DNA from: Ignavibacteria bacterium
GTDB lineage: Bacteria; Bacteroidota; Ignavibacteria; UBA10030; F1-140-MAGs086
NCBI GenBank assembly: GCA_016873775.1
Contig: VGWC01000008.1
Coordinates: 1-58,126, forward strand
Direction: 5' to 3'
DNA length: 58,126 bases
Within the stretch, counting starts at the first letter, position 1, and every line of letters begins with the position of its first letter. A program made the position numbers and the translations under genes. The notes under the pieces are model-generated. The model did not search any database and had not been told where the DNA came from. It saw only the letters and a program-made list of their open reading frames with translations. This document shows, piece after piece, positions 1 to 58,126 of this stretch.

Positions 1-132
1 ATATGGTTTTTCACCGCATCCGATATCAACTAATATTCCTTTTGCATATATCTTTAACGCTCGATTAATTTCTGGGTTGATAAGCCAGTAAATCAAAAAG
101 TTGTAATAGCGAGAGAGTTCAAACTTTTTCAC
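1..132 (-). CDS. Class I SAM-dependent methyltransferase, N-terminal part (gene runs off the window)
   Basis: Only the first 44 codons are present. The reading frame starts at a GTG at 132-130 and is still open at base 1. Residues 34-40 read LVDIGCG, followed by EKPY, which is the glycine-rich SAM-binding motif I of class I methyltransferases. The GTG overlaps the TGA of the upstream methyltransferase (GTGA, 132-129), and AGGGAG lies a few bases upstream inside that gene, so translational coupling is likely. It is the last visible gene of the polysaccharide locus, so a surface glycan or lipid precursor is a plausible substrate, but nothing in 44 residues shows this. Confidence 0.75.
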   Translation of the reverse strand, partial: MKKFELSRYYNFLIYWLINPEINRALKIYAKGILVDIGCGEKPY

Positions 133-833
133 TTTCTCCCTGCAAGTATAGAAATTCTCTCACCAACATCATCATAGTTATGCAAGGGCGAAAGTTCAAA
201 CATAGAAAAATAATTTTGGTATTCTGCAACACTTCGAAAAACCCAATGTTTTCCGCTTGGTTTTTCACTTGTATTTTCTATTAAAAAAAGAAGACCGTGC
301 TTGTTCAGAACACGGTTTATTTCTTTTACCGTGTGTTTCAATATTTTATTTTTTATTCCACCGAGCACTAAACAGCACCACACGATATCAGCGCTACAAT
401 CATCAAGAGGAATTTTTCCTTCGTCCATCACTTTGTAACTAACATCAGCATTGTTCGAAGCAAACGAAAGTATTTCCGCAATCGGATCAACACCAATTGC
501 TTTTCCTTGTATCATTGAAGCTAAATCATTCGTGAATCGCCCAGGACCACATCCAAAATCAAGAACTGTTCTTTCTGTTCCATTTAATTGGCTTTTAAAC
601 AATGGGTAAATCTCGTCTTTCTGTTTCTGAGTAACAATTTCGTATTCTTCTTCTGTATGCGCAATATTCAGCACAGAACGTTTACCATAATTGCGTACAC
701 GTTTCTTCCAATAATTTATATCGTTTTCAAAAAAAGAAATCAAGTGTGAAACTAATTGCATAAAGAAAGAATAATGAAGTGAATAAATTTTCTCTACGCA
801 ATCAATACTATTTCCATCGCGAGATATTGTCAA
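129..833 (-). CDS. Class I SAM-dependent methyltransferase
   Basis: A 234-residue protein with motif I VLDFGCGPGRF in its middle, then an acidic loop (GVDP) and a post-II region, as in Methyltransf_11/25 folds. About 90 residues precede motif I. The first codon used here is a TTG at 833, which overlaps the 3' end of the Wzz-like gene by 26 bases; an ATG at 761 (residue 25) is the alternative start. Neither has a convincing ribosome site. It is followed directly by a second methyltransferase start at 132. In this position, after an aminotransferase and a chain-length protein, it probably decorates a sugar or glycan precursor. The substrate is not visible in the sequence. Confidence 0.75.
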   Translation of the reverse strand: MTISRDGNSIDCVEKIYSLHYSFFMQLVSHLISFFENDINYWKKRVRNYGKRSVLNIAHTEEEYEIVTQKQKDEIYPLFKSQLNGTERTVLDFGCGPGRFTNDLASMIQGKAIGVDPIAEILSFASNNADVSYKVMDEGKIPLDDCSADIVWCCLVLGGIKNKILKHTVKEINRVLNKHGLLFLIENTSEKPSGKHWVFRSVAEYQNYFSMFELSPLHNYDDVGERISILAGRK

Positions 834-1983
834 AAATATAATTTAGTTTTTTTGACTTTTGCAATTCTTCATTCTCCTGATATAAAACATAAAAAAACGA
901 TATAATAAGACTTCCAAACGCAATCAATAAACTAAAGAGGACGCGGGGAGGATATGATTTTTTTTCCGGTTTTACCGGAGCATCAACTATTTGAAGAACA
1001 GGAACATTTTTTTGTTCTTCGAATCGCGCTTGCTCATACATTGGAACAAGGAATTCAAGAATTTTAGAATAAATTTCTACATTACGGTAATGACGTAGAT
1101 ACGCTTTTGCTTTTAGCGGCAATGTATTTAACGCCAAAATTACATTCTCCCCATTTTCTCCTGTCTTCATTTCATTTAATTTCTTTTGAAACTCAACAAC
1201 TGTTGTTCGTAAGTTTTGCACTTGGGAGGAATTTTCAGAGAATGTCTTTTCTACGATTGATAATTCAATTTGCTTTGCCGTCAGTTCGGATTCGATAATT
1301 GAATACGCGTTGATAATAAGTTTTGTTTGTTCTTTTGCTTCAAACATTCCTGTTTCTTGCTGATATACCGACATTGAATCTTCTGCAAGGCGAAGGTTTT
1401 CTTTCATCTCATTATACCGTTCTTCGAGAAACATTCGATTGTTTTTCGATTTTGCAACGTTGAGTGCAATTTCACGTTTGTTAATAAGTTCAAGAATATA
1501 ATTGGAAATATCAACTGCCTTTTCTGGCGAATATGCGTTCACCGTAATTTCATACGCGTTTTCATCTGTAACTTCTGTCTTGATTGATTTTTTAAATGCC
1601 TTCACAGTTTTTTCCATACTCTCCGGATCGTAGTCCTTTTGCAAATCAAATTTCCTTATGATATCTTCGAGTGTAGAACGGCTATTAAGAATCGTTGTGT
1701 ACATATCTATTTCGGCTGAAGCAGAATTTCCTTTCAATCCTAAGGGCAAGTTTCCCAAATTCTTCATCAAAGAAGAAAGCCCGCTGATCTGTTGATTATC
1801 GCTGGGAATAATTACTGATTTCGCTTCGAATTCTTCTTGAATAAAAAAATAAATAAAAAGATACGATACAACAAAAACGCTTGCAGTAATAAGTAAAAGA
1901 AACTTTTTCCACTTCACCATAAGTACAAGGAAGTCAAAAAAATCTGTGTTCTTTGTTTCGAATATTTTGTCTTCAGTAAGCAT
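808..1983 (-). CDS. Wzz/GNVR-type chain-length determinant (polysaccharide co-polymerase)
   Basis: A 391-residue inner-membrane protein. A membrane segment lies near residues 28-50 and a second one near 348-368, just after a proline-rich PEKKSYPPR stretch. Between them is a long charged periplasmic region with heptad-like coiled coil. This two-TM layout with a Pro-rich motif before TM2 is that of Wzz and GNVR-domain proteins, which set polymer length with Wzy or with a tyrosine kinase. No kinase domain is fused. The stop at 808 lies inside the next gene, and the start sits 4 bases after the DegT aminotransferase stop, so the genes appear to share one transcript. Confidence 0.82.
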   Translation of the reverse strand: MLTEDKIFETKNTDFFDFLVLMVKWKKFLLLITASVFVVSYLFIYFFIQEEFEAKSVIIPSDNQQISGLSSLMKNLGNLPLGLKGNSASAEIDMYTTILNSRSTLEDIIRKFDLQKDYDPESMEKTVKAFKKSIKTEVTDENAYEITVNAYSPEKAVDISNYILELINKREIALNVAKSKNNRMFLEERYNEMKENLRLAEDSMSVYQQETGMFEAKEQTKLIINAYSIIESELTAKQIELSIVEKTFSENSSQVQNLRTTVVEFQKKLNEMKTGENGENVILALNTLPLKAKAYLRHYRNVEIYSKILEFLVPMYEQARFEEQKNVPVLQIVDAPVKPEKKSYPPRVLFSLLIAFGSLIISFFYVLYQENEELQKSKKLNYIFDNISRWK

Positions 1984-1987
1984 TTAA

Positions 1988-3151
1988 CTATTCGCGGACA
2001 TTATGAAGCAATATTTTGCGGACGGCAGTAACAACATCGTTAACATCGTCATGAGTTAATTTTGGAGAAAGTGGAATTGATATTGTCCTATCTGCTACAA
2101 ACTCAGTGTTTGGAAAATCTCCTCGCTGATAACCAAATCGTTCACGATAATACGGATGCAAATGCAACGCGGTGTAATGAACTCCACAACCGATATTTTC
2201 CTTCTGCATTAAATTCATAAAATCATCTCGAGTGATACGCAATTTATCTGTATCGAGTAAAAGGGTGTAAAGATGGAATGCATGCCGTGTATTGGGTTCA
2301 ACTGGGGATGGGAGAAAAACAGGTAAATCGTGGAACGATTGATTATATATTTCCCATATCTCTTTGCGTCGTTTAGAGTAATCCTCAATTCGCTTCAATT
2401 GGTGAATACCAAGTGATGCTTGTATATCCATCATATTATATTTGAAACCAGGATAAATAACTTCATAGTGTTTATATCCTGAGTCAGAAAATCGTTTCCA
2501 AGCATCCTTTGTCATTCCGTGAAGTGCAAAAATTTTAAGTCTGTCTGCAAGATCCTTATCCTCAGTGGTAATCATTCCGCCTTCTCCTGTAACGATATTC
2601 TTTGTAGCGTAAAAACTATATGCTGTCATCGCACCGACATTACAAATTTTTTTACCACCATATTCTGTTTCGATTGAATGTGCTGCATCGTTTATGATAA
2701 GCGCCTTAGAATTTCTGGCTATCTCTTCAATTTCGTTCATCTCACATGCTCTTCCTGCAAAATGGACTGGAATAATGGCCTTAGTTTTCTCTGTGATTTT
2801 TTTTCTAATTTCTATCGGATCTATACACATTGATTTCCGATTAATATCCGCAAATACAGGGGTTGCCGTTGTGTGAATCACAGAGTTTGCAGTTGCACAA
2901 AACGTCATAGGCGTGGTAATGACTTCATCTCCTTCAGTAACATCAGAAACTACCATTGCAAGGTGGAGTGCAGCAGTACAAGATGATACAGCGATTGCGT
3001 ATTTTGCAGCGACATATTCCGCAAACATTTCTTCGAACTTACTCACTTTTGGCCCAGTTCCAATCCAGCCAGAACGAAGTGAAGATACAACTTCTTGTAT
3101 TTCATCTTCTTCTATCCGTGGGCTTCCAAAAACTAAAAAAGAATTTCTCAC
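1988..3151 (-). CDS. DegT/DnrJ/EryC1/StrS-family sugar aminotransferase
   Basis: A 387-residue PLP enzyme of the family that transaminates nucleotide-activated keto-sugars. N-terminal GWIGTGP and SSCTAALHLAM are typical. NDAAHSIE has D155 for the PLP ring nitrogen, and FYATKNIVTGEGG has K184 as the Schiff-base lysine. Length is normal for the family. It lies between the SLBB exporter (15-base gap) and the Wzz-like protein. With RmlB making dTDP-4-keto-6-deoxyglucose in the same locus, an amino-deoxy sugar for a surface polysaccharide is a reasonable product. The exact sugar cannot be read from the sequence. Confidence 0.88.
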   Translation of the reverse strand: MRNSFLVFGSPRIEEDEIQEVVSSLRSGWIGTGPKVSKFEEMFAEYVAAKYAIAVSSCTAALHLAMVVSDVTEGDEVITTPMTFCATANSVIHTTATPVFADINRKSMCIDPIEIRKKITEKTKAIIPVHFAGRACEMNEIEEIARNSKALIINDAAHSIETEYGGKKICNVGAMTAYSFYATKNIVTGEGGMITTEDKDLADRLKIFALHGMTKDAWKRFSDSGYKHYEVIYPGFKYNMMDIQASLGIHQLKRIEDYSKRRKEIWEIYNQSFHDLPVFLPSPVEPNTRHAFHLYTLLLDTDKLRITRDDFMNLMQKENIGCGVHYTALHLHPYYRERFGYQRGDFPNTEFVADRTISIPLSPKLTHDDVNDVVTAVRKILLHNVRE

Positions 3152-3167
3152 TATTGGTTAAATGACA

Positions 3168-4793
3168 TTATTTAATGTTTGAAATTACGACAGCAATGCC
3201 AATTACCACACTCAACACACTCGCAACTTGGCTTGCGATTGTAGCATAATACGCAAACGAACGTTCCGGAACCTTTGGAATCCAAATATAGTCACCTTCT
3301 TCTATAACGGTTTCATCGGGTTCAAGCCACTGCTTTGATTTGGCTTTTATAATTCTGATATCTCCCTCACGTGCGTTTTCAGTAAATCCACCTGCTTTCT
3401 CTATATAATATTCAACACTTTTTCCTGTAAGAAATTCTACATTCCCCGGAGATTCAACCTGTCCAAAGACATAAATAAAATAATTAATACTCGGAATGTT
3501 AATCACATCCTCCGACTTCAATAAAACATCCTTCGATTTATCTTTTCGAAGAAATAGTTCTTCAAAATTTACGGTCACTGCTTCCTTCTTTATTCGCAAA
3601 TTTGTTTCCACGACATAATATGAACTATCTTCCACGGAAACATTTCCACGCTGGCTTAACAATCTATCCAATTCTATCTCTTCCTGTTGAACAGAACGAC
3701 GAATCAATTCCGCTGTTTTTAACGATGCAAACTCAGTGAATCCTCCGGCAATTTCGATCATACCGCTGAGTTTTGTTCTGTCTTTCGTAATAGGATAAGT
3801 TCCAGGATAACGGACTTCGCCGGTAATGGTAACAAAATAATCTTCCCGAAGTTCTACTTTCGGTTTCACAACAACTCTGTCTCCGGGTTGAAGTAAAAAA
3901 TCTTTCTGCTTAATCATTATTTCATTGGAAGTAAACACTCGCGTTTCCAACGTTTTCCCTTCAAAATCCAAACGAGAAAACTCAATACTATCAAGCAACG
4001 CGCGCGGTGTAAAACCGTGTGCAATTTCAATCAAATCGTGAATGCTATCACCTTCGACATATTCATATCGTCCCGGTGTATTTACTTCGCCGTAAATGGC
4101 AACAACGTTTTTTGTTTTATCTTTTCTTGGAACAACGATGACATCTCCTTCGCGTAAATATGGATTCGATGTATTGTTTTTTATTGCATAAAACTTTGGT
4201 AAATCTACTCGTGTTTGCGTTCCATCTTTTCGTTTCAAAACAATATTGCGTGTTGATTGCTCTTTATCTATTCGTCTCAATTCTGCTTCTTGCTTTATGT
4301 CTGCTATGCTATTTGCTTCCTGAATTACTTTATCAACTCGGTTAATCGAATATGCTTGATAGGTTCCGGGATTCAATACCCAACCGCTAATCGTTACAAC
4401 AATCGGGCGCGGCGTTACAAGTGTAACGGTGATTTCTCCTATAATATATTTTCTTCGAATCTCCGAAGTAACATTTTTCTTTGCTTCTTCAAGCGTTAAA
4501 TCAGAAACTTTTACTTCGCCAACAGTTGGAATGATAAGCGTTCCTTCCGGTGTAACTGTTAAATTGAAACTCATCGGCGGACTAATCCAAACATTTACAC
4601 TTATTACATCGGATGGTCCTACAATATAAGTTTTTGTATCAATGACATCTTCCATTGGTAAACCAACTTGCGTTTGTTGCGGAAAAGAAAATTCTTTTTT
4701 CTCAAGAAACGAATGTTTCTTTTCATCGGTAAATTGGGAAAAGAGAACTGAAGTTGAGAAAAGAAAAAGTATGAGAATATTTTTTACACTCAT
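3168..4793 (-). CDS. Polysaccharide export protein with SLBB domains (Wza-like)
   Basis: A 541-residue protein when started at the ATG at 4793, which gives a clean signal peptide (MSVKNILILFLFSTSVLFSQ). An earlier start at 4877 would lie inside rfbB and hide that signal. After the signal comes a Poly_export region (YIVGPSDVISVNVW and PEGTLIIPTVGEV), then repeated SLBB-type units recognisable by ISGWVLNPGTY, IYGEVNTPGRY, ITGEVRYPGTY and VFGQVESPGNV. A hydrophobic C-terminal segment (last ~25 residues) would anchor it in a membrane. The start codon overlaps the rfbB stop (ATGA, 4793-4790), so the two are translationally coupled. Together with the Wzz-like protein it forms the export side of a Wzy-type polysaccharide pathway. 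Confidence 0.85.
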   Translation of the reverse strand: MSVKNILILFLFSTSVLFSQFTDEKKHSFLEKKEFSFPQQTQVGLPMEDVIDTKTYIVGPSDVISVNVWISPPMSFNLTVTPEGTLIIPTVGEVKVSDLTLEEAKKNVTSEIRRKYIIGEITVTLVTPRPIVVTISGWVLNPGTYQAYSINRVDKVIQEANSIADIKQEAELRRIDKEQSTRNIVLKRKDGTQTRVDLPKFYAIKNNTSNPYLREGDVIVVPRKDKTKNVVAIYGEVNTPGRYEYVEGDSIHDLIEIAHGFTPRALLDSIEFSRLDFEGKTLETRVFTSNEIMIKQKDFLLQPGDRVVVKPKVELREDYFVTITGEVRYPGTYPITKDRTKLSGMIEIAGGFTEFASLKTAELIRRSVQQEEIELDRLLSQRGNVSVEDSSYYVVETNLRIKKEAVTVNFEELFLRKDKSKDVLLKSEDVINIPSINYFIYVFGQVESPGNVEFLTGKSVEYYIEKAGGFTENAREGDIRIIKAKSKQWLEPDETVIEEGDYIWIPKVPERSFAYYATIASQVASVLSVVIGIAVVISNIK

Positions 4794-5803
4794 CTGTTTG
4801 CGTATTGTTGTATGTAATAGTTTTTGTATTCGCCAGAAAGGATTCGCTTCCACCAACGTTCGTGAGACAAGTACCACTCAATTGTTCCTTGCAATCCTGT
4901 TTCAAAAGTATGTTGCGGAGACCAACCAAGTTCTTTTTTTATTTTCGTTGCATCAATTGCGTAACGTAAATCATGCCCCGGTCTATCTTTTACAAACGTA
5001 ATGAGCGATTCGGGTTTTTCTAAATTTTTCAAAATGAGTTTAACGATATCAATATTTTTCCATTCGTTATTACCGCCAATGTTATACACTTCTCCGACAA
5101 CACCATCGTGCAACACAACATCGAGCGCCGAGCAATGGTCGTTCACGTGCAACCAATCGCGTACGTTTGTTCCTTTTCCATAGACAGGAAGTGGTTTATC
5201 ATTCAACGCATTGATTATCATCAGTGGAATAAGTTTTTCCGGAAATTGATATGCACCATAATTATTAGAACATCGCGTTACAACGACAGGAATATTAAAT
5301 GTGTGTTGATATGCTAATGCAAACATATCAGAACTTGTTTTACTTGCTGAATATGGCGAGTTGGGATGCAGTGAAGTGTTTTCTGTGAACTTTCCGCTTT
5401 CTCCTAATGAACCATAAACTTCGTCAGTAGAAACTTGTAAAAATTTTTCGACAGAATATTTTTTTGCTATGTCGAGTAATACTTGCGTTCCTAAAACATT
5501 GGTGCGAACAAATTCCGATGCGCTCAAAATACTTCTATCTACGTGAGACTCTGCAGCAAAATTTACAATTGCATCAATGGAATATTTTACCATCAATCCT
5601 TCTACAAAAGGGGCATCGCAAATATCACCTTTTTCAAAATGATATCGCGGATTGTCTTCTACATCTTCAAGATTTTCTAAATTTCCGGCATAGGTCAATT
5701 TATCCAGATTCACAATAGTGTATGCAGGATATTTTTGCAACATCCATTTTACAAAATTGGAGCCGATAAACCCCGCACCGCCGGTAATAAGTATATTCGT
5801 CAT
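4790..5803 (-). CDS. rfbB: dTDP-glucose 4,6-dehydratase
   Basis: 337 residues, normal for RmlB. It converts dTDP-glucose to dTDP-4-keto-6-deoxyglucose with bound NAD+. The Rossmann motif TGGAGFIG is at 7-14, the catalytic STDE at 125-128, and the YSASK active-site pair Y151/K155 is intact. The C-terminal NIGGNNEWKNIDIV and RPGHDLRYA blocks are those of RmlB rather than of a generic epimerase. RmlA, which would make its substrate, lies at the other end of this window (54966-56030, plus strand). The RmlC-like gene is 67 bases upstream across a palindromic repeat. Confidence 0.95.
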   Translation of the reverse strand: MTNILITGGAGFIGSNFVKWMLQKYPAYTIVNLDKLTYAGNLENLEDVEDNPRYHFEKGDICDAPFVEGLMVKYSIDAIVNFAAESHVDRSILSASEFVRTNVLGTQVLLDIAKKYSVEKFLQVSTDEVYGSLGESGKFTENTSLHPNSPYSASKTSSDMFALAYQHTFNIPVVVTRCSNNYGAYQFPEKLIPLMIINALNDKPLPVYGKGTNVRDWLHVNDHCSALDVVLHDGVVGEVYNIGGNNEWKNIDIVKLILKNLEKPESLITFVKDRPGHDLRYAIDATKIKKELGWSPQHTFETGLQGTIEWYLSHERWWKRILSGEYKNYYIQQYANR

Positions 5804-5866
5804 TTGTTATTTGTTAATCGTATTCGGAATTTTATTTCTATGAACTAATAACAGATAACTATGAAC
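5804..5866. repeat. Heptad-word palindromic element between rfbC-like gene and rfbB
   Basis: The left arm is written in words such as GTTATTT, GTTAATC and GTATTCG. The right arm, read on the minus strand, gives GTTCATA, GTTATCT and GTTATTA. The two arms therefore pair imperfectly and share a seven-base period. It fills almost all of the gap between the two genes and belongs to the same structural class as the other heptad elements of the window. Confidence 0.55.
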
Positions 5867-5870
5867 TTCT

Positions 5871-6362
5871 TCAATCAAGTTTATAAATTGTATTCGCGTC
5901 ATCTTCGTGGCGAATTTCATCCACTGTTTCTTTCTTTCCGTTTCCCGCAAAAAGTTTATTGGGATAGTTTGTAACCATTCCAAGTTTTCCGCCTACATTT
6001 TTATAAGCGTGAACAACTCCAGGAGGAATCAATACAGATTTCGGTGAATCTTCTCCAGCGTACACCACCATTTTGTTATTATATGTCGGGGAGTTTTTTC
6101 TGTTATCCCACAAATACACTTTGAAATTCGAGGGACCGATAAACCCGAACAAATCCGATTGTTCAACGTGTTCGTGAGGTCCGCGAGCAATATCGGGATG
6201 AGTCACGGATATGTAACTCATAACGGGGAAAAATTGTTCCGCGTTGGGAATACTTTCTTTCATTTCGTCAATGCGAAATGTTTCAGCAAGCCAACCACGC
6301 TCATCAATAAATTTGCGAATGTCACGAATAACGACACCTTCGATCGTGCCTTTCTTAAACAT
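5871..6362 (-). CDS. rfbC: dTDP-4-dehydrorhamnose 3,5-epimerase-like cupin (RmlC family)
   Basis: 163 residues with the RmlC cupin pattern. DERGWLAETFR lies near the N-terminus, and GPHEH stands at the place of the family's RGLHxQ active-site histidine. VLIPPGVVHAYKNVGG is the second cupin strand block. It is shorter than classical RmlC (about 180-190) and the GPHEH variant is typical of the divergent dTDP-sugar epimerase branch, so it may act on a related 4-keto sugar rather than strictly on the rhamnose intermediate. It leads the minus-strand polysaccharide locus. The 195 bases upstream contain no gene and probably the promoter. Confidence 0.75.
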   Translation of the reverse strand: MFKKGTIEGVVIRDIRKFIDERGWLAETFRIDEMKESIPNAEQFFPVMSYISVTHPDIARGPHEHVEQSDLFGFIGPSNFKVYLWDNRKNSPTYNNKMVVYAGEDSPKSVLIPPGVVHAYKNVGGKLGMVTNYPNKLFAGNGKKETVDEIRHEDDANTIYKLD

Positions 6363-6557
6363 AGGGTATAAAAATCTTTAAATAAAATGCCAAATGTATT
6401 TCTTGAGGTAAAAATTCTGTTCCTGGACTAAAGAGAATAGTATCAATAACTTGATAGAGAGATATGGTTTTGTGTAAAGAGATATTAAATTTTGGCGGCA
6501 AAAATTACAAAAGTTTGAAGGATTAGCAAAGAGAGAAATTTCTTTCTTCCTTATTCC

Positions 6558-7598
6558 TTATTCACTATTCATTTTCTCTTTTTTTACTTCTCGTTCTTTC
6601 AATAGTTTTCTTAACATCCGAACTGCAACTAAATGGTCTGCGTAATTAGTCGTGAACGTATGTCCTCCGCTTCCATTCGCAACAAAAAAAAATTTGTTGT
6701 GCTTGCTCGGAAACAGCACAGCGAGAATTGATTTCTTTCCTGGATTATTAACCGGTCCCGGTGGCAATCCATAATGGCGATACGTGTTAAACGGCGATTC
6801 GATTTTGTAATCGTGGTACGTTAATCGGCGCGATTTCCTTTCCAAGATATATTGTATCGTCGGGTCTGCTTGCAATGGCATATTTTTTTTTAAACGATTG
6901 AGATACACTCCCGCAATTACTGCGCGTTCCGAATCAATATGCGTTTCACCTTCAACAATGGATGCCAGTGTCAAAACTTCGTGCATTGTTAAACCAAATT
7001 TTTTTGCGTGTGATTTTTTTTCTTCTGAAAATACTGAATGAAATTTTTTCAGTTGTTTCGCAATGATTTCTTCTTCATTCATTTGCCACATTAGTTCGTA
7101 CGTAGAAGGAAATAAATATCCTTCAAGGGAATGTGCTTCTATATGGAATTTCGAAAGAAATGTTCGTGAAAAAGCAAGTGACGCAAAACGCGCAGAATCT
7201 ATTCCCACCGTGTTGCTCAATATGCGCGCCTGTGTTGTTATTCGCGTTCCTTCGGGAATAGTAACAATCACCGGAATTATTGCTCCTCCACTTCGCAACA
7301 ATGCCAGCAATTCGCGATTTGAGAGTCCGCTCGGAATACTATATTTCCCAACAATTACACGATTTTCTCCCGGGAAAAAACGCATCATAATATCAAAATA
7401 AAATCTGCTGCGAAATACATGCTTCACTTCCAACAAGGAAAGCACGTCATCGAAATTCATTCCTTTATTGATAAAAACGATTTTACTTTGTCCTTCGGGA
7501 AAATTATTGGAAACAATGATGGCTTCGTACATAATATACACGCCGCCAAGCACAAGCAGCACCATACAAATAAGTAAGGTTGAAAAAAATTTCTTCAT
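6558..7598 (-). CDS. mltG: Endolytic murein transglycosylase MltG (YceG family)
   Basis: 346 residues with one N-terminal membrane anchor (about residues 5-27) and a periplasmic YceG domain. The family signature is present: LASIVEGETH (glutamates 216/218 in the VExET catalytic motif), then GVYLNRLKKNMPLQADPTIQY and YNTYRHYGLPPGPV-type blocks further on. MltG cleaves nascent glycan strands and so ends peptidoglycan elongation. The start overlaps the tsaD stop by four bases (ATGA), which implies coupled translation. Confidence 0.93.
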   Translation of the reverse strand: MKKFFSTLLICMVLLVLGGVYIMYEAIIVSNNFPEGQSKIVFINKGMNFDDVLSLLEVKHVFRSRFYFDIMMRFFPGENRVIVGKYSIPSGLSNRELLALLRSGGAIIPVIVTIPEGTRITTQARILSNTVGIDSARFASLAFSRTFLSKFHIEAHSLEGYLFPSTYELMWQMNEEEIIAKQLKKFHSVFSEEKKSHAKKFGLTMHEVLTLASIVEGETHIDSERAVIAGVYLNRLKKNMPLQADPTIQYILERKSRRLTYHDYKIESPFNTYRHYGLPPGPVNNPGKKSILAVLFPSKHNKFFFVANGSGGHTFTTNYADHLVAVRMLRKLLKEREVKKEKMNSE

Positions 7599-8626
7599 TG
7601 CTTCTCTTGTGAAATGCGTAAATTCGGAACAGGAACCAAATCAAACTCCGAATGAATGCCGCGTTGCAATTTCATTTCTCCCACTTTTGCAATCATTGCG
7701 CCGTTATCTGTGCAGAATTGCAGTTCAGGAATGTGAAATTGTAACGAATTGCTTTTACAAAGCGATTTAAGTCTTGAACGAAGTTCTGAATTTGCGCTTA
7801 CTCCTCCTGCGATTGCAATAGAACACACATTAAACTTTCTTGCCGCAGTAAGAAGTTTCATTGTCAAAACATCAATTACTGCTATTTGAAAACTTGCACA
7901 AATATCCGCCCGTTCCTTTTCACTCAACGATTCGAGTGTTCCGTTTGTAAGAAAATGATTATCGCGTAAGTAATACAACACTGCAGTTTTCAATCCGCTG
8001 AAACTAAAATCGAACGAATCTTCATTCATCATTGCGCGGGGAAATTGTATGGCATTGGGATTTCCTTCTTTTGCCGCATTCTCGATTGCATGTCCTCCAG
8101 GATATCCGAGATTCAGCATTTTCGCAACTTTATCAAATGCTTCCCCTGCGGCGTCATCAAGTGTTTCTCCAAGAATATGATGTTGCAATGGTTTTTCTAC
8201 AAGAACAAGTATCGTATGTCCTCCCGAAACGATGAGACAAAGAAATGGATATGCAGGATTTCGAACGGATAATAAATTCGAGTAAATATGCGCTTCGAGA
8301 TGATTCACTCCAATAAAGGGTATGCGCAATCCGTATGAAAGTGATTTGGCGAAATTCACACCCACAAGCAATGCTCCCATTAATCCGGGACCAAACGTTA
8401 CAGCGATTCCTTCAAGTTCGTATTTTGAAATGTTCGCTTTGGACAATGCGCTTTCCACAACGGGAACAATAAGTTGAATATGCGCGCGTGAGGCAAGTTC
8501 GGGAACAACACCGCCATATTTTGAGTGAACAAATTGTGATGAAATGACATTCGATTTCATTCTTCCGTTGATAAGAACTGCGGCGGAAGTTTCATCGCAC
8601 GAGGTTTCGATTCCAAGAATTGTCAT
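7595..8626 (-). CDS. tsaD: tRNA N6-adenosine threonylcarbamoyltransferase
   Basis: 343 residues, standard length. It transfers threonylcarbamoyl to A37 of ANN-decoding tRNAs, working with TsaB/TsaE. The N-terminal ASKHA motif GIETSCDETSAAV is present, the metal-binding NHLEAH has H109 and H113, and SGGHT, GGxAxE-like and C-terminal ATP-binding blocks follow (AIAGGVSANSELR, FCTDNGAMIA). It forms a two-gene unit with mltG; the upstream 8627-8769 gap holds a terminator for the next minus-strand gene. Confidence 0.96.
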   Translation of the reverse strand: MTILGIETSCDETSAAVLINGRMKSNVISSQFVHSKYGGVVPELASRAHIQLIVPVVESALSKANISKYELEGIAVTFGPGLMGALLVGVNFAKSLSYGLRIPFIGVNHLEAHIYSNLLSVRNPAYPFLCLIVSGGHTILVLVEKPLQHHILGETLDDAAGEAFDKVAKMLNLGYPGGHAIENAAKEGNPNAIQFPRAMMNEDSFDFSFSGLKTAVLYYLRDNHFLTNGTLESLSEKERADICASFQIAVIDVLTMKLLTAARKFNVCSIAIAGGVSANSELRSRLKSLCKSNSLQFHIPELQFCTDNGAMIAKVGEMKLQRGIHSEFDLVPVPNLRISQEKQ

Positions 8627-8702
8627 AATTTTTTCACAGAAAATAAAGAAAAAAGGATAATTATTTTCAAGTCCAATGGCGAATGTTAAAAAGAAAAAAT
8701 TA

Positions 8703-8741
8703 AAAAACCCTCAATTTCTGATTGGGAAACTGAGGGTTTTG
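8703..8741 (-). terminator. Intrinsic terminator after the CRTAC1-like gene
   Basis: AAAACCCTCA (8704-8713) pairs with TGAGGGTTTT (8731-8740), with an inner TTTC/GAAA extension and a seven-base loop. Read on the minus strand the stem is followed by a T-rich run, so it should terminate the transcript of the gene ending at 8770 before it enters tsaD. Confidence 0.8.
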
Positions 8742-8769
8742 CATTTAATTCTCAATACTCAATTACACA

Positions 8770-10551
8770 TTACTTCATCAGCAACATTTTCTTCGTTTCC
8801 GAAAACTTTCCCGCTTGCAACCTATAAAAATACATCCCGCTCGAAAGTTTGCTCGCATCAAATTCTATTTCGTGTTCGCCTTCTTGGAGTTCTTCGTTGT
8901 TGAGTAACGTTGTTACTTCTCTTCCAAGAATGTCGAAAACTTTCAATGTTGTTTGTAGGGACAATTCATGAATTGCCCCTACGGGAATTTCAAATCGTAT
9001 TGTTGTCGTCGGATTAAACGGATTGGGATAGTTTTGTGAAATAGAAAACAACGGTGGAGTGTTTTCATTTTCATTGACAAATACAGAGCCGCCTTCAACA
9101 ACTTCGTATGTCTGATTAGCGGAAAGCGATGAGAGAATATCAACCGTTCCCGATTGCCATTGCACAATTATACTATCTGCGGAAGTAAAGTTATTCAAAC
9201 CAAAATGTGCCGTAGGCATATTTTGCGAACGATATCCGCTGCCGGAATTGATTTCGCGAAGCATACGGAGCGTTCCTATTTTTACCGATATCTGCGCCCC
9301 GATTCCCGATTTATTACTTTGCGTTCCGACAAGTTTTATTTTCAACCAATGGTTTGAAGAATTACCGTTGTTTTTGAACAAATGATTGCCATAACTTGAA
9401 CTCCCTGTTGAATACAAATCCATACAGCCATCGTTATTGAAATCGCCCCAAGCAGCGCACAACTGCTGAATACTTCCGATGCCAACTTCCGCAGTTGCTT
9501 TGGTGAACGTTCCGTTGCCGTTATTTTTGTAGAGAACAGATGTTGCGTTTTGTCCTGCGCACGTTACAAATATATCTTCGAAACCATTATTATCATAGTC
9601 CGCAGTTGTAACTCCCCACGAAATGACATTATCGGTAATACCTGCTTGCGCCGCAATCTCGGTGAACGAATTATCTCCGTTATTTTTGAACAATTGAATC
9701 GGTGTTGGCGTTGTTCCACCTGCGTAGGGAGCAAAACAGAAATCCCAAAATCCATCATTATTGAAATCGAACCATTGCGCGCCGCGTCCTCCGCCGTTGA
9801 AACCAAGCGACGAAGCAATTTCAGAAAATGTTCCGTTTCCATTATTTTTATGAAAGAAACTTGGACCGGTGGATTGCAAATTACTGATGAACAAATCGGA
9901 AAAACCATCGCGGTTAAAATCTCCCCAATGCGTTGCTTGTTCAAGAATGCCGCTCACCTGATGATTAACCCCCGCTTGTTCGGCAACATTGGTGAACGTA
10001 TAATCACCGTTATTCTTGTATAACACATCGGGCGAACTTGCAGAATTGGAAACGGAAATATAAAAATCCACAAAGCCATCGTTATTAAAATCAGCCCACG
10101 TTGGCATTTGTGCAGCGCCAACATTGACACCTGCATTTGTTTCAATGCTGGTAAATGTGGTGTCGCCGGATTCAAGATTGTTTCGCCATAACCGCACAGG
10201 TGCTGAAACGGCAGTGGTTATAAGATCGAAATCGCCGTCGTTATCCATATCGGCAAACGAAGATGCAATTGTATTCGCTATATCGTTCATTCCCACTAGT
10301 GAAGCAATATCGGTGAACGTTCCGTCTCCGTTGTTTTTGAAGAATTTATTGGCTGAATTTCCTCCTGTTGGAACATATAAATCCAGTAAACCGTCGTTGT
10401 TGAAATCTACCCACGAACATCCGCGAGCGGAGCCGTCTGCTAAACCGATTCCTGCGGAAGAGGCAACATCGGTGAACGTGGTTTGCGATGCAACGAGATG
10501 CGAAAGAAAAAACGAGAGAAGAAAAAAGAAAATGAAACGATGAAAAAACAT
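8770..10551 (-). CDS. CRTAC1-like FG-GAP/VCBS repeat protein with ASPIC/UnbV domain and T9SS sorting tail
   Basis: 593 residues with a signal peptide (about 22 residues, ends near VASQ). Several beta-propeller repeats follow, marked by WADFNNDG, WGDFNRDG or YDNNGFEDIF and by LYKNNGDGTFT-type strands; the DxNxDG loops look calcium-binding. Near residue 410 begins an ASPIC/UnbV domain (NHWLKIKLVG ... GIGAQISVK ... QNMPTAHFGL). The C-terminus holds QNYPNPFNPTTTIRFEIP and ends KKMLLMK, the type-A T9SS sorting tail. It is therefore exported and displayed on or released from the cell surface. Function is otherwise unknown. It is a single-gene unit with its own terminator. Confidence 0.9.
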   Translation of the reverse strand: MFFHRFIFFFLLSFFLSHLVASQTTFTDVASSAGIGLADGSARGCSWVDFNNDGLLDLYVPTGGNSANKFFKNNGDGTFTDIASLVGMNDIANTIASSFADMDNDGDFDLITTAVSAPVRLWRNNLESGDTTFTSIETNAGVNVGAAQMPTWADFNNDGFVDFYISVSNSASSPDVLYKNNGDYTFTNVAEQAGVNHQVSGILEQATHWGDFNRDGFSDLFISNLQSTGPSFFHKNNGNGTFSEIASSLGFNGGGRGAQWFDFNNDGFWDFCFAPYAGGTTPTPIQLFKNNGDNSFTEIAAQAGITDNVISWGVTTADYDNNGFEDIFVTCAGQNATSVLYKNNGNGTFTKATAEVGIGSIQQLCAAWGDFNNDGCMDLYSTGSSSYGNHLFKNNGNSSNHWLKIKLVGTQSNKSGIGAQISVKIGTLRMLREINSGSGYRSQNMPTAHFGLNNFTSADSIIVQWQSGTVDILSSLSANQTYEVVEGGSVFVNENENTPPLFSISQNYPNPFNPTTTIRFEIPVGAIHELSLQTTLKVFDILGREVTTLLNNEELQEGEHEIEFDASKLSSGMYFYRLQAGKFSETKKMLLMK

Positions 10552-10581
10552 TGGAACTCCGGGAACAAATGTTGTATCTTT

Positions 10582-11601
10582 TTATAAACCTTCAGGTTCG
10601 GAAATCTTGAAGGATTGAGTATTGCGTAATACGTTCAGTACACTTTGAAAATCGTTCGGCACATCGGATTCAAATCGAAGAAACTCGTTGGTTTTTGGAT
10701 GAAGAAAACCGAGTGTTTTTGCGTGCAACGCTTGACGATGAATGCTCTGAAACAATCCTTCAACAAATTCTTTCTGTTCATTGCCGTGTTCTCCGTACGA
10801 GGATTTTCTTCCTCCATATTCACTATCACCAAAGACCGGATGAGCGATATGCTGTAAATGCGCGCGTATCTGATGAGTTCTTCCTGTTCGTAGCCGCAAA
10901 CGAAGTAGAGTAAGGAACGAAAATTCTTCCAGAACAATATATTCCGTTATCGCATTTTTTCCGTCGTCGCGAACGGTAATGCGTTTTCGATTTTGGTTGC
11001 TTCGTCCCAATGGCGCATCTATGATACCGCTTTTTTCATTCGAAGATTTTCGTTTCGCAACAGGGAAAATACCCCAAACAATTGCCCAATATTCTCGTTC
11101 GATGGTATGCAAAGAAAATTGTTTTGCTAATCGGGAATGGGTAACATCATCTTTAGCGCAAACTAATAATCCCGAAGTATTTTTATCGAGGCGATGAACA
11201 ATTCCCGGTCGCGTTTCATCATTTATCGTAGATAGTTGAGCATAGTGAAAGAGCAACGCATTGACAAGTGTTCCTGAATAATTTCCGAATGCAGGGTGTG
11301 TTACCATTCCTGCGGGCTTATTGACTACCAGTAGATATTCGTCTTCGTGCACAATGTCGAGAGGAATATTTTCCGGAACAACTTTTGGCAAAGGATTTTT
11401 CGGAAGCGTTATTTCAATAATTTCTCCGGGAGCGACTTTATGACTTTGTTTTGTCGGTTCTCCGTTGACAAGAACTAATCCGTGTTGAATAGCGGCTTGT
11501 ACTTTTGTACGCGTTGCGTTTTCAATGCAATGCGTTAAATATACGTCTATGCGTTCCTGCGTTTTCCCTTGCGGTACATTAATGGTCAATGTTACAGACA
11601 T
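10582..11601 (-). CDS. rluD: RluA-family 23S rRNA pseudouridine synthase (RluD-like)
   Basis: 339 residues. An N-terminal S4 RNA-binding domain (RIDVYLTHCIENATRTKVQ ... GLVLVNG) precedes the RluA catalytic domain, with the PGIVHRLDKNTSGLLV motif that carries the catalytic aspartate of HRLD. RTGRTHQIRAHL near residue 240 is the second signature block. It isomerises uridines in 23S rRNA; RluD specificity is assumed from the S4 domain and length. It lies two bases downstream of lspA, a frequent pairing in bacteria. Confidence 0.92.
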   Translation of the reverse strand: MSVTLTINVPQGKTQERIDVYLTHCIENATRTKVQAAIQHGLVLVNGEPTKQSHKVAPGEIIEITLPKNPLPKVVPENIPLDIVHEDEYLLVVNKPAGMVTHPAFGNYSGTLVNALLFHYAQLSTINDETRPGIVHRLDKNTSGLLVCAKDDVTHSRLAKQFSLHTIEREYWAIVWGIFPVAKRKSSNEKSGIIDAPLGRSNQNRKRITVRDDGKNAITEYIVLEEFSFLTLLRLRLRTGRTHQIRAHLQHIAHPVFGDSEYGGRKSSYGEHGNEQKEFVEGLFQSIHRQALHAKTLGFLHPKTNEFLRFESDVPNDFQSVLNVLRNTQSFKISEPEGL

Positions 11602-11603
11602 CG

Positions 11604-12242
11604 TTACGAACGAGGAATGTGCTCCGTAGATTGTTTAGACGCCGGTGATATGAGAGGAATAGTTGAAGTAGTATTCTCTTCTTTCAATGTATCTGAAGAA
11701 TGGTGATGTTGCGAAGTAAAGTAATGCGCAAACAATAAAATTACGATGCCAACCGTAACGGAAGCATCAGCAATGTTGAACACTGGCCATCGCGTCAATG
11801 AATAATGGAAAAGGTGAATGTCAAAAAAATCTACGTCAATAAAATCCACAACTTTTCCATAAAACAAATCGCCTTCGTTATAGAACACGCCGTAAAAAAT
11901 TCTGTCAATAAGATTCCCGATTGCACCTCCTAAAATCAATGCAATAGGAAACTTCACGATGAAGCGTTCTCCGATAATTTTGTAAAGATAGACAGCAATA
12001 ACAATACTCGCAACAACAGAAAAGAGAGAGAAGAAGAGTTTTCCCCCAATATCAATACCAAATGCCATCCCTGCATTTTCAATATACGTGAATCGAAGTA
12101 AATCGCCGAGCAACGGAATGCTCGTGTACAAAGGAAATCCAATCCATTCGATACCAAAGAATGGAAGAGAACAACCTTTAACAAAGACTTTAGTTGCCTG
12201 GTCAAGAATAACGATGATGGAACTAATGTAAAATATTCTCAT
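11604..12242 (-). CDS. lspA: Lipoprotein signal peptidase (signal peptidase II)
   Basis: 212 residues with four predicted membrane segments. Family blocks are VILDQATK, YIENAGMAFG, GGAIGNLIDR, VVDFIDV and FNIADASVTVG; the catalytic aspartates are D133 and D159. It cleaves signal peptides of prolipoproteins in the inner membrane. A roughly 35-residue Ser/Thr-rich hydrophilic tail makes it longer than E. coli LspA. It overlaps the upstream DksA-type gene by four bases, which suggests a coupled zinc-finger-lspA-rluD operon. Confidence 0.95.
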   Translation of the reverse strand: MRIFYISSIIVILDQATKVFVKGCSLPFFGIEWIGFPLYTSIPLLGDLLRFTYIENAGMAFGIDIGGKLFFSLFSVVASIVIAVYLYKIIGERFIVKFPIALILGGAIGNLIDRIFYGVFYNEGDLFYGKVVDFIDVDFFDIHLFHYSLTRWPVFNIADASVTVGIVILLFAHYFTSQHHHSSDTLKEENTTSTIPLISPASKQSTEHIPRS

Positions 12243-12877
12243 GCTTCCTTGCTTATGAGAGGAGTTCCACTAGAATGATTTTTACAATCGGTGCACATTT
12301 GCGCATGAGGAACTGCTTCTAACCGTTTCTTTTCAATGAGGTTTCCGCACACCTTACACCATCCGTAATTCCCGCGTTCGATACGATTCAGCGCTTCATT
12401 CAAATTATTCAAAAATTTTGCTTCGCGCGAAACCATTAAAAACGCCTTTTCACGTTCCATCGAATCTGTTCCGTGTTCCATATGCAGCGAATAGAGCGAA
12501 CTGCCTTGCATATACTCTCCCGTTGTAGGGTCAATAACCGTATCGCGTTCGCGTTCGATGTCTTCCAATACTTCTTGTTTTTTTTCAAGTATCACTTCCT
12601 TAAAAAACTTCAAATCTTTTTTCGAATAACTGCCTTTTCTCATTGGTGCAACAATGATGCTATCTTCCAGTCGCTTTCTCCTTGACTGTTTTCTTCGAAC
12701 AGGAACTTTAATAATAGTAACGGTTTGCTCCGTTTTCTTTTCAACTTTTGGTGTTGTTCTTTTTTTCTTCTGAACCGTTGTTTTTTTCTTTGTTGTCGTT
12801 CGGGTTGTTCTGAATTGAGTTTTATTTCTAGTAGTTTTGGATGAACGGTTTTTTTTCTTCATCGGTTTTATTGTCAT
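12239..12877 (-). CDS. DksA/TraR-family C4 zinc-finger protein
   Basis: 212 residues. The first ~75 are very basic and Thr/Lys/Arg-rich and look disordered. The rest is a DksA/TraR coiled-coil region followed by the four-cysteine zinc finger CKVCGNLIEKKRLEAVP...CTDCK. The family binds the secondary channel of RNA polymerase and modulates initiation. The acidic tip residues of DksA were not identified here, and the basic N-terminal extension is unusual, so a regulatory role is inferred. It sits between ileS (13-base gap) and lspA. Confidence 0.85.
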   Translation of the reverse strand: MTIKPMKKKNRSSKTTRNKTQFRTTRTTTKKKTTVQKKKRTTPKVEKKTEQTVTIIKVPVRRKQSRRKRLEDSIIVAPMRKGSYSKKDLKFFKEVILEKKQEVLEDIERERDTVIDPTTGEYMQGSSLYSLHMEHGTDSMEREKAFLMVSREAKFLNNLNEALNRIERGNYGWCKVCGNLIEKKRLEAVPHAQMCTDCKNHSSGTPLISKEA

Positions 12878-12890
12878 TTTTTTGGGTAAG

Positions 12891-15800
12891 TTAAAGTGTA
12901 ATTCGGTGAATAACTATTTCGCACATTTCTCCGTTCACATCAAACGATTGAGAAACATCTCCATTATTGATTGTAGAGAATAATGAAAATGCAAGCGTCT
13001 CATTCTGAACATACTCTTTCATTGTTGAAATCGCGTTGTGCAATCGTTCTGTGGTTTTGTAAAAAATTTTTATTCTATCTGTAATTTCAAAGTTGGAATC
13101 TTTGCGCAAGTTTTGAATGCGGTTGACAAACTCACGCGCTAATCCCTCGTTGACAAGTTCTTCGGAGAGTTCTGTATCGAGCGCAACGGTGATTTCGTTA
13201 TCCGATGCAACGAGCCAACCTTGTATATCTTCGCTCAAAATTTCTACATCACTTTTTTCGATGAGAACATTTTGCGATTCAACTTCGAGAGAAATTTTTC
13301 CTTCTACATCAAGGTGAAGTATTTGTTGCGAAGAAAGTTGCTGAACTGCCAGCGCAACTTTCGGCGTTAGTTTTCCGTGTTTTGCGCCAAGAGCCTTGAA
13401 ATTCGGTTTTACTTTTCTGCGAATGATTGCATTATCCATTGCAACGTACTCAATCGCTTTCACGTTAATTTCTTCGATGATAACATTTTCCATTCGTTGA
13501 ATCATTTCTTTATCGCGTTGATTTGCAATCGGGATGAGAATACGTTTCAACGGTTGACGAACTTTCAAATTAGATTTTGTTCTCATTGAGCGAACGAGAA
13601 TGACAATGCGCTCTGCTTTGTCCATTCGCTGTTCAAGTTCTTTGTCAATCGCGTTTTCATTCACTTTCGGAAGCAACGCAAGATGAATGGATTCAACGCT
13701 TTCTTTTTTTGTTACGGAATTTAAATTGCGAAATAATTCTTCTGCAATAAATGGAGCAAACGGCGCGATGAGTTTTGAAATTGTAATCAAACATTCGTAG
13801 AGAGTTTGATACGCGGCAAGTTTATCGCTTCCCGATTCGCTCTTCCAAAAACGTCTTCTGTTTCTTCTCACATACCAATTAGAAAGTTGGTCAATCGTAA
13901 AATCGGAAACAGCGCGCGCGGCTTTCATTATCTCGTATGCATCCATCATTTCATCATACGATTTTACTAATGTATTAAGCGAAGAAATTATCCATCTGTC
14001 AATTTCCGGTCGCTCATTTAATGGAACTTCTCTCCACTGCGAGTCTTCGACTTTTTCTTTGAACGTAAATCCGTCAACATTCGCATACAACGAAAAGAAT
14101 GAATACGTGTTGAGCAACGTTCCGAAAAACTTTCTTTGAACCTCCGCTAACCCCGCTTCATCAAACAATGTTGGTTTCCACGGCGGCGATGTTGTAACCA
14201 AATACCAGCGTGTTGTATCAGCGCCGTATTTTTCCAAAATCATAAACGGGTCAACGGTATTTCCTTTCGACTTCGACATTTTTTGTCCGTCTTTATCGAG
14301 AATCAATTCGTTCACAACAACATTTTTATACGCCGGCTTATCAAACAAAAATGTTGAAATGGAATGCAGCGAATAAAACCAACCGCGCGTTTGGTCAATG
14401 CCTTCGCAAATATAATCGGCGGGATGTTGCGCGTCGAAAATATGTTTGTTCTCAAATGGATAATGCCACTGCGCAAATTGCATTGCACCGGAATCAAACC
14501 ACACGTCAATCAATTCCGGCGTGCGTTTCATTGTTCCGCCGCAAGAACATTTCCACGTAATTCCATCTACAAATGGTTTGTGCAAATCAAGTTGCGAGTT
14601 GCGAGTTGCGAGTTGTGAGTTATCCTTTCCCAAACTTGTAACTCGTAACTCGTAACTCGTAACTCTTTCCTCTAATTCTCGAACACTTCCAACACATTCC
14701 AACTTTCCACAATCCGCACAAATCCAAATCGGAAGCGGCGTTCCCCAAAATCTATCGCGCGACAACGACCAATCTTTATTTTCTTCAAGCCAATTTCCGA
14801 ATCGTCCTTCGCCAACTTCTTTCGGATACCAATTTATTTGCTTGTTCAATTCCACCATTCGCTTTGCATATTTCGTTGTTGCGATATACCACGAATCTCG
14901 CGCGTAATACAACAACGGATTTTTGCAACGCCAGCAATGCGGATATTCGTGCGCGTATGGAAGATGTTTGACAAAATTATTTTTCTCTTTAAGATGAGAA
15001 AATATTTTTTTCTCTGTCGCTTTATCTTTCACATACAAACCGGCAAGTTCTTTCACATCACTTTTGAAATTGCCGCTTCTATCAACAGTATGATATTGAG
15101 GAAGTCCAACACGCTTTCCGAGTTGATAATCATCTTCGCCATACATTACTGCCGTGTGGACAACTCCCGTTCCATCGGTTGTTGTTACGAAATCTGCTGT
15201 ATAAACTTTGTACGATGTTTCCGATTTCAACGTATCAACTTCAAACAATGGAATGTATTCTTTGCCGACTAAATCTTTTCCAAGAATGTGTTCAACTATT
15301 TCATACGAACCAAGTTGCGAGTTTCGAGTTTCAAGTTGCAAGTTTTCCTTTTCTGAACTCGTAACTCGCAACTCGGGACTTGAAACTTTTCCAACATCAG
15401 AAATTACACCAAGACAATCATTTGCAAGGATCCAAAATTCATCGCCGACTTTTATTTTTACGTAATCAATTTTTTCTCCAACAGCAAGCGCAATATTTCC
15501 GGGAAGCGTCCAAGGAGTTGTTGTCCACGAAAGAATAAACGTGTTCGCTTCATTCTTCAATTTAAATTTTATGAACACGGAATTATCCGTAACATTTTCA
15601 TAACCAAGCGAAACTTCGTGCGACGAAAGCGGCGTTTCACAGCGAGGACAATACGGTTGAATCTTAAATCCTTTGTAGAGCAAACCTTTGTCGAAGTATT
15701 GTTTGAGCGCCCACCAAATACTTTCGATATAATTATTTTCAAACGTTACATACGGTTCATCGAGATTTACCCAATAACCCATTCGCGTTGTCATTCGCTC

Positions 15801-16193
15801 CCAATCGTTTTTATATTTCCAAACGGATTTTTTGCATTCCTCGTTGAATTTTTCAATGCCGTATTTTACAATTTCATCTTTGTGTTTGAAGCCAAGCGAT
15901 TTTTCAACTTCGATTTCTACCGGCAAACCGTGCGTATCCCAACCGGCTTTGCGATGCACTTGAAAGCCGCGCATTGTTTTGTACCGGCAAATCAAATCCT
16001 TCAACGTTCGCGCAAACACATGATGAATTCCCGGTTTTCCATTTGCTGTCGGCGGACCTTCATAAAACGTAAATCCCGATTTTCCATCGCGCGTAGAAAT
16101 ACTCTTCTCGAAAATGTTTTGCTCTCCCCAAATCTTGAGAATTGCCATTTCAAGTTGCGAATAATTTATTTTATCGGTAAGTTCTTTGAACAC
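12891..16193 (-). CDS. ileS: Isoleucyl-tRNA synthetase with two repeat-encoded insertions
   Basis: 1100 residues. Class I signatures are intact: GKPGIHH (HIGH-type, around 52-58) and KMSKSKG near 636. An editing (CP1) domain lies between, and a Cys cluster (CADCGKLEC ... CSCGG) lies around 490-550. The start is a GTG at 16193, overlapping the DUF2905 stop by one base. Two short inserts are encoded by palindromic heptad repeats: about residues 269-294 and 510-535. Both include a version of ELRVTS...TRNSQL. They keep the frame open and add about 50 residues in all to an otherwise ordinary type II IleRS. The enzyme is essential, so the inserts must be tolerated. Confidence 0.95.
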   Translation of the reverse strand: MFKELTDKINYSQLEMAILKIWGEQNIFEKSISTRDGKSGFTFYEGPPTANGKPGIHHVFARTLKDLICRYKTMRGFQVHRKAGWDTHGLPVEIEVEKSLGFKHKDEIVKYGIEKFNEECKKSVWKYKNDWERMTTRMGYWVNLDEPYVTFENNYIESIWWALKQYFDKGLLYKGFKIQPYCPRCETPLSSHEVSLGYENVTDNSVFIKFKLKNEANTFILSWTTTPWTLPGNIALAVGEKIDYVKIKVGDEFWILANDCLGVISDVGKVSSPELRVTSSEKENLQLETRNSQLGSYEIVEHILGKDLVGKEYIPLFEVDTLKSETSYKVYTADFVTTTDGTGVVHTAVMYGEDDYQLGKRVGLPQYHTVDRSGNFKSDVKELAGLYVKDKATEKKIFSHLKEKNNFVKHLPYAHEYPHCWRCKNPLLYYARDSWYIATTKYAKRMVELNKQINWYPKEVGEGRFGNWLEENKDWSLSRDRFWGTPLPIWICADCGKLECVGSVRELEERVTSYELRVTSLGKDNSQLATRNSQLDLHKPFVDGITWKCSCGGTMKRTPELIDVWFDSGAMQFAQWHYPFENKHIFDAQHPADYICEGIDQTRGWFYSLHSISTFLFDKPAYKNVVVNELILDKDGQKMSKSKGNTVDPFMILEKYGADTTRWYLVTTSPPWKPTLFDEAGLAEVQRKFFGTLLNTYSFFSLYANVDGFTFKEKVEDSQWREVPLNERPEIDRWIISSLNTLVKSYDEMMDAYEIMKAARAVSDFTIDQLSNWYVRRNRRRFWKSESGSDKLAAYQTLYECLITISKLIAPFAPFIAEELFRNLNSVTKKESVESIHLALLPKVNENAIDKELEQRMDKAERIVILVRSMRTKSNLKVRQPLKRILIPIANQRDKEMIQRMENVIIEEINVKAIEYVAMDNAIIRRKVKPNFKALGAKHGKLTPKVALAVQQLSSQQILHLDVEGKISLEVESQNVLIEKSDVEILSEDIQGWLVASDNEITVALDTELSEELVNEGLAREFVNRIQNLRKDSNFEITDRIKIFYKTTERLHNAISTMKEYVQNETLAFSLFSTINNGDVSQSFDVNGEMCEIVIHRITL
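14589..14665. repeat. Heptad-word palindrome inside ileS (copy 2)
   Basis: The left arm repeats GAGTTGC, GAGTTGC, GAGTTGT, GAGTTAT. The right arm, read in reverse complement, repeats GAGTTAC four times. The arms pair with a loop of about 12 bases. The period is exactly seven, and 77 bases are added without disrupting the ileS frame. The encoded insert contains SYELRVTS and ATRNSQL. Confidence 0.85.
15311..15389. repeat. Heptad-word palindrome inside ileS (copy 1)
   Basis: The left arm has AGTTGCG, AGTTTCG, AGTTTCA, AGTTGCA and AGTTTTC. The right arm carries ACTCGTA, ACTCGCA, ACTCGGG and ACTTGAA. The arms are largely complementary. It is related in word, size and reading frame to the element at 14589-14665, and the encoded insert again contains ELRVTS and TRNSQL. 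Confidence 0.8.
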
Positions 16194-16417
16194 TATCGTT
16201 TACTTAAATATGAAATCAACCAGAGAATGAAACTTAATCCAATGCTCAATACTATACTCGTCGTTAACGGAAAATACAATTGAAAGTTTTCTTTCTTTAC
16301 GCTTATATCGCCAGGAAGTTTTCCGAGTAATGGAATTTTATCGAAGAACGTGAGCAGTATTCCAATTCCAACAATGATAATTCCAAGTATGATAAATGTT
16401 TTTCCAAACTCATTCAT
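16193..16417 (-). CDS. DUF2905 family small membrane protein
   Basis: 74 residues with two membrane segments (about 8-26 and 50-68) separated by the DUF2905 signature IPLLGKLPGDI and a short basic SVKKENF. The function of the family is unknown. The stop overlaps the ileS start by one base (TAGTG). It is preceded by a tandem heptamer array at 16423-16478 that may hold or displace its promoter. Confidence 0.85.
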   Translation of the reverse strand: MNEFGKTFIILGIIIVGIGILLTFFDKIPLLGKLPGDISVKKENFQLYFPLTTSIVLSIGLSFILWLISYLSKR

Positions 16418-16422
16418 CTAAT

Positions 16423-16478
16423 CTACTGACTTCTGACTACTGACTACTGACTACTTACTACTTACTACTCACTACTCA
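16423..16478. repeat. Eight tandem heptamers (CTACTGA-type)
   Basis: Eight consecutive 7-mers: CTACTGA, CTTCTGA, CTACTGA, CTACTGA, CTACTTA, CTACTTA, CTACTCA, CTACTCA. The array occupies essentially the whole gap between the DUF2905 gene and the nucleoside phosphorylase and runs up to the latter's stop codon. No complementary arm is visible, so this may be half of an element. Confidence 0.85.
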
Positions 16479-17300
16479 TTTCATTCTCTTCACAACTTCC
16501 TTCATCATCGCAGTCAACTTCGGCTCTGCTTTATCTGCTACTCCAATTACTTCTTTGAGCGAAACAGGTTTCAGCGAATCAGGAAAACACTCATCCGTAA
16601 TAATAGCAAACGCAAGCACTTCCATTCCCATATGCACTGCAACAATGTTTTCGGGAATCGTTGACATTCCCACACTATCCGCGCCAATCATTCGGAGGAA
16701 ACGATATTCGGCGCGCGTTTCTAAATTCGGTCCTGCGACAGAAACATGAACACCTTTTTGCAACGGAAGTTTTAAATCGAGCGCGACGTGTTCTGCAAGT
16801 GCTTGCAATTTTTTTGAATACGGTTCGCTCATATCCGGAAATCGCAGACCGAGTGAATCATCGTTTGTTCCAATCAACGGATTATCACCGAGCAAATTGA
16901 TGTGGTCAACAAGCATTTCGATATCGCCTTTGCGAAACATCGGATTGAGTCCGCCGGCAGCGCACGAAATGAGAAGCGATTTCACGCCAAGAAATTTCAT
17001 TACGCGCACGGGAAACGTAACTTGCTGCAACGTGTAACCTTCGTACTTGTGAAATCGTCCTTGCATTGCAACAACATTTTTGCCTGCAAGTTTTCCGAAA
17101 ATCAATTTGCCGTGATGCGATTCTACAGTCGAAACGGGAAAATGCGGAATGTGTTCATACTCAATCACAACTTGATTCGTAATTTCTTTTGCAAGTTTTC
17201 CCAATCCCGTTCCGAGAATTATTCCAATCGTTGGCTTCATCGAAGTTTTCGTTCGGATGAATTTTAACGCATCGTTTATGTTATTTTGTAATTCACTCAT
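16476..17300 (-). CDS. Purine-nucleoside phosphorylase
   Basis: 274 residues, trimeric PNP (PNP/MTAP) family. It carries out phosphorolysis of inosine, guanosine or similar nucleosides to base plus ribose-1-phosphate. Evidence is GTGLGKLA near the N-terminus (phosphate loop), HFPVSTVESHHGKL, the GRFHKYEGY block and the ESVGMST-like ADSVGMSTIPENIVA motif with the base-contacting region, then ITDECFPDS near the C-terminus. It is flanked by two repeats (16423-16478 downstream, 17312-17366 upstream). Confidence 0.93.
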   Translation of the reverse strand: MSELQNNINDALKFIRTKTSMKPTIGIILGTGLGKLAKEITNQVVIEYEHIPHFPVSTVESHHGKLIFGKLAGKNVVAMQGRFHKYEGYTLQQVTFPVRVMKFLGVKSLLISCAAGGLNPMFRKGDIEMLVDHINLLGDNPLIGTNDDSLGLRFPDMSEPYSKKLQALAEHVALDLKLPLQKGVHVSVAGPNLETRAEYRFLRMIGADSVGMSTIPENIVAVHMGMEVLAFAIITDECFPDSLKPVSLKEVIGVADKAEPKLTAMMKEVVKRMK

Positions 17301-17311
17301 ATTTTAATTTT

Positions 17312-17366
17312 GCCACTAAACCACGAAGACACTAAAAATATTTTTGTGCTTTTGTGTCTTTGTGGC
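17312..17366. repeat. Palindromic intergenic repeat (CCACGAAGACAC type)
   Basis: GCCACTAAACCACGAAGACA (17312-17331) pairs imperfectly with TGTGTCTTTGTGGC (17353-17366), around an AT-rich centre. It fills the gap between the nucleoside phosphorylase and divIVA genes and could act as a hairpin in the minus-strand transcript. Confidence 0.7.
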
Positions 17367-17376
17367 TATTACAAAT

Positions 17377-17916
17377 CTACCCAACTAATACTTTGACAAT
17401 TTCCTCAATCTCTGCGTCGCGCTTTCGTTTTTCTTCCATCGCATCTGCATCGAGTACATCGCGCGGCAATGATGATTCTGCTTTATTCACTATTTCTAAT
17501 TCGGTGGAAAGAAACTGTTTTAAATTTTCAACGATATTTTTTTGCTTCATTTCAAGAATGGAAATTTCTTCGCTCAGTTTTATTTTCTCTTTGTGCGCTT
17601 CTTCTATTATCACTGCCGCCTGCGCTTCTGCTTCTCTCCGCGATTGTTCTTCGTACAGTTTTGCGTTAGAGAGAAACTTGTTGCTCGATTCTTGCGCTTG
17701 AACCAGTGTTTGTTGTATTGTTTGTTCGAGTTGATGATACCGTTCCAATTCTTTCACTGCTTCGTTCAAACTTGTTTTCAGTGAAGCATTTTCCGTTTGC
17801 AGCGATTCAATTTCCGATGCAAGTTGCGCAAGATACGAGCCGACTTCACGGATATCATATCCACGTAAAACTTTTTTGAATTGTTGTTGTTGTATTTCTA
17901 AACGAGTCAAAGACAT
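17377..17916 (-). CDS. DivIVA-domain coiled-coil protein
   Basis: 179 residues. The N-terminus MSLTRLEIQQQQFKKVLRGY...EVGSYLAQ is the DivIVA/GpsB membrane-curvature-binding domain. The rest is almost all coiled coil (about 30-165), rich in Glu and Gln. In other bacteria these proteins organise cell poles or division and cell-wall enzymes; in this phylum the role is not established. It is followed upstream by a long palindromic repeat and then the yggS gene. Confidence 0.85.
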   Translation of the reverse strand: MSLTRLEIQQQQFKKVLRGYDIREVGSYLAQLASEIESLQTENASLKTSLNEAVKELERYHQLEQTIQQTLVQAQESSNKFLSNAKLYEEQSRREAEAQAAVIIEEAHKEKIKLSEEISILEMKQKNIVENLKQFLSTELEIVNKAESSLPRDVLDADAMEEKRKRDAEIEEIVKVLVG

Positions 17917-17943
17917 AAAATACCTTTTATTTCATCACGTAAT

Positions 17944-18075
17944 TAAATTCCAAATTTCAAAACTCAAATTTCAAACAAATTCTAAAACACAAAATCCAAA
18001 TTTTTTGGATGAAGTTTTCGAAAATGAAATTTGGGTTTTGTTTGACCTTTGTAATTTATCATTTGAAATTTTTCC
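17944..18075. repeat. Long palindromic heptad-type repeat between divIVA and yggS
   Basis: A left arm of words such as AAATTCC, AAATTTC, AAAACTC, AAATTTC and ACACAAA, and a right arm (18028-18075) with TTTGGGTTTTGTTTGACC and ATTTGAAATTT, can pair over about 45 bases around ATCCAAATTTTTTGGAT. It leaves little room for a conventional promoter or terminator and has no coding character. Confidence 0.7.
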
Positions 18076-18090
18076 AAAGCAAACGCAAAA

Positions 18091-18786
18091 CTATAATGAT
18101 GAATATTTTCTTTCTCCAAACAACGCCGTCCCAAGTCGAATCATCGTTGCGCCTTCTTCAATCGCAATTTCGTAATCGCCGCTCATTCCCATTGAAAGTT
18201 GCGGCGCGTCAATTCCGTTGTAGTATAGATCAGTTTTCAGTTTTCGTAACATTTTAAAACTTGGTCGCGCATCTTCTGCATTGTCCGATAGCGGTCCCAT
18301 CGTCATAAGTCCGTTCAAATGTATGTTGGAAAATTTTTGCATTTCTTTTGCTATCAAAATTGTTTCTTCCGGTTTGATTCCGTGTTTTGTATCTTCATTC
18401 GTTGTGTGTACTTCGAGAAAAACTTCGATTGTCCGAGACGATTGTTCCGCGCGTTTGTTAATTTCTACTGCAAGTTCAACGGAATCAACCGAATGAATCA
18501 CCGAAATCCACGGAGCGATATATTTTACTTTGTTCCTCTGTAAATGTCCAATGAAGTGCCAACGTATTCTTTCATCGTGAATCTGTTCTTTTTTTTCACG
18601 AAGTTCTTGAACAAAATTTTCGCCGATGTCAAAAAGATTTGTTTGTAATACTTCAAGAATTATTTCTTTCGGAAAAGTTTTTGTTACGGCAACGATTGTA
18701 ATTTCATTCGGATTTCTTCCAGTGCGCTTGCAAATAGAAGCAATATTTTCCTTTACAGAGCGAACATTTTCAGCGATAGACTGCAT
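18091..18786 (-). CDS. YggS-family pyridoxal phosphate homeostasis protein
   Basis: 231 residues from the ATG at 18786; an ATG at 18852 would add 22 residues with no family match. Single-domain fold III PLP protein. VAVTKTFP carries the PLP lysine (K36), GENFVQEL is a family hallmark, and WHFIGHLQRNK, HTTNEDTKHGI and MGMSGDYEIAIEEGATMIRLGTALFG follow. The family buffers PLP and affects amino-acid and keto-acid pools rather than catalysing a known reaction. It is the first gene of this minus-strand group. Confidence 0.92.
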   Translation of the reverse strand: MQSIAENVRSVKENIASICKRTGRNPNEITIVAVTKTFPKEIILEVLQTNLFDIGENFVQELREKKEQIHDERIRWHFIGHLQRNKVKYIAPWISVIHSVDSVELAVEINKRAEQSSRTIEVFLEVHTTNEDTKHGIKPEETILIAKEMQKFSNIHLNGLMTMGPLSDNAEDARPSFKMLRKLKTDLYYNGIDAPQLSMGMSGDYEIAIEEGATMIRLGTALFGERKYSSL

Positions 18787-19099
18787 TTTTGAGGGACAAA
18801 TATACACTAATTGAAAACTGGAAAAAAACTTGTTTGGGAAAATGGAGTCCACGTTTCCTTATACATTCCAACGAGTATTTAATACAAATCTCTACTTACT
18901 AATCGACGTGGACTCCAATTGATACTTTTTCTGAAGTTTCTTACCTACGCTTTGATGAAACGCAAAATGTTTTGTATGTTTTGCATGTAAAAAATGAAAG
19001 CGAGAAAGCAATAATAAATGTCGCAGATATTTTTATATATCTACGCTAAACCGACACTTTTATTGCGGATTTGTAAATTAAAAATTATCAGAGAAGGAT
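18787..19099. other. Gene-free stretch between yggS and the KilA-N island
   Basis: No open frame with coding character. It holds an inverted repeat: AATGGAGTCCACGT (18841-18854) against ACGTGGACTCCAATT (18906-18920), 51 bases apart. Short direct words (TATTTTTATATAT, CTACGCT) follow. This may mark an edge of the accessory island or be a transcriptional hairpin. Confidence 0.5.
18841..18920. repeat. 14-bp near-perfect inverted repeat at the island edge
   Basis: AATGGAGTCCACGT at 18841-18854 is the reverse complement, save one extra base, of ACGTGGACTCCAATT at 18906-18920. The arm sequence is not of the heptad-word type. Position next to a decayed gene island suggests a mobile-element end, but no transposase is present here. 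Confidence 0.7.
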
Positions 19100-19928
19100 A
19101 TGTCTAAAAATAACCTCATCAATGTAAAAAGGAACGGAGATTATTGTAATCAGTTCAACGGAAAGCGACTTCATTTCCATTACGGATATTGCCAGACATA
19201 AAGACAACGAGCACACCGATTCGATAATTCAGAACTGGATGAGGAATAGAAATACGATTGAACTTTTGGGATTTTGGGAAAGTATATATAACCCCAATTT
19301 TAAACCCCTCGAATTCGAGGGGTTTAGAAAACAAGCCGGGTTGAACAGTTTTGTAATGACTCCCAAAAAATGGATTGAAGCAACAAATGCCATAGGCATT
19401 ACTTCCAAGTCAGGCAGGTATGGGGGAACGTTTGCACACAGAGACATTGCTTTGGAATTTGCTTCATGGATTTCTATTGAATTCAAATTATTCCTGTTAA
19501 AAGAATTCCAACGCCTCAAAGCAGATGAAAATGACCGACTGAAATTAGAATGGAATCTTCAACGCACTTTGGCGAAAGTGAATTACCATATTCACACCGA
19601 TGCAATAAAAGAACATCTCATTCCTCCAACTCTTTCAAAGGAAAAAATAAATTTTGTCTATGCCGATGAAGCCGATATGCTCAATATGGCGTTGTTCGGT
19701 ATGACTGCAAAACAATGGAGAGATGCAAACACGAAAGCCGAAGGAAATATTCGTGATGCGGCAACTCTTGAACAATTAGTTGTGCTTTCAAATATGGAAA
19801 GCATAAATTCTGTTTTGATTCATCAGGAATTAAAGCAAAACGAACGACTGGCACAACTCAATAAAATTGCTATCACGCAAATGAAATCGTTGATTGACAA
19901 CTCACAAATCCGCAAATTGAAAAAGTAA
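19100..19928 (+). pseudogene. KilA-N domain protein, frameshifted near codon 10
   Basis: The true start is the ATG at 19100, with AGAAGG just upstream. Codons 1-10 read MSKNNLINVK. One extra A in the five-A run at 19126-19130 shifts the frame; dropping it continues as GTEIIVISSTESDFISITDI and then joins the long open frame ending at 19928. The restored protein (about 275 residues) has the KilA-N core (ITDIARHK...IIQNWMRNRNTIELLGFWE), the KWIEATNAIGI...SGRYGGTFAHRDIA block and a C-terminal RHTDAIKEHL-type region as in Bacteroidota KilA-N proteins. The family is DNA-binding and common in phages and mobile islands. The remaining frame is intact, so the shift is recent or a sequencing error. Confidence 0.85.
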
Positions 19929-20293
19929 CGGATGAATTTGCTGTAGCAATAGATAAGTTTCCGAAAATTGTTTTCTCTCATACGTTGAAAAATATAGAAT
20001 GGGAAAGTGCAACGTTGGCAAAAGGAGAACTTAAAGAAGAAGTTTTAGAACTCAAGCAGCAATCGGGAAAAGACATTTTTGTTTGCAGTCCGAGTTTAAT
20101 TGTATGCGCAACGAAACTAAATTTGATAAACGAATATCAACTTTGTATTCACCACGTAAAAGCAGGAAGCGGTTTGACGTTATTTAAAAACATAAGTGAG
20201 AAAATTATGCTTAAACTTGTAAAGACAAAAACTTTTGGTTTTGGGGCGATAATTCTTTATTACGAGCCGATAAAAAATGACTGTGAAACTTGA
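19910..20293 (+). pseudogene. Dihydrofolate-reductase-like (RibD C-terminal) protein, 5'-truncated
   Basis: The readable homology begins about 19911 with EKVTDEFAVAIDKFPKIVFS, in a frame different from KilA-N and overlapping its 3' end. It continues through SHTLKNIEWESATLAKG, QQSGKDIFVCSPSLIV and LFKNISEKIMLKLVKT to a stop at 20293. Family members normally have about 80 more residues at the N-terminus, including the start of the NADP-binding fold; these are missing here and no start codon with a ribosome site precedes the homology. The usual HPVxxGSGxPLF region is also changed (HHVKAGSGLTLF). It is probably a remnant fused to the KilA-N gene by deletion. Confidence 0.8.
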
Positions 20294-20419
20294 CGAGACA
20301 CACTTCGTGCGAATAGCAATGTTTCACTTTCTCGTTACAGTCATTGCAGTTCAAAATTTTCAAAATATCGTTTAGATTTCAGTTCAGAATTTTAGTATTT
20401 TCAAAACGAATTTTTTTCA

Positions 20420-21589
20420 ATGAACGTGAAACGTATCGCAATTCTCGGTTCCACCGGTTCTATTGGAAGGAACACGGTGGAAGTTATTTCCTATTTCCCT
20501 TCTGAGTTTCGTGTTGCATATTTAACTGCGCATAAAAATCTTGATTTATTGCAAGAACAAGTAAAGAAATTCCGTCCAAAAGGAATTGTCGTTACGGAAG
20601 AATGTGATGCTTCTGTGTTGAAAAAGATTTTCGATGCAAAGTTAGAAGTTCTCGTTGGCGAAGAAGGGTTATGCGAAATTGTTTCTCGCAACGATGTTGA
20701 TATTGTCGTAAGTTCGCTCGTTGGATTTGCCGGATTATCTTCGACCATCAAAGCAGTTGAGTGTGGAAAAACTGTTGCACTTGCGAATAAAGAAACGCTT
20801 GTTGTCGCTGGAGAAATAATTACTTCGCTAGCAAAAAAATATAACGCGAAAATAATTCCGATTGACAGCGAACATTCCGCAATTTTTCAGTGCTTGCTCG
20901 GAGAAACTGTTGAAACAGTTTCAAAAATAATTCTCACAGCATCGGGAGGACCATTTTTTCGTCTGCGAAAAGAGGAATTGGAAAACGTAACTCTCGAAGA
21001 AGCGTTGCAACATCCGAATTGGAATATGGGAAAGAAAGTTACGATTGATTCCGCGACGATGATGAATAAAGGATTGGAAGTAATCGAAGCGCATTGGCTG
21101 TTCAACGTTCCGAAAGAAAAAATTGATGTCGTGATTCATCCGCAATCAATTATTCATTCAATGGTGGAGTTTATTGACGGCTCGGTAAAAGCGCAACTTG
21201 GAATTCCCGATATGAAACTTCCGATTCAGTTTGCGTTGAATTATCCCGAACGAAAACAATTTACATTTCCGCGAACAAATTTTTCGCAACTTCGTGAATT
21301 GACATTTTACGAACCGGATTATGAAAAATATAAATGTTTGCAATTTGCGTTTGATGCGTTAGAACTTGGCGGAACGGCGACAACAGTTTTGAATGCCGCA
21401 AATGAAATCGCAGTGCAATTATTTCTCGAAGAAAAAATTCGCTTTACTGAAATTCCGGAATTGATTCGCACGGCATTAGAATATCACACGCCGATTCAAC
21501 ATCCAACACTTAAACAAATTTTTCAAACTGATAAAGAAACTCGTAGTTACGTTTCAACGTTATACAAAGAACAAATTTTGATACACTAA
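20420..21589 (+). CDS. dxr: 1-deoxy-D-xylulose 5-phosphate reductoisomerase
   Basis: 389 residues. It performs the second step of the MEP isoprenoid pathway, DXP to MEP with NADPH. The NADPH motif LGSTGSIGRNTVEV is at the N-terminus, ANKETLVVAG follows, and the metal-binding DSEHSA block and SGGPF active-site loop lie around 150-185. MMNKGLEVIEAHWLF and HPQSIIHSMVEF are diagnostic. It starts 126 bases after the truncated island and is followed by a palindromic repeat before rseP. Confidence 0.95.
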   Translation: MNVKRIAILGSTGSIGRNTVEVISYFPSEFRVAYLTAHKNLDLLQEQVKKFRPKGIVVTEECDASVLKKIFDAKLEVLVGEEGLCEIVSRNDVDIVVSSLVGFAGLSSTIKAVECGKTVALANKETLVVAGEIITSLAKKYNAKIIPIDSEHSAIFQCLLGETVETVSKIILTASGGPFFRLRKEELENVTLEEALQHPNWNMGKKVTIDSATMMNKGLEVIEAHWLFNVPKEKIDVVIHPQSIIHSMVEFIDGSVKAQLGIPDMKLPIQFALNYPERKQFTFPRTNFSQLRELTFYEPDYEKYKCLQFAFDALELGGTATTVLNAANEIAVQLFLEEKIRFTEIPELIRTALEYHTPIQHPTLKQIFQTDKETRSYVSTLYKEQILIH

Positions 21590-21605
21590 AAAATTACTCA
21601 CACAC

Positions 21606-21635
21606 TTGTCATTCCCGCGCAAGCGGGAATGACAA
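21606..21635. repeat. Perfect palindrome with 13-bp stem between dxr and rseP
   Basis: TTGTCATTCCCGC (21606-21618) and GCGGGAATGACAA (21623-21635) form a perfect stem with a four-base loop, GCAA. It is GC-rich in an AT-rich context and resembles the widespread TCATTCCCGC...GCGGGAATGA dispersed palindromes of many bacteria. It lacks a T-run and is therefore more REP-like than a classical terminator. Confidence 0.85.
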
Positions 21636-21662
21636 ATTGAACAATACAACTAAAACAACTTA

Positions 21663-23333
21663 ATGCAATTTCTCAACTCACTACTTTATTTTGGCATCAC
21701 CATTGGCATACTCGTTTTTATTCACGAGTTAGGACATTATCTCGCAGCAAAACTCAGCGGAATGCGCGTTGATAGATTTTCGCTTGGATTTCCACCGCGT
21801 GCAATCGGTTTTCATTTCGGAACAAAAAAGTTGCAACAAAAATTTTTACGCGATATCAAGCAATCCATTTTTGCTCATCTCACATTTCACCAGATTCATC
21901 ATTTACTCACAGAACAACAACTTTCCAAAACGCACGATGAATCGCTTGAATTTCTTGCGACTGTTTTTTCCATCGAAGAAAATGAAATACAGCATACTGT
22001 AAAAAACGAAAAAGAATACAAACCTTCTCATTTAATGATGAACGAAGAATTTTTTCCTTCGCATATTGATGAGCGGTTCAAAGACGAATTGTTCGATTTA
22101 TTCTCTAATACCCAATCACTCGTAGATGATTTCAGCGAGTATCTTGACATTCGTGATTGGAAACGATTCAAAGAATATTATGCAACGGATTATTGTTTGT
22201 CGTGGCTTCCGATTGGCGGCTTCGTAAAAATCAATGGAATGATTGACGAAAGTTTCGATACAGAATTTCTACACCACAAACCAAAACCGTGGGAATTTCG
22301 CGCTCGTCCGTTGTTACAGAAAATGTTCGTCATCACTGCAGGAGTATTGATGAATCTAATTCTCGCTCTCGGAATTTTTTGGGGAATAAATTACACGCAA
22401 GGAAAAAATGTTTTGCAAACAACAGAAGTAAGTGTTCGCGCAAATAGCCCTGCATCACGATTTGGATTTTTACTCGGCGATAGGATTTTGAAAATCAACA
22501 ACACCGAAGTAACAAACTGGAACGATGTTTTTGAAACGCAACATCTCGCCGCATCAACAAATGAAAACAATGGCATCGTAAGTTTTCTTTTTGTCCGAAA
22601 TGGAAGAGAACAAACTATTTCCGTTGATAGAAGCGCAATCAATGATACGTTTGGATTATTTCCACGCGGCATTTTACCGAAAGTCAATCTTGTGGAATCA
22701 GGGAAACCTGCGGACAAAGTCGGCTTGCAACCAAACGATATAATCACCGCAGTAAATAATAAACCGATTGATTTCTTTTCGCTTTCTTCGACGATTCACA
22801 GTTATGCGGGAAAAGAAATTGCGCTTGAATGGAAACATAACGGCGAAACAAAAACCGCAAACATAACCGTTCTTGATGAAGGAAGAATTGGTATTGCGCT
22901 CGATACTGCAAACACGATTCCAACTCAGCATATTCAATATTCTCTGCTTGAAGCGCTTCCCATTGGTATTGCGTATGGAATTCAAATTTGTGAAGTATCG
23001 TATTCCAATATTCTTCAACTCATCACGGGAAAAGTTTCGTTGAAATCTTCTCTTGCTGGACCAGTTCGTATTGCGCAAATGTCAGCACAAGCGGCGGAAA
23101 ATGGTGTGTCGCAATTTCTCACCTTCGTTGGATTGCTCAGCATTAGTTTGGCGATTCTCAACATACTTCCCTTTCCTGCGCTCGATGGCGGACATTTTAT
23201 GTTTCTTCTGTATGAAGGAATTTTTCGCCGTGAAATTCCGGTGAAAGTAAAACTCGTAATTCAACAAGCGGGATTTTATATGTTATTGTTGTTGATGGTA
23301 ATTATTTTGTATAACGATATTTCGAATTTGTAA
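21663..23333 (+). CDS. rseP: RseP-type site-2 intramembrane metalloprotease with a long insertion
   Basis: 556 residues against about 450 usual. The zinc motif HELGH is at 21-25 in TM1. The second motif NILPFPALDGGHFMF sits near the C-terminus, followed by further membrane segments. Two PDZ regions lie between (VRANSPASRFGFLLGDRIL and VESGKPADKVGLQPNDII). Residues about 56-176, between the FSLGFPP start and the LPIGGFVKI block that normally follow each other closely, are an extra hydrophilic, helix-like segment rich in Glu, His and Phe. The protease cleaves membrane-bound anti-sigma factors or signal peptides. Its 3' end is 3 bases before the methyltransferase start. Confidence 0.92.
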   Translation: MQFLNSLLYFGITIGILVFIHELGHYLAAKLSGMRVDRFSLGFPPRAIGFHFGTKKLQQKFLRDIKQSIFAHLTFHQIHHLLTEQQLSKTHDESLEFLATVFSIEENEIQHTVKNEKEYKPSHLMMNEEFFPSHIDERFKDELFDLFSNTQSLVDDFSEYLDIRDWKRFKEYYATDYCLSWLPIGGFVKINGMIDESFDTEFLHHKPKPWEFRARPLLQKMFVITAGVLMNLILALGIFWGINYTQGKNVLQTTEVSVRANSPASRFGFLLGDRILKINNTEVTNWNDVFETQHLAASTNENNGIVSFLFVRNGREQTISVDRSAINDTFGLFPRGILPKVNLVESGKPADKVGLQPNDIITAVNNKPIDFFSLSSTIHSYAGKEIALEWKHNGETKTANITVLDEGRIGIALDTANTIPTQHIQYSLLEALPIGIAYGIQICEVSYSNILQLITGKVSLKSSLAGPVRIAQMSAQAAENGVSQFLTFVGLLSISLAILNILPFPALDGGHFMFLLYEGIFRREIPVKVKLVIQQAGFYMLLLLMVIILYNDISNL

Positions 23334-23336
23334 AAA

Positions 23337-24230
23337 GTGAAATCTAATTTGTTGACTTTACTTCCTGAAACATTTTCTAAAGAAAAAGAAAATGGAGATA
23401 ATGGTGTGTACAATCCACTCAACAAATTGAATAATCTAACAGGAAAAGAATGGATTAAATTCACAAAGAGTTGGTTTATTCATCGCCCGATAGCGAGAAA
23501 AGAAAATGAAATTTTACATCCAGCAAAATATCCCGAATCGCTCGTAAAAGAATTCATCGAGTTTTTTACGAAGAAAGGTGAATGGGTTTTAGATCCTTTT
23601 CTTGGAACTGGCTCTACATTAGTTGCGGCAAAATCGTGTGGCAGAAACGGAATAGGAATTGAACTTCTCGAAAAATATTTTCGCATTGCAAAAAAACGAG
23701 CGCAATACAATGAAGAAGAACTTGGATTCGTCAATGAGGTTTCTGAAATTGTTTTGAAAGGAAATTCTTTAAAACTCAAAGAACTTTTCAAAGAACATCA
23801 TTTAGAAAAAACTAAAATAAAATATTGCATTACTTCTCCTCCCTATTGGAATCAACTCAAACGAAATTCTATTCGACAAAAAAATAGAAAAGTTCAAGGA
23901 TTAGATACGCAGTATAGCGAAGTTTCTAATAAAGAAGATTTAGGCAATATTGATGAATACGATGAATTTGTAAAATGGCAAGCAAAAGTTTTTGATGCAG
24001 TGTATGACGTTTTAGAAAATGGTGGTTATCTTACAGTAATTACGAACAATGTTTTTGCCGATGGTCGAGTTTATCCTCTTGCATACGATACAGCAATAAG
24101 TTTAACGAAACGTGGGAAAAAAAGTTGGATAATGAAAGACGAAAAGATTTGGTGTCAAGACGATAAAGCATTGTTGCCGCTTGGTGTCAATAGTGCTTGG
24201 GTTGGAAATCGCCACATCAATATTGTTTGA
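23337..24230 (+). CDS. DNA methyltransferase (N4-cytosine/N6-adenine type, motif I before motif IV)
   Basis: 297 residues from a GTG directly after the rseP stop. PAKYPESLVKEF leads into SAM motif I DPFLGTGSTLVAA and GIGIELLEKYF (about 83-115), and the catalytic SPPYWNQLK motif IV comes later, near 162. The amino-acid patterns are those of the beta (SPPY) class, but their order is that of a permuted or gamma-like enzyme. It should modify an exocyclic amino group in DNA. It starts a three-gene cassette with a nuclease-like protein and a small unknown, lodged between the housekeeping genes rseP and dnaX, so a restriction-modification role is likely. Confidence 0.85.
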   Translation: MKSNLLTLLPETFSKEKENGDNGVYNPLNKLNNLTGKEWIKFTKSWFIHRPIARKENEILHPAKYPESLVKEFIEFFTKKGEWVLDPFLGTGSTLVAAKSCGRNGIGIELLEKYFRIAKKRAQYNEEELGFVNEVSEIVLKGNSLKLKELFKEHHLEKTKIKYCITSPPYWNQLKRNSIRQKNRKVQGLDTQYSEVSNKEDLGNIDEYDEFVKWQAKVFDAVYDVLENGGYLTVITNNVFADGRVYPLAYDTAISLTKRGKKSWIMKDEKIWCQDDKALLPLGVNSAWVGNRHINIV

Positions 24231-24261
24231 TATTTCGGAAAGAAGAAAACATCGAAGTATA

Positions 24262-24852
24262 ATGGAAGAATCACAAGTCGTCGCTCATTTCAAAGCGTAT
24301 TTGCGGAATGAAAAATGGAGAGTAGAATCGAAAGTTACTGCTGGAGAACTTTTTGAGCGATGGAAATTTGAACCTGATGTTGTCGCAATCAAAAATAAAA
24401 TTATGTTGGTTGGTGAAGCAAAAGGTTCTGTAGATTTACACGAATTGTTTACCGGTATAGGACAATGTATTTGCAACACACAATACGGTGGAAATCTCGT
24501 TTGCTTAATTGTTCCTTATGATATCGAACAAGAAGCGAGATTATTGATACGAAGTTGTTCACTCGTCGGAAATGGAAGAATTGGTTTGTATGTTGTCAAA
24601 AAAACTGGTGATGTAATTAAAGCAATTGAATGTAAAGCAATAAAACTTAATCAAAGACAACGAGAACTTGGCCTTTCACATTTACACAAATTAACATTTA
24701 TTCGTGATTTAAGAATCAGTGAACTCGGACGATTGTTGGAAAAAATATATTTGCTCAAAAATAATTTTGAAAACAAATCTTCTCTCTACACAATCTTTTC
24801 CAAAAGCGATAAAGATTATTTTTTTCGACAAGAAGTACAATGGGAGATTTAA
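24262..24852 (+). CDS. PD-(D/E)xK-like endonuclease candidate, partner of the methyltransferase
   Basis: 196 residues from the ATG at 24262; a start at 24181 would lie within the methyltransferase gene. The motif P38-D39 followed by E52-A53-K54 (EPDVVAIKNKIMLVGEAKG) is the spacing and chemistry of PD-(D/E)xK nucleases, and an upstream glutamate-rich helix could supply the alpha-1 acidic residue. Downstream QCICNTQYGGNLVCLIVP resembles the hydrophobic strand and helix that follow the catalytic core. No close restriction-enzyme name is recognised. The context (31 bases after a DNA methyltransferase) supports a restriction role. The C-terminal 60 residues are charged and uncharacterised. Confidence 0.6.
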   Translation: MEESQVVAHFKAYLRNEKWRVESKVTAGELFERWKFEPDVVAIKNKIMLVGEAKGSVDLHELFTGIGQCICNTQYGGNLVCLIVPYDIEQEARLLIRSCSLVGNGRIGLYVVKKTGDVIKAIECKAIKLNQRQRELGLSHLHKLTFIRDLRISELGRLLEKIYLLKNNFENKSSLYTIFSKSDKDYFFRQEVQWEI

Positions 24853-25268
24853 AAGAAAAATCGTTCGGCAATGCTTTTATTCCGCCTACAAATTTAGGAT
24901 TGATGGATAAGAACGGGCATCTTACATCAGAAGGTATTTCGTTAGCGAATACTTTTATTTCAAACAGAAAAGATTTTCATAATGAATTAGCATACCTGCT
25001 TTTGACGCGTGGTAATTTTCTTGCAATTCTTCAATCCATAGAAAAATACGACCACAAGATTTCTCCAACCGAACTTATGAATAAGATTACTGAATTTTTG
25101 AACAAAGAAAAACTTATCATTGGAAGTAAAAACTTGAAAGATTTTGCAAATCGTTTAAGCGGAAATCATCTTCATTGGCTTGTAGAATTGGAACTATTGA
25201 CTAAAGACAAAAAAGGTTATAGAGTAAATTGGGTTCGCGTTTGTAACATTTTACGTTCATCACAATAA
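24840..25268 (+). CDS. Unknown small protein of the restriction-like cassette
   Basis: 142 residues, overlapping the nuclease-like gene by 13 bases. Short helices and a LTSEGISLANTF pattern suggest a winged-helix type fold (compare transcriptional or specificity domains), and the C-terminal half (NRLSGNHLHWLVELELLTKDKKGYRVN) looks like a second winged helix. I do not recognise a family. The odd N-terminus and the overlap leave open that it is the C-terminal domain of the nuclease, joined by a -1 shift or split by a base error; alternatively it is a coupled DNA-recognition subunit. Confidence 0.6.
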   Translation: MGDLKEKSFGNAFIPPTNLGLMDKNGHLTSEGISLANTFISNRKDFHNELAYLLLTRGNFLAILQSIEKYDHKISPTELMNKITEFLNKEKLIIGSKNLKDFANRLSGNHLHWLVELELLTKDKKGYRVNWVRVCNILRSSQ

Positions 25269-25281
25269 TTTTTGAAAACAA

Positions 25282-26997
25282 ATGTCCTATCTCGTAACAG
25301 CACGAAAATGGCGACCGAACACATTTGAAGATGTGGTCGGTCAAGAGCACGTAACCAAAACGTTACAAAATGCAATCGCGCAAAACCGCATTGCACACGC
25401 GTATATATTCTCCGGTCCGCGCGGATGTGGAAAAACAACTTCGGCGCGACTTCTTGCAAAAGCAATTAATTGCGAAAGCAGAAAAGGATTTAATCCGTGC
25501 AACAAATGCTCGCAATGTTTGGAAATCACGGAAGGTCGCAGCGTTGATGTGTTTGAAATTGACGGAGCATCGAATCGAGGCATTGATGAAATACGCGACT
25601 TGCGGGAAACAGTTCGCTACAATCCCACGCGCGCGAAATATAAAGTGTATATCATTGACGAAGTGCATATGCTCACTCCACAAGCATTCAATGCGCTGTT
25701 GAAAACGCTTGAAGAACCTCCTCCCTATTTACTTTTTATTTTTGCGACAACGGAAATTCAGAAAGTTCCTGCAACAATTCTTTCGCGTTGTCAGCGATTT
25801 GATTTCCGGAGAAACTCGATTGAAGAAATAACTTTGCGATTACAATTTATTGCGAGCGAAGAAAAAATTTCTATTGACGATGAAGCGCTACTGATTATTG
25901 CGAAGAAAAGCGATGGCTCGATGCGTGATTCACAAAGTATTTTTGACCAACTTATTGCTTTGTGTGGAAAAGAAATTGCAGGAGAGCAAGTTCGTCACTC
26001 GTTGAATATTGTTGACCAGGAATTGTATTTCAAAATCACGGATTGTATCATTGCAAAAGATATTTCTTCTGGATTGAAACTTGTGGAAGAAATTGTTGAA
26101 TTCGGTTACGATTTTCGTGAAATGATGCGTGGATTGATTGAGCATTTCCGAAATTTGCTCGTCGTTGCAACGACACATTCGACAAAACTTTTGGAAATGA
26201 CAGAAGAATATAAGAAGCGTTATGAAACACTCGCGGCTGAATTTTCCGAAGGAGATATTCTGCGCTATTTGAAACTTGCAATCGAGTTGGAAAATGATTT
26301 GCGCTTTTCTCCCGTTCCTCGTTTTCGTATTGAGTTGGGATTAGCGCAAATGATAAAAATGGAGAAAGCAATTTCGCTCGAACAGTTACTTTCACAACTT
26401 GAAGAATTGAAAAAATCAAATTCAACTTCTGTTACAAAAGAACCTTCCAACAAATATTCTACGATTTCTTCGTCTTCATTATTTGAAAAACGCGAAACGC
26501 GATACGCTTCTCCTTCACTTGTTATGGAACCACCTATGAAACTCGCAGTTGCGAAAGAACCATCGGTTGGAATTCCGGGAACAAAACCAACATCCGCATT
26601 GCGAACGGAAATTTCACTCGCAGAGTCGAATCTGAGACAAACATTGAAACCGATTTCCCTTTCCGAAATTTCCAGTCAATGGCAGAATATTGTAAGCGAA
26701 GTGCAAAAAGAACGCCGATGGATTGGAACTGTTCTCTCCGAATCGAAAGTAGTACAATGCGATAACGGTTTGGTAACGCTCGGCTGCACAAATAAAGCAT
26801 TTGTTTCTTCGCTGAAGCAAAATCAAGATGTTGTAAGTGCAACGTTGGAAAAAATTTATGGAATGAAATTTCGGTTGGAAACAATAATGATGGAAGGCGA
26901 AAAAGGAGAACTCGAAACAGTTTCATCACCGCAAGAAACCGAACATCCGTTTATTGAAACATTGAAACGGGAACTTGGCGCGGTAGAAGTAATTTAA
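25282..26997 (+). CDS. dnaX: DNA polymerase III subunit gamma/tau
   Basis: 571 residues. It is the clamp-loader ATPase. Walker A GPRGCGKTT is at 45-53, the zinc module is C64, C73, C76, C79, Walker B is VYIIDEVHML and sensor 1 is LLFIFATTE. The RFC-like core (to about 360) is followed by a low-complexity linker and a C-terminal domain that would bind the polymerase and helicase in tau. An internal frameshift signal for gamma was not sought in detail. It starts 13 bases after the restriction-like cassette. Confidence 0.95.
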   Translation: MSYLVTARKWRPNTFEDVVGQEHVTKTLQNAIAQNRIAHAYIFSGPRGCGKTTSARLLAKAINCESRKGFNPCNKCSQCLEITEGRSVDVFEIDGASNRGIDEIRDLRETVRYNPTRAKYKVYIIDEVHMLTPQAFNALLKTLEEPPPYLLFIFATTEIQKVPATILSRCQRFDFRRNSIEEITLRLQFIASEEKISIDDEALLIIAKKSDGSMRDSQSIFDQLIALCGKEIAGEQVRHSLNIVDQELYFKITDCIIAKDISSGLKLVEEIVEFGYDFREMMRGLIEHFRNLLVVATTHSTKLLEMTEEYKKRYETLAAEFSEGDILRYLKLAIELENDLRFSPVPRFRIELGLAQMIKMEKAISLEQLLSQLEELKKSNSTSVTKEPSNKYSTISSSSLFEKRETRYASPSLVMEPPMKLAVAKEPSVGIPGTKPTSALRTEISLAESNLRQTLKPISLSEISSQWQNIVSEVQKERRWIGTVLSESKVVQCDNGLVTLGCTNKAFVSSLKQNQDVVSATLEKIYGMKFRLETIMMEGEKGELETVSSPQETEHPFIETLKRELGAVEVI

Positions 26998-27036
26998 TAT
27001 CCGCGAAGTTCACGAACAAACACGAAGACTTTTTTT

Positions 27037-28065
27037 ATGAAATCTATTTACACATCAATACTGTTGCTATTCTCAGCAATGCCTGTATTTTCTCAAACAA
27101 CAATCGGAAAATATGGCGGAGAATTTCTTTCTCTTGGCGTTGGAAGTCGTTCGTTTGCAATGGGCGGCGCATCGGTTGCGTTAGTGAACGATGTTACAGC
27201 GGGTTATTGGAATCCTTCCGCGCTTACTTCATTACGCAACACACAACTCGCTTTGATGCACGAAGAACGTTTCGGAAATATCCTAAACTACGATTATGTA
27301 AGCGTAGGATTACCGTTCGAAAATAATTCCGCATTGGGAATCAGCGCAATTCGTCTCGCTGCAGATAATAATTTCGATACACGAGGCGCATTGATTGATG
27401 TGAACACGGGGCAAACAATTACTAACATTAACAATCCGAACGCGCGCATTGACGTATCAAAAGTAAAAACATTTTCTGTAGCCGATGTTGCAATTTTTTT
27501 CAGTTACGCGAAACAGCAGTTCGATAATCTTTCGCTTGGCGCAAATGTGAAATTGATTCGCAGAGATAATGCTGAGTTTAATGCATTCGGGATTGGTTTT
27601 GATGTTTCAGCACAATATTCGGTGAATGAAAATTTTCTTCTCGGCGCAAATTTTCAGGATGTAACGACAACGTTTCTCTCGTGGAACACCGGGAGAAACG
27701 AACTCATCTCTCCTACTTTAAAAATCGGCGGCGCGTATTTGTTCGATGTAATCGGAGGACAATTTGCTCCCGCGGTTGATTTCGATGTTCGATTTGAAAA
27801 CAGACAATACGCTTCCAATTTTCATCTTGGCGGAATGAGTTTTGATGTGCATACCGGAGTGGAATATCTGTACAAAAAACTGCTTGCCTTTCGAGCGGGA
27901 TATTCGGAAATCGGGCAACTAACGTACGGCGGCGGAATTCATCTCGGAAAAATGTTGATTGATTATTCCTTTATGCAATTCAGCGCTACGAATCAATTCA
28001 ATACTCACAGAATTTCACTTCTCTTTTCCTTTGAATCGCAATCGAATATTTTGAAAACTCAGTGA
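27037..28065 (+). CDS. PorV/PorQ-family outer-membrane beta-barrel protein
   Basis: 342 residues with a signal peptide ending near FSQ, then GGEFLSLGVGSRSFAMGGASVAL...TAGYWNPSAL, the N-terminal signature of the PorV/PorQ family. Alternating hydrophobic strands follow to the C-terminus. In T9SS organisms PorV shuttles cargo for the sortase and PorQ is a related barrel; in this phylum several paralogues exist, so the exact role is not decided. Its presence fits the T9SS-tailed proteins elsewhere in the window. It ends a plus-strand run and converges with dus. Confidence 0.85.
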   Translation: MKSIYTSILLLFSAMPVFSQTTIGKYGGEFLSLGVGSRSFAMGGASVALVNDVTAGYWNPSALTSLRNTQLALMHEERFGNILNYDYVSVGLPFENNSALGISAIRLAADNNFDTRGALIDVNTGQTITNINNPNARIDVSKVKTFSVADVAIFFSYAKQQFDNLSLGANVKLIRRDNAEFNAFGIGFDVSAQYSVNENFLLGANFQDVTTTFLSWNTGRNELISPTLKIGGAYLFDVIGGQFAPAVDFDVRFENRQYASNFHLGGMSFDVHTGVEYLYKKLLAFRAGYSEIGQLTYGGGIHLGKMLIDYSFMQFSATNQFNTHRISLLFSFESQSNILKTQ

Positions 28066-28164
28066 ACACAAATTGGCTGTTTATTCTCTGTTATCAATCC
28101 ACATTGCAAAACTACAAATCAGAATTAAGCCCTAATGATGAATTGGGATGACATCAGTAGAAAT

Positions 28165-29133
28165 TTATTCTTGACTTTTCCCCCTCCATTTCTCCACCGT
28201 TTCTATTACCTCTTTGAATTCCAAACACTTCATCAATTCCATACGCAATGCAGATGCTCCGGGAAAACTGTGTAAATAACCGCTGTAGTATTTACGAAAC
28301 TCTATGACTGCTTTTCGTTCTCCTTTGTACTCAACGGATGAACGTAAATGTTCAAACATAACTTCAATTTTTTCTTCCACCATACTGTGCATTGGTTCTT
28401 TTCCTGTGTTCAAAAAATATTTTATCTCGCGAAATATCCACGGATTTCCTATTGCCGCACGCGCAAGCATTACTCCATCGCATCCCGTCACATCGAAAAC
28501 AAATTTTGCTTTTTGCGGCGAAGTAATATCGCCGTTCACAATTATCGGAATTTTCACTGCTTCTTTTACTTTTGGAATCAGTGAATAATCCGCTTCTCCC
28601 CTATGTCCCTGCGAACGTGTGCGACAATGAATAGTTAAAGCAGAAGCGCCGCAATCTTCAACCATTTTCGCTACTTCAACAATTTGAATTGTCTGTGCAT
28701 CCCATCCTAATCGCGTTTTTACCGTAACCGGAAGTGCAACGGATTTGACAACCGTGGAAACAATTTCACGCATCTTCGGCAAATCGCGCAAGAGTCCGGA
28801 ACCTGCTCCCTGTCCCGCAACATTCTTTACCCAGCAACCACAGTTAACATCGAGTAAATCCGGTTGCAGTTCTTCCACCATTTTTGCCGCCGATTCCATC
28901 GAAGAATTATTTGCTCCGTAAATTTGTATTCCAAACGGACGTTCTTCTTCACTGAAATACATCTTCCGTTTTGTCTTTTCAGAATTTCGAACAAGTCCTT
29001 CTGCGTTGACAAATTCTGTGTACACAATATCGGCGCCAAATCGTTTGCAAATGTTCCGAAACGGATAATCCGTAACATCTTCCATCGGCGCAAGCAACAC
29101 TGCATTATCAATTGCAATCGTTCCGATGTTCAT
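28165..29133 (-). CDS. dusB: tRNA-dihydrouridine synthase
   Basis: 322 residues, FMN-dependent reduction of uridine in tRNA D-loops. LLAPMEDVTDYPFRNICK at the N-terminus, VNCGCWVKNVAGQGAGSGLLRD with the catalytic cysteine C100 (in place of the usual MGCP the text is CGCW), VKTRLGW, TIHCRTRSQ and VNGDI...GCDGVMLARAAIGNPWIF are present. The DusB branch is inferred from length and position. The start codon overlaps the stop of the BatA/VWA gene (TAATG). Confidence 0.92.
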   Translation of the reverse strand: MNIGTIAIDNAVLLAPMEDVTDYPFRNICKRFGADIVYTEFVNAEGLVRNSEKTKRKMYFSEEERPFGIQIYGANNSSMESAAKMVEELQPDLLDVNCGCWVKNVAGQGAGSGLLRDLPKMREIVSTVVKSVALPVTVKTRLGWDAQTIQIVEVAKMVEDCGASALTIHCRTRSQGHRGEADYSLIPKVKEAVKIPIIVNGDITSPQKAKFVFDVTGCDGVMLARAAIGNPWIFREIKYFLNTGKEPMHSMVEEKIEVMFEHLRSSVEYKGERKAVIEFRKYYSGYLHSFPGASALRMELMKCLEFKEVIETVEKWRGKSQE

Positions 29134-31283
29134 TATGCATTATTCATTTCATTTTTTCTTGTTCTTCCCACAACCATTTCCAACAATGCAAACACAAGAG
29201 CGCATACAACAAAAAATTTCCACAACTCCACACCGTACCGCGATTGCATAATAGACGATTCAATTCGCTCAACATCATTCAGTTGAAATACATCATCGGA
29301 GCGAATACCGATTGAAGCATACAATCGTTCCATTTCGCCATCAGCAATTACCCGTATATCTGATTCACGCGCATCAATATTTACCGATAGTATTCCAATA
29401 GTTTTTTCATTTGCAACAAGAGTATAATTCCCCGCTTGTTCTTTTTGCGAAGCAGTAAAAACAGTTCCAGCAGTTCTTTCTGCTTGCGCGCTCTTGAGTT
29501 TTTCATCTTGATAAACTTCATTGCGAAGCACAAGTTGTTTTGTTCCTTTCAATGCGCTGTACGGAACGTTGATTGTCGGTTGTTCTCCAACAAGAAACGC
29601 ATACGAACGCCCAGTTCCGCGAGCGCAATACAGTACGGAACGATACATCAACGGAACAAAAATTCCTCTGCGTGGAAAATCGCTCCATGCAAACGTTGGT
29701 GCAATTGCATACACAAGTAATTTTCCTTCACCAATAGTGTACTCACTCAACAACGAAAAACTTGAATGCGCCGCCATTACCGATGTTCCTTCTTTTCCCG
29801 CAATGCGCTGCACCATTGTATAAATTATCGGCAATTCAATTTTTCTGTTCGGTTGTGTTTTCATTTCACTTTCATTTTCAAATACTCCGGAAAACAACGG
29901 ATGCCCGTAATCAATATTTTCAACGAAAGAAATGCGTTGCCCGTTTTCCGAAGGACGAAGTATTCCCTGAATCTGCGGCACGTTCATTGGTTTGAAGAAA
30001 TTGATATTGAATGACGTTATATCCATTTTTTCTCCCGGGAAAAATATTACACCGCCGCCGCGTTGCAAAAATTGCATTAACTGTTCTCCTTCCGATTTTG
30101 AAAGTGAAGCGACGTTCGATACAACGATAACATTATGCATATTCATTTGTATTCTTGAAAGTTCAGAATGAATCATCGTTTGCGTATGAAAAAAAGAATG
30201 CAACGAATCATCGCTTGCATTCATCGCAAGTAAAGGAAAATGAATATCGCGTTCGCTTTCGGACACAAACGCAATGGAAATACTTTCAGGAACGTAAAAT
30301 GAAAAATATCGTTTGTTATCATCGTCCAACGCATCCGATTCGATTTCTGCGTAGCCCTTTATCCATCCGTACGAATTCGGCAACACGGAAAATATTTCGG
30401 TTTTCCTGCTCCAAGCATCAATACTGATATTTTTTTGTGCAACGCGTTTTCCTTCAAGAAAAATACTGAGCGCATAATCATTCATTTTATGTTCACCGTA
30501 ATTTCTTGTCGTTATGGAAATATTTACCGGATTATTGTGTTCGATAATTGATGTCTGCACCGCTACGGTATCAAGCGCAATGTTCTGTTGCTGCGCTGAA
30601 AATTTTGCGACAAACACACGCGTGTTTTCCAATGTAAAAACATCTGTTGTATCGTTTTTATTTCTCCAACTTGAGTATTGAAAATCGCTAAACACGTACA
30701 TTTCTTTGTTCGAGTTCTGCGATTCCTGCAGTAAGCGCTTTGCAAGAATCAACGCATCGTGAAACGCAAAAGATGATTGACTTTCTTGCGTTTCGCGTAT
30801 CATTGTTTTAATTGCGACAACATCATGCATTGGCGTTTCGGTAACGGGCAAAGGAAGTTGAGACGTACGAATCAGAAACAATTCATCGCCTTCGTTCATC
30901 ATATCTGCAACACGAAGAGCAAGTTCTTTTCCTTGTTTCAACAATGCGCCGTGTTCGTTCCGGAGTCGCATACTCATACTGTTATCGAGAATCATCACGA
31001 TTGTTGTACGAGCGCGAGTTCCCACCGTTCCGGCTATTGTTCCTTTCATTGCAGGACGAGAAAACGCCAACACAATTGCAACGATAAGCAACGTTCGCAC
31101 GATAAGCAGCAGAAATTGGCGAAGTTTGATACGCCGAATTTTCGTAGTTTGCAATTCTTTGAGAAATGCAAGTGTGGAAAATTCTATGGTTTTCAGTTTG
31201 CGAAGATTCAAGAGATGAAGAATTACGGGAATTGCCGCCGCCGCAAGTCCGAACAACATCAGTGGATTAAGAAATTGCATCAA
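29133..31283 (-). CDS. BatA/VWA-domain membrane protein
   Basis: 716 residues. The N-terminus has two membrane segments and the BatA pattern (FLNPLMLFGLAAAAIPVILHLLNLRKLK...FSTLAFL). A von Willebrand A domain with the MIDAS motif DNSMS follows (about 94-230). A later region contains VIVVSNVASL...LMQFLQRGGGVIFFPG, which resembles a class-I glutamine amidotransferase-like fold used in ThuA/BatA proteins. A C-terminal membrane helix (about 690-708) ends the protein. The family is widespread in FCB and planctomycete bacteria next to MoxR and related genes, but its role is unknown and none of those partners is in this window. Confidence 0.85.
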   Translation of the reverse strand: MMQFLNPLMLFGLAAAAIPVILHLLNLRKLKTIEFSTLAFLKELQTTKIRRIKLRQFLLLIVRTLLIVAIVLAFSRPAMKGTIAGTVGTRARTTIVMILDNSMSMRLRNEHGALLKQGKELALRVADMMNEGDELFLIRTSQLPLPVTETPMHDVVAIKTMIRETQESQSSFAFHDALILAKRLLQESQNSNKEMYVFSDFQYSSWRNKNDTTDVFTLENTRVFVAKFSAQQQNIALDTVAVQTSIIEHNNPVNISITTRNYGEHKMNDYALSIFLEGKRVAQKNISIDAWSRKTEIFSVLPNSYGWIKGYAEIESDALDDDNKRYFSFYVPESISIAFVSESERDIHFPLLAMNASDDSLHSFFHTQTMIHSELSRIQMNMHNVIVVSNVASLSKSEGEQLMQFLQRGGGVIFFPGEKMDITSFNINFFKPMNVPQIQGILRPSENGQRISFVENIDYGHPLFSGVFENESEMKTQPNRKIELPIIYTMVQRIAGKEGTSVMAAHSSFSLLSEYTIGEGKLLVYAIAPTFAWSDFPRRGIFVPLMYRSVLYCARGTGRSYAFLVGEQPTINVPYSALKGTKQLVLRNEVYQDEKLKSAQAERTAGTVFTASQKEQAGNYTLVANEKTIGILSVNIDARESDIRVIADGEMERLYASIGIRSDDVFQLNDVERIESSIMQSRYGVELWKFFVVCALVFALLEMVVGRTRKNEMNNA

Positions 31284-31634
31284 ATTGTATAAAGAATATA
31301 TTTATGTGGTAAAAATACGAAAGCATTAAAGAACAAAAAACCCACGAGTTTTACTACTCGGGAGATTGGTAAGTACGAATACCTGCACAATCCTTTCGAC
31401 GATGCAATCCAAAGCACTCCCGAAGAATCAACAGAATATGAAAAAGTATTTCAAAAATTTCAAGAGAAATTTATCTTGAACTTATCAAGTACCTAAAAAA
31501 TACAAAAGCGAAAGATAACCGTTCACATACATGTATGAATCCAATACAATATTTGGATTTGAATTTGTAGCATTGAAACGTTTTTCATTGTTGCATAAGA
31601 AATGGAACGACGATTTTGCATTCGCAATATCGCT

Positions 31635-31871
31635 TCAGAACGAAAGATTGTAAAATGTTTTTCCTTTTGCTTGGAGAGTTTTCATATTTGCGCCGACAAG
31701 TACGAATGTAGAATTTTCCTCATAAAATTTCCCAGTGATAAACAAATTCCAAAATACCACAAACGTCGGCGTTGCTTCCGAATCCACTTTTACTGTTCCT
31801 GTAATTACCATATCGCGTTGAATGATGAGCGAATCGCTGTTGGAAACTATCAATGTTCCAATCACATTCAA
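31635..31871 (-). pseudogene. Fragment of a secreted repeat protein (filament-like strand motif)
   Basis: A 78-codon open stretch without a plausible start context. Its pattern, SSTFVLVGANMKTLQ-like with GKTFYNLSF at the end (read as xxTF...Q...TFYNL), resembles the xxNSTFTFxGxxxQTIxGxxTFYNLxI units of large exported FCB proteins. It lies in a gene-poor stretch beside another clear pseudogene. Confidence 0.4.
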
Positions 31872-31967
31872 CGAAGAAAATGTACCTCCATCGTTTCATT
31901 GAAGTTGGGTAATACCATCAATGATTGAGGAGAAACGGATAATACAGAATGGCTCGTACGGATGGAA

Positions 31968-32237
31968 TCAATTACAAGAGTTTGCGACGAATTGTTCGTA
32001 GCCGAATATGAAAAAAGCAATGTTGCTCCCAAATGCAAAAACAACTTCGCTTCCTTCGGTTTTTGATGAGATAAACAAACGAATAATCAGCACCGAAAGA
32101 ATATGTTCCACTGCAATAATATGCCAGTCATCGCTTGTTTGCTGAACGGAATAACTCCAATCTTCATCACTTCCACTATACGTTTTCAGAAACCTCATTG
32201 GTTGCGTAATTCCTTTTGTTATCAAAACGAAAAGCAA
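31968..32237 (-). pseudogene. Remnant of a propeller-type secreted protein with at least two frameshifts
   Basis: One frame reads TYSGSDEDWSYSVQQTSDDW, the hallmark of SVQQTSDGGYIIAG repeat proteins of this phylum. At the residue where the family continues GGTYSF, the text moves to another frame: GTYSFGADYSFVYLIK around 32050-32100. After that it returns to the first frame. Two frameshifts in less than 100 residues with homology on both sides mark it as a dead gene. The full gene would have been one of a family of tandem-repeat surface proteins. Confidence 0.7.
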
Positions 32238-32404
32238 AATGTCATACCAACTTATACGTTGTTTCGTACGAGTGTCTTACAGTTCATTATGAAAAATTTT
32301 GTTTGGATTATTACGGGTTATGACCAATAAGTAACTATTTTAGTAAAAGTAAAAAAACGGAAAATTCATAATGTGTAGTTTCGAGGAATTTTTCTTGTGT
32401 GTAA

Positions 32405-32442
32405 AAAAAACCCCACGCGCAATAAATGCACGTGGGGTTTTG
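32405..32442 (-). terminator. Intrinsic terminator of the 2009-residue protein gene
   Basis: CCCCACG (32411-32417) and CGTGGGG (32431-32437), extended by AAAA and TTTT, form a stem of about 11 bp. Read on the minus strand, a run of eight T (32403-32410 complement) follows. It terminates the gene ending at 32465. Confidence 0.85.
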
Positions 32443-32464
32443 TAGAATGTATTATTTTTCTGAT

Positions 32465-35400
32465 TTATTTCATCAGCATTAATTTCTTTACATTGGTAAA
32501 TTCACCATTGTTAATATCAATGCGATAGAAGTACACACCGCTTGCAAAACTCGAAGCATCGAAATCAACATCTTGCAATCCTTCCTCCATTATCTCGTTA
32601 TGAATGAGCGTGGAAACTTCGCGTCCCAAAATATCGTACACATTGAGCGAAACAATAGAAGTTCGCTCCAAATAGAACTCAATCGTTGTTACCGGATTGA
32701 ACGGATTCGGATAGTTTTGTTGCAGAGAGAAAACTTCCGGAATATTCCTTGTGCGAACAATCGTCGTCGAAGTACGTTCTTCTGAACGATCACGTGTTAA
32801 ATATGGAATGTCCACAAGTTTTACTTCGCCGCGAAGAGTCAATGCAGGTTTGAATGTCGTGTACACAATATCAATGGAATCAATCGGCGTCGCAAAAGCG
32901 GAATTAAGTTTTTTCAGCATTACTGTTATCGAATCATACAAAAGATGGTGCGTGGTGTTGGAATCTTTGAATACGTTCCAGTACGTCATAATACTATCAA
33001 CACGCAATGCAATGCTTGAAAGTTTCATCTGATTAAACGGACTTCCAATCTGTAAATACAATAAGTCTCCGAACTTCGCCGGTGGAATTGCTGGGTCGCT
33101 TTGAAACACCACTTGTTCAGAAGCCGCAATATTCAATTTGAAAACTCCTAATTGTTGCGCAAGAGGATTGATATATTTTTTCCTATCGGCTTTAAATTCT
33201 TTCGCGAGTTTTTTATCCACTTTTCCAGGAAGACGAATCGAATCAAAGCCGTACGATTTTCCTAAATCTATCACCGTATAAAATTTGGATATATCGCCAC
33301 CTGTTTTCCAACGAATCCACGAAAGTGTTTTTGCTTCAACGCTCCCTTTTGTTTGCGAAATTCCAACAACGATTCCAGAGTTCCGTTTAGCGACAGTATC
33401 GCGTACATTTGCAACGGTGGGAAGCGGATATGGTTTTCCGGTTTTAATCGCAAGTTTCGTTGCTTTTGCCGATAGCTCTGTTGTTGCAGCAATCGAACGA
33501 AGTTTTACGGTATCGGGAACGTATCTATCAACAAAATCCACAGTTAAAACTTTACCATCTTGAATAAATGTTGTATGATACAATTCTGTAGAATCCACTA
33601 CATGCGTTCCGTCAATAACTTTTCCAAGTTGTGTCCAATACAATGAATCTTTTTGTGTAACGGTATATGTTCCCGGGTTTAAATCGGTAAGTGTAAGTAT
33701 CGTATCGGTAACAGAAGCAATAACTTCTCCGTTTAATAAAACAGAAAATGGCCACATAACATTGATGCGGTCTTCCGTTGTAATAAAATCGAAATCACTG
33801 TCAAAATATTTTCGAATGACAATCGTGTTTCGATGATAATTCCCGAAATTCTTACCCGTGAGATGTTGTCCGAAACTTAAATCAATAGCATACGAACTGC
33901 TTGCAGGAAACGTTTGCACCCATCCCGATTGAATTTCTTCCGATACGGTGTATGTTCCCGCATCTAAATCGGCAAAGAGATAGTTGCCAGAATTATCTGT
34001 AAGCATGGAATCAATGACAACGTCGTTTTGTGAAAGATAAATTTTCCAGTTTGCAACTCCGGTCTCATTGTCATCTTTAATGCTATCGGTATCCAGATCG
34101 TTGAATTTTGTACCGGCAATAGAACCTAATTCTACCACGCCAAAATTGTTTGCATTTATTTCAGAACCGCTCTGAATGGAAACATTGTACGTTTGTTGTA
34201 CCACAGGAAATGTTTGTTCCCATCCATTTTTTACACGTATTGTTATCGTATATGACCCGACAAAAATTCCATCTATAGAAAAATTTCCTCCTTCAGAAGT
34301 TGTTGAAGAATCAATCGGATTTCCTTCTTGTTCAAGAACAACGGTCCAGTTTTCTATACCAACATCATCAAAATCTTTTGTTCCATCACCATCAATATCT
34401 TCCCAAACAGTACCGGAAACAATGCCAAGTTCAAAATTTCCGAAATTTTTTTCTGTGGAAAATGTTCCACTGAAAATATCTACCGTGTAAAAAATCGGTT
34501 CGGAAGGTAATGTTTGCGTCCATCCATTTTGAACAACTTCTGCAACAGTATATTCTCCTGCAAAAAGGTTCGTAAAACTATAAATTCCACTTTCATCCGT
34601 TGACTTTTGATCAGATGATGCACCAGATAAATTCACGTTCCAGTTTTGCAATCCGTTTTCTCCTTCATCTTTCATTCCGTTTCCGTTCACGTCAACAAAT
34701 ACCGTTCCGCTGATTGACCCATATTCAAAGTTGCCGAAATCTTTTTGTGTATGCGTATTTCCGCTCGTCATTGTAATCGCAAAGGTAGATGTAGACACGG
34801 GAAATGTTCGCGTCCATCCGTTTTGCAATACTTCGCTCACCGAATAATTGCCTGCAAGAAGATTGGAAAATGAATATTCTCCATTTTCATCAGTAACAGT
34901 CGAGTCGGTTTTCGTACCTGCAAGTTTTATTTTCCATCCGGAAAGAATACTTTCGCCTTCCTCATACATTCCGTCGCCGTTCATATCGAGAAATACTTTT
35001 CCACTGATGGAACCCTTGAAGAAATTACCGAAGTCTTTTCCAGATACACTATTGCCACTCGTAAGTGTAACTGAATAGGTTGAAGGAGAAACAGGTTTTG
35101 TTTGATACCATCCGTTTTGAACATCTTCACTAACAGTATAATTGCCTCCAAGTAAATTGGAAAATAGATAATTTCCGTTTTCATCCGAAAGAACAGAATC
35201 CACTTTTGCCCCGGAAATTCGCACCTTCCATCCAGAAAGTGTTGCTTCTCCGACATCTTTTATACCGTCTCCATCGTCATCAAGAAATACTGTTCCGCTG
35301 ATAGAAGTAAGTTGATAATTTCCAAAAAATTTCCCCGTAACGATTGTTCCGCTGAAAATATTCGAAGATGTTGGATTTGGAGAAGTTTGCTGCCATCCAG

Positions 35401-38400
35401 CAACTTGTTCTTCGGTTAAATTATACGTTCCGCCCAAAAGTCCTGTGAACGAAAAATCGCCGCCGGCATTTGTGAACGTTGAATCTTCTTTCGGTCCGTG
35501 AATATAAATTTTCCAGTTTGCAATTCCTTGTTCATTGAGGTCGCGAACGCCGTTTGCATTTGCATCACGATACTTTGCGCCGGAAATAGAACCATACTGA
35601 AAATTTGCAAAATCATTGTTTTCGGAAACCTGCATTTCTTGCAAATTGATTATATACGTACCATCTCCTCCCGGATGTGTATGCGCCCATCCCGATTGTA
35701 AAACTTCGCTTACTGTATAAGTTCCTGCTGGAAGATTTGTAAAACTATACAGCCCGTTTGAAGTTGTTGTATAATTAAAACTCAATGGTCCAGAAATAGA
35801 TACTTGCCAACCGGAAAGCGGATTTTCATTTGCATCTCGCACACCATTACCGTTCACATCCGTGTAAATAATTCCAGAAATTGAACCTCCCGGAGGAAGA
35901 TTACCAAAATCTTTCCCCGTTGCATGTTCACCTTGCGTTAGTGTGAACGAATATGTTCCCGGTTGCGAAGGAAACATTTGCAACCATCCGCCTTGTTGTT
36001 CTTCACTTACCGTATATGAACCGGCATTCACATTGAAAACATAATTTCCGTTTCCATCGGTAAAAGCAGAATCTGTTCTTGAACCGCTTAAACGAATCTT
36101 CCAATTTTCAAGACCGATTTCTCCTTCATCTTTTGTTCCATTAGCGTTTGCGTCTTTAAATTTCATTCCTGAAATAGAGCCGACTTGATAATTTCCAAAA
36201 TCGCGCGCAGTAGAATTTATTCCGCTATATATACTTACTGAATATGTTGATGGATTGGATGGTTTTGTTTGTGACCATCCGTTTTGTTGAACTTCACTCA
36301 CCGTATATTTTCCGCCGAGCAAACCTGTGAATGCATAATTTCCATTTGCATCGGTAAATAGCGAATCATTTTGGGGACCTGTAATTTTTATTTTCCAGTT
36401 TTGAAGTCCAACTTCGCCGACATCTTTTACACCATTGATATTCGCATCGTTGAATTTCATTCCACTGATAGAACCTTTTTGAAAATCTCCAAAATCTCTG
36501 TTTGTTATTATTTGTCCAGCAAGAAGATTTAATGTATAAGAATTGTTCGGCGGATACGTTAACACCCATCCCGAAGGAACATCTTGCGTAACAGTATAGG
36601 AACCAGGAGTTAAATTGTCAAAAAGATAGCCACCTAATTCATCCGTAACGACTGAATCCACGACTGGTCCACTGATGCGAATCGTGACGTTATCTAATAA
36701 CATATTATCGTTCTTTACACCATCTCCATTGTAATCAATAAATACACTTCCCGTAACCAAAGCAGTATTGCTATACGAGTGATAGGCATTTACTTTTTTC
36801 ACCGTTTGACCATCGGGATTTTCGACGGTAAGTGTATATTTTCCCGTTTGACCAAGAATCGGAACTGTTGCTGTAAATGAGTTAGCATTTACAAAAACTA
36901 CATTTGTTAAATTGACATTTCCTAATTTTGCAGTAAGTCCACTTACAAAATTTTCACCCGAAACTGAAACGTTCACCAATTGATTGTATAATCCGCTATC
37001 GGGAGTAACGGCAGAAATAGAAGGAGGCAATGTGTTTGTTACATTGATTCCATTGTACAACGTATCCGATAAACCGTTTTTGTTGATAACAATAACATCA
37101 TAATTTCCTGCTGGCAATTGCCCCGAAGAAATATGCACTTCAATGAGCGACGTAGCAATTGTTGCATCAGTAAGAGTATATATTGTACCGTTGGAAACGT
37201 GCCGGAATTTCACTTGTGCCGCAATCGAAAAATGTTCTCCATAAATTTCAACACCGTTTTGTTGCAACCGATAAATGACCGCAGGCTCAACGCTCGTAAT
37301 ATTCGGCGCAGGCGCTTGTCCTGCAGTTACCGAAATATCATCAATAAACCATCCGCGAAAACCGTTGTAATAATTGTCCACACTGTTGAAGTCAAATTTC
37401 ACGACTACTTGATTGAAACCAACATACGACGTTAAGTCCAACATCTGCTCTCTCCACACTCCAACTTGTCCTAAACCACCGGAAGAATACGGAACAAATG
37501 ATGCGCCGTTGACATCGTTTACCGGATTTAATTGGTCAACAAGTACATAACTAGAACCTCCGTTTGTTGAAACGTACACTCGCATCAAATCGTACTGATC
37601 CACATCTACGCCTTCTATTTCCCACCAAGACCAAAATTTCATTGTAACGTTTGTTTGCCCTGATAAATCAAGCATTGGTGAAATCAATCCTCCTTGATTT
37701 GCTGCTACGCCATTTCCACCGGAATTGGCGGCTTGATTTGGATTCCACCCTGGACCTATGAACGTTCCGGTAGAATCCTGTCCGTACCACCAATCATATT
37801 GTCCACTGTGCGATTGCGGAAGATTTCCGTTATCGGGCAAGGAAACTAAACGTGGAGTGATTCGTGGACTTACAAAGTATAATTGCGGATTTTGTATGCG
37901 ATGCCAGAATCCTGTGGTTGTCCATCCGTTTGTGCCTCCTTCAACATCGTCTTCAAACGGAAGTGAAACCGATGTGAGTTTGGAAATTTGAATCGGAAGT
38001 GATGCAATATTTTTCCCGTTTTCATTCATTTGCAATGAAGCGTTGTACTCTTGCGAAGTTATTCCTACAGTCGAAACTTCGATTGTGAGCAACATCGTTT
38101 CGTTGGGAAGGATGACAATCTTTCGTTGCATTTCTCCTGAGAGAATTTCTTGTTGTTGCAATTCATTATCATCATAACGAATGAGAGAAAACGGATATTC
38201 TCCTTCGTTTGGTATTGTACGCTGCGCATTGCGTGTGGTATTTTTCCCGGGACGCGAGTGTGTTTTTTGTACAAGTATAAATTGTGCAATTCCAATATCG
38301 GATGAAGTAATTGTTATCGGTTGCTTGCCGATGTTTGCTACTGCGACTTGCCGTTGAGTTGTTCCTCCTTCTGTAAGTCGTATTTCTAATTTTTGAGGTT

Positions 38401-38494
38401 CAAATTGTATTGTCGTTTGTGCAGAACTTTCTTTGATAAAAGAAAAATTCATCAAACATACATACACGAAAGAAAAAGTGAAAAGTTTACGCAT
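32465..38494 (-). CDS. Giant T9SS-exported protein with ten SdrD-B-like repeats
   Basis: 2009 residues with a signal peptide (ends near SSAQ). Residues about 180-395 form a beta-sandwich with a jelly-roll or MAM/immune-inhibitor-A-like look (GGTNGWTTTGFW ... WGYGQ ... GFRGWFIDDISVTAG). Two IPT/TIG-like domains follow. From about 576 to 1553 come ten SdrD-B-like units, each with GSISG...D.NGDG.KD, an NW...I..SG step and a G.YTVSE..Q.GW strand. One further SpaA-like unit precedes a roughly 240-residue unnamed domain (about 1665-1903) that is shared with the 1580-residue neighbour. The end is QNYPNPFNPVTTIEF and KKLMLMK, a T9SS tail. It is a probable surface stalk or adhesin. It may share a transcript with the TonB receptor 58 bases upstream. 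Confidence 0.9.
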   Translation of the reverse strand: MRKLFTFSFVYVCLMNFSFIKESSAQTTIQFEPQKLEIRLTEGGTTQRQVAVANIGKQPITITSSDIGIAQFILVQKTHSRPGKNTTRNAQRTIPNEGEYPFSLIRYDDNELQQQEILSGEMQRKIVILPNETMLLTIEVSTVGITSQEYNASLQMNENGKNIASLPIQISKLTSVSLPFEDDVEGGTNGWTTTGFWHRIQNPQLYFVSPRITPRLVSLPDNGNLPQSHSGQYDWWYGQDSTGTFIGPGWNPNQAANSGGNGVAANQGGLISPMLDLSGQTNVTMKFWSWWEIEGVDVDQYDLMRVYVSTNGGSSYVLVDQLNPVNDVNGASFVPYSSGGLGQVGVWREQMLDLTSYVGFNQVVVKFDFNSVDNYYNGFRGWFIDDISVTAGQAPAPNITSVEPAVIYRLQQNGVEIYGEHFSIAAQVKFRHVSNGTIYTLTDATIATSLIEVHISSGQLPAGNYDVIVINKNGLSDTLYNGINVTNTLPPSISAVTPDSGLYNQLVNVSVSGENFVSGLTAKLGNVNLTNVVFVNANSFTATVPILGQTGKYTLTVENPDGQTVKKVNAYHSYSNTALVTGSVFIDYNGDGVKNDNMLLDNVTIRISGPVVDSVVTDELGGYLFDNLTPGSYTVTQDVPSGWVLTYPPNNSYTLNLLAGQIITNRDFGDFQKGSISGMKFNDANINGVKDVGEVGLQNWKIKITGPQNDSLFTDANGNYAFTGLLGGKYTVSEVQQNGWSQTKPSNPSTYSVSIYSGINSTARDFGNYQVGSISGMKFKDANANGTKDEGEIGLENWKIRLSGSRTDSAFTDGNGNYVFNVNAGSYTVSEEQQGGWLQMFPSQPGTYSFTLTQGEHATGKDFGNLPPGGSISGIIYTDVNGNGVRDANENPLSGWQVSISGPLSFNYTTTSNGLYSFTNLPAGTYTVSEVLQSGWAHTHPGGDGTYIINLQEMQVSENNDFANFQYGSISGAKYRDANANGVRDLNEQGIANWKIYIHGPKEDSTFTNAGGDFSFTGLLGGTYNLTEEQVAGWQQTSPNPTSSNIFSGTIVTGKFFGNYQLTSISGTVFLDDDGDGIKDVGEATLSGWKVRISGAKVDSVLSDENGNYLFSNLLGGNYTVSEDVQNGWYQTKPVSPSTYSVTLTSGNSVSGKDFGNFFKGSISGKVFLDMNGDGMYEEGESILSGWKIKLAGTKTDSTVTDENGEYSFSNLLAGNYSVSEVLQNGWTRTFPVSTSTFAITMTSGNTHTQKDFGNFEYGSISGTVFVDVNGNGMKDEGENGLQNWNVNLSGASSDQKSTDESGIYSFTNLFAGEYTVAEVVQNGWTQTLPSEPIFYTVDIFSGTFSTEKNFGNFELGIVSGTVWEDIDGDGTKDFDDVGIENWTVVLEQEGNPIDSSTTSEGGNFSIDGIFVGSYTITIRVKNGWEQTFPVVQQTYNVSIQSGSEINANNFGVVELGSIAGTKFNDLDTDSIKDDNETGVANWKIYLSQNDVVIDSMLTDNSGNYLFADLDAGTYTVSEEIQSGWVQTFPASSSYAIDLSFGQHLTGKNFGNYHRNTIVIRKYFDSDFDFITTEDRINVMWPFSVLLNGEVIASVTDTILTLTDLNPGTYTVTQKDSLYWTQLGKVIDGTHVVDSTELYHTTFIQDGKVLTVDFVDRYVPDTVKLRSIAATTELSAKATKLAIKTGKPYPLPTVANVRDTVAKRNSGIVVGISQTKGSVEAKTLSWIRWKTGGDISKFYTVIDLGKSYGFDSIRLPGKVDKKLAKEFKADRKKYINPLAQQLGVFKLNIAASEQVVFQSDPAIPPAKFGDLLYLQIGSPFNQMKLSSIALRVDSIMTYWNVFKDSNTTHHLLYDSITVMLKKLNSAFATPIDSIDIVYTTFKPALTLRGEVKLVDIPYLTRDRSEERTSTTIVRTRNIPEVFSLQQNYPNPFNPVTTIEFYLERTSIVSLNVYDILGREVSTLIHNEIMEEGLQDVDFDASSFASGVYFYRIDINNGEFTNVKKLMLMK
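33836..36768 (-). repeat. Ten tandem SdrD-B-like coding repeats
   Basis: Units of about 85-105 residues, starting at TALVTGSVF, KGSISGMKF, VGSISGMKF, GGSISGIIY, YGSISGAKY, LTSISGTVF, KGSISGKVF, YGSISGTVF, LGIVSGTVW and LGSIAGTKF. Each has a D-x-N/D-x-D/N-G calcium-type loop near its start. They have diverged in DNA but not in pattern. Confidence 0.9.
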
Positions 38495-38552
38495 AGAACA
38501 TTCTTTATTGAAGTATTTTTGGGAAAATGAACTCTCCCTGAATTTGTATAGA

Positions 38553-40778
38553 CTATTTAGAAAACCACGGTGTGTTCATTGTAGTTTCTATGCCTAAACG
38601 AATTGAAGTAAGAGCGTGAGGATAATAAAACTTTGTAGAACCAATACGATAACCGAGAGAATTAAATTCGGATCCAAGGAGGTTTGAAAAATCTATATAC
38701 GCTCGAATGGTTTTCCGTTTGAACGAAATACGTACGTTCAACACATTGTATGAACTGAGCGATTCGGTATTTGCATCATCGAAGAATCTGGCTCCCGTAA
38801 AATTCCACGAAAGCGTTCCTGCAATATTCGTTCGATGTTTATAGGTAATTCCAACGGATGCCGCGTGTCGAGGAACTCCTTTCAATTGATTATGTTGGTA
38901 CACACCTTCTGAAAAAATCGCTGATGTGTAAGTATAATTTGCAAAGGCAGTGATATTGGGAATCCAATGAATACGCAATCCGTTTTCTATTCCGGTGTGA
39001 TTGGTTTTTACAATATTTCCATACTTTAACGTTGCCAAATCGAAATCAATTTCGTCGGAAATGCGATTGAAATACAAGGACGAATGAAGTTCTCCATAAA
39101 TTTTTTCCTCAATGATTCTTCCGCGCTGATACAATCCAAGTTCAAGATTCAAACCGCGTTGTGGTTTCAACTTGTCGTTCGATATTGTTGTTCCCAATAA
39201 CGGGCGTTGGTCAAACAATTGATTCATTGTTGGAGATTTGAACGAACTGGAAACATTGATATACGCATTTCCTGTATAGACGGGAACATCATCATCAAGA
39301 ACAGTTGCAAAAAGATAATTCAATCCTGCTTTGGGAGAAAATGCAGTGTATGAATTGGATGAAGATGTAACATCGTATGAATCCGTAAAACTGTCGAAAC
39401 GAAAACCAGCATTTAATTTCAACGGAGGAATAATCGGAACTTCATCGTGAACAAAAATTCCTACGTGTTGCCGATTTCCCGTTCCAAATGAAAGCCAATC
39501 TCCACGTGAATCCGTTGTTCCATTATAATTATAGTACCCCGTTTCGATATTGCCGACTTCAATTTCGCCGCCTAAAATAAAATGATTAGGAATATCTTCA
39601 ATCGTATCTTGCACATCAACGAGAGCATCGAATCCGAACATTCTGTTACGAATGTTATTTTCTTTTGTATCAAAAAAAATCGTCTCCGCTGTTATCGGTA
39701 TGGGAAGAGTGCGAATAATATCCGCATCGCGTGTTTGAAATGAAAAACCTGTTCGAAGATTTGTATTGGAAAAAATTTTATTGGAATATTGAACGCGAGA
39801 ATCCCAGCGATTTTCATTATTGTTATCCGATGCGTAATTTTCAATCATCGCTTCTCTATTAACAGATAGCGAATCTTCTGTTAACGGTCCCGCATCTTCC
39901 GTATTTCTTTTTCTGTACGAAATATTCCAAACAATGTTAGAATGTTCATTGATAGGAACTGTTACATTCCATCCTATCGTTGTTCCACTCCATCCGCTAT
40001 GTCTTCTGAATCCATCCATTGCTCCGGATTGAATATAAAAACGATACAGAATATCTTTCACTTGTCCCGCAGTCCGAAGATACGCATCTCTGCTCCCGAA
40101 ACTCCCTCCGCTGAGTGACGCGGAACTAATGTCCGCTTTTGCTTCTTTCGATGTTATATTGATTACACCTCCCATTGCAACATCACCATAGAGAGCGGAA
40201 GTAGGTCCGCGCACAATTTCCATTTTTGCAATCTCATCAACGGGAATAGCATTCCAATCAACAAGTCCCGTTTCTAAATTATTCATTCTCACGCCATCAA
40301 TATACACAAGGATATATTCCGCTTCCCCGCCACCATAATATCCGCGTGTTGTAGCAATAACATCGCGTCCTAATCCATCGCGCTGAAACATCATAAATCC
40401 GGGAAGCAGATGAATAATGTCGGAAAAGTTATTAGTTGGCACTGTTTGAATCTCGTTCGCAGTTAGAACGGATGACGAAGAAGTCGTGTACGCAAGTTTA
40501 TTTTCTAAACGTTCGGAAGTAACGACGACTGCATCCATCACATAGTTCGGTGGTTTTGTGGTTCGCTCTTCCTGCTTAAGTTCTAATTGTGGTTTTTCCG
40601 TTCCTATTCTTAATGTTCGAATACCTACACCACGTTCCGGGATGAGTACACGCTGTTTTACGGGTTTTCTTTTTTTCGTTTTATGATAACCCGATTCCGT
40701 CGTATCCTGAGCGAATACGACAGCAGTGCATACATTCACTGCGAACAGAAGCGCAAGTATTCGAACAAAAAATATCAT
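38553..40778 (-). CDS. TonB-dependent outer-membrane receptor
   Basis: 741 residues, signal peptide ending near VFAQ. After a short proline/lysine-rich region there is a TonB-box-like VVTSERL, and the plug domain (SSSVLTANEIQTVPTNNFSDIIHLLPG...MEIVRGPTSALYGDVAMGGVINIT) and a 22-strand barrel with a C-terminal aromatic residue follow. It is placed between two giant T9SS proteins, which could be surface partners for its ligand. Substrate is not readable; no siderophore or B12 neighbour is present. Confidence 0.88.
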   Translation of the reverse strand: MIFFVRILALLFAVNVCTAVVFAQDTTESGYHKTKKRKPVKQRVLIPERGVGIRTLRIGTEKPQLELKQEERTTKPPNYVMDAVVVTSERLENKLAYTTSSSSVLTANEIQTVPTNNFSDIIHLLPGFMMFQRDGLGRDVIATTRGYYGGGEAEYILVYIDGVRMNNLETGLVDWNAIPVDEIAKMEIVRGPTSALYGDVAMGGVINITSKEAKADISSASLSGGSFGSRDAYLRTAGQVKDILYRFYIQSGAMDGFRRHSGWSGTTIGWNVTVPINEHSNIVWNISYRKRNTEDAGPLTEDSLSVNREAMIENYASDNNNENRWDSRVQYSNKIFSNTNLRTGFSFQTRDADIIRTLPIPITAETIFFDTKENNIRNRMFGFDALVDVQDTIEDIPNHFILGGEIEVGNIETGYYNYNGTTDSRGDWLSFGTGNRQHVGIFVHDEVPIIPPLKLNAGFRFDSFTDSYDVTSSSNSYTAFSPKAGLNYLFATVLDDDVPVYTGNAYINVSSSFKSPTMNQLFDQRPLLGTTISNDKLKPQRGLNLELGLYQRGRIIEEKIYGELHSSLYFNRISDEIDFDLATLKYGNIVKTNHTGIENGLRIHWIPNITAFANYTYTSAIFSEGVYQHNQLKGVPRHAASVGITYKHRTNIAGTLSWNFTGARFFDDANTESLSSYNVLNVRISFKRKTIRAYIDFSNLLGSEFNSLGYRIGSTKFYYPHALTSIRLGIETTMNTPWFSK

Positions 40779-40821
40779 TTATGAATAATTGAATTTCTTA
40801 AAAATAGTTTTCAAAAAAACG

Positions 40822-43800
40822 TTATTTCAGTAATAACATTTTTTGCATCAATGGCATAAACATTCCGTTCGTTTCCAAGCGGACAAAGTAGACACCACTC
40901 GAAAGTTTGGATGCATCGAATTCAATTTCCTGATAACCGGATTCGAAGAATTCTCTGTTGAGAATTGTCGCAACTTCCTGTCCAAGAATATTATAGATTT
41001 TCAAAGTTGCAAAACCATCTTCCGGCAAATAAAACTCGATAGTTGTCGAGGGATTGAACGGATTCGGATAGTTTTGATATAATTCTACTTGCGTCGGAAT
41101 AAGTATTCCATCCGGTTTTCGTTCGTTGTTGGAACGCTGTGCCGGCGGTAATAAATAGGGCACATCAATTACGCTTCGAACTCCTGCTATGGAAATAAGT
41201 CTATTCGTAGTGCTTAAATAGTTTATTGATATATCGGTCACGTCGAGAGTTTTATGAAATGCTCTGTTGATTCTTGTAAGTATAGAATCTGCAAGTTCAT
41301 AATCCTCGTCGGGATAATACATATAATATGTGGTAATTGAATCAATTCGTTTTGAAATATCACTTAGTTTCATACCATTGTATATACCCGATTCATCCGT
41401 TCCGTCGTCGTAAATAACGTTTTCTAAACCACCGGGTGTGTACAAAAATGAACTTGCAAGCAAGTTAAATTTTGTTACATACATTTCGCCTGCGAGATGG
41501 TTATTGTATTTCTTTGGCGTTGGATTTTTCAATTCTTTCAAAAACTTTTTCGGAACTTTTCCAAAAAGTTTAATCGTATCAAAACCGCGCGATTCTCCGG
41601 TTTGTGAAAGGAATTTTGCCGCACCGCCTTTGTCTAATTTTATCCAAGCAAATCGTTTAATACTGTCTTTATTGGTTTGTGGAATACCTAACGTCAAGGC
41701 AGGTTTTCCTAATTTTTTAAACAACGTATCGCGCAGGTGCCCAAAATTTGCAGAATACGTGCCAAATGTTTTCATATTTAATTTTGATGCTTTGGCTGCA
41801 AACATCGCACTGTCAGAAATGAATGTTCGCATATACGAAGTATCTCCGGTGAAATTAACGAAAGCAACGGTTGGTCGTGCTCCCGGTTTCAATGTGAACG
41901 TAATTGTATGCTGTCTATTTTTGATGGTTGCTCCCTCTTCGTTCACATAACCAAGTTGGAGATAACCGCTAACGTCCGCTTCGACTGCAACATATACTCC
42001 GGGATTTACGGAATCTGCTTTTACGTATGAAGAATCAATTGTTGAAGCAATTAAATTTTCCGGATCTACAGAATTTTTGTACAAATACATTTCGTACGGT
42101 GTTTCTATCCAATCATCTGTAGTACTGATATTTCCGTCGTAATCAACATATTTTTTAACAGTGATTTCTGCTGCGCGGGCGTTGACAAAATGAATTTCTT
42201 TGTTTTGTCCGCCGATGAGCGAAACACTCATAGCACTGTACGAACCCGCTCGGTTTTGTGAACCAGTATTATCAATCAACGTAGTTCCAAGAATAGCCCA
42301 TTGCACTGAACTACTATCTTCTTGAACAGCAATGTAAATTCCGGAACCAAGATTTTTAACAGTTAATACCGAATCATTGGTAACAGATTCAACTAAATTA
42401 TTTGCGGCAACTGCATTACGATATAAAGAAAGTTTCCAAGGTAAAGCAATGCGGTCATTGCTGGTGTTAAAGTCTCTATCTACATCTGCAAAACATTTAA
42501 TAGTAATAGAATTGATTAGATAATTAGTGAACTCTACAACTTTCGCCTCTCCGCTATTCAAAGTAAATGCAACAGTAGAACTCGTTGAATCATCAACAAC
42601 ACCATCAACAGATGATGAAAGATGTCTCCATCCGGCACTATCCGCCTCCACAGCAATATAATTTCCTGCAGGAAGTGAATTTGCTGCTAACGTAGTTGAA
42701 TCAATAGACGCAATAAGTGTGCTTTGGGAAATCGAATCCTGATACAATGAAAGGAACCACGTTTTGGATTGACGGTCAGTAATCGTTGACGATTTTCCAT
42801 CGCTATCGCGTAATTTACGAACCGTAACTGTATTGGGATGCCCTGCGGAAACAATAACATTTTTACGATTATCTATTTCATTCCACTCGTTAATTTGCGA
42901 ACTTGCGTCATAGTACACATAGATAGCATGATTACCATCTGCAAATGATGGTGGAATGGTAAAATTAACTTCTAATGTATCTCTTCCGCCGACTGGCAAA
43001 CTTACGAAATAATCTGTTCGTCCTAAACGCGAACCGGAAGTTAACGGGTCATTGTCATAGAAGCGAACTAAGATGTTATTCAACGCTTGATCCGACAATG
43101 CATCGTTTTCAAAAATTGCAGTCAAACGCATTGTGCTATCTTTAAATACAACACGCGGCTGAATATCAAATGAAACGACAGATACGTTACGTTGCGCTGA
43201 TACAACTCTGAGATTGGCAGAATTGGTAGAAGTTGCACCTCTGCTATCAGTAACACGAAGTCCAATTTCTCCGTCAAACTCTGAAGCGTAAACGCGAGTT
43301 ACGGTATCCGTTGTTGCGTCGCCGTACGTTCCATTGCCATCTAAATCCCAACTGTACGAAATAATTTCGTCACCCAAATCCGGGTCGTACGAATCGCGCC
43401 CATCAAATAAGAGCGGCAAATTGTATCCAATCGCATAAAACGGTTGTCGCGCTTTGGGAATTGGAACTGCTATAGGAGCATGATTTGCGCTTGAAACTGC
43501 AGAATCAATTGTTACGTTTATTGTCACCGAAGCAAATAACGGGTCATCAGAATCATCTTCGATACGAAGTGATATTGTATAGGTACCGGGAGTTTCATAC
43601 CCTGGATTAACAGGATTTGGACCATAATCATCGGGACTTTCCCAATCAACACCATCCGATATATCCCAATCCCATAAATATTCTACGATAGATTTTTCCG
43701 GATTTTGATGGAACGATTGCGATGCGCTCACATCAAACGGAAACAACGCTGGTTTTGAACTTATGGAAGAAATTACTGCTACCGGAGGAGCAATAATAAC

Positions 43801-45564
43801 TCCTTGCGTCAAAACAAGAATTGATAGGGGAGTTACCATTTCATTCCAAGTAATTGGCCATTCACCGCATTGCCAATGACCATCACTATATTGACCGTAT
43901 GAGTTCGAAGTCGTGTAATTCGTAGTTACACCAGGAGGCGCTCCGCCTGCAAGAGACCAATCTCCAAGTAAATAAGCGGTTAAATCATCTTGCCAGTTTC
44001 TTGTAACAGTATTACTATTGTATGTATAAGTAATATTTTGAATACCTTGTCCCGAATTAATGAGAACAAGACCTTTCTTAACACCATACATTGCATACAT
44101 ATTCGCAATCCATCCGGCATCATTTGATCCGCCGTAACCATGATTATACCAGCGATCAGACATATATTTTATTGCGTTCTTTGCGTAAGAATAATTATCA
44201 GTCGAATCTAACCATGCATAAACAATGAGTGCGCTTGCAGTTTTTGCTGTATTCAACCATGAAGAATTGGATGTGTATCCAACGCCGCCATTTGCATTTG
44301 TTAAGGCATTCATAGCATTTCTTGCTCGTGGTTTAATATAACTTGGAACATCAATTCCCCAAGCATCTTTTGCCGCATCAAAGATTAATACAGGCCATTG
44401 ATTTGCTGAACCGTCATTCTCTCCACTTTCATTTATTGCGTTGTTATGTCCGTTATTACCGGTTCCTGACAGAATGTTGTATCGCCATCCACCCGCAGTT
44501 TGTGAAGTTCCGTCGCCTTGTGTGTGACAGAACAATTCTGTTGCATCAACCATATAATCGTAGTATGTTGGATAGTAACCTTTTGTCGTATTGAAGAACG
44601 TTGCATACGTACCGACTTTGATGGTATCAGTTTTTGCATCTTCGCCGCTTGTAAATGCTCCGACAATTCCAAGTATTGCACAAGATGCAGCGTACGTTCC
44701 GTGATCATTCGATACATAAGGAGTAACTCCTTTTCCGGTTAAACCATATCCATATTGCGGCATAGATACATTTTTACTCAACTCTTCCGGATCGCCACCT
44801 CCGTGTGATGATATATTTATCGGCGCTGAATTCGTCATTAACCAATTTAATCCAAGTCGAACATATTCAGCGTAAATATCTTTGTTTTCATCATTGAGTG
44901 GTCTATGACCATTTTCTTCGAATGCTAAAAGTGCGATTCCCGTTGTACCAGAACCGCTATATCCTGAATTGCTGTACCACCAACCGGATGCGTTTTGGGA
45001 TTTATACAAATACACTAAACCCTTATCAATCGCTTGATTGATCCGAATTTGTTTGGTACTAGATGAGAAAACGCGAATTACGGTTTGATCAGAATCCCGA
45101 AGTCCAACGTTATCAATAACTAAAAGTTTCGCTGTTTTTACTCCAGCAAAAGCGTAGGTATGTGATGCTCCGATAAATTTAGGATTTGAAACAGTTCCAG
45201 AATCAATTGTTCCGTCGCCATAATCGAGGTAATATTTATACGGTGAAGTTCCGCCGTTCACATTTCCCCAAACATTGCCTGCTTGGTTGATAACAAAGTT
45301 TGCATAGTTGCCGCTTGTGTAAAAACTCGGCATCATATTGACGTGATAACCAAGAGTTTTCGATACACTTGGATTTGGCTGTTGATAAAATCTCTTCCAC
45401 GATTCTTCGGGTGTTTCTGAAGAAGGCGGAGTAGGATTATCAAATTTATAGTTCTCCAGCATCTGTTGGGCGCGTTCGAGATAATTATCCTTTACTTGGC
45501 TATAACTTGTAAGTACAGTCATCGAAAAAATAACTAATATTGTGAATAGTTTTATGTGTAACAT
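40822..45564 (-). CDS. T9SS-exported multidomain protein: PKD, prenyltransferase-like toroid, SpaA-like repeats
   Basis: 1580 residues with a signal peptide (ends near SYSQ). A PKD domain (about 100-170) is followed by an alpha/alpha-toroid region (about 173-590) of the prenyltransferase/squalene-oxidase-repeat type (IDKGLVYLYKSQ, WWYSNSGYSG, GIALLAFEENG, MDNDHGTYAAS-like blocks). Two more PKD domains (about 600-800), a CARDB-like domain (about 815-920) and three SpaA-like units (about 930-1240) follow. The roughly 240-residue unnamed domain (about 1243-1480) is shared with the 2009-residue protein, and the tail is QNYPNPFNPSTTIEF ... KMLLLK. No DxDD catalytic motif of class II cyclases was found, so binding rather than catalysis is likely. 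Confidence 0.88.
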   Translation of the reverse strand: MLHIKLFTILVIFSMTVLTSYSQVKDNYLERAQQMLENYKFDNPTPPSSETPEESWKRFYQQPNPSVSKTLGYHVNMMPSFYTSGNYANFVINQAGNVWGNVNGGTSPYKYYLDYGDGTIDSGTVSNPKFIGASHTYAFAGVKTAKLLVIDNVGLRDSDQTVIRVFSSSTKQIRINQAIDKGLVYLYKSQNASGWWYSNSGYSGSGTTGIALLAFEENGHRPLNDENKDIYAEYVRLGLNWLMTNSAPINISSHGGGDPEELSKNVSMPQYGYGLTGKGVTPYVSNDHGTYAASCAILGIVGAFTSGEDAKTDTIKVGTYATFFNTTKGYYPTYYDYMVDATELFCHTQGDGTSQTAGGWRYNILSGTGNNGHNNAINESGENDGSANQWPVLIFDAAKDAWGIDVPSYIKPRARNAMNALTNANGGVGYTSNSSWLNTAKTASALIVYAWLDSTDNYSYAKNAIKYMSDRWYNHGYGGSNDAGWIANMYAMYGVKKGLVLINSGQGIQNITYTYNSNTVTRNWQDDLTAYLLGDWSLAGGAPPGVTTNYTTSNSYGQYSDGHWQCGEWPITWNEMVTPLSILVLTQGVIIAPPVAVISSISSKPALFPFDVSASQSFHQNPEKSIVEYLWDWDISDGVDWESPDDYGPNPVNPGYETPGTYTISLRIEDDSDDPLFASVTINVTIDSAVSSANHAPIAVPIPKARQPFYAIGYNLPLLFDGRDSYDPDLGDEIISYSWDLDGNGTYGDATTDTVTRVYASEFDGEIGLRVTDSRGATSTNSANLRVVSAQRNVSVVSFDIQPRVVFKDSTMRLTAIFENDALSDQALNNILVRFYDNDPLTSGSRLGRTDYFVSLPVGGRDTLEVNFTIPPSFADGNHAIYVYYDASSQINEWNEIDNRKNVIVSAGHPNTVTVRKLRDSDGKSSTITDRQSKTWFLSLYQDSISQSTLIASIDSTTLAANSLPAGNYIAVEADSAGWRHLSSSVDGVVDDSTSSTVAFTLNSGEAKVVEFTNYLINSITIKCFADVDRDFNTSNDRIALPWKLSLYRNAVAANNLVESVTNDSVLTVKNLGSGIYIAVQEDSSSVQWAILGTTLIDNTGSQNRAGSYSAMSVSLIGGQNKEIHFVNARAAEITVKKYVDYDGNISTTDDWIETPYEMYLYKNSVDPENLIASTIDSSYVKADSVNPGVYVAVEADVSGYLQLGYVNEEGATIKNRQHTITFTLKPGARPTVAFVNFTGDTSYMRTFISDSAMFAAKASKLNMKTFGTYSANFGHLRDTLFKKLGKPALTLGIPQTNKDSIKRFAWIKLDKGGAAKFLSQTGESRGFDTIKLFGKVPKKFLKELKNPTPKKYNNHLAGEMYVTKFNLLASSFLYTPGGLENVIYDDGTDESGIYNGMKLSDISKRIDSITTYYMYYPDEDYELADSILTRINRAFHKTLDVTDISINYLSTTNRLISIAGVRSVIDVPYLLPPAQRSNNERKPDGILIPTQVELYQNYPNPFNPSTTIEFYLPEDGFATLKIYNILGQEVATILNREFFESGYQEIEFDASKLSSGVYFVRLETNGMFMPLMQKMLLLK

Positions 45565-45640
45565 AAAATAGTTCCTTATTATTTTTTTTGATTAGTGAAT
45601 TAAAAAATAAAGTGAATCGTAAAAAAAAATACTTAAACTT

Positions 45641-46774
45641 TTATCGTAATGCATACTCTATCGAAATAAGTGAATATGCGGTAACTAATGTTTTTTGATT
45701 TTCCCACCAGCGATTATTTTGATTAACCCAATATCCGTCGCCGTGTTGCAGTGAAATCAACTTTTCTAAAAACTCTTTTCGCCAGTAGTGCGATTTTCCT
45801 GTTTCATCAATGATTACTTCTTCCCCTAACGCATCAAGCGATTTTGCCATTGAATGATAATAATAAAATAAACCTTGTTTTCCCATATTGGGATTTTCTT
45901 CCAACGAGAAATGTTTTTGAATCCATTGGTACGCCGATTTTACTCGTTTATCATCTTTATTCACATTTGCATAAATCAAACTTTTCATTCCAGCGTACGT
46001 CATACTACCGTACGAAGTATAATCTCCCGCCTTACTTTCTGAGGGTGAATAAATAAAACCTCCGTCATCTCCCGCCCAACTTCTATCGTTTGTTCCTTGT
46101 AAATTCTGACAACGTTGAATAAAGAGCAACGCATTATCCCAAAACAATTCCTTGCTTGCAAGCACTGTTTCTTTTCTCCCCGTTCCAGAAAACTCTTTCT
46201 CTTTACTCGTTGATTCAGGAATTTTTTTGTACTTCTCAGATTCTTTCAACGCTTCTATTGCCCATTGTAAATTCGATAAATCCGGTCGCTCTTTTTGTCC
46301 ATATCCAATTCCACCGAATAACGGTTCAGAGTTATCGTAACCTTTCGTTTCATCCCATTGTAACGAAAGTAAAAAATCGCGCGCGCGTTGGATTGCCGTT
46401 GTATATTCAGGATTATCTGCTGCAACTAATGCAAGCAAGCAAATCGCGGTATTATATCCTGCAAGGTCATCTACATAAATTCCACCGTCGTCTTTTTGAC
46501 ACGATAAAATAAATTGAATACCTTTCTCGGGTGCAACGTTTTTATTATCGAAAACTGATTGTGGACTTTTTAGAAACGAAACAACGGCAAGTGCAGTAAT
46601 TGCCGGATAGTGTCCCCACGAACCATCAAGTTCCTGATTTTTTTCTAACCATTGCAAACCTCGTTGAATTGAATGTTCAGTTTCTTTGCGGAGTGAAACA
46701 TCTATTTCCGCAGATTGCGAAAAAAGATTTGAAGAAAAAAGAAAAAGAATAAATAAAAAGTACCAACGCATCAT
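45641..46774 (-). CDS. Exported prenyltransferase/squalene-oxidase-repeat (alpha/alpha-toroid) protein
   Basis: 377 residues, signal peptide ending near LFSQ. Toroid repeats with QW-like text: RGLQWLEKNQELDGSWGHYPAITALAVVSFL, FILSCQKDDGGIYVD...NTAICLLALVAA, FIQRCQN...DDGGFIYSPSES and ISLQHGDGYWVNQNNRWW. No DxDD motif is seen, so a structural or ligand-binding role is likely. Seventy-six bases upstream of the 1580-residue toroid protein and 92 bases downstream of a YdjY-like gene; the three probably form one exported module. Confidence 0.85.
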   Translation of the reverse strand: MMRWYFLFILFLFSSNLFSQSAEIDVSLRKETEHSIQRGLQWLEKNQELDGSWGHYPAITALAVVSFLKSPQSVFDNKNVAPEKGIQFILSCQKDDGGIYVDDLAGYNTAICLLALVAADNPEYTTAIQRARDFLLSLQWDETKGYDNSEPLFGGIGYGQKERPDLSNLQWAIEALKESEKYKKIPESTSKEKEFSGTGRKETVLASKELFWDNALLFIQRCQNLQGTNDRSWAGDDGGFIYSPSESKAGDYTSYGSMTYAGMKSLIYANVNKDDKRVKSAYQWIQKHFSLEENPNMGKQGLFYYYHSMAKSLDALGEEVIIDETGKSHYWRKEFLEKLISLQHGDGYWVNQNNRWWENQKTLVTAYSLISIEYALR

Positions 46775-46866
46775 ATATTGAGTATAAACCTTATCGTAAA
46801 AAATTTACGTAGTATATATCATTATTTTCTAAAACCTCCAACTTTTCGCATCACTTTTTTAAAAAA

Positions 46867-47541
46867 TTATTTCTGCGAAACAATTCGTACACTAATTAAA
46901 CTTCCCTTCTTTGGAACAATGTTTGAATTCACACTGTAAATAGCATCATCTGTTCCTCCCTGCAGAGGATTGTCCAAAATCGTGTACGGGTCTCTATATG
47001 TTGTCATCAACGATTTTTCTACATCAGCCATAAATTTTCCCTCGATAAGTTTTGAACCGGTAAATATCCACGCCGTATGTTCCATCGGTTTATTTTTTAT
47101 GAGATCGAATACAACATCTTCTGCGCGATACTCAATTGACTTTCCTTGTTCTTTCCAACTTACATAGACGTACACTGAATCCCCAATCGGTGTCGTCGTA
47201 TCACCTTGAACGGAAACACTTTTTCCATTTTTTAATCCAAGAAGTAACAATGCTACTTGCAAATGATAAGGAATAACATCCCAAACAAATACACTCTCGT
47301 GTGTTTTCCCACCAGGAGCGCATGCAACCAATTCGATCATTCCCGAATCTTGATTGACGACGCCATTTAACGTAAGTTCTCTCTTTTCAATATCAATAAA
47401 TATTTTCCCAACACGATATTTGTTTTCAGAAATTTTTTCTATCTGTTGTCGAAACAAAGAATCCGCTCCCGAAGACTGAGAGAAAAGCGTTAATGAATTA
47501 ACAACAGTTAAAAGAACACAGAATAATATTTTGATTTGCAT
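46867..47541 (-). CDS. YdjY-domain-like exported protein
   Basis: 224 residues with a signal peptide (about 22 residues, ends near LFSQ). The core matches the YdjY domain: VGKIFIDIEKRELTLNGVVNQDSGMIELVACAPGGKTHESVFV with the GKTHES block, then LLLGLKNGKS. The function of the domain is unknown; it often occurs next to toroid (prenyltransferase-repeat) proteins in FCB and planctomycete genomes, which is seen here too. It starts 11 bases after the obg stop and may be read from the obg promoter. Confidence 0.7.
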   Translation of the reverse strand: MQIKILFCVLLTVVNSLTLFSQSSGADSLFRQQIEKISENKYRVGKIFIDIEKRELTLNGVVNQDSGMIELVACAPGGKTHESVFVWDVIPYHLQVALLLLGLKNGKSVSVQGDTTTPIGDSVYVYVSWKEQGKSIEYRAEDVVFDLIKNKPMEHTAWIFTGSKLIEGKFMADVEKSLMTTYRDPYTILDNPLQGGTDDAIYSVNSNIVPKKGSLISVRIVSQK

Positions 47542-47552
47542 ACAGATTTTTT

Positions 47553-48584
<1,032 letters not shown>

Positions 48585-48659
48585 TTATTCCGAGAAAAAT
48601 TTTTTTTCTGTTTGAAACTTTCTCACGAATTAGTAATTTTGAACGCAAAAATTATTCTT

Positions 48660-49226
48660 ATGGAACTTTCGAAAGAAGATAAACTCGTACTTCTGCAAAT
48701 TGCACGTTCTTCGATTGAACGCGTTATCGCCGGAAAACCCGATAAACTTCCGAACAATCTCTCACCGAATTTACTTTCGATGTGCGGGGCATTTGTTACT
48801 CTTAAAGTTAAAAAAACATTGCGCGGATGCATCGGTTATGTCGAAGCAAAAAAATCCTTGCATCAAACTGTTCGCGAAGTAGCAGTAAAAGCCGCAAAAA
48901 ATGACCCGCGTTTTTTTCCACTCACGCAACGAGAACTGGATATTCTTCACATCGAAATTTCTGTTGTTTCTCCGTTGCAGCAAATTGCATCGGCAACGGA
49001 AATTGAAATCGGGAAACACGGTATTTATATAGTACGCGAACAATATCGCGGTCTTCTTCTACCGCAAGTTGCAACGGAAATGAAATGGAACGCGGAAGAA
49101 TTTCTCAGCAACACATCTACCAAAGCAGGATTAAAACCCGATACGTGGAAAGATTCTGCGACAACAATTTTCATATTCTCCGCAGAAATTTTCAGTGAAC
49201 ACGGATTAATTGATACTGTTTTATGA
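48660..49226 (+). CDS. amrA: AmmeMemoRadiSam system protein A (AMMECR1 domain)
   Basis: 188 residues from the ATG at 48660; an earlier start at 48612 adds 16 residues without family match. Core text LLQIARSSIERVIAG...MCGAFVTLKVKKTLRGCIGYVEAKKSLHQTVREVAVKAAKNDPRF and HGIYIVREQYRGLLLPQVATE is the AMMECR1 domain, including the LRGCIG strand. It overlaps the Memo-like gene by four bases (ATGA), so the two are coupled. The bacterial A/B/radical-SAM trio has no settled function. The radical-SAM member is not in this window. Confidence 0.9.
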   Translation: MELSKEDKLVLLQIARSSIERVIAGKPDKLPNNLSPNLLSMCGAFVTLKVKKTLRGCIGYVEAKKSLHQTVREVAVKAAKNDPRFFPLTQRELDILHIEISVVSPLQQIASATEIEIGKHGIYIVREQYRGLLLPQVATEMKWNAEEFLSNTSTKAGLKPDTWKDSATTIFIFSAEIFSEHGLIDTVL

Positions 49227-50062
49227 ATGCAAAACAACTAATTCGCGCTCCCTCCGTTGCGGGAATATTTTATACGAAAAATCCTGAAAAACTTTCTCAA
49301 ACAATTCTTCATCTACTCGAAACTGTTCCTTCCTTTTCTGTGAAAGAAGAAATTCTTGCACTCATTTCTCCCCACGCTGGATATATGTATTCCGGTTTAA
49401 CTGCGGCGTACGGTTACAAAACTCTCGAACAAAGAATATTGGAAACTGCTGTTATTATTGCGCCAAGCCATTTTGAATTTTTTGAAACCATTTCTGTTTA
49501 TCCAGGGAAATGTTACACTACTCCTTTTGGTGAAATGGAAATTGATGTTCAACTTCGCTCGGAATTACTGAAAGAAAATTCTTTCGTGATGAATGACGAA
49601 ATCGGTCATCGCAAAGAACACGCCATCGAAGTTCAACTTCCATTTCTTCAATTATTGTTTGGAAATAAGATTAAGATTCTTCCAATCATTATTGGAAATC
49701 AAACAAGGGAAAATTGTTTTTCGCTTGGTGAAACATTGGGGAAAATTTTACGAGAGACAAATGCAATACTGATTGCGAGTTCTGATTTGTCACATTATTA
49801 CAATTCAAAAACGGCTGATGAACTCGATGAAAAATTTATCAATTGCGTAATGAATTTCGACGAAGATAAACTTATGACGAAATTAGAAAACAATGCAACA
49901 GAAGGCTGCGGCGGCGGTTGTGTCGTTGCAGTTCTTCACGCGGCAAAACTTCTCGGCGCAACGAAGACAAGAATTTTGCATCATTGCAATTCCGGCGATG
50001 TTACGGGAGATAGAGAAAGAGTTGTCGGATATATGAGTGGTATCGTGATTTGTGAATCGTGA
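49223..50062 (+). CDS. amrB: AmmeMemoRadiSam system protein B (Memo family)
   Basis: 279 residues of the Memo fold related to class III dioxygenases. ISPHAGYMYSGLTAAYGY, APSHFEFFETISVYPG, HRKEHAIEVQLPFLQ, ASSDLSHYY and GCGGGCVVAVLHAAKLLGATKTRIL...VTGDRERVVGYMSG are all present, with the His/Asp/Cys metal-site candidates conserved. The last few codons run into a heptad repeat (from 50045), which therefore forms the C-terminal GIVICES end. Confidence 0.9.
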   Translation: MNAKQLIRAPSVAGIFYTKNPEKLSQTILHLLETVPSFSVKEEILALISPHAGYMYSGLTAAYGYKTLEQRILETAVIIAPSHFEFFETISVYPGKCYTTPFGEMEIDVQLRSELLKENSFVMNDEIGHRKEHAIEVQLPFLQLLFGNKIKILPIIIGNQTRENCFSLGETLGKILRETNAILIASSDLSHYYNSKTADELDEKFINCVMNFDEDKLMTKLENNATEGCGGGCVVAVLHAAKLLGATKTRILHHCNSGDVTGDRERVVGYMSGIVICES

Positions 50063-50150
50063 TTTGTTATTCGTTAATTGTCAGTTGTCATTTGTAATTC
50101 TAAATTTTTATCACAAACCCACTAATGACAAATTACCAATGACAATTTAC
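50045..50150. repeat. Heptad-word palindrome overlapping the memo 3' end
   Basis: From 50045 words of seven bases follow each other: GTGATTT, GTGAATC, GTGATTT, GTTATTC, GTTAATT, GTCAGTT, GTCATTT, GTAATTC. The opposite arm (to 50150), in reverse complement, gives GTAAATT, GTCATTG, GTAATTT, GTCATTA. The arms pair around an AT-rich centre. The first words are part of the Memo coding sequence. Confidence 0.85.
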
Positions 50151-50190
50151 TTTCTCCTTCAATCCTAAATTCCATTAACTACTCAGGAAA

Positions 50191-51087
50191 ATGAAAAAGC
50201 ATCCAAACAAAATAACTATCATCGGCGCGGGACAAGTTGGTTCAACTCTTGCTTTGCTTTTTAAAGAAAATGGTTTTGAAATTGTTTCTGTTATTTCCCG
50301 AACAAAAGAATCTGCGAAGAAACTTGGGAAACTTGTTCAATGTAAAAATGTTTCTACTTCGATAAAAGATATTTCTATACAAACAGAATTTCTTCTCCTT
50401 GCTGTTCCAGATAATCTTTTAAAAAATATTGCTGATGAAATTGCTTCTGTTTCTCATTTGAATTTCAAAAAAATAGTTGTCGCACACACTTCGGGAGTTC
50501 ATTCCGTTGATGTTCTTTCTTCACTTAAAACAAAAGGCGCAAACGTTGCTGGCTTTCATCCGATTCAATCTTTTCCGAAACATTTTTCCGTTCAGCAATT
50601 GAAAAAGAATATTACGAACAACATTTGTTTCGGCATTGAATGTGAAAAGAAATTGCAACCAAAACTTTCTTCTCTTGCAAAAAAACTTGGAGGAAAATTT
50701 GTTTTCGTTCCTTCTGAATTGAAACCATTGTATCATCTCGTTTGCGTTGTGAGTTCAAGTTTTTCTGTTACGTTATTGAAAGTGATTGAAGAAATTTCAT
50801 CTCATTTTCCTTTTGCAAAAAATTGGAAAGATGCTTTCTCTCCTATTCTTCTTTCTTCAATTTCTAATGCGCTTGCAACTTCTCCAACAAAAGCGCTTAC
50901 AGGACCAATTCCCCGTGGCGATTTGCATACAATTGAATTACATTTAAATGCTCTCGTGCAATTTTCTCCCGAACTAATTTCTTTTTATAAAGAACTTTCT
51001 ACAAAAGCAGTTTCCATTGCAATAGAACGAGGAAGTATTTCGAATGAGCAAGAGAAAAGACTTTTACAAGTCCTGAAAAAGAAATAG
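50191..51087 (+). CDS. Rossmann-fold DUF2520-family protein (ProC-like)
   Basis: 298 residues. Residues 8-16 IGAGQVGST form the dinucleotide-binding loop of an NAD(P)-dependent oxidoreductase. Residues about 130-290 are the DUF2520 helical domain (GFHPIQSFPK, LAKKLGGKFVFVPSELKPLYHLVCVVSS, LTGPIPRGDLHTIELHLNAL). The reaction is unknown; pyrroline-5-carboxylate-reductase-like chemistry is suggested by the family. Its last 56 codons exist as a second copy at 54661-54831, and the gene is followed at once by a palindromic repeat. Confidence 0.9.
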   Translation: MKKHPNKITIIGAGQVGSTLALLFKENGFEIVSVISRTKESAKKLGKLVQCKNVSTSIKDISIQTEFLLLAVPDNLLKNIADEIASVSHLNFKKIVVAHTSGVHSVDVLSSLKTKGANVAGFHPIQSFPKHFSVQQLKKNITNNICFGIECEKKLQPKLSSLAKKLGGKFVFVPSELKPLYHLVCVVSSSFSVTLLKVIEEISSHFPFAKNWKDAFSPILLSSISNALATSPTKALTGPIPRGDLHTIELHLNALVQFSPELISFYKELSTKAVSIAIERGSISNEQEKRLLQVLKKK

Positions 51088-51167
51088 AACACAGATGACA
51101 CGGATTGAACGGATTTACACAGAAAAAAATCAGTGAACATCAGCCACATCAGTGTCATCCGTGTTCT
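51087..51167. repeat. Palindromic repeat after the DUF2520 gene (copy 1)
   Basis: GAACACAGATGACACGG at the left and CCxGTGTTCT-type text at the right (GTGTCATCCGTGTTCT, 51152-51167) form a long imperfect hairpin, with ATCAGTGAACATCA in the middle. The same element lies at 54831-54910 after the partial copy of the gene. Confidence 0.85.
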
Positions 51168-51210
51168 ATTAACTCTATGATAAACTTTTCGTATTGTTGC
51201 CAACACAAAA

Positions 51211-51226
51211 TCGCATAATCATTATG
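51211..51226. repeat. Direct repeat left of the transposase remnant
   Basis: TCGCATAATCATTATG at 51211-51226 recurs as TCGTATAATCATTATG at 51589-51604, one mismatch, in the same orientation. The two copies bracket the IS1595 fragment. CATAATCATTATG is also palindromic around its centre. It may be a duplicated element end or target relic. Confidence 0.55.
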
Positions 51227-51254
51227 AATAAACAATAACTGACTTCTCGCATAA

Positions 51255-51506
51255 CTATCGTTCCGGAAATCTGCGGATCGTAAGTCGCGTCATTTCTCCG
51301 ATGGTCGCGGTGTTCATATCAACGGGATTGAATCGTTCTGGAGTTTTGTGAAGCGACGGCTGCATAAATTTAACGGCATAAAACCGTATGTTGTGTTGCA
51401 TTTGAAAGAATGCGTGTGGCGGTGGAAGAAAACAGAACACCACCTCATTCCCGAGTTAGAAGCGTTGTTGAAATGTGGGAAACTCACGAAACCTGCGAGG
51501 GTTTGA
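51255..51506 (+). pseudogene. IS1595/ISXO2-like transposase, C-terminal remnant
   Basis: An open frame from 51255 (after a TAA) to the TGA at 51504-51506. It reads ...HFSDGRGVHINGIESFWSF, then VKRRLHKFNG, LHLKECVWRWKK and a short tail. INGIESFWSF.KRRL.KFNG and HLKEC.WR are the C-terminal DDE-domain signature of IS1595-group (ISXO2-like) transposases. The N-terminal two thirds are missing, so the element is dead. The other side of the insertion carries the TonB receptor at 51675-53906. Confidence 0.8.
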
Positions 51507-51588
51507 GTTTCACTCATTTCAACGATTCAATGATAATTTTTATTCAGCATTTTTTCTTCATTTCCTAGTCTATAGCCCTAAGAAATAG

Positions 51589-51604
51589 TCGTATAATCAT
51601 TATG
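51589..51604. repeat. Direct repeat right of the transposase remnant
   Basis: TCGTATAATCATTATG, the partner of the copy at 51211-51226 with one mismatch. It lies 82 bases after the transposase stop and before the TonB receptor 3' end. Confidence 0.55.
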
Positions 51605-51674
51605 GTAATTCAATAAATGGTAGCGTTGAATGTGTTTGCCTATCACTCCAACGCTATCAAGAAACATATACAGT

Positions 51675-53906
51675 CTATATAATTTGAAATGGCATAGAAA
51701 TTTTTAGTATCATATTTCGTCCAGGATTGAGAGCATACAATTTATATCTGCTCAAATGGTCAACGTATGCTTTGTCGAAAATATTTTCTATTCCAAAATC
51801 CAATGTCAAAATATTTTTACCTGTCGGAATATCAAAACCTGAAGAAATACCATAGAGTGAATAACCACCTGTTCGGGTTTCTAACGGGTCAATACGTTCT
51901 TGGCTTTGAACAATTTTCGTTTTGAATCCAATATATGGTCGTTTTAAACTTCCAATGTTTTCCTGTTGAAATCGAATTCCTAAAACAATTTTCGATGGAG
52001 GTATAAATGGTAATGGATTATTTGTTGCTTTGTTTTCTGCGCGAACAAAATCCACACCAACATTAACGACACACCACGAAGCCAGTTCCGACTTCAACGA
52101 AAATTCTCCTCCAAATAATTGTGCATTCGTTTGCTTCAAAAAATATATCGGGAACGTGGATGCCGAATCTATCAATCCCGTTGGGCTTCGATAAATGTAG
52201 TTTGAAATTGAATTACTGAAAAAAGTAATCTCCGCAATCGCATCAGCAGAAACATAGCGTGTAGAAATATCAATATTAGTAGAACGTTCCGGAATCAACG
52301 CGCTATTACCAATTTCGTACGCCGCAGTTCCTTCGTGAACACCTTGAGCGAATAATTCAAATGAAGCAGGGGCACGCCATCCTTCAGAAATATTAGTTGC
52401 AAACACAATATTTTCTACTGGTCTCCATGTTGCGCCTAAAGAACCCGAAAGCGCATTATAGTTTCGCGCTTGAGCAGTTATGTTTAAGTCATTGCTGTAA
52501 TCAACGTCAAGTTTTCGCGTATCGAATCGAAGCCCAGCGGAAAACTCCATTTCTTTGTAATGATATTCTTCAAAAAGAAATGCTCCTATATTATTTGTTT
52601 TTGAATCGGGAATAAGTTTTTCTTCTCGAAGTGAAACTAAGTTCTGTTGCAAGAAGGAAAAACCAATTGTGCCAAAAAGCGAACCAACTGGACGATGATG
52701 CGCGTGAACATCGAGCGTGTACGTATTGGTAACAAGTTCTAATCCCGGTTCTGTTGCAATCGCTTCCTCAAATTCACGACGCCAATTTTTTTGCCAACCT
52801 CCCTGCATTTCCAACCGAAAACTCTCGACATTAAAAATGCTATGAAAATTTATTTTATCGTGAATGACTCGCTGAAATGGTGTAGCAGTCGGGTCTTCTG
52901 CAGGGTCTTCGTGCATTTTAAGTTTAGAACCAAAATGAGAATACGCAAGATTAAATAACCCAGCATCACTGTGATAACCGAATGCGCCATTTCCGTTGAG
53001 TTCTTGAAAACCGGAGTTGAATAAATTTCCATTCGGAGTTTTTATATCACTGGCATTTTGCAAACTTAACGCTCCACGATAACCCAATTTTCCAGTTGCG
53101 CCATCAAGAACAAATCCACCGTTAAATTGATTATTGTTCGTAAATCCATTCAGCGATAATTTTGATTGCAATATTGTTTTCCCTTCATCCGTTGTCATCA
53201 AATCAGGAGAAATAACATTCACGACACCGCCGATTGCATCCGAGCCATAAAGAACACTTCCCGGACCTCGCACGACTTCGATTTTATCAGCTTGAAGAAC
53301 ATCAATTTCCGGTCCGTGTTCATCACCCCACTGTTGTCCTTCTTGACGAACACCATCATTAACAACAACAACACGTTGCGATGTCAATCCACGAATGACA
53401 GGTTTTGCAATTGCGCCACCAGTTGAGAGACAAGAAATCCCAGGAAGATTTGCTAACGTTTGCACAATTGTTTGCCCACGTTCACTTTCAAATTCTCTTC
53501 CTTCAACAACCGAAGTAGATTGTGGAGAAAGAAGAACATTTGCTGCTTGCGGATTTCCCGTTATAGAAACAGTCGGAATTTGAAGCGAACTTTGTTTCAT
53601 TGAAACGTTCAATATAAATTCTTCGGATTCAACTACTATCGAACGAGTTTCTGATGCGTATCCAAGCAACGAAAATTTGATGACATACGCGCCTTCATCA
53701 ATATTTATTATTGTGTATTCACCGCGTTCATTTGTGCTCGCTCCGTGTTTAATTGCTGGTATCGTTACATTCACTCCGACAAGCGGTTCTTTTGTTTGTG
53801 CGTCAATAACTTTTCCAGCTATATGACCACTCAATTTATCAGTTGCTTTTGCTGTTGAAAAAAGAAGTACGAACAGCAACGTACATAATAACATTAGTTT
53901 ATGCAT
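51675..53906 (-). CDS. TonB-dependent receptor with CarboxypepD-reg-like domain, possibly for a metal
   Basis: 743 residues with a signal peptide (about 21 residues, ends near AKA). An N-terminal CarboxypepD_reg-like beta-sandwich (GKVIDAQTKEPLVGVNVTIPA) precedes a plug domain that includes RGLTSQRVVVVNDGVRQEGQQWGDEHGPEID and KIEVVRGPGSVLYGSDAIGGVVNVISP, and then a beta-barrel. The GQQWGDEHGPEI loop is characteristic of a subgroup of receptors often found with zinc or copper genes (inference). Directly upstream is a small His/Cys-rich protein, in agreement with a metal role. The gene is part of the 3.4-kb insertion between the two copies of the DUF2520 gene end. Confidence 0.88.
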   Translation of the reverse strand: MHKLMLLCTLLFVLLFSTAKATDKLSGHIAGKVIDAQTKEPLVGVNVTIPAIKHGASTNERGEYTIINIDEGAYVIKFSLLGYASETRSIVVESEEFILNVSMKQSSLQIPTVSITGNPQAANVLLSPQSTSVVEGREFESERGQTIVQTLANLPGISCLSTGGAIAKPVIRGLTSQRVVVVNDGVRQEGQQWGDEHGPEIDVLQADKIEVVRGPGSVLYGSDAIGGVVNVISPDLMTTDEGKTILQSKLSLNGFTNNNQFNGGFVLDGATGKLGYRGALSLQNASDIKTPNGNLFNSGFQELNGNGAFGYHSDAGLFNLAYSHFGSKLKMHEDPAEDPTATPFQRVIHDKINFHSIFNVESFRLEMQGGWQKNWRREFEEAIATEPGLELVTNTYTLDVHAHHRPVGSLFGTIGFSFLQQNLVSLREEKLIPDSKTNNIGAFLFEEYHYKEMEFSAGLRFDTRKLDVDYSNDLNITAQARNYNALSGSLGATWRPVENIVFATNISEGWRAPASFELFAQGVHEGTAAYEIGNSALIPERSTNIDISTRYVSADAIAEITFFSNSISNYIYRSPTGLIDSASTFPIYFLKQTNAQLFGGEFSLKSELASWCVVNVGVDFVRAENKATNNPLPFIPPSKIVLGIRFQQENIGSLKRPYIGFKTKIVQSQERIDPLETRTGGYSLYGISSGFDIPTGKNILTLDFGIENIFDKAYVDHLSRYKLYALNPGRNMILKISMPFQII

Positions 53907-53996
53907 AGAAGTAAATTCTTATTAAAATTGTTTTTAAAATAAATACGATGCTCATTGACGTTACGTTTTAGCATCAAATAGAAAAGACGGATTTAT

Positions 53997-54347
53997 TTAA
54001 GAATTTACAGTGGGAGGTCCTCGACTTTCGAAAAAGGAAAATTGAGGTTGTAAAAATTGATGGGAATGTTCGAATGAAACAAATTCTATTTCATCGAAAC
54101 ATCGAACAGTAAATGAAGAAGTGAATGATTGTGGGTTACTTGTTCGAACACACGCAAGACAATCGTCTTTTTGATACGTTGTATGATGATGCGTTACACC
54201 GCAACCAACATCATCTTTAAATGAAACATTTCCGGATGAAATAGCATTGTGCGTATGAAATAACTCGCCAACAAATCCAATTCCGATGTAAAACATCAGA
54301 AGAAAAATTGTTACTGTTTTATAGTATGTTGAATTATTTGAAAACAC
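53997..54347 (-). CDS. Small secreted or membrane His/Cys-rich protein
   Basis: 116 residues with one N-terminal hydrophobic segment (about 12-29). The mature part carries FHTHN, a Cys, HHHTTYQKDDCLACV and HSH, a likely metal-binding arrangement, and ends in ESRGPPTVNS. Compare DUF2946-type small proteins with His, Cys and RAPP-like ends that lie next to TonB receptors and metal exporters. No firm family is claimed. It starts 90 bases upstream of the TonB receptor on the same strand and is probably co-transcribed. Confidence 0.6.
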   Translation of the reverse strand: MFSNNSTYYKTVTIFLLMFYIGIGFVGELFHTHNAISSGNVSFKDDVGCGVTHHHTTYQKDDCLACVRTSNPQSFTSSFTVRCFDEIEFVSFEHSHQFLQPQFSFFESRGPPTVNS

Positions 54348-54660
54348 TATTATGTTTTTGTGAACAAGAATTAGCGAAAAATTGTATAATAATAAATTTT
54401 GTTGATTAACAGCGATGAAACGGTTTGAAAACAGAAATAGTTTCGTATGAAGAAATTATTACTTCTTCATCGCTCTCCCTTTTTCTTTTCCCTATATTTT
54501 GCTCGTGAAAATTGACCATAACTATTCGTCATTTCTTGCAAGGCGTTGTTCCTTCCACTTACTTTCTTTTTATTCTCTCAATTTATTGTATTCATTCTTA
54601 CTTCGATAATTAAGCGCGCTAAAATTACAAAACAAAAATATAATACCAAATAAAAGTCTT
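54348..54660. other. Gene-free stretch upstream of the His/Cys-rich gene
   Basis: No coding signal. It is AT-rich and holds a small inverted repeat AGCGATGAA (54411-54419) with TTCATCGCT (54466-54474). The TonB cluster promoter is expected near 54360-54400, on the minus strand. Confidence 0.4.
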
Positions 54661-54831
54661 GATTTGCATACAATTGAATTAAATTTAAATGCTCTCGAGC
54701 AATTTTCTCCCAAACTAATTTCTTTTTATAAAGAACTTTCTACAAAAGCAGTTACGATTGCAAAAAAAAAACGAGGAAGTATTTCAAAAGAACAAAAGAA
54801 AAAACTTTTCAACATTCTGAAAAAGAAATAG
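54661..54831 (+). pseudogene. Second copy of the 3' end of the DUF2520 gene
   Basis: Reads in frame DLHTIELNLNALEQFSPKLI, then SFYKELSTKAVTIAK and RGSISKEQKKKLFNILKKK up to the TAG at 54829-54831. It corresponds to 50920-51087 of the intact gene, with one extra codon (a lysine in an A-rich run) and about a dozen residue changes, mostly to Lys or Asn. No upstream part or start codon exists. It is followed by the same palindromic repeat as the intact gene and then by the rmlA leader. Confidence 0.85.
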
Positions 54832-54910
54832 AACACAGATTACACAGATGAAACAGATTTTACACGGATAAAAAATCAGTGAACATCTACATCAGTGTCA
54901 TCCGTGTTCT
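54831..54910. repeat. Palindromic repeat after the DUF2520 fragment (copy 2)
   Basis: GAACACAGATTACACAGATG at the left and GTGTCATCCGTGTTCT at the right, with AATCAGTGAACATC inside. It matches the element at 51087-51167 and is followed in both places by AACTTTTCGTATT text. Confidence 0.85.
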
Positions 54911-54965
54911 ATTAACTCATCAATAAACTTTTCGTATTTTTGTCCGCAAAAATTCTGAACAAAAT

Positions 54966-56030
54966 ATGAAAGCACTCATCGCAAGCGGAGGACGCGGCAC
55001 TCGACTTCGACCGCTCACGCATACGCAAAACAAACATCTCATTCCCATCGCAAACAAACCGATTTTGCATTACGCAATCGAACACGTTGTTGATGCGGGA
55101 ATAAAAGAAATTGGCATTGTTGTGAACGCGGATGATACCGAAGTTCAAAAAACAATCGGTAACGGCGACAAGTGGAATGTGAAGATTACGTTCATTCCAC
55201 AAACTATTCCCGGCGGATTATCGCAAGTGGTGCAACTCGCAGAAAAATTTATCGGCAAAGACAATTTTATTTTTTATCTCGGCGATAATATGGTTGTCGG
55301 CGGCGTGAAGCGTTTCATAGACGAGTTTGAAAAAAGTAAATGTGATTGTTTTCTCACGCTCGCAAAAGTAAAAGACCCGGAACGATTTGGCGTTCCTGAA
55401 ATCAAGAACGGAAGAATTATCGGTGTGGAAGAAAAACCGAAACTTCCGAAAAGTCAATTTGCTGTTTCGGGAATTTACATTTACAATCACCACATTTTTG
55501 AAGCGGTGAACAGCATAAAACCATCGGCGCGCGGCGAGTTGGAAATTTCCGATGCGCATCAGTATTTGATTGACAAAGGTTTTACGATTGGTTATGCGGA
55601 AATTACCGGTTGGTGGAAAGACACGGGAAAACCAAATGATTTGCTTGAAGCGAATCGTCTTGTGCTGGATAATATTCAAACAAAAATTTCCGGCAATGTT
55701 GATGCGCTTTCTTCGATTGCGGGAAAAGTAATTGTTGAAAGCGGCGCGAAGATTACAAACTCGATTGTGCGCGGTCCTGCAATCATTGGAAAAAATTGCG
55801 TTCTCGAAAATAGTTATGTTGGTCCGTTCACTTCGATTGGCGATAATTCGCTCGTGCAAAACAGTGAAGTGGAATACAGTATCGTGATGACGCATTGTAA
55901 AATTCAAAACGTGAACATTCGCATCGAAGGAAGTATTCTCGGTAACGATGTTGAAATTGTAGAAGCAATGGGAAAGCCACGCGTTCATCGTTTTATGATT
56001 GGCGACCAAAGCAGAGTTGAAGTTGCTTGA
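54966..56030 (+). CDS. rfbA: Glucose-1-phosphate thymidylyltransferase (long RmlA type)
   Basis: 354 residues. The nucleotidyltransferase domain opens SGGRGTRLRPLTHTQNKHLIPIANKPI (pyrophosphorylase loop), with GDNMVVGG and VSGIYIYNHHIFEAV later, and a C-terminal left-handed beta-helix (GNVDALSSIAGKVIVESG, GPAIIGKNCVL, YVGPFTSIGDNS) that distinguishes the long, archaeal or actinobacterial-type enzyme. It makes dTDP-glucose, the substrate of the RmlB at 4790-5803. Its 3' end is 4 bases before the first arm of the four-helix-bundle inverted repeat. Confidence 0.9.
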   Translation: MKALIASGGRGTRLRPLTHTQNKHLIPIANKPILHYAIEHVVDAGIKEIGIVVNADDTEVQKTIGNGDKWNVKITFIPQTIPGGLSQVVQLAEKFIGKDNFIFYLGDNMVVGGVKRFIDEFEKSKCDCFLTLAKVKDPERFGVPEIKNGRIIGVEEKPKLPKSQFAVSGIYIYNHHIFEAVNSIKPSARGELEISDAHQYLIDKGFTIGYAEITGWWKDTGKPNDLLEANRLVLDNIQTKISGNVDALSSIAGKVIVESGAKITNSIVRGPAIIGKNCVLENSYVGPFTSIGDNSLVQNSEVEYSIVMTHCKIQNVNIRIEGSILGNDVEIVEAMGKPRVHRFMIGDQSRVEVA

Positions 56031-56033
56031 AAA

Positions 56034-56055
56034 GATTTGGGATGTGGGATTTGAG
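56034..56055. repeat. Left arm of a perfect 22-bp inverted repeat around the four-helix-bundle gene
   Basis: GATTTGG, GATGTGG, GATTTGA words with a period of seven, four bases after the rmlA stop. The arm is the exact reverse complement of 56494-56515. Confidence 0.9.
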
Positions 56056-56083
56056 TTTTGGGTTTATTTAAAGAAAGGTATTG

Positions 56084-56533
56084 ATGATGGAAAGTGGTTA
56101 TGAGAAATTAGAAATTTATAAACTCTCTTATGAGTTAGCAATTCAAGTTCACAAAATGACTTTAACACTTCCAAAGTTTGAAACATATGAAGAAGGAAGT
56201 CAAATTCGACGTTCATCAAAATCAATCACTTCAAATATTGTTGAAGGATATTGCCTTCGCAGACATCAAAACGAATATTTGCAATATCTACATCACGCAT
56301 TTGGTTCTTGTGAAGAAACTCGATTACATTTAAAATTTTTATTTGAAACAAAATCATTTACGAATGAAGAACTCTACAATCAACTTTCAGAAAAATATTT
56401 ACAACTTGGTAAAATGATTTATCGTTTTATCGAAAGCATCTTTTCTGAACATGGAAAACCATACTACGTTAAAGAACAAGAAGTTATTTACGGCTCAAAT
56501 CCCACATCCCAAATCTCAAATCCAAGTTTATGA
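56084..56533 (+). CDS. Four-helix-bundle protein of the 23S rRNA intervening-sequence (IVP) family
   Basis: 149 residues from the ATG at 56084, with AAGAAAGG a few bases upstream. The signature is intact: YEKLEIYKLSYELAIQVHKM, FETYEEGSQIRRSSKSITSNIVEGY and LHHAFGSCEETRLHLKF, then a fourth helix ending in FIESIF. The family forms pentameric four-helix bundles and was first seen as the ORF of intervening sequences in 23S rRNA of Leptospira and Coxiella. Here it is outside rRNA and lies inside a perfect inverted repeat (56034-56055 and 56494-56515). Its last 14 residues (YGSNPTSQISNPSL) are written largely by the right arm, and its stop overlaps the crotonase start (ATGA). Function is unknown. 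Confidence 0.9.
   Translation: MMESGYEKLEIYKLSYELAIQVHKMTLTLPKFETYEEGSQIRRSSKSITSNIVEGYCLRRHQNEYLQYLHHAFGSCEETRLHLKFLFETKSFTNEELYNQLSEKYLQLGKMIYRFIESIFSEHGKPYYVKEQEVIYGSNPTSQISNPSL
56494..56515. repeat. Right arm of the 22-bp inverted repeat
   Basis: CTCAAATCCCACATCC followed by CAAATC, the exact reverse complement of 56034-56055. The heptad pattern continues a few bases further (TCAAATCC). It is inside the 3' end of the four-helix-bundle gene. Confidence 0.9.
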
Positions 56534-57312
56534 CATTTCAAGATCTTTTCTTCTCAACACAAAACAAAATTGCAACTGTAACCATCAATCGTCCCGATAA
56601 ATTGAATGCGCTGAATGCAACAGCGAAATCGGAGTTGAAAAATCTTTTTGAGTGTTTGAAAACTTCCGATGATGTTGATGTCGTTATTCTCACTGGTGCG
56701 GGAGAAAAAGCATTTGTTGCAGGAACAGATATCGGTGAACTCATAACGCTCGATGGAAATTCGGGAAAAGAATTTGCAAGCGGCGGACAAGAAATTTTCG
56801 ACGCGATTCAACATCTCGGAAAACCGGTTATCGCTGCAATCAATGGTTACGCGCTCGGCGGCGGATGTGAACTTGCGCTTGCGTGTCATATTCGCATCGC
56901 AAGTGAAAATGCAAAGTTCGGACAACCTGAAGTGAATCTCGGAATTATTCCCGGTTACGGTGGAACGCAGCGGCTTGCGCGAATTGTCGGCGTGGGAAAA
57001 GCGATGGAAATGATTCTCACGGGAAATCCGATTGATGCGAATGAAGCGTTGCGCATCGGGTTGGTAAATAAAGTTGTTCCGATTTCCGAATTGTTGAAAA
57101 CGGCAAACGACATTGCGCAAACCATTGCATCGAAAGGACAAATTGCAATTCGTATGGCGCTCAAAGCCGTGAATATGACGCTCGAAACTTCACTCAGCGA
57201 AGGACTAAAACTTGAAGCGAGTTTGTTCGGCGTGTGTTGCGATTCCGCCGATATGAAGGAAGGAACGAAAGCGTTTCTTGAAAAACGAAAAGCGAGCTTT
57301 ACTGGAAAATGA
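56530..57312 (+). CDS. Enoyl-CoA hydratase/isomerase (crotonase family)
   Basis: 260 residues. VTINRPDKLNALN, VVILTGAGEKAFVAGTDIGEL (first oxyanion-hole strand), GYALGGGCELALAC with the catalytic-type Glu, and FGQPEVNLGIIPGYGGTQRLAR with the second Glu are intact. The pair of glutamates and the GGGCE motif favour a hydratase acting on short-chain enoyl-CoA. Its ATG overlaps the stop of the four-helix-bundle gene, so its upstream control is now partly that of the element. A heptad repeat starts at its stop codon. Confidence 0.93.
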   Translation: MTFQDLFFSTQNKIATVTINRPDKLNALNATAKSELKNLFECLKTSDDVDVVILTGAGEKAFVAGTDIGELITLDGNSGKEFASGGQEIFDAIQHLGKPVIAAINGYALGGGCELALACHIRIASENAKFGQPEVNLGIIPGYGGTQRLARIVGVGKAMEMILTGNPIDANEALRIGLVNKVVPISELLKTANDIAQTIASKGQIAIRMALKAVNMTLETSLSEGLKLEASLFGVCCDSADMKEGTKAFLEKRKASFTGK

Positions 57313-57376
57313 TTTTAGATTACTGATTATGGATTTCTGTTTTCCGTAATCTAAAATCTGAAATCTGAAATCTATA
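57311..57376. repeat. Heptad-word palindrome between crotonase and next gene
   Basis: The left arm has GATTTTA, GATTACT, GATTATG, GATTTCT. The right arm, in reverse complement, has GATTTCA, GATTTCA, GATTTTA, GATTACG. The right arm touches the ATG at 57377. The word GATTTnn is related to that of the 22-bp repeat at 56034. Confidence 0.88.
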
Positions 57377-57883
57377 ATGCAACTTCCCAAATACATAAAA
57401 GTTCGCCTCGTCATTGTCGCAATACTTGCAGTGTTGTGTTCAGCGTTGAGTTACAATAACATTGTTGCAAATTTTTCGACTAAAGAAATTCCAAAACGCA
57501 ATGATGATTCGCTTCTTGTTGTGCTGGATAAAAAAATTGATTCTGCTCTATTTCAATTTGGCGTAAAAGATTATTGGATAAAGAAAAGCGAAACGGAAAT
57601 TCCGAACGCGAAAAAGAAACGCTTTACGCGAAATGTTTTTCTCGCAACGGGAATTTCGCAAACGCTGATTAACAAACAATTGCATGAACTTTCGCGAAAT
57701 TACAACTGCGAACCGTACGCATCACAAGATTTGAAAAAACTCACGCTTTCAATGCAAATGAAATTTGAAGGAATAATAGTCGAACAAATTGTATTGACAA
57801 CGACAAAGAATTTACCCTCTCCTCAAAAACCGAAAGTGAATGTTGCAGAAAAGAAAGTTGTGAAAAATAAAAGAAAAAGATAG
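57377..57883 (+). CDS. Unknown membrane-anchored protein
   Basis: 168 residues. One membrane segment near residues 10-27 (VRLVIVAILAVLCSALSY) and a hydrophilic, Lys-rich region behind it, with a basic tail KKVVKNKRKR. I recognise no family. The middle (FLATGISQTLINKQLHELSRNYNCEPYASQDLKKLTLSMQMKFEGIIVEQIVLTT) looks folded and mostly strand-like. A periplasmic location is probable. It lies between crotonase and glyS with palindromic repeats on both sides. Confidence 0.6.
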   Translation: MQLPKYIKVRLVIVAILAVLCSALSYNNIVANFSTKEIPKRNDDSLLVVLDKKIDSALFQFGVKDYWIKKSETEIPNAKKKRFTRNVFLATGISQTLINKQLHELSRNYNCEPYASQDLKKLTLSMQMKFEGIIVEQIVLTTTKNLPSPQKPKVNVAEKKVVKNKRKR

Positions 57884-57884
57884 A

Positions 57885-57944
57885 GCCACTAATTACACGA
57901 ATTCTAACTAATATAAATAAGAGTTCATTCGTGAAATTTGTGGC
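57885..57944. repeat. Palindromic repeat upstream of glyS
   Basis: GCCACTAATTACACGAATT (57885-57903) pairs with ATTCGTGAAATTTGTGGC (57927-57944) around an AT-rich centre. Seven-base spacing of the words can be followed, but less clearly than elsewhere. Confidence 0.75.
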
Positions 57945-57973
57945 AAATAATTTTACAAACATAAAATGGTATT

Positions 57974-58126
57974 ATGCCCAAACAAACAGAAAATATAATG
58001 GATAAAATTGTCTCGCTGGCAAAACGGCGGGGATTTGTATTTCAATCATCGGAAATTTACGGCGGACTCAACGGCTGCTGGGATTACGGTCCGCTCGGAG
58101 TTGAACTGCTGAGCAACGTGAAAGAT
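57974..58126 (+). CDS. glyS: Glycyl-tRNA synthetase, N-terminal part (runs off the window)
   Basis: 51 codons from the ATG at 57974, still open at the window end. [41 protein letters not shown] is the N-terminus of the alpha2-type (eukaryote/archaea-like, single-chain) GlyRS, including the GxxxWDYGPLG block. It charges tRNA-Gly. Confidence 0.95.

Follow-up and report, generated by a model that had tools for sequence, protein, structure and literature searches.

In-frame heptad tracts of differing words recur at the same loops of housekeeping genes in an Ignavibacteria bacterium and its relatives

In the isoleucyl-tRNA synthetase gene (ileS) of an Ignavibacteria bacterium, we describe an in-frame tract of 7-nt words that lies in the loop between the two Cys pairs of the enzyme, and we find arrays of other words at the same loop in some of its relatives. 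The window, i.e. the whole stretch of DNA that was analysed, comprises 58,126 nucleotides of one contig of this genome (G000, a draft of 157 contigs); G001 denotes the single genome that shares its genus and G002 a genome of the same family. The ileS gene (12891..16193, minus strand; 1100 aa, GTG start) is open over its full length and hosts two tracts, tract 1 (15312..15388) and tract 2 (14589..14665), both on the minus strand. On balance, we lean to the reading that tract 2 is a translated, frame-tolerant heptad tract in a tolerant IleRS loop, where the site would stay while the words are replaced over time. We count as observations the location of the tract, the in-frame array, the recurrence at the same site with other words, the sharing of words within genomes and the phase-wise avoidance of stops, and these are laid out first.

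Tract 2, which by its coordinates corresponds to residues 510-535 of IleRS, is a hairpin of GAGTTRC and GYAACTC heptads that runs in frame and without a stop through the gene, and the sequence and coordinates given for it by an earlier sequence-only reading were correct. The 5' arm of the coding strand (14631..14665, minus strand) consists of four GAGTTAC words and AAGTTTG and reads as an ELRVTSY cycle. The 3' arm (14589..14623, minus strand) consists of the complements of the plus-strand words AAGTTGC, GAGTTGC, GAGTTGC, GAGTTGT and GAGTTAT and reads as an NSQLATR cycle, with CAA as its in-frame NAA codon. Between the two word runs lies a spacer of 7 nt (14624..14630, minus strand), and 11 nt are unpaired there in the fold; the spacer and its flanks contain GTTTGGGAAARGA, which is also present in the IleRS gene of G001 amid different surrounding words. 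The plus strand of the tract forms a single stem of 32 pairs, with G.T/G.U wobbles, and has a hairpin z of -9.2 as DNA and -11.9 as RNA. The coding strand folds less well (z of -5.4 as DNA and -5.3 as RNA), and its mRNA has A.C mismatches, at the varying position of most words, in place of the wobbles of the plus strand. With TRF scores of 57 and 59, these z values and the Markov copies described below, tract 2 is more than chance. There were no Rfam 15 matches at gathering score in the whole window.

The sequence-only reading had held it notable that the frame in use is free of stops and that the peptide is of the same type as that of tract 1. Both, however, are automatic for a heptad array from which in-frame TAA has been lost, since 7 is not divisible by 3. 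Any heptad array encodes one seven-residue cycle, identical in every frame, so that GAGTTAC gives the ELRVTSY cycle and its complement GYAACTC the NSQL[A/V]TR cycle. In the GAGTTRC direction there are zero stops in all frames, and the complement arm acquires a stop only if GTAACTC brings TAA into frame, which concerns one word in three. Among the 17 in-frame tract stretches in genes of G000, the N of G[N]AACT words was C in 15 cases, A in 1 and T in 0 where it stood in frame, as compared with 10 T, 18 C and 2 A where it stood out of frame in the same stretches, and 25 T, 15 C and 5 A in 8 arrays regarded as intergenic (Fisher test of T versus C in frame: p 0.008 against out of frame, 2.5e-5 against outside genes). 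This lack of in-frame T is the pattern expected from selection for an open frame, although there is some circularity in the comparison, as it was open frames that were examined. Repeats of oligomers with a length not divisible by three were reportedly regarded by Ohno as safe coding material.

In the protein, Pfam recognizes the domains tRNA-synt_1, Anticodon_1 and DUF5915, and the best PDB matches by Foldseek are the type-2 IleRS structures 8c8v/8c8w. With numbering derived from the alignment with 8c8w, the first Cys pair (CADC) is encoded before tract 2, at 14709..14720 (minus strand), and the second (CSC) after it, at 14541..14549 (minus strand). The tract thus lies beside the Cys cluster, as had been proposed, and its site corresponds to a loop of the solved structure that is 16 residues shorter. 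AlphaFold gives a pLDDT <50 to residues 266-294 (tract 1) and 515-535 (tract 2), and also to four more segments (469-485, 564-577, 579-581 and 600-604); since the alignment held no homologues for the tracts, this is only weak evidence of disorder. Tract 1, of 77 nt, has the word family and the design of tract 2, a point in support of the earlier reading. Its site holds no heptad array in G001, where other sequence is found. The window holds other arrays too, with a period of 7, 14 or 25 (16423-16476, 17945-18000, 50043-50100, 50124-50150, 56496-56523 and 57348-57378), made of words such as CTACTGA, AAATTTC, TCGTGATTTGTAAT, CAAATCC and AATCTAA.

Most of the nearest named relatives are MAGs of Ignavibacteria and Bacteroidota. 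Measured between the EEL-type and DLHKP motifs, the loop has 28 residues in the window IleRS. In 111 rows, which include duplicates and of which 15 were left unparsed by the pattern, the commonest length was 10 residues (37/111), and 41 other rows had a loop of 19-25 residues, nearly all of them without an array; G002 has 11 residues, counted by hand on the peptide, and no array. The gain over short-loop relatives is about 17-18 residues and not the 26 of the earlier reading. At window residues 507-540, arrays were present in 8 of 97 distinct IleRS coding sequences (6 of lag 7 and 2 of lag 8), so the expectation that most relatives lack the insert is borne out. The words at this loop include GAGTTRC, GGTTGGA/CAAACC, TTCAAAG, GGTTTCA/GGAAACT and others, and the peptide cycle varies by species (ELRVTSY, WRLEVGG, FKVQSSK). 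The sequence-only reading had reasoned that the loop would be ancient if all relatives carried this segment with unrelated DNA; G001 and members of three or more further families of the order do have unrelated-word arrays at this loop, but not all relatives have them. The presence of unrelated words at the same loop points to a site that is occupied recurrently, as opposed to a single mobile sequence or an ancient conserved loop, and the latter is rejected, most relatives having no array there. The IleRS pair of G015 and G041 (89.4% identical), in which the words are kept and two 7-residue gaps lie within the tract, represents an intermediate state. Arrays of 8-nt words (GGAGTRAT, GGAAYRAT) were also seen at heptad sites, in UvrC of L224/L226 and IleRS of L095/L097. 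Separately, six IleRS (L033, L034, L035, L075, L076 and L089) are without the first Cys pair and have a loop of ~25 residues and no arrays, which suggests the loss of a metal site.

A comparison of G000 with G001, whose IleRS and PolA are 87% and 79% identical, respectively, extends this pattern to other genes. Thirteen sites were gathered by eye rather than by a complete scan, 11 of them in genes reached through GAGTTRC in G000 and two (a nitrilase-like gene and the L144 ORF) from a sample. Arrays were present in both genomes at 12 of the 13, the exception being IleRS site 1 with an array in G000 only; the PolA-1 and PolA-4 arrays of G001 pass only the looser word test and fail the 20-of-28 test. 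The words differ at 10 sites, PolA-2 sharing one minor word, and are the same at two (the L144/L333 ORF and the MetH-like gene). At IleRS site 2 both arms are different around the common GTTTGGGAAARGA core, and in uvrC the inner GGAGTGATGGAG is common to both genomes. Such shared cores amid differing arms seem to indicate that the tracts are older than the split of G000 and G001 and that their words have been replaced. Beyond the genus, in PolA, UvrC, ValRS and UvrA (25-26 sequences per protein), members of several genera have lag-7 arrays at corresponding positions. Of 26 hand-listed arrays of lag 7, 8 or 14 (25 in other genera and one the second UvrC tract of G001, with several hits per gene merged and an N-run hit in L125 dropped), 22 were within a margin of 5 residues of G000/G001 array sites; a uniform null, which ignores the relatedness of the genomes, gave 3.7 expected and a maximum of 12 in 20,000 draws. 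The four misses were L063 and one L279 hit (both in N-terminal extensions), L296 and the second UvrC tract of G001.

The recurrence of sites is partly loop tolerance, and in rows without arrays, too, the length is variable at the majority of these sites. The length hardly varies in such rows at IleRS site 1 (0-1) and PolA 919 (0-2), and at UvrC 520 the variation has a median of 0 and a maximum of 28. Nor is word replacement simply a function of distance: at ~89% identity, G015 and G041 keep their words, whereas G008 and G018 change them at PolA and ValRS. Gaps of 7 residues were found 39 times in 271 non-independent pairs, against 33 of 6 residues and 26 of 8 residues, a weak test of a 21-nt step. 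A separate in-frame repeat of the TCATTCCGAGC type lies at ~551-585 of PolA in L198/L199 (VIPSEARNL in G000), in both species and with a 7-residue difference in length.

Words are shared mainly within genomes. Two genes of one genome had an exact word in common in 7 of 17 pairs (G001 5, G008 1, G009 1), as compared with 6 of 47 pairs for the same gene in two genomes and 3 of 189 pairs in which gene and genome were both different, and 0 of 5000 label shuffles reached 7 shared pairs. This test omits one wordless row (PolA of G011) and the five rows of G000, the latter because GAGTTRC had served to select the genes of that genome; a first test that included G000 gave 17 of 27 pairs, biased by that choice. 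The sampled words numbered 20 in G000 and 23 in G001, of which 7 were common to both, and neither genome shared a word with the 2 of G008 or the 10 of G009. A one-substitution neighbour existed for 35 of the 36 words of G000 and G001 (as against 22.9 +/- 3.5 in 300 sets with shuffled letters, all of them below 35), a result that is inflated because arrays mix variants of one word. The sharing within genomes implies either that words move between loci or that a genome-specific process makes them.

Lag-7 arrays are the main tandem repeat of a 358-kb sample of G000, consisting of the window and the initial 20 kb from each of 15 contigs (contigs 3, 6, 7, 11 and 17, in which the word had been found before, were left out). 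With a match at 22 of 28 positions as the criterion and the arms counted separately, there were 22 arrays of lag 7, 9 of lag 14 and 2 of lag 21, with 0-1 at every other lag from 4 to 22; five Markov copies of the sample had 0, 0, 0, 0 and 0 lag-7 arrays, and TRF assigned a period of 7, 14 or 21 to 36 of 68 arrays. The base rate is ~61 lag-7 arrays per Mb. Fourteen of the 22 were outside ORFs of 450 nt or more and eight inside them, three of the eight being ileS tracts. Heptads are not dominant in all relatives, since lag-7 arrays numbered 2 in 300 kb of G008 (and 11 in 270 kb of G009), and around ileS in 80 named relatives TRF found 3 arrays of period 7, as compared with 19 of period 14 and 33 of period 15. 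In G001, two long tandem arrays have a unit of 21 nt in about 11-12 copies (L150:1814-2060 and L163:3839-4068).

Arrays of GAGTTRC itself are found at about 25 places in G000. Those in frame lie in polA (two sites), uvrA, uvrC and a valS fragment, and further in metH-like, trpB-like, nadD-like and other genes; IleRS, PolA, UvrC, ValRS and UvrA were checked with Pfam, and the other gene names were read from the sequence. Four tracts, the two of the window and those of L011 and L024, span exactly 77 nt, and the GAGTTRC arm comes first in 9 of 9 two-armed GAGTTRC tracts. A universal hairpin among the tracts is ruled out by the folds of polA2 and uvrA in G000, polA1, uvrC and ileS2 in G001 and valS1 in G008, all with a z between -1.2 and 1.4; the ileS hairpin of G001 is not significant (z of -1.2 and -0.3). 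Three GAGTTRC words were present in 8 of 245 genomes of the class and 5 of 395 of the phylum, both counts including the genome itself, and three GAGTTAC words in 4 viral contigs. As a test of one mobile sequence family, this occurrence is patchy and uninformative on mechanism.

The reading that we favour can be put as follows. Tract 2 is built from variants of one 7-nt word and its reverse complement, so that the array folds back, and is one of many such tracts in G000, whose word vocabulary is limited. Slippage in 7-nt steps would lengthen and shorten the tracts, template switching or gene conversion would copy words between the tracts of one genome, and fold-back would copy words partly from arm to arm, such that the site could remain occupied while its words turn over. 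Selection would then retain the versions with an intact frame and no in-frame stop at sites that the protein tolerates. Translation, slippage, copying between tracts and neutrality of the peptide are the conjectural elements here, and copying and slippage are suggested by comparison of sequences rather than by events seen directly. The inverted arms and the exact word in different genes imply that slippage alone is insufficient, and as hairpins are not general among the tracts, the palindrome needs a cause of its own. The literature backs only parts of this mechanism.

A broader proposal, for which the case is tentative, envisions a genome-wide coding dialect, in which every lineage would have a small, drifting 7-nt vocabulary that is continually written and rewritten at fixed tolerant sites of essential proteins as frame-independent modules. 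GAGTTRC or GAGCNNR read in the sense direction would yield hydrophilic linkers, and the antisense (GCTC) reading would yield hydrophobic cores of signal peptides; if this were true, a dedicated copying or writing process would be at work. Windows with GAGCNNR arrays number 64 in G000 and 35 in G001, with 0 in the reversed control. Among 19 distinct GAGCNNR tracts in the fetched stretches, each with three intact words, 9 read as GAGC inside ORFs, 8 form on the GCTC strand a signal-peptide-like N terminus (ALCSPLHAQ and similar; by eye, a hydrophobic run ending before A-Q), 1 has the GCTC strand inside an ORF and 1 was unassigned. The eight N termini, read on the opposite strand, belong to secreted-type proteins (L135, L358 and L382 in G000; L359, L361, L365, L367 and L383 in G001, of which L361 has no in-frame ATG upstream), and the domains that follow the leaders are BatD (two), GH3, S9/PD40 (two), PD40, thioredoxin-like and TPR. 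The leader of the BatD-like pair is made of three heptad arrays.

The alternative that survives best, although we consider it unlikely, is a palindromic element that is mobile like the Rickettsia palindromic elements (RPEs), i.e. a discrete unit that some transposition activity inserts and whose in-frame insertions survive. In the available parts of PMC10969869 and PMC3733652, RPEs are described as families with a length of about 150 bp and a conserved peptide, palindromic repeats that lie in frame in genes unrelated to each other, which they seem not to destroy. The heptad tract, too, lies in frame inside an ORF and spares the gene, and the palindrome of tract 2 is able to fold, which is not general for heptad tracts. 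One word family at so many places in G000, four tracts of a single exact length, a site 1 tract that is present in G000 only and an invariant order of the arms would all suit a discrete unit. However, the heptad tracts have no conserved family sequence or peptide, only the 7-nt period, and one-armed arrays, multi-word arrays and arrays with nested words occur. Moreover, words and peptides change at the same site between sister genomes and between families, and fresh insertions would need to strike repeatedly at the same sites. Membership in the RPEs as such is ruled out by the absence of a fixed sequence. Two other systems bear a partial likeness: the PARCEL repeats are coding repeats with DNA dyad symmetry that spread between genes, but as a 25-residue protein motif in tandem (PMC2996958, as far as its available text goes) instead of the 7-residue cycle and 7-nt words found here in housekeeping loops, and the mitochondria of Nematomorpha have long perfect palindromes in coding regions, with no heptad units mentioned in the accessible portion of PMC6649704.

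Slightly less probable is slippage only, by which each array would arise de novo at its tolerant loop without exchange between loci. Cyanobacterial STRR are heptanucleotide tandem repeats, and the tracts resemble these and other heptanucleotide repeats in having 7-nt tandem units in several copies at many loci. According to the sections of PMC4679880 that were available, and on the strength of an earlier survey cited there, heptanucleotides are the most abundant long-unit repeats in most surveyed genomes and polymerase slippage has been proposed; the same source describes TAACTGA repeats in Beggiatoaceae, Cyanobacteria and five Bacteroidetes and expects in-gene long-unit repeats of bacteria in multiples of three. 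In the portion of PMC4692102 at hand, Xanthomonas and Nostoc are reported to have G-rich heptamers, of which a minority is genic (7-11% in Xanthomonas, more in Nostoc), and Calothrix to have three heptanucleotides. In the G000 sample, 14 of 22 arrays are outside ORFs of 450 nt or more, although tract 2 itself is in ileS, and slippage would also agree with arrays that lie mostly in loops of variable length. Yet the published heptanucleotides, in what was available of PMC4679880 and PMC4692102, involve one or few fixed words per genome and are mainly intergenic, whereas the heptad tracts involve many related words per genome, are frequent in housekeeping genes, often have inverted arms and have different words at orthologous sites. 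Simple slippage does not produce inverted arms, and exact words are common within a genome and rare between genomes. Our search, which covered few subscription papers, found neither a paper that describes heptad tracts in frame in genes of Ignavibacteria nor one that describes orthologous sites with replaced words.

We regard it as improbable that the tracts have a role for which they are selected, be it at the level of peptide, RNA or DNA (e.g. recruited signal peptides or mRNA hairpins). The eight signal-peptide-like N termini among the 19 GAGCNNR tracts and the occupation of 12 of 13 sites in both species of the genus would favour such a role, but in ileS most relatives are without an array, the peptide varies by species, the confidence of the structural model is low at the tract and the hairpin of G001 is not significant. 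There is very little to recommend REP-type elements mobilised by Y1 (TnpA/RAYT-like) transposases. Y1_Tnp matches numbered 4 in G000 and 7 in G001, and arrays adjoin 2 of 8 fetched Y1 loci of ~3 kb each, but this is close to the base rate of lag-7 arrays, which came from a slightly stricter array threshold, the words are unconserved, and no GTAG or CGTC tag (REP/RAYT) was seen at tract 2 when the sequence 14570-14670 was read. G002 has no Y1_Tnp match and no GAGTTRC array and is uninformative on the link. In G000, a ten-word GAGTTRC array lies ~1 kb from a Y1 transposase gene (C105:2035-2104 and C105:3123-3464). Finally, an assembly artefact, conceivable in a draft of 157 contigs, or an ancient conserved loop can hardly be credited in view of same-site arrays in several other genomes, open frames and mostly arrayless relatives.

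Considering our findings here, the observation first made on tract 2 is correct and is part of a larger phenomenon than was thought. We know of no transposon or simple slippage that explains a 7-nt process at the same loops of IleRS, ValRS, PolA, UvrA and UvrC. The tracts can be regarded as a variant on heptanucleotide repeats and RPE-like coding palindromes, and there is a real chance that site-anchored word replacement is a new process. For annotators, peptides such as ELRVTS or NSQLATR are signatures of heptad tracts. For biology, the heptad tracts offer a directly testable system for the creation and rewriting of sequence inside essential proteins, and for Ohno's idea.

Follow-up and report, generated by a model that had tools for sequence, protein, structure and literature searches.

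A four-helix-bundle gene flanked by heptad inverted repeats, a candidate copy of a dispersed hairpin element

The unit between rmlA and a crotonase gene

We analysed a window of 58,126 nucleotides (contig VGWC01000008.1) from an Ignavibacteria bacterium. Towards its end, a gene of the four-helix-bundle (4HB) family lies between rmlA and an enoyl-CoA hydratase/crotonase gene and is flanked by a perfect inverted repeat (Table 1). A repeat search of the window returned arms of 23 nt, 100% complementary and separated by 438 nt, so that the unit spans 484 nt. The initial annotation had reported a perfect 22-bp inverted repeat with a seven-nucleotide period around the gene; that pair is contained in the arms found here, and the period is confirmed. 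The arm reads GATTTGG GATGTGG GATTTGAG, lag 7 gives the highest self-similarity in both arms, and the heptad tract of the left arm extends to about position 56062. The locus has an inverted-repeat score of 23, compared with a median of 11, a 99th percentile of 18.6 and a maximum of 21 among 344 control open reading frames (ORFs) of the same genome.

The gene had also been described as enclosed by the arms. The arms do flank it, but it does not lie wholly between them: the right arm falls within the 3' end of the ORF, where it encodes codons near the C-terminus in a segment predicted to be disordered. In the orthologue of genome G024, the ORF stops just ahead of its arm. The 4HB stop codon (TGA, 56531–56533) overlaps the crotonase ATG at 56530. 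In the predicted mRNA, the arms pair into a long perfect stem with the 4HB ORF in the loop. An Rfam scan of the window gave no match.

Table 1. Features of the unit, its neighbours and the gene-less heptad palindromes of the window
Feature	Coordinates	Strand	Remarks
rmlA	54966–56030	+	TIGR01208; upstream neighbour; junction conserved
Left arm of perfect inverted repeat	56033–56055	+	AGATTTGGGATGTGGGATTTGAG; GGGATTT/GGGATGT-type heptads
Putative ribosome-binding site	56070–56078	+	Purine-rich AAAGAAAGG; between left arm and start codon; inferred from sequence
4HB gene	56087–56533	+	S23/IVP family; PF05635, TIGR02436
Right arm	56494–56516	+	Exact reverse complement of left arm
Enoyl-CoA hydratase/crotonase gene	56530–57312	+	Downstream neighbour; start overlaps 4HB stop
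Gene-less weak heptad palindrome	5786–5871		GTTATTT class
Gene-less heptad palindrome	14585–14675		GAGTTGC class, as in the arms of L002, another 4HB locus of this genome
Gene-less heptad palindrome	15310–15376		GAGTTGC class (L002)
Gene-less heptad tract	16420–16484		AGTAGTC/AGTAGTA class, as in the arms of 4HB locus L003
Gene-less A-rich heptad palindrome	17945–18071		Class of 4HB locus L010
Gene-less heptad palindrome	50059–50150		GTTATTC/GTCATTT class
Gene-less heptad palindrome	57304–57375		ATCTGAA class

The assignment of the protein to the 23S rRNA intervening-sequence family is borne out by matches to PF05635 (92.8 bits; cut-off 33.8) and TIGR02436 (95.4 bits; cut-off 24), and the rmlA/crotonase setting by annotation of the neighbours. 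In a domain search of the protein, PF05635 was the sole match and a Y1 (HUH) transposase domain was absent. The predicted fold (pLDDT 87) has TM scores of 0.93 to 2gsc, 0.82 to 2rld, 0.80 to Avd (4dwl) and 0.74 to Avd in the ribonucleoprotein of a diversity-generating retroelement (DGR; 8ub7); a resemblance of PF05635 to Avd has been noted before (PMC10053308). The solved members 2gsc and 2rld each have five chains in the crystal, and S23p of X. campestris is a homopentamer (PMC4990558). Between related copies, pS is saturated at 0.75–0.97 while pN is 0.17–0.30, from which it follows that the protein is conserved; substitution patterns of this kind indicate purifying selection.

Heptad arms surround the family in other genomes and phyla

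The genome, a draft of 2.54 Mb, contains 12 members of the 4HB family. All 11 with complete flanks lie in inverted repeats, with scores of 16–33 (control ORF median 11), and for ten of them at least one side has 7 as its best lag, while for one the best lag is 8. The arm sequence differs for every copy. The copies of one genome are themselves diverged, mostly 20–37% identical, so there has been no recent burst; those that aligned to the window protein are 21–37% identical to it. A classical insertion sequence with fixed terminal repeats was considered and is ruled out because each copy carries its own arms. We also asked whether control ORFs with high scores are insertion-sequence transposases; the one checked (window 21663–23330) encodes an M50 protease. 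Directly upstream of this rseP-like gene, positions 21606–21635 hold a different palindrome, TTGTCATTCCCGCGCAAGCGGGAATGACAA.

Within the order, the family occurs in 35 of 41 genomes, with up to 16 divergent copies per genome. For 103 4HB genes from 30 genomes, the median score of a gene's own arms was 18, versus 10 for mismatched pairs that combine the upstream arm of one gene with the downstream arm of another from that genome (Mann–Whitney p = 9e-44). The mismatched 95th percentile was exceeded by 85% of the loci, and the arms of the remaining 15% or so did not rise above it. Self-match was 0.58 at lags 7 and 14 versus 0.26–0.33 at other lags. PIN-domain genes of similar size in the same genomes, used as a control, had inverted-repeat scores of 7–13 and no heptads. 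These genomes are drafts, and their sampling is incomplete.

Scanning species genomes with a single canonical clade yielded 80 loci, of which 79 were analysed; the cross-phylum sample therefore rests on that one clade query. The loci come from at least 12 phyla, including Spirochaetota, Cyanobacteria, Chloroflexota, Pseudomonadota, Nitrospirota and Bacteroidota, as well as Planctomycetota, Acidobacteriota, Verrucomicrobiota, Actinomycetota, Myxococcota and Fibrobacterota. Their median inverted-repeat score is 18 and their lag-7 self-match 0.69. The pooled heptad is A(.76) G(.90) [C/T] N N T(.73) [C/T], and over these phyla the clade mostly retains the word AG[CT]NNT[CT] (AGCNNTC/T). By a strict count, repeated AGC units are present in 37 of 64 loci with good arms; other heptad words occur in Poribacteria and some others. 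A lack of enrichment of heptad palindromes around family members in other genomes would have refuted the initial annotation, and the enrichment is instead strong, in other genomes and phyla alike.

The distribution of the proteins is scattered. Their tree requires 35 phylum changes versus a minimum of 13, with many forks unresolved because the alignment has few columns. Copies on cyanobacterial plasmids have heptad arms in four of five cases. Phage records contained no match to a related 4HB protein.

Where the neighbours are co-directional (tandem pairs), the 4HB gene is in sense with them in 78 of 80 cases (p = 3e-21), and PIN genes in the same setting in 8 of 13. Because the longest ORF defined the strand of each neighbour, shadow ORFs make this count noisier. 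Insofar as predicted ORFs can establish it, insertion within operons is in sense. One exception to this rule is locus L325 on plasmid pNe_5 of Nostoc edaphicum, where a 4HB gene with TAGGGAG arms lies between two ribonucleotide reductase subunit genes and is antisense to both.

The heptad follows the protein clade

Between genomes, arm similarity tracks protein similarity (Mantel r = 0.369; 0 of 2000 permutations, maximum 0.07). This test leaves phylogeny uncorrected, and the similarity tests used arms scoring at least 15. Protein pairs at least 50% identical have an arm similarity of 0.57 when they share a flanking gene (n = 50) and 0.44 when they do not (n = 90), against a baseline of 0.25 with a 95th percentile of 0.40; flanks of 0.8–1.5 kb were used to define synteny. 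Sequence comparison shows the 4HB gene and its clade-specific heptad arms to be one unit, with related proteins at unrelated sites sharing a heptad. The arms of a different, SVGANY-type 4HB subfamily are A-rich, whereas of 79 canonical arms with a skew, 78 are G-rich on the 5' side.

The clade of the window gene occupies the rmlA–crotonase junction in this genome (G000), G024 and G040, and another junction in G019 and G028. Orthologues with the gene but without any arms would have spoken against the association put forward in the initial annotation; G024 and G040, which belong to other families, retain heptad arms at the same junction. Many copies are syntenic between genera, implying long vertical retention. 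In same-site orthologues, the two arms of a copy match each other better than they match those of the orthologue (20.4 versus 16.9; p = 3e-6), so both arms of a copy change together.

The median arm length is 4.7–5.2 heptad units. An arm of five heptads fits a ring of five subunits, but we set it aside as proof because of the broad spread and the selection bias introduced by the inverted-repeat threshold.

Gene-less palindromes and their cognate proteins

The palindromes of the window had been taken to be non-coding copies of a single architecture. Seven are of the heptad type (Table 1). The all-heptad reading nonetheless fails because four others (51083–51170, 54827–54913, 17312–17366 and 57885–57944) form a second, GxxExxY-associated class. 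Palindromes of this class have a period of about 8–10 nt (for example, CACAGAGGCACGGAG, AACACAGATGACACGGAT and CACGAAGACACGAAG) and flank GxxExxY/PDDEXK_3 (PF13366) genes. At PF13366 loci (n = 32; L062–L065, L252–L280), the own-flank inverted-repeat score is 20.5 versus 10 for mismatched flanks, and the genes often lie between two direct copies of the whole palindrome.

Tight tracts in 458 kb of this genome number 11 at lag 7, five at lag 14 (as expected) and 0–1 at other lags. A looser scan gave 34 gene-less tracts; compared with the arm sets of 27 genomes, the genome's own set ranked first for 12 and first or second for 19. G000 has about 11 loci with the pattern GAGTTRC-GAGTTRC-GAGTT, G001 has five and G035 has one; the 38 other genomes have none, and reversed-pattern controls are near zero. 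Among the copies sampled, the protein clade of this pattern (L002/L081) comes from G000 and G001 alone (p = 0.004). The octad GAGTADWT is present in five of nine genomes with its protein clade versus three of 32 without (p = 0.007). A third pattern, AAAAGTN, is spread over 15 genomes. These genome comparisons point to dispersed gene-less palindromes occurring mainly where the cognate protein clade is present, a dependence that rests on the two repeat classes tested formally, both with small numbers.

Relatives lack the gene at occupied sites

The rmlA–crotonase junction is conserved in the order. It lacks the 4HB gene in G001, a genome of the same genus whose rmlA is 94% identical, and also in G003, G004, G008, G009, G013, G017, G018 and G022. 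In G001, the gene is missing from the sites of L004, L005, L006, L009 and L012 and retained at those of L002 and L007; in G002, it is absent from the sites of L003, L006 and L007. The suggestion that the unit is mobile, made in the initial annotation, is favoured by this comparison, in which same-genus relatives have empty sites at six occupied loci. No target-site duplication or fixed end was identified.

Many of the gene-empty spacers of G001 contain gene-less palindromes. The one at the L012 site is closest to the arms of the own-genome locus L010, the tract at the rmlA site is closest to the arms of G001's own L139, and GxxExxY-type palindromes are present at three sites. In at least one spacer, the gene-less palindrome matches in class the gene-bearing palindrome of G000. 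The rmlA junction of G019 (L067) carries only a heptad tract together with a Y1/IS200-like (PF01797) transposase ORF with an MPNHLHM motif. Palindrome-linked elements of several kinds thus seem to have a hot spot in the rmlA–crotonase spacer.

Relation to known systems

Intervening sequences of 23S rRNA lie inside helix 9, 25 or 45. That of Coxiella is 444 nt long and has a 28-bp terminal stem whose loop contains the S23p ORF. Depending on the strain, two or three tandem GACAGAT heptamers precede this ORF. RNase III cleaves the sequence, and interpretations discussed for it are a remnant of transposition and a mobile element (PMC4990558). The unit described here shares with the intervening sequences of Coxiella and Leptospira the protein family and the position of the ORF within a loop closed by terminal inverted repeats, and with that of Coxiella the heptameric repeats beside the ORF and the sense orientation in the host transcript. 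Unlike them, it lies between rmlA and crotonase genes rather than in an rRNA helix, reaches up to 16 divergent copies per genome, and has clade-specific heptad arms and gene-less relatives.

RAYT genes are likewise flanked by inverted palindromic repeats; the protein and the repeat co-evolve, and cognate repeats go only with the gene and are plentiful in its presence (PMC2817692). Just as in RAYT/REP systems (REPIN, BIME), the repeats flanking 4HB genes co-vary with the protein, and in the two classes tested formally, cognate gene-less repeats depend on the presence of the gene. The differences are that the 4HB protein lacks a HUH/Y1 domain, that gene-less copies are far fewer, and that the repeats are clade-variable tandem heptads without a GTAG-like head.

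Intergenic tandem heptamers of the TAACTGA type, a further likeness to the 4HB arms, are known from Beggiatoaceae, Cyanobacteria and Bacteroidetes, with a patchy, apparently horizontal distribution and an unknown mechanism (PMC4679880). Unlike the arms, they are direct repeats with no known carrier, and the 4HB protein is not mentioned in that report. In the open-access literature, we found no paper linking the 4HB family to palindromes or dispersed heptads, the Coxiella heptamers excepted.

Interpretation

We propose, with a probability of roughly two in three, that positions 56033–56533 are one copy of a dispersed, horizontally transferred element in which a 4HB gene is carried in a hairpin, similar to RAYT/REP systems, its recognition and mobility being inferred. 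The best reading of the unit is a free-standing, mRNA-borne relative of the 23S rRNA intervening sequence. The gene would sit in the loop of a long hairpin, each arm comprising about five tandem heptads. The clade-specific word, the roughly five words per arm, the paired arms, the gene-less cognates and the sense insertion together suggest that tandem heptads are bound by the ring as a single strand. This ring, Avd-like and with five subunits, may recognise its own heptads in single-stranded RNA or DNA, each subunit possibly reading one of them. Such recognition could enable hairpins with and without the gene to spread into intergenic spacers, much as REPs spread through RAYT. Since no known motif of a nuclease, recombinase or reverse transcriptase is present in the protein, we presume that host enzymes would do the cutting and joining. 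RNase III could cleave the paired arms of the transcript, as it does in rRNA, and neighbouring genes would stay functional.

The RAYT/REP-like association suggested in the initial annotation draws support from the co-variation of protein and arms and from gene-less cognate repeats that occur mainly with the cognate protein. That the protein binds or moves the palindromes is inference only, since no binding, excision or insertion was observed. More tentatively, and with somewhat less than even confidence, these units could represent an undescribed class of mobile element in at least 12 phyla, in which a non-catalytic ring reads a clade-specific heptad code and spreads hairpins via host enzymes. 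If this is true, such elements would explain many heptanucleotide spacer repeats and the origin of rRNA intervening sequences.

The main rival holds that the unit is not mobile and that the protein is a self-regulating RNA-binding ring resembling TRAP, with the arms as operators and the gene-less palindromes as targets in other transcripts. TRAP is a ring protein that binds tandem (G/U)AG RNA repeats with degenerate spacer positions; the analogy is mechanistic only (a ring and a tandem short word), with no homology claimed and no binding data for the 4HB protein. The sense bias in tandem pairs, the purifying selection, the syntenic retention between genera and a heptad word with both conserved and degenerate positions all suit regulation. 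We nevertheless consider it unlikely that regulation is the whole explanation, because it fails on the same-genus empty sites, the scatter across phyla, the arms common to unrelated sites and the many divergent copies per genome. A regulatory role could coexist with mobility.

A slightly weaker contender treats the palindromes as independent elements spreading by slippage and template switching, and the gene as a passenger that repeatedly lands in their loops. It accommodates the gene-less palindromes of several classes in the same spacers of relatives, including the spacer whose palindrome class is gene-bearing in G000, and the variable heptamer number in Coxiella. A passenger of random hairpins would not be expected, however, to have a heptad that follows the protein clade over genomes and phyla, and cognate gene-less repeats mostly accompany the cognate protein.

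Avd works together with a reverse transcriptase, and the 4HB protein shares its fold, so a retroelement in which the protein acts like the Avd of DGRs was also considered; the sense orientation, too, suggests an RNA step. Unlike a DGR host, however, this genome lacks a reverse transcriptase: there is no PF00078 match in it (12 copies), nor in G008 (14 copies) or G027 (15 copies), and reverse transcriptases occur in only 10 of 41 relatives. We regard this reading as highly improbable and reject it for want of a reverse transcriptase in the genome. A chance or low-complexity artefact has next to no credibility: the arms are repetitive and the spacers AT-rich, but the mismatched-pair, PIN-gene and ordinary-ORF controls and the near-zero reversed GAGTTRC pattern refute it.

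The hairpin-element reading places dispersed palindromes in a common framework with rRNA intervening sequences and Avd, and gives a large orphan protein family and the long-noted heptanucleotide spacer repeats a home in which function can be tested. With each protein clade paired with its own 7-nt word, a protein–nucleic-acid code could be worked out.

One 4HB clade (L005, L112, L120, L115 and L118) has octads (GAGTANNT) in place of heptads and offers a natural test of what determines the period.
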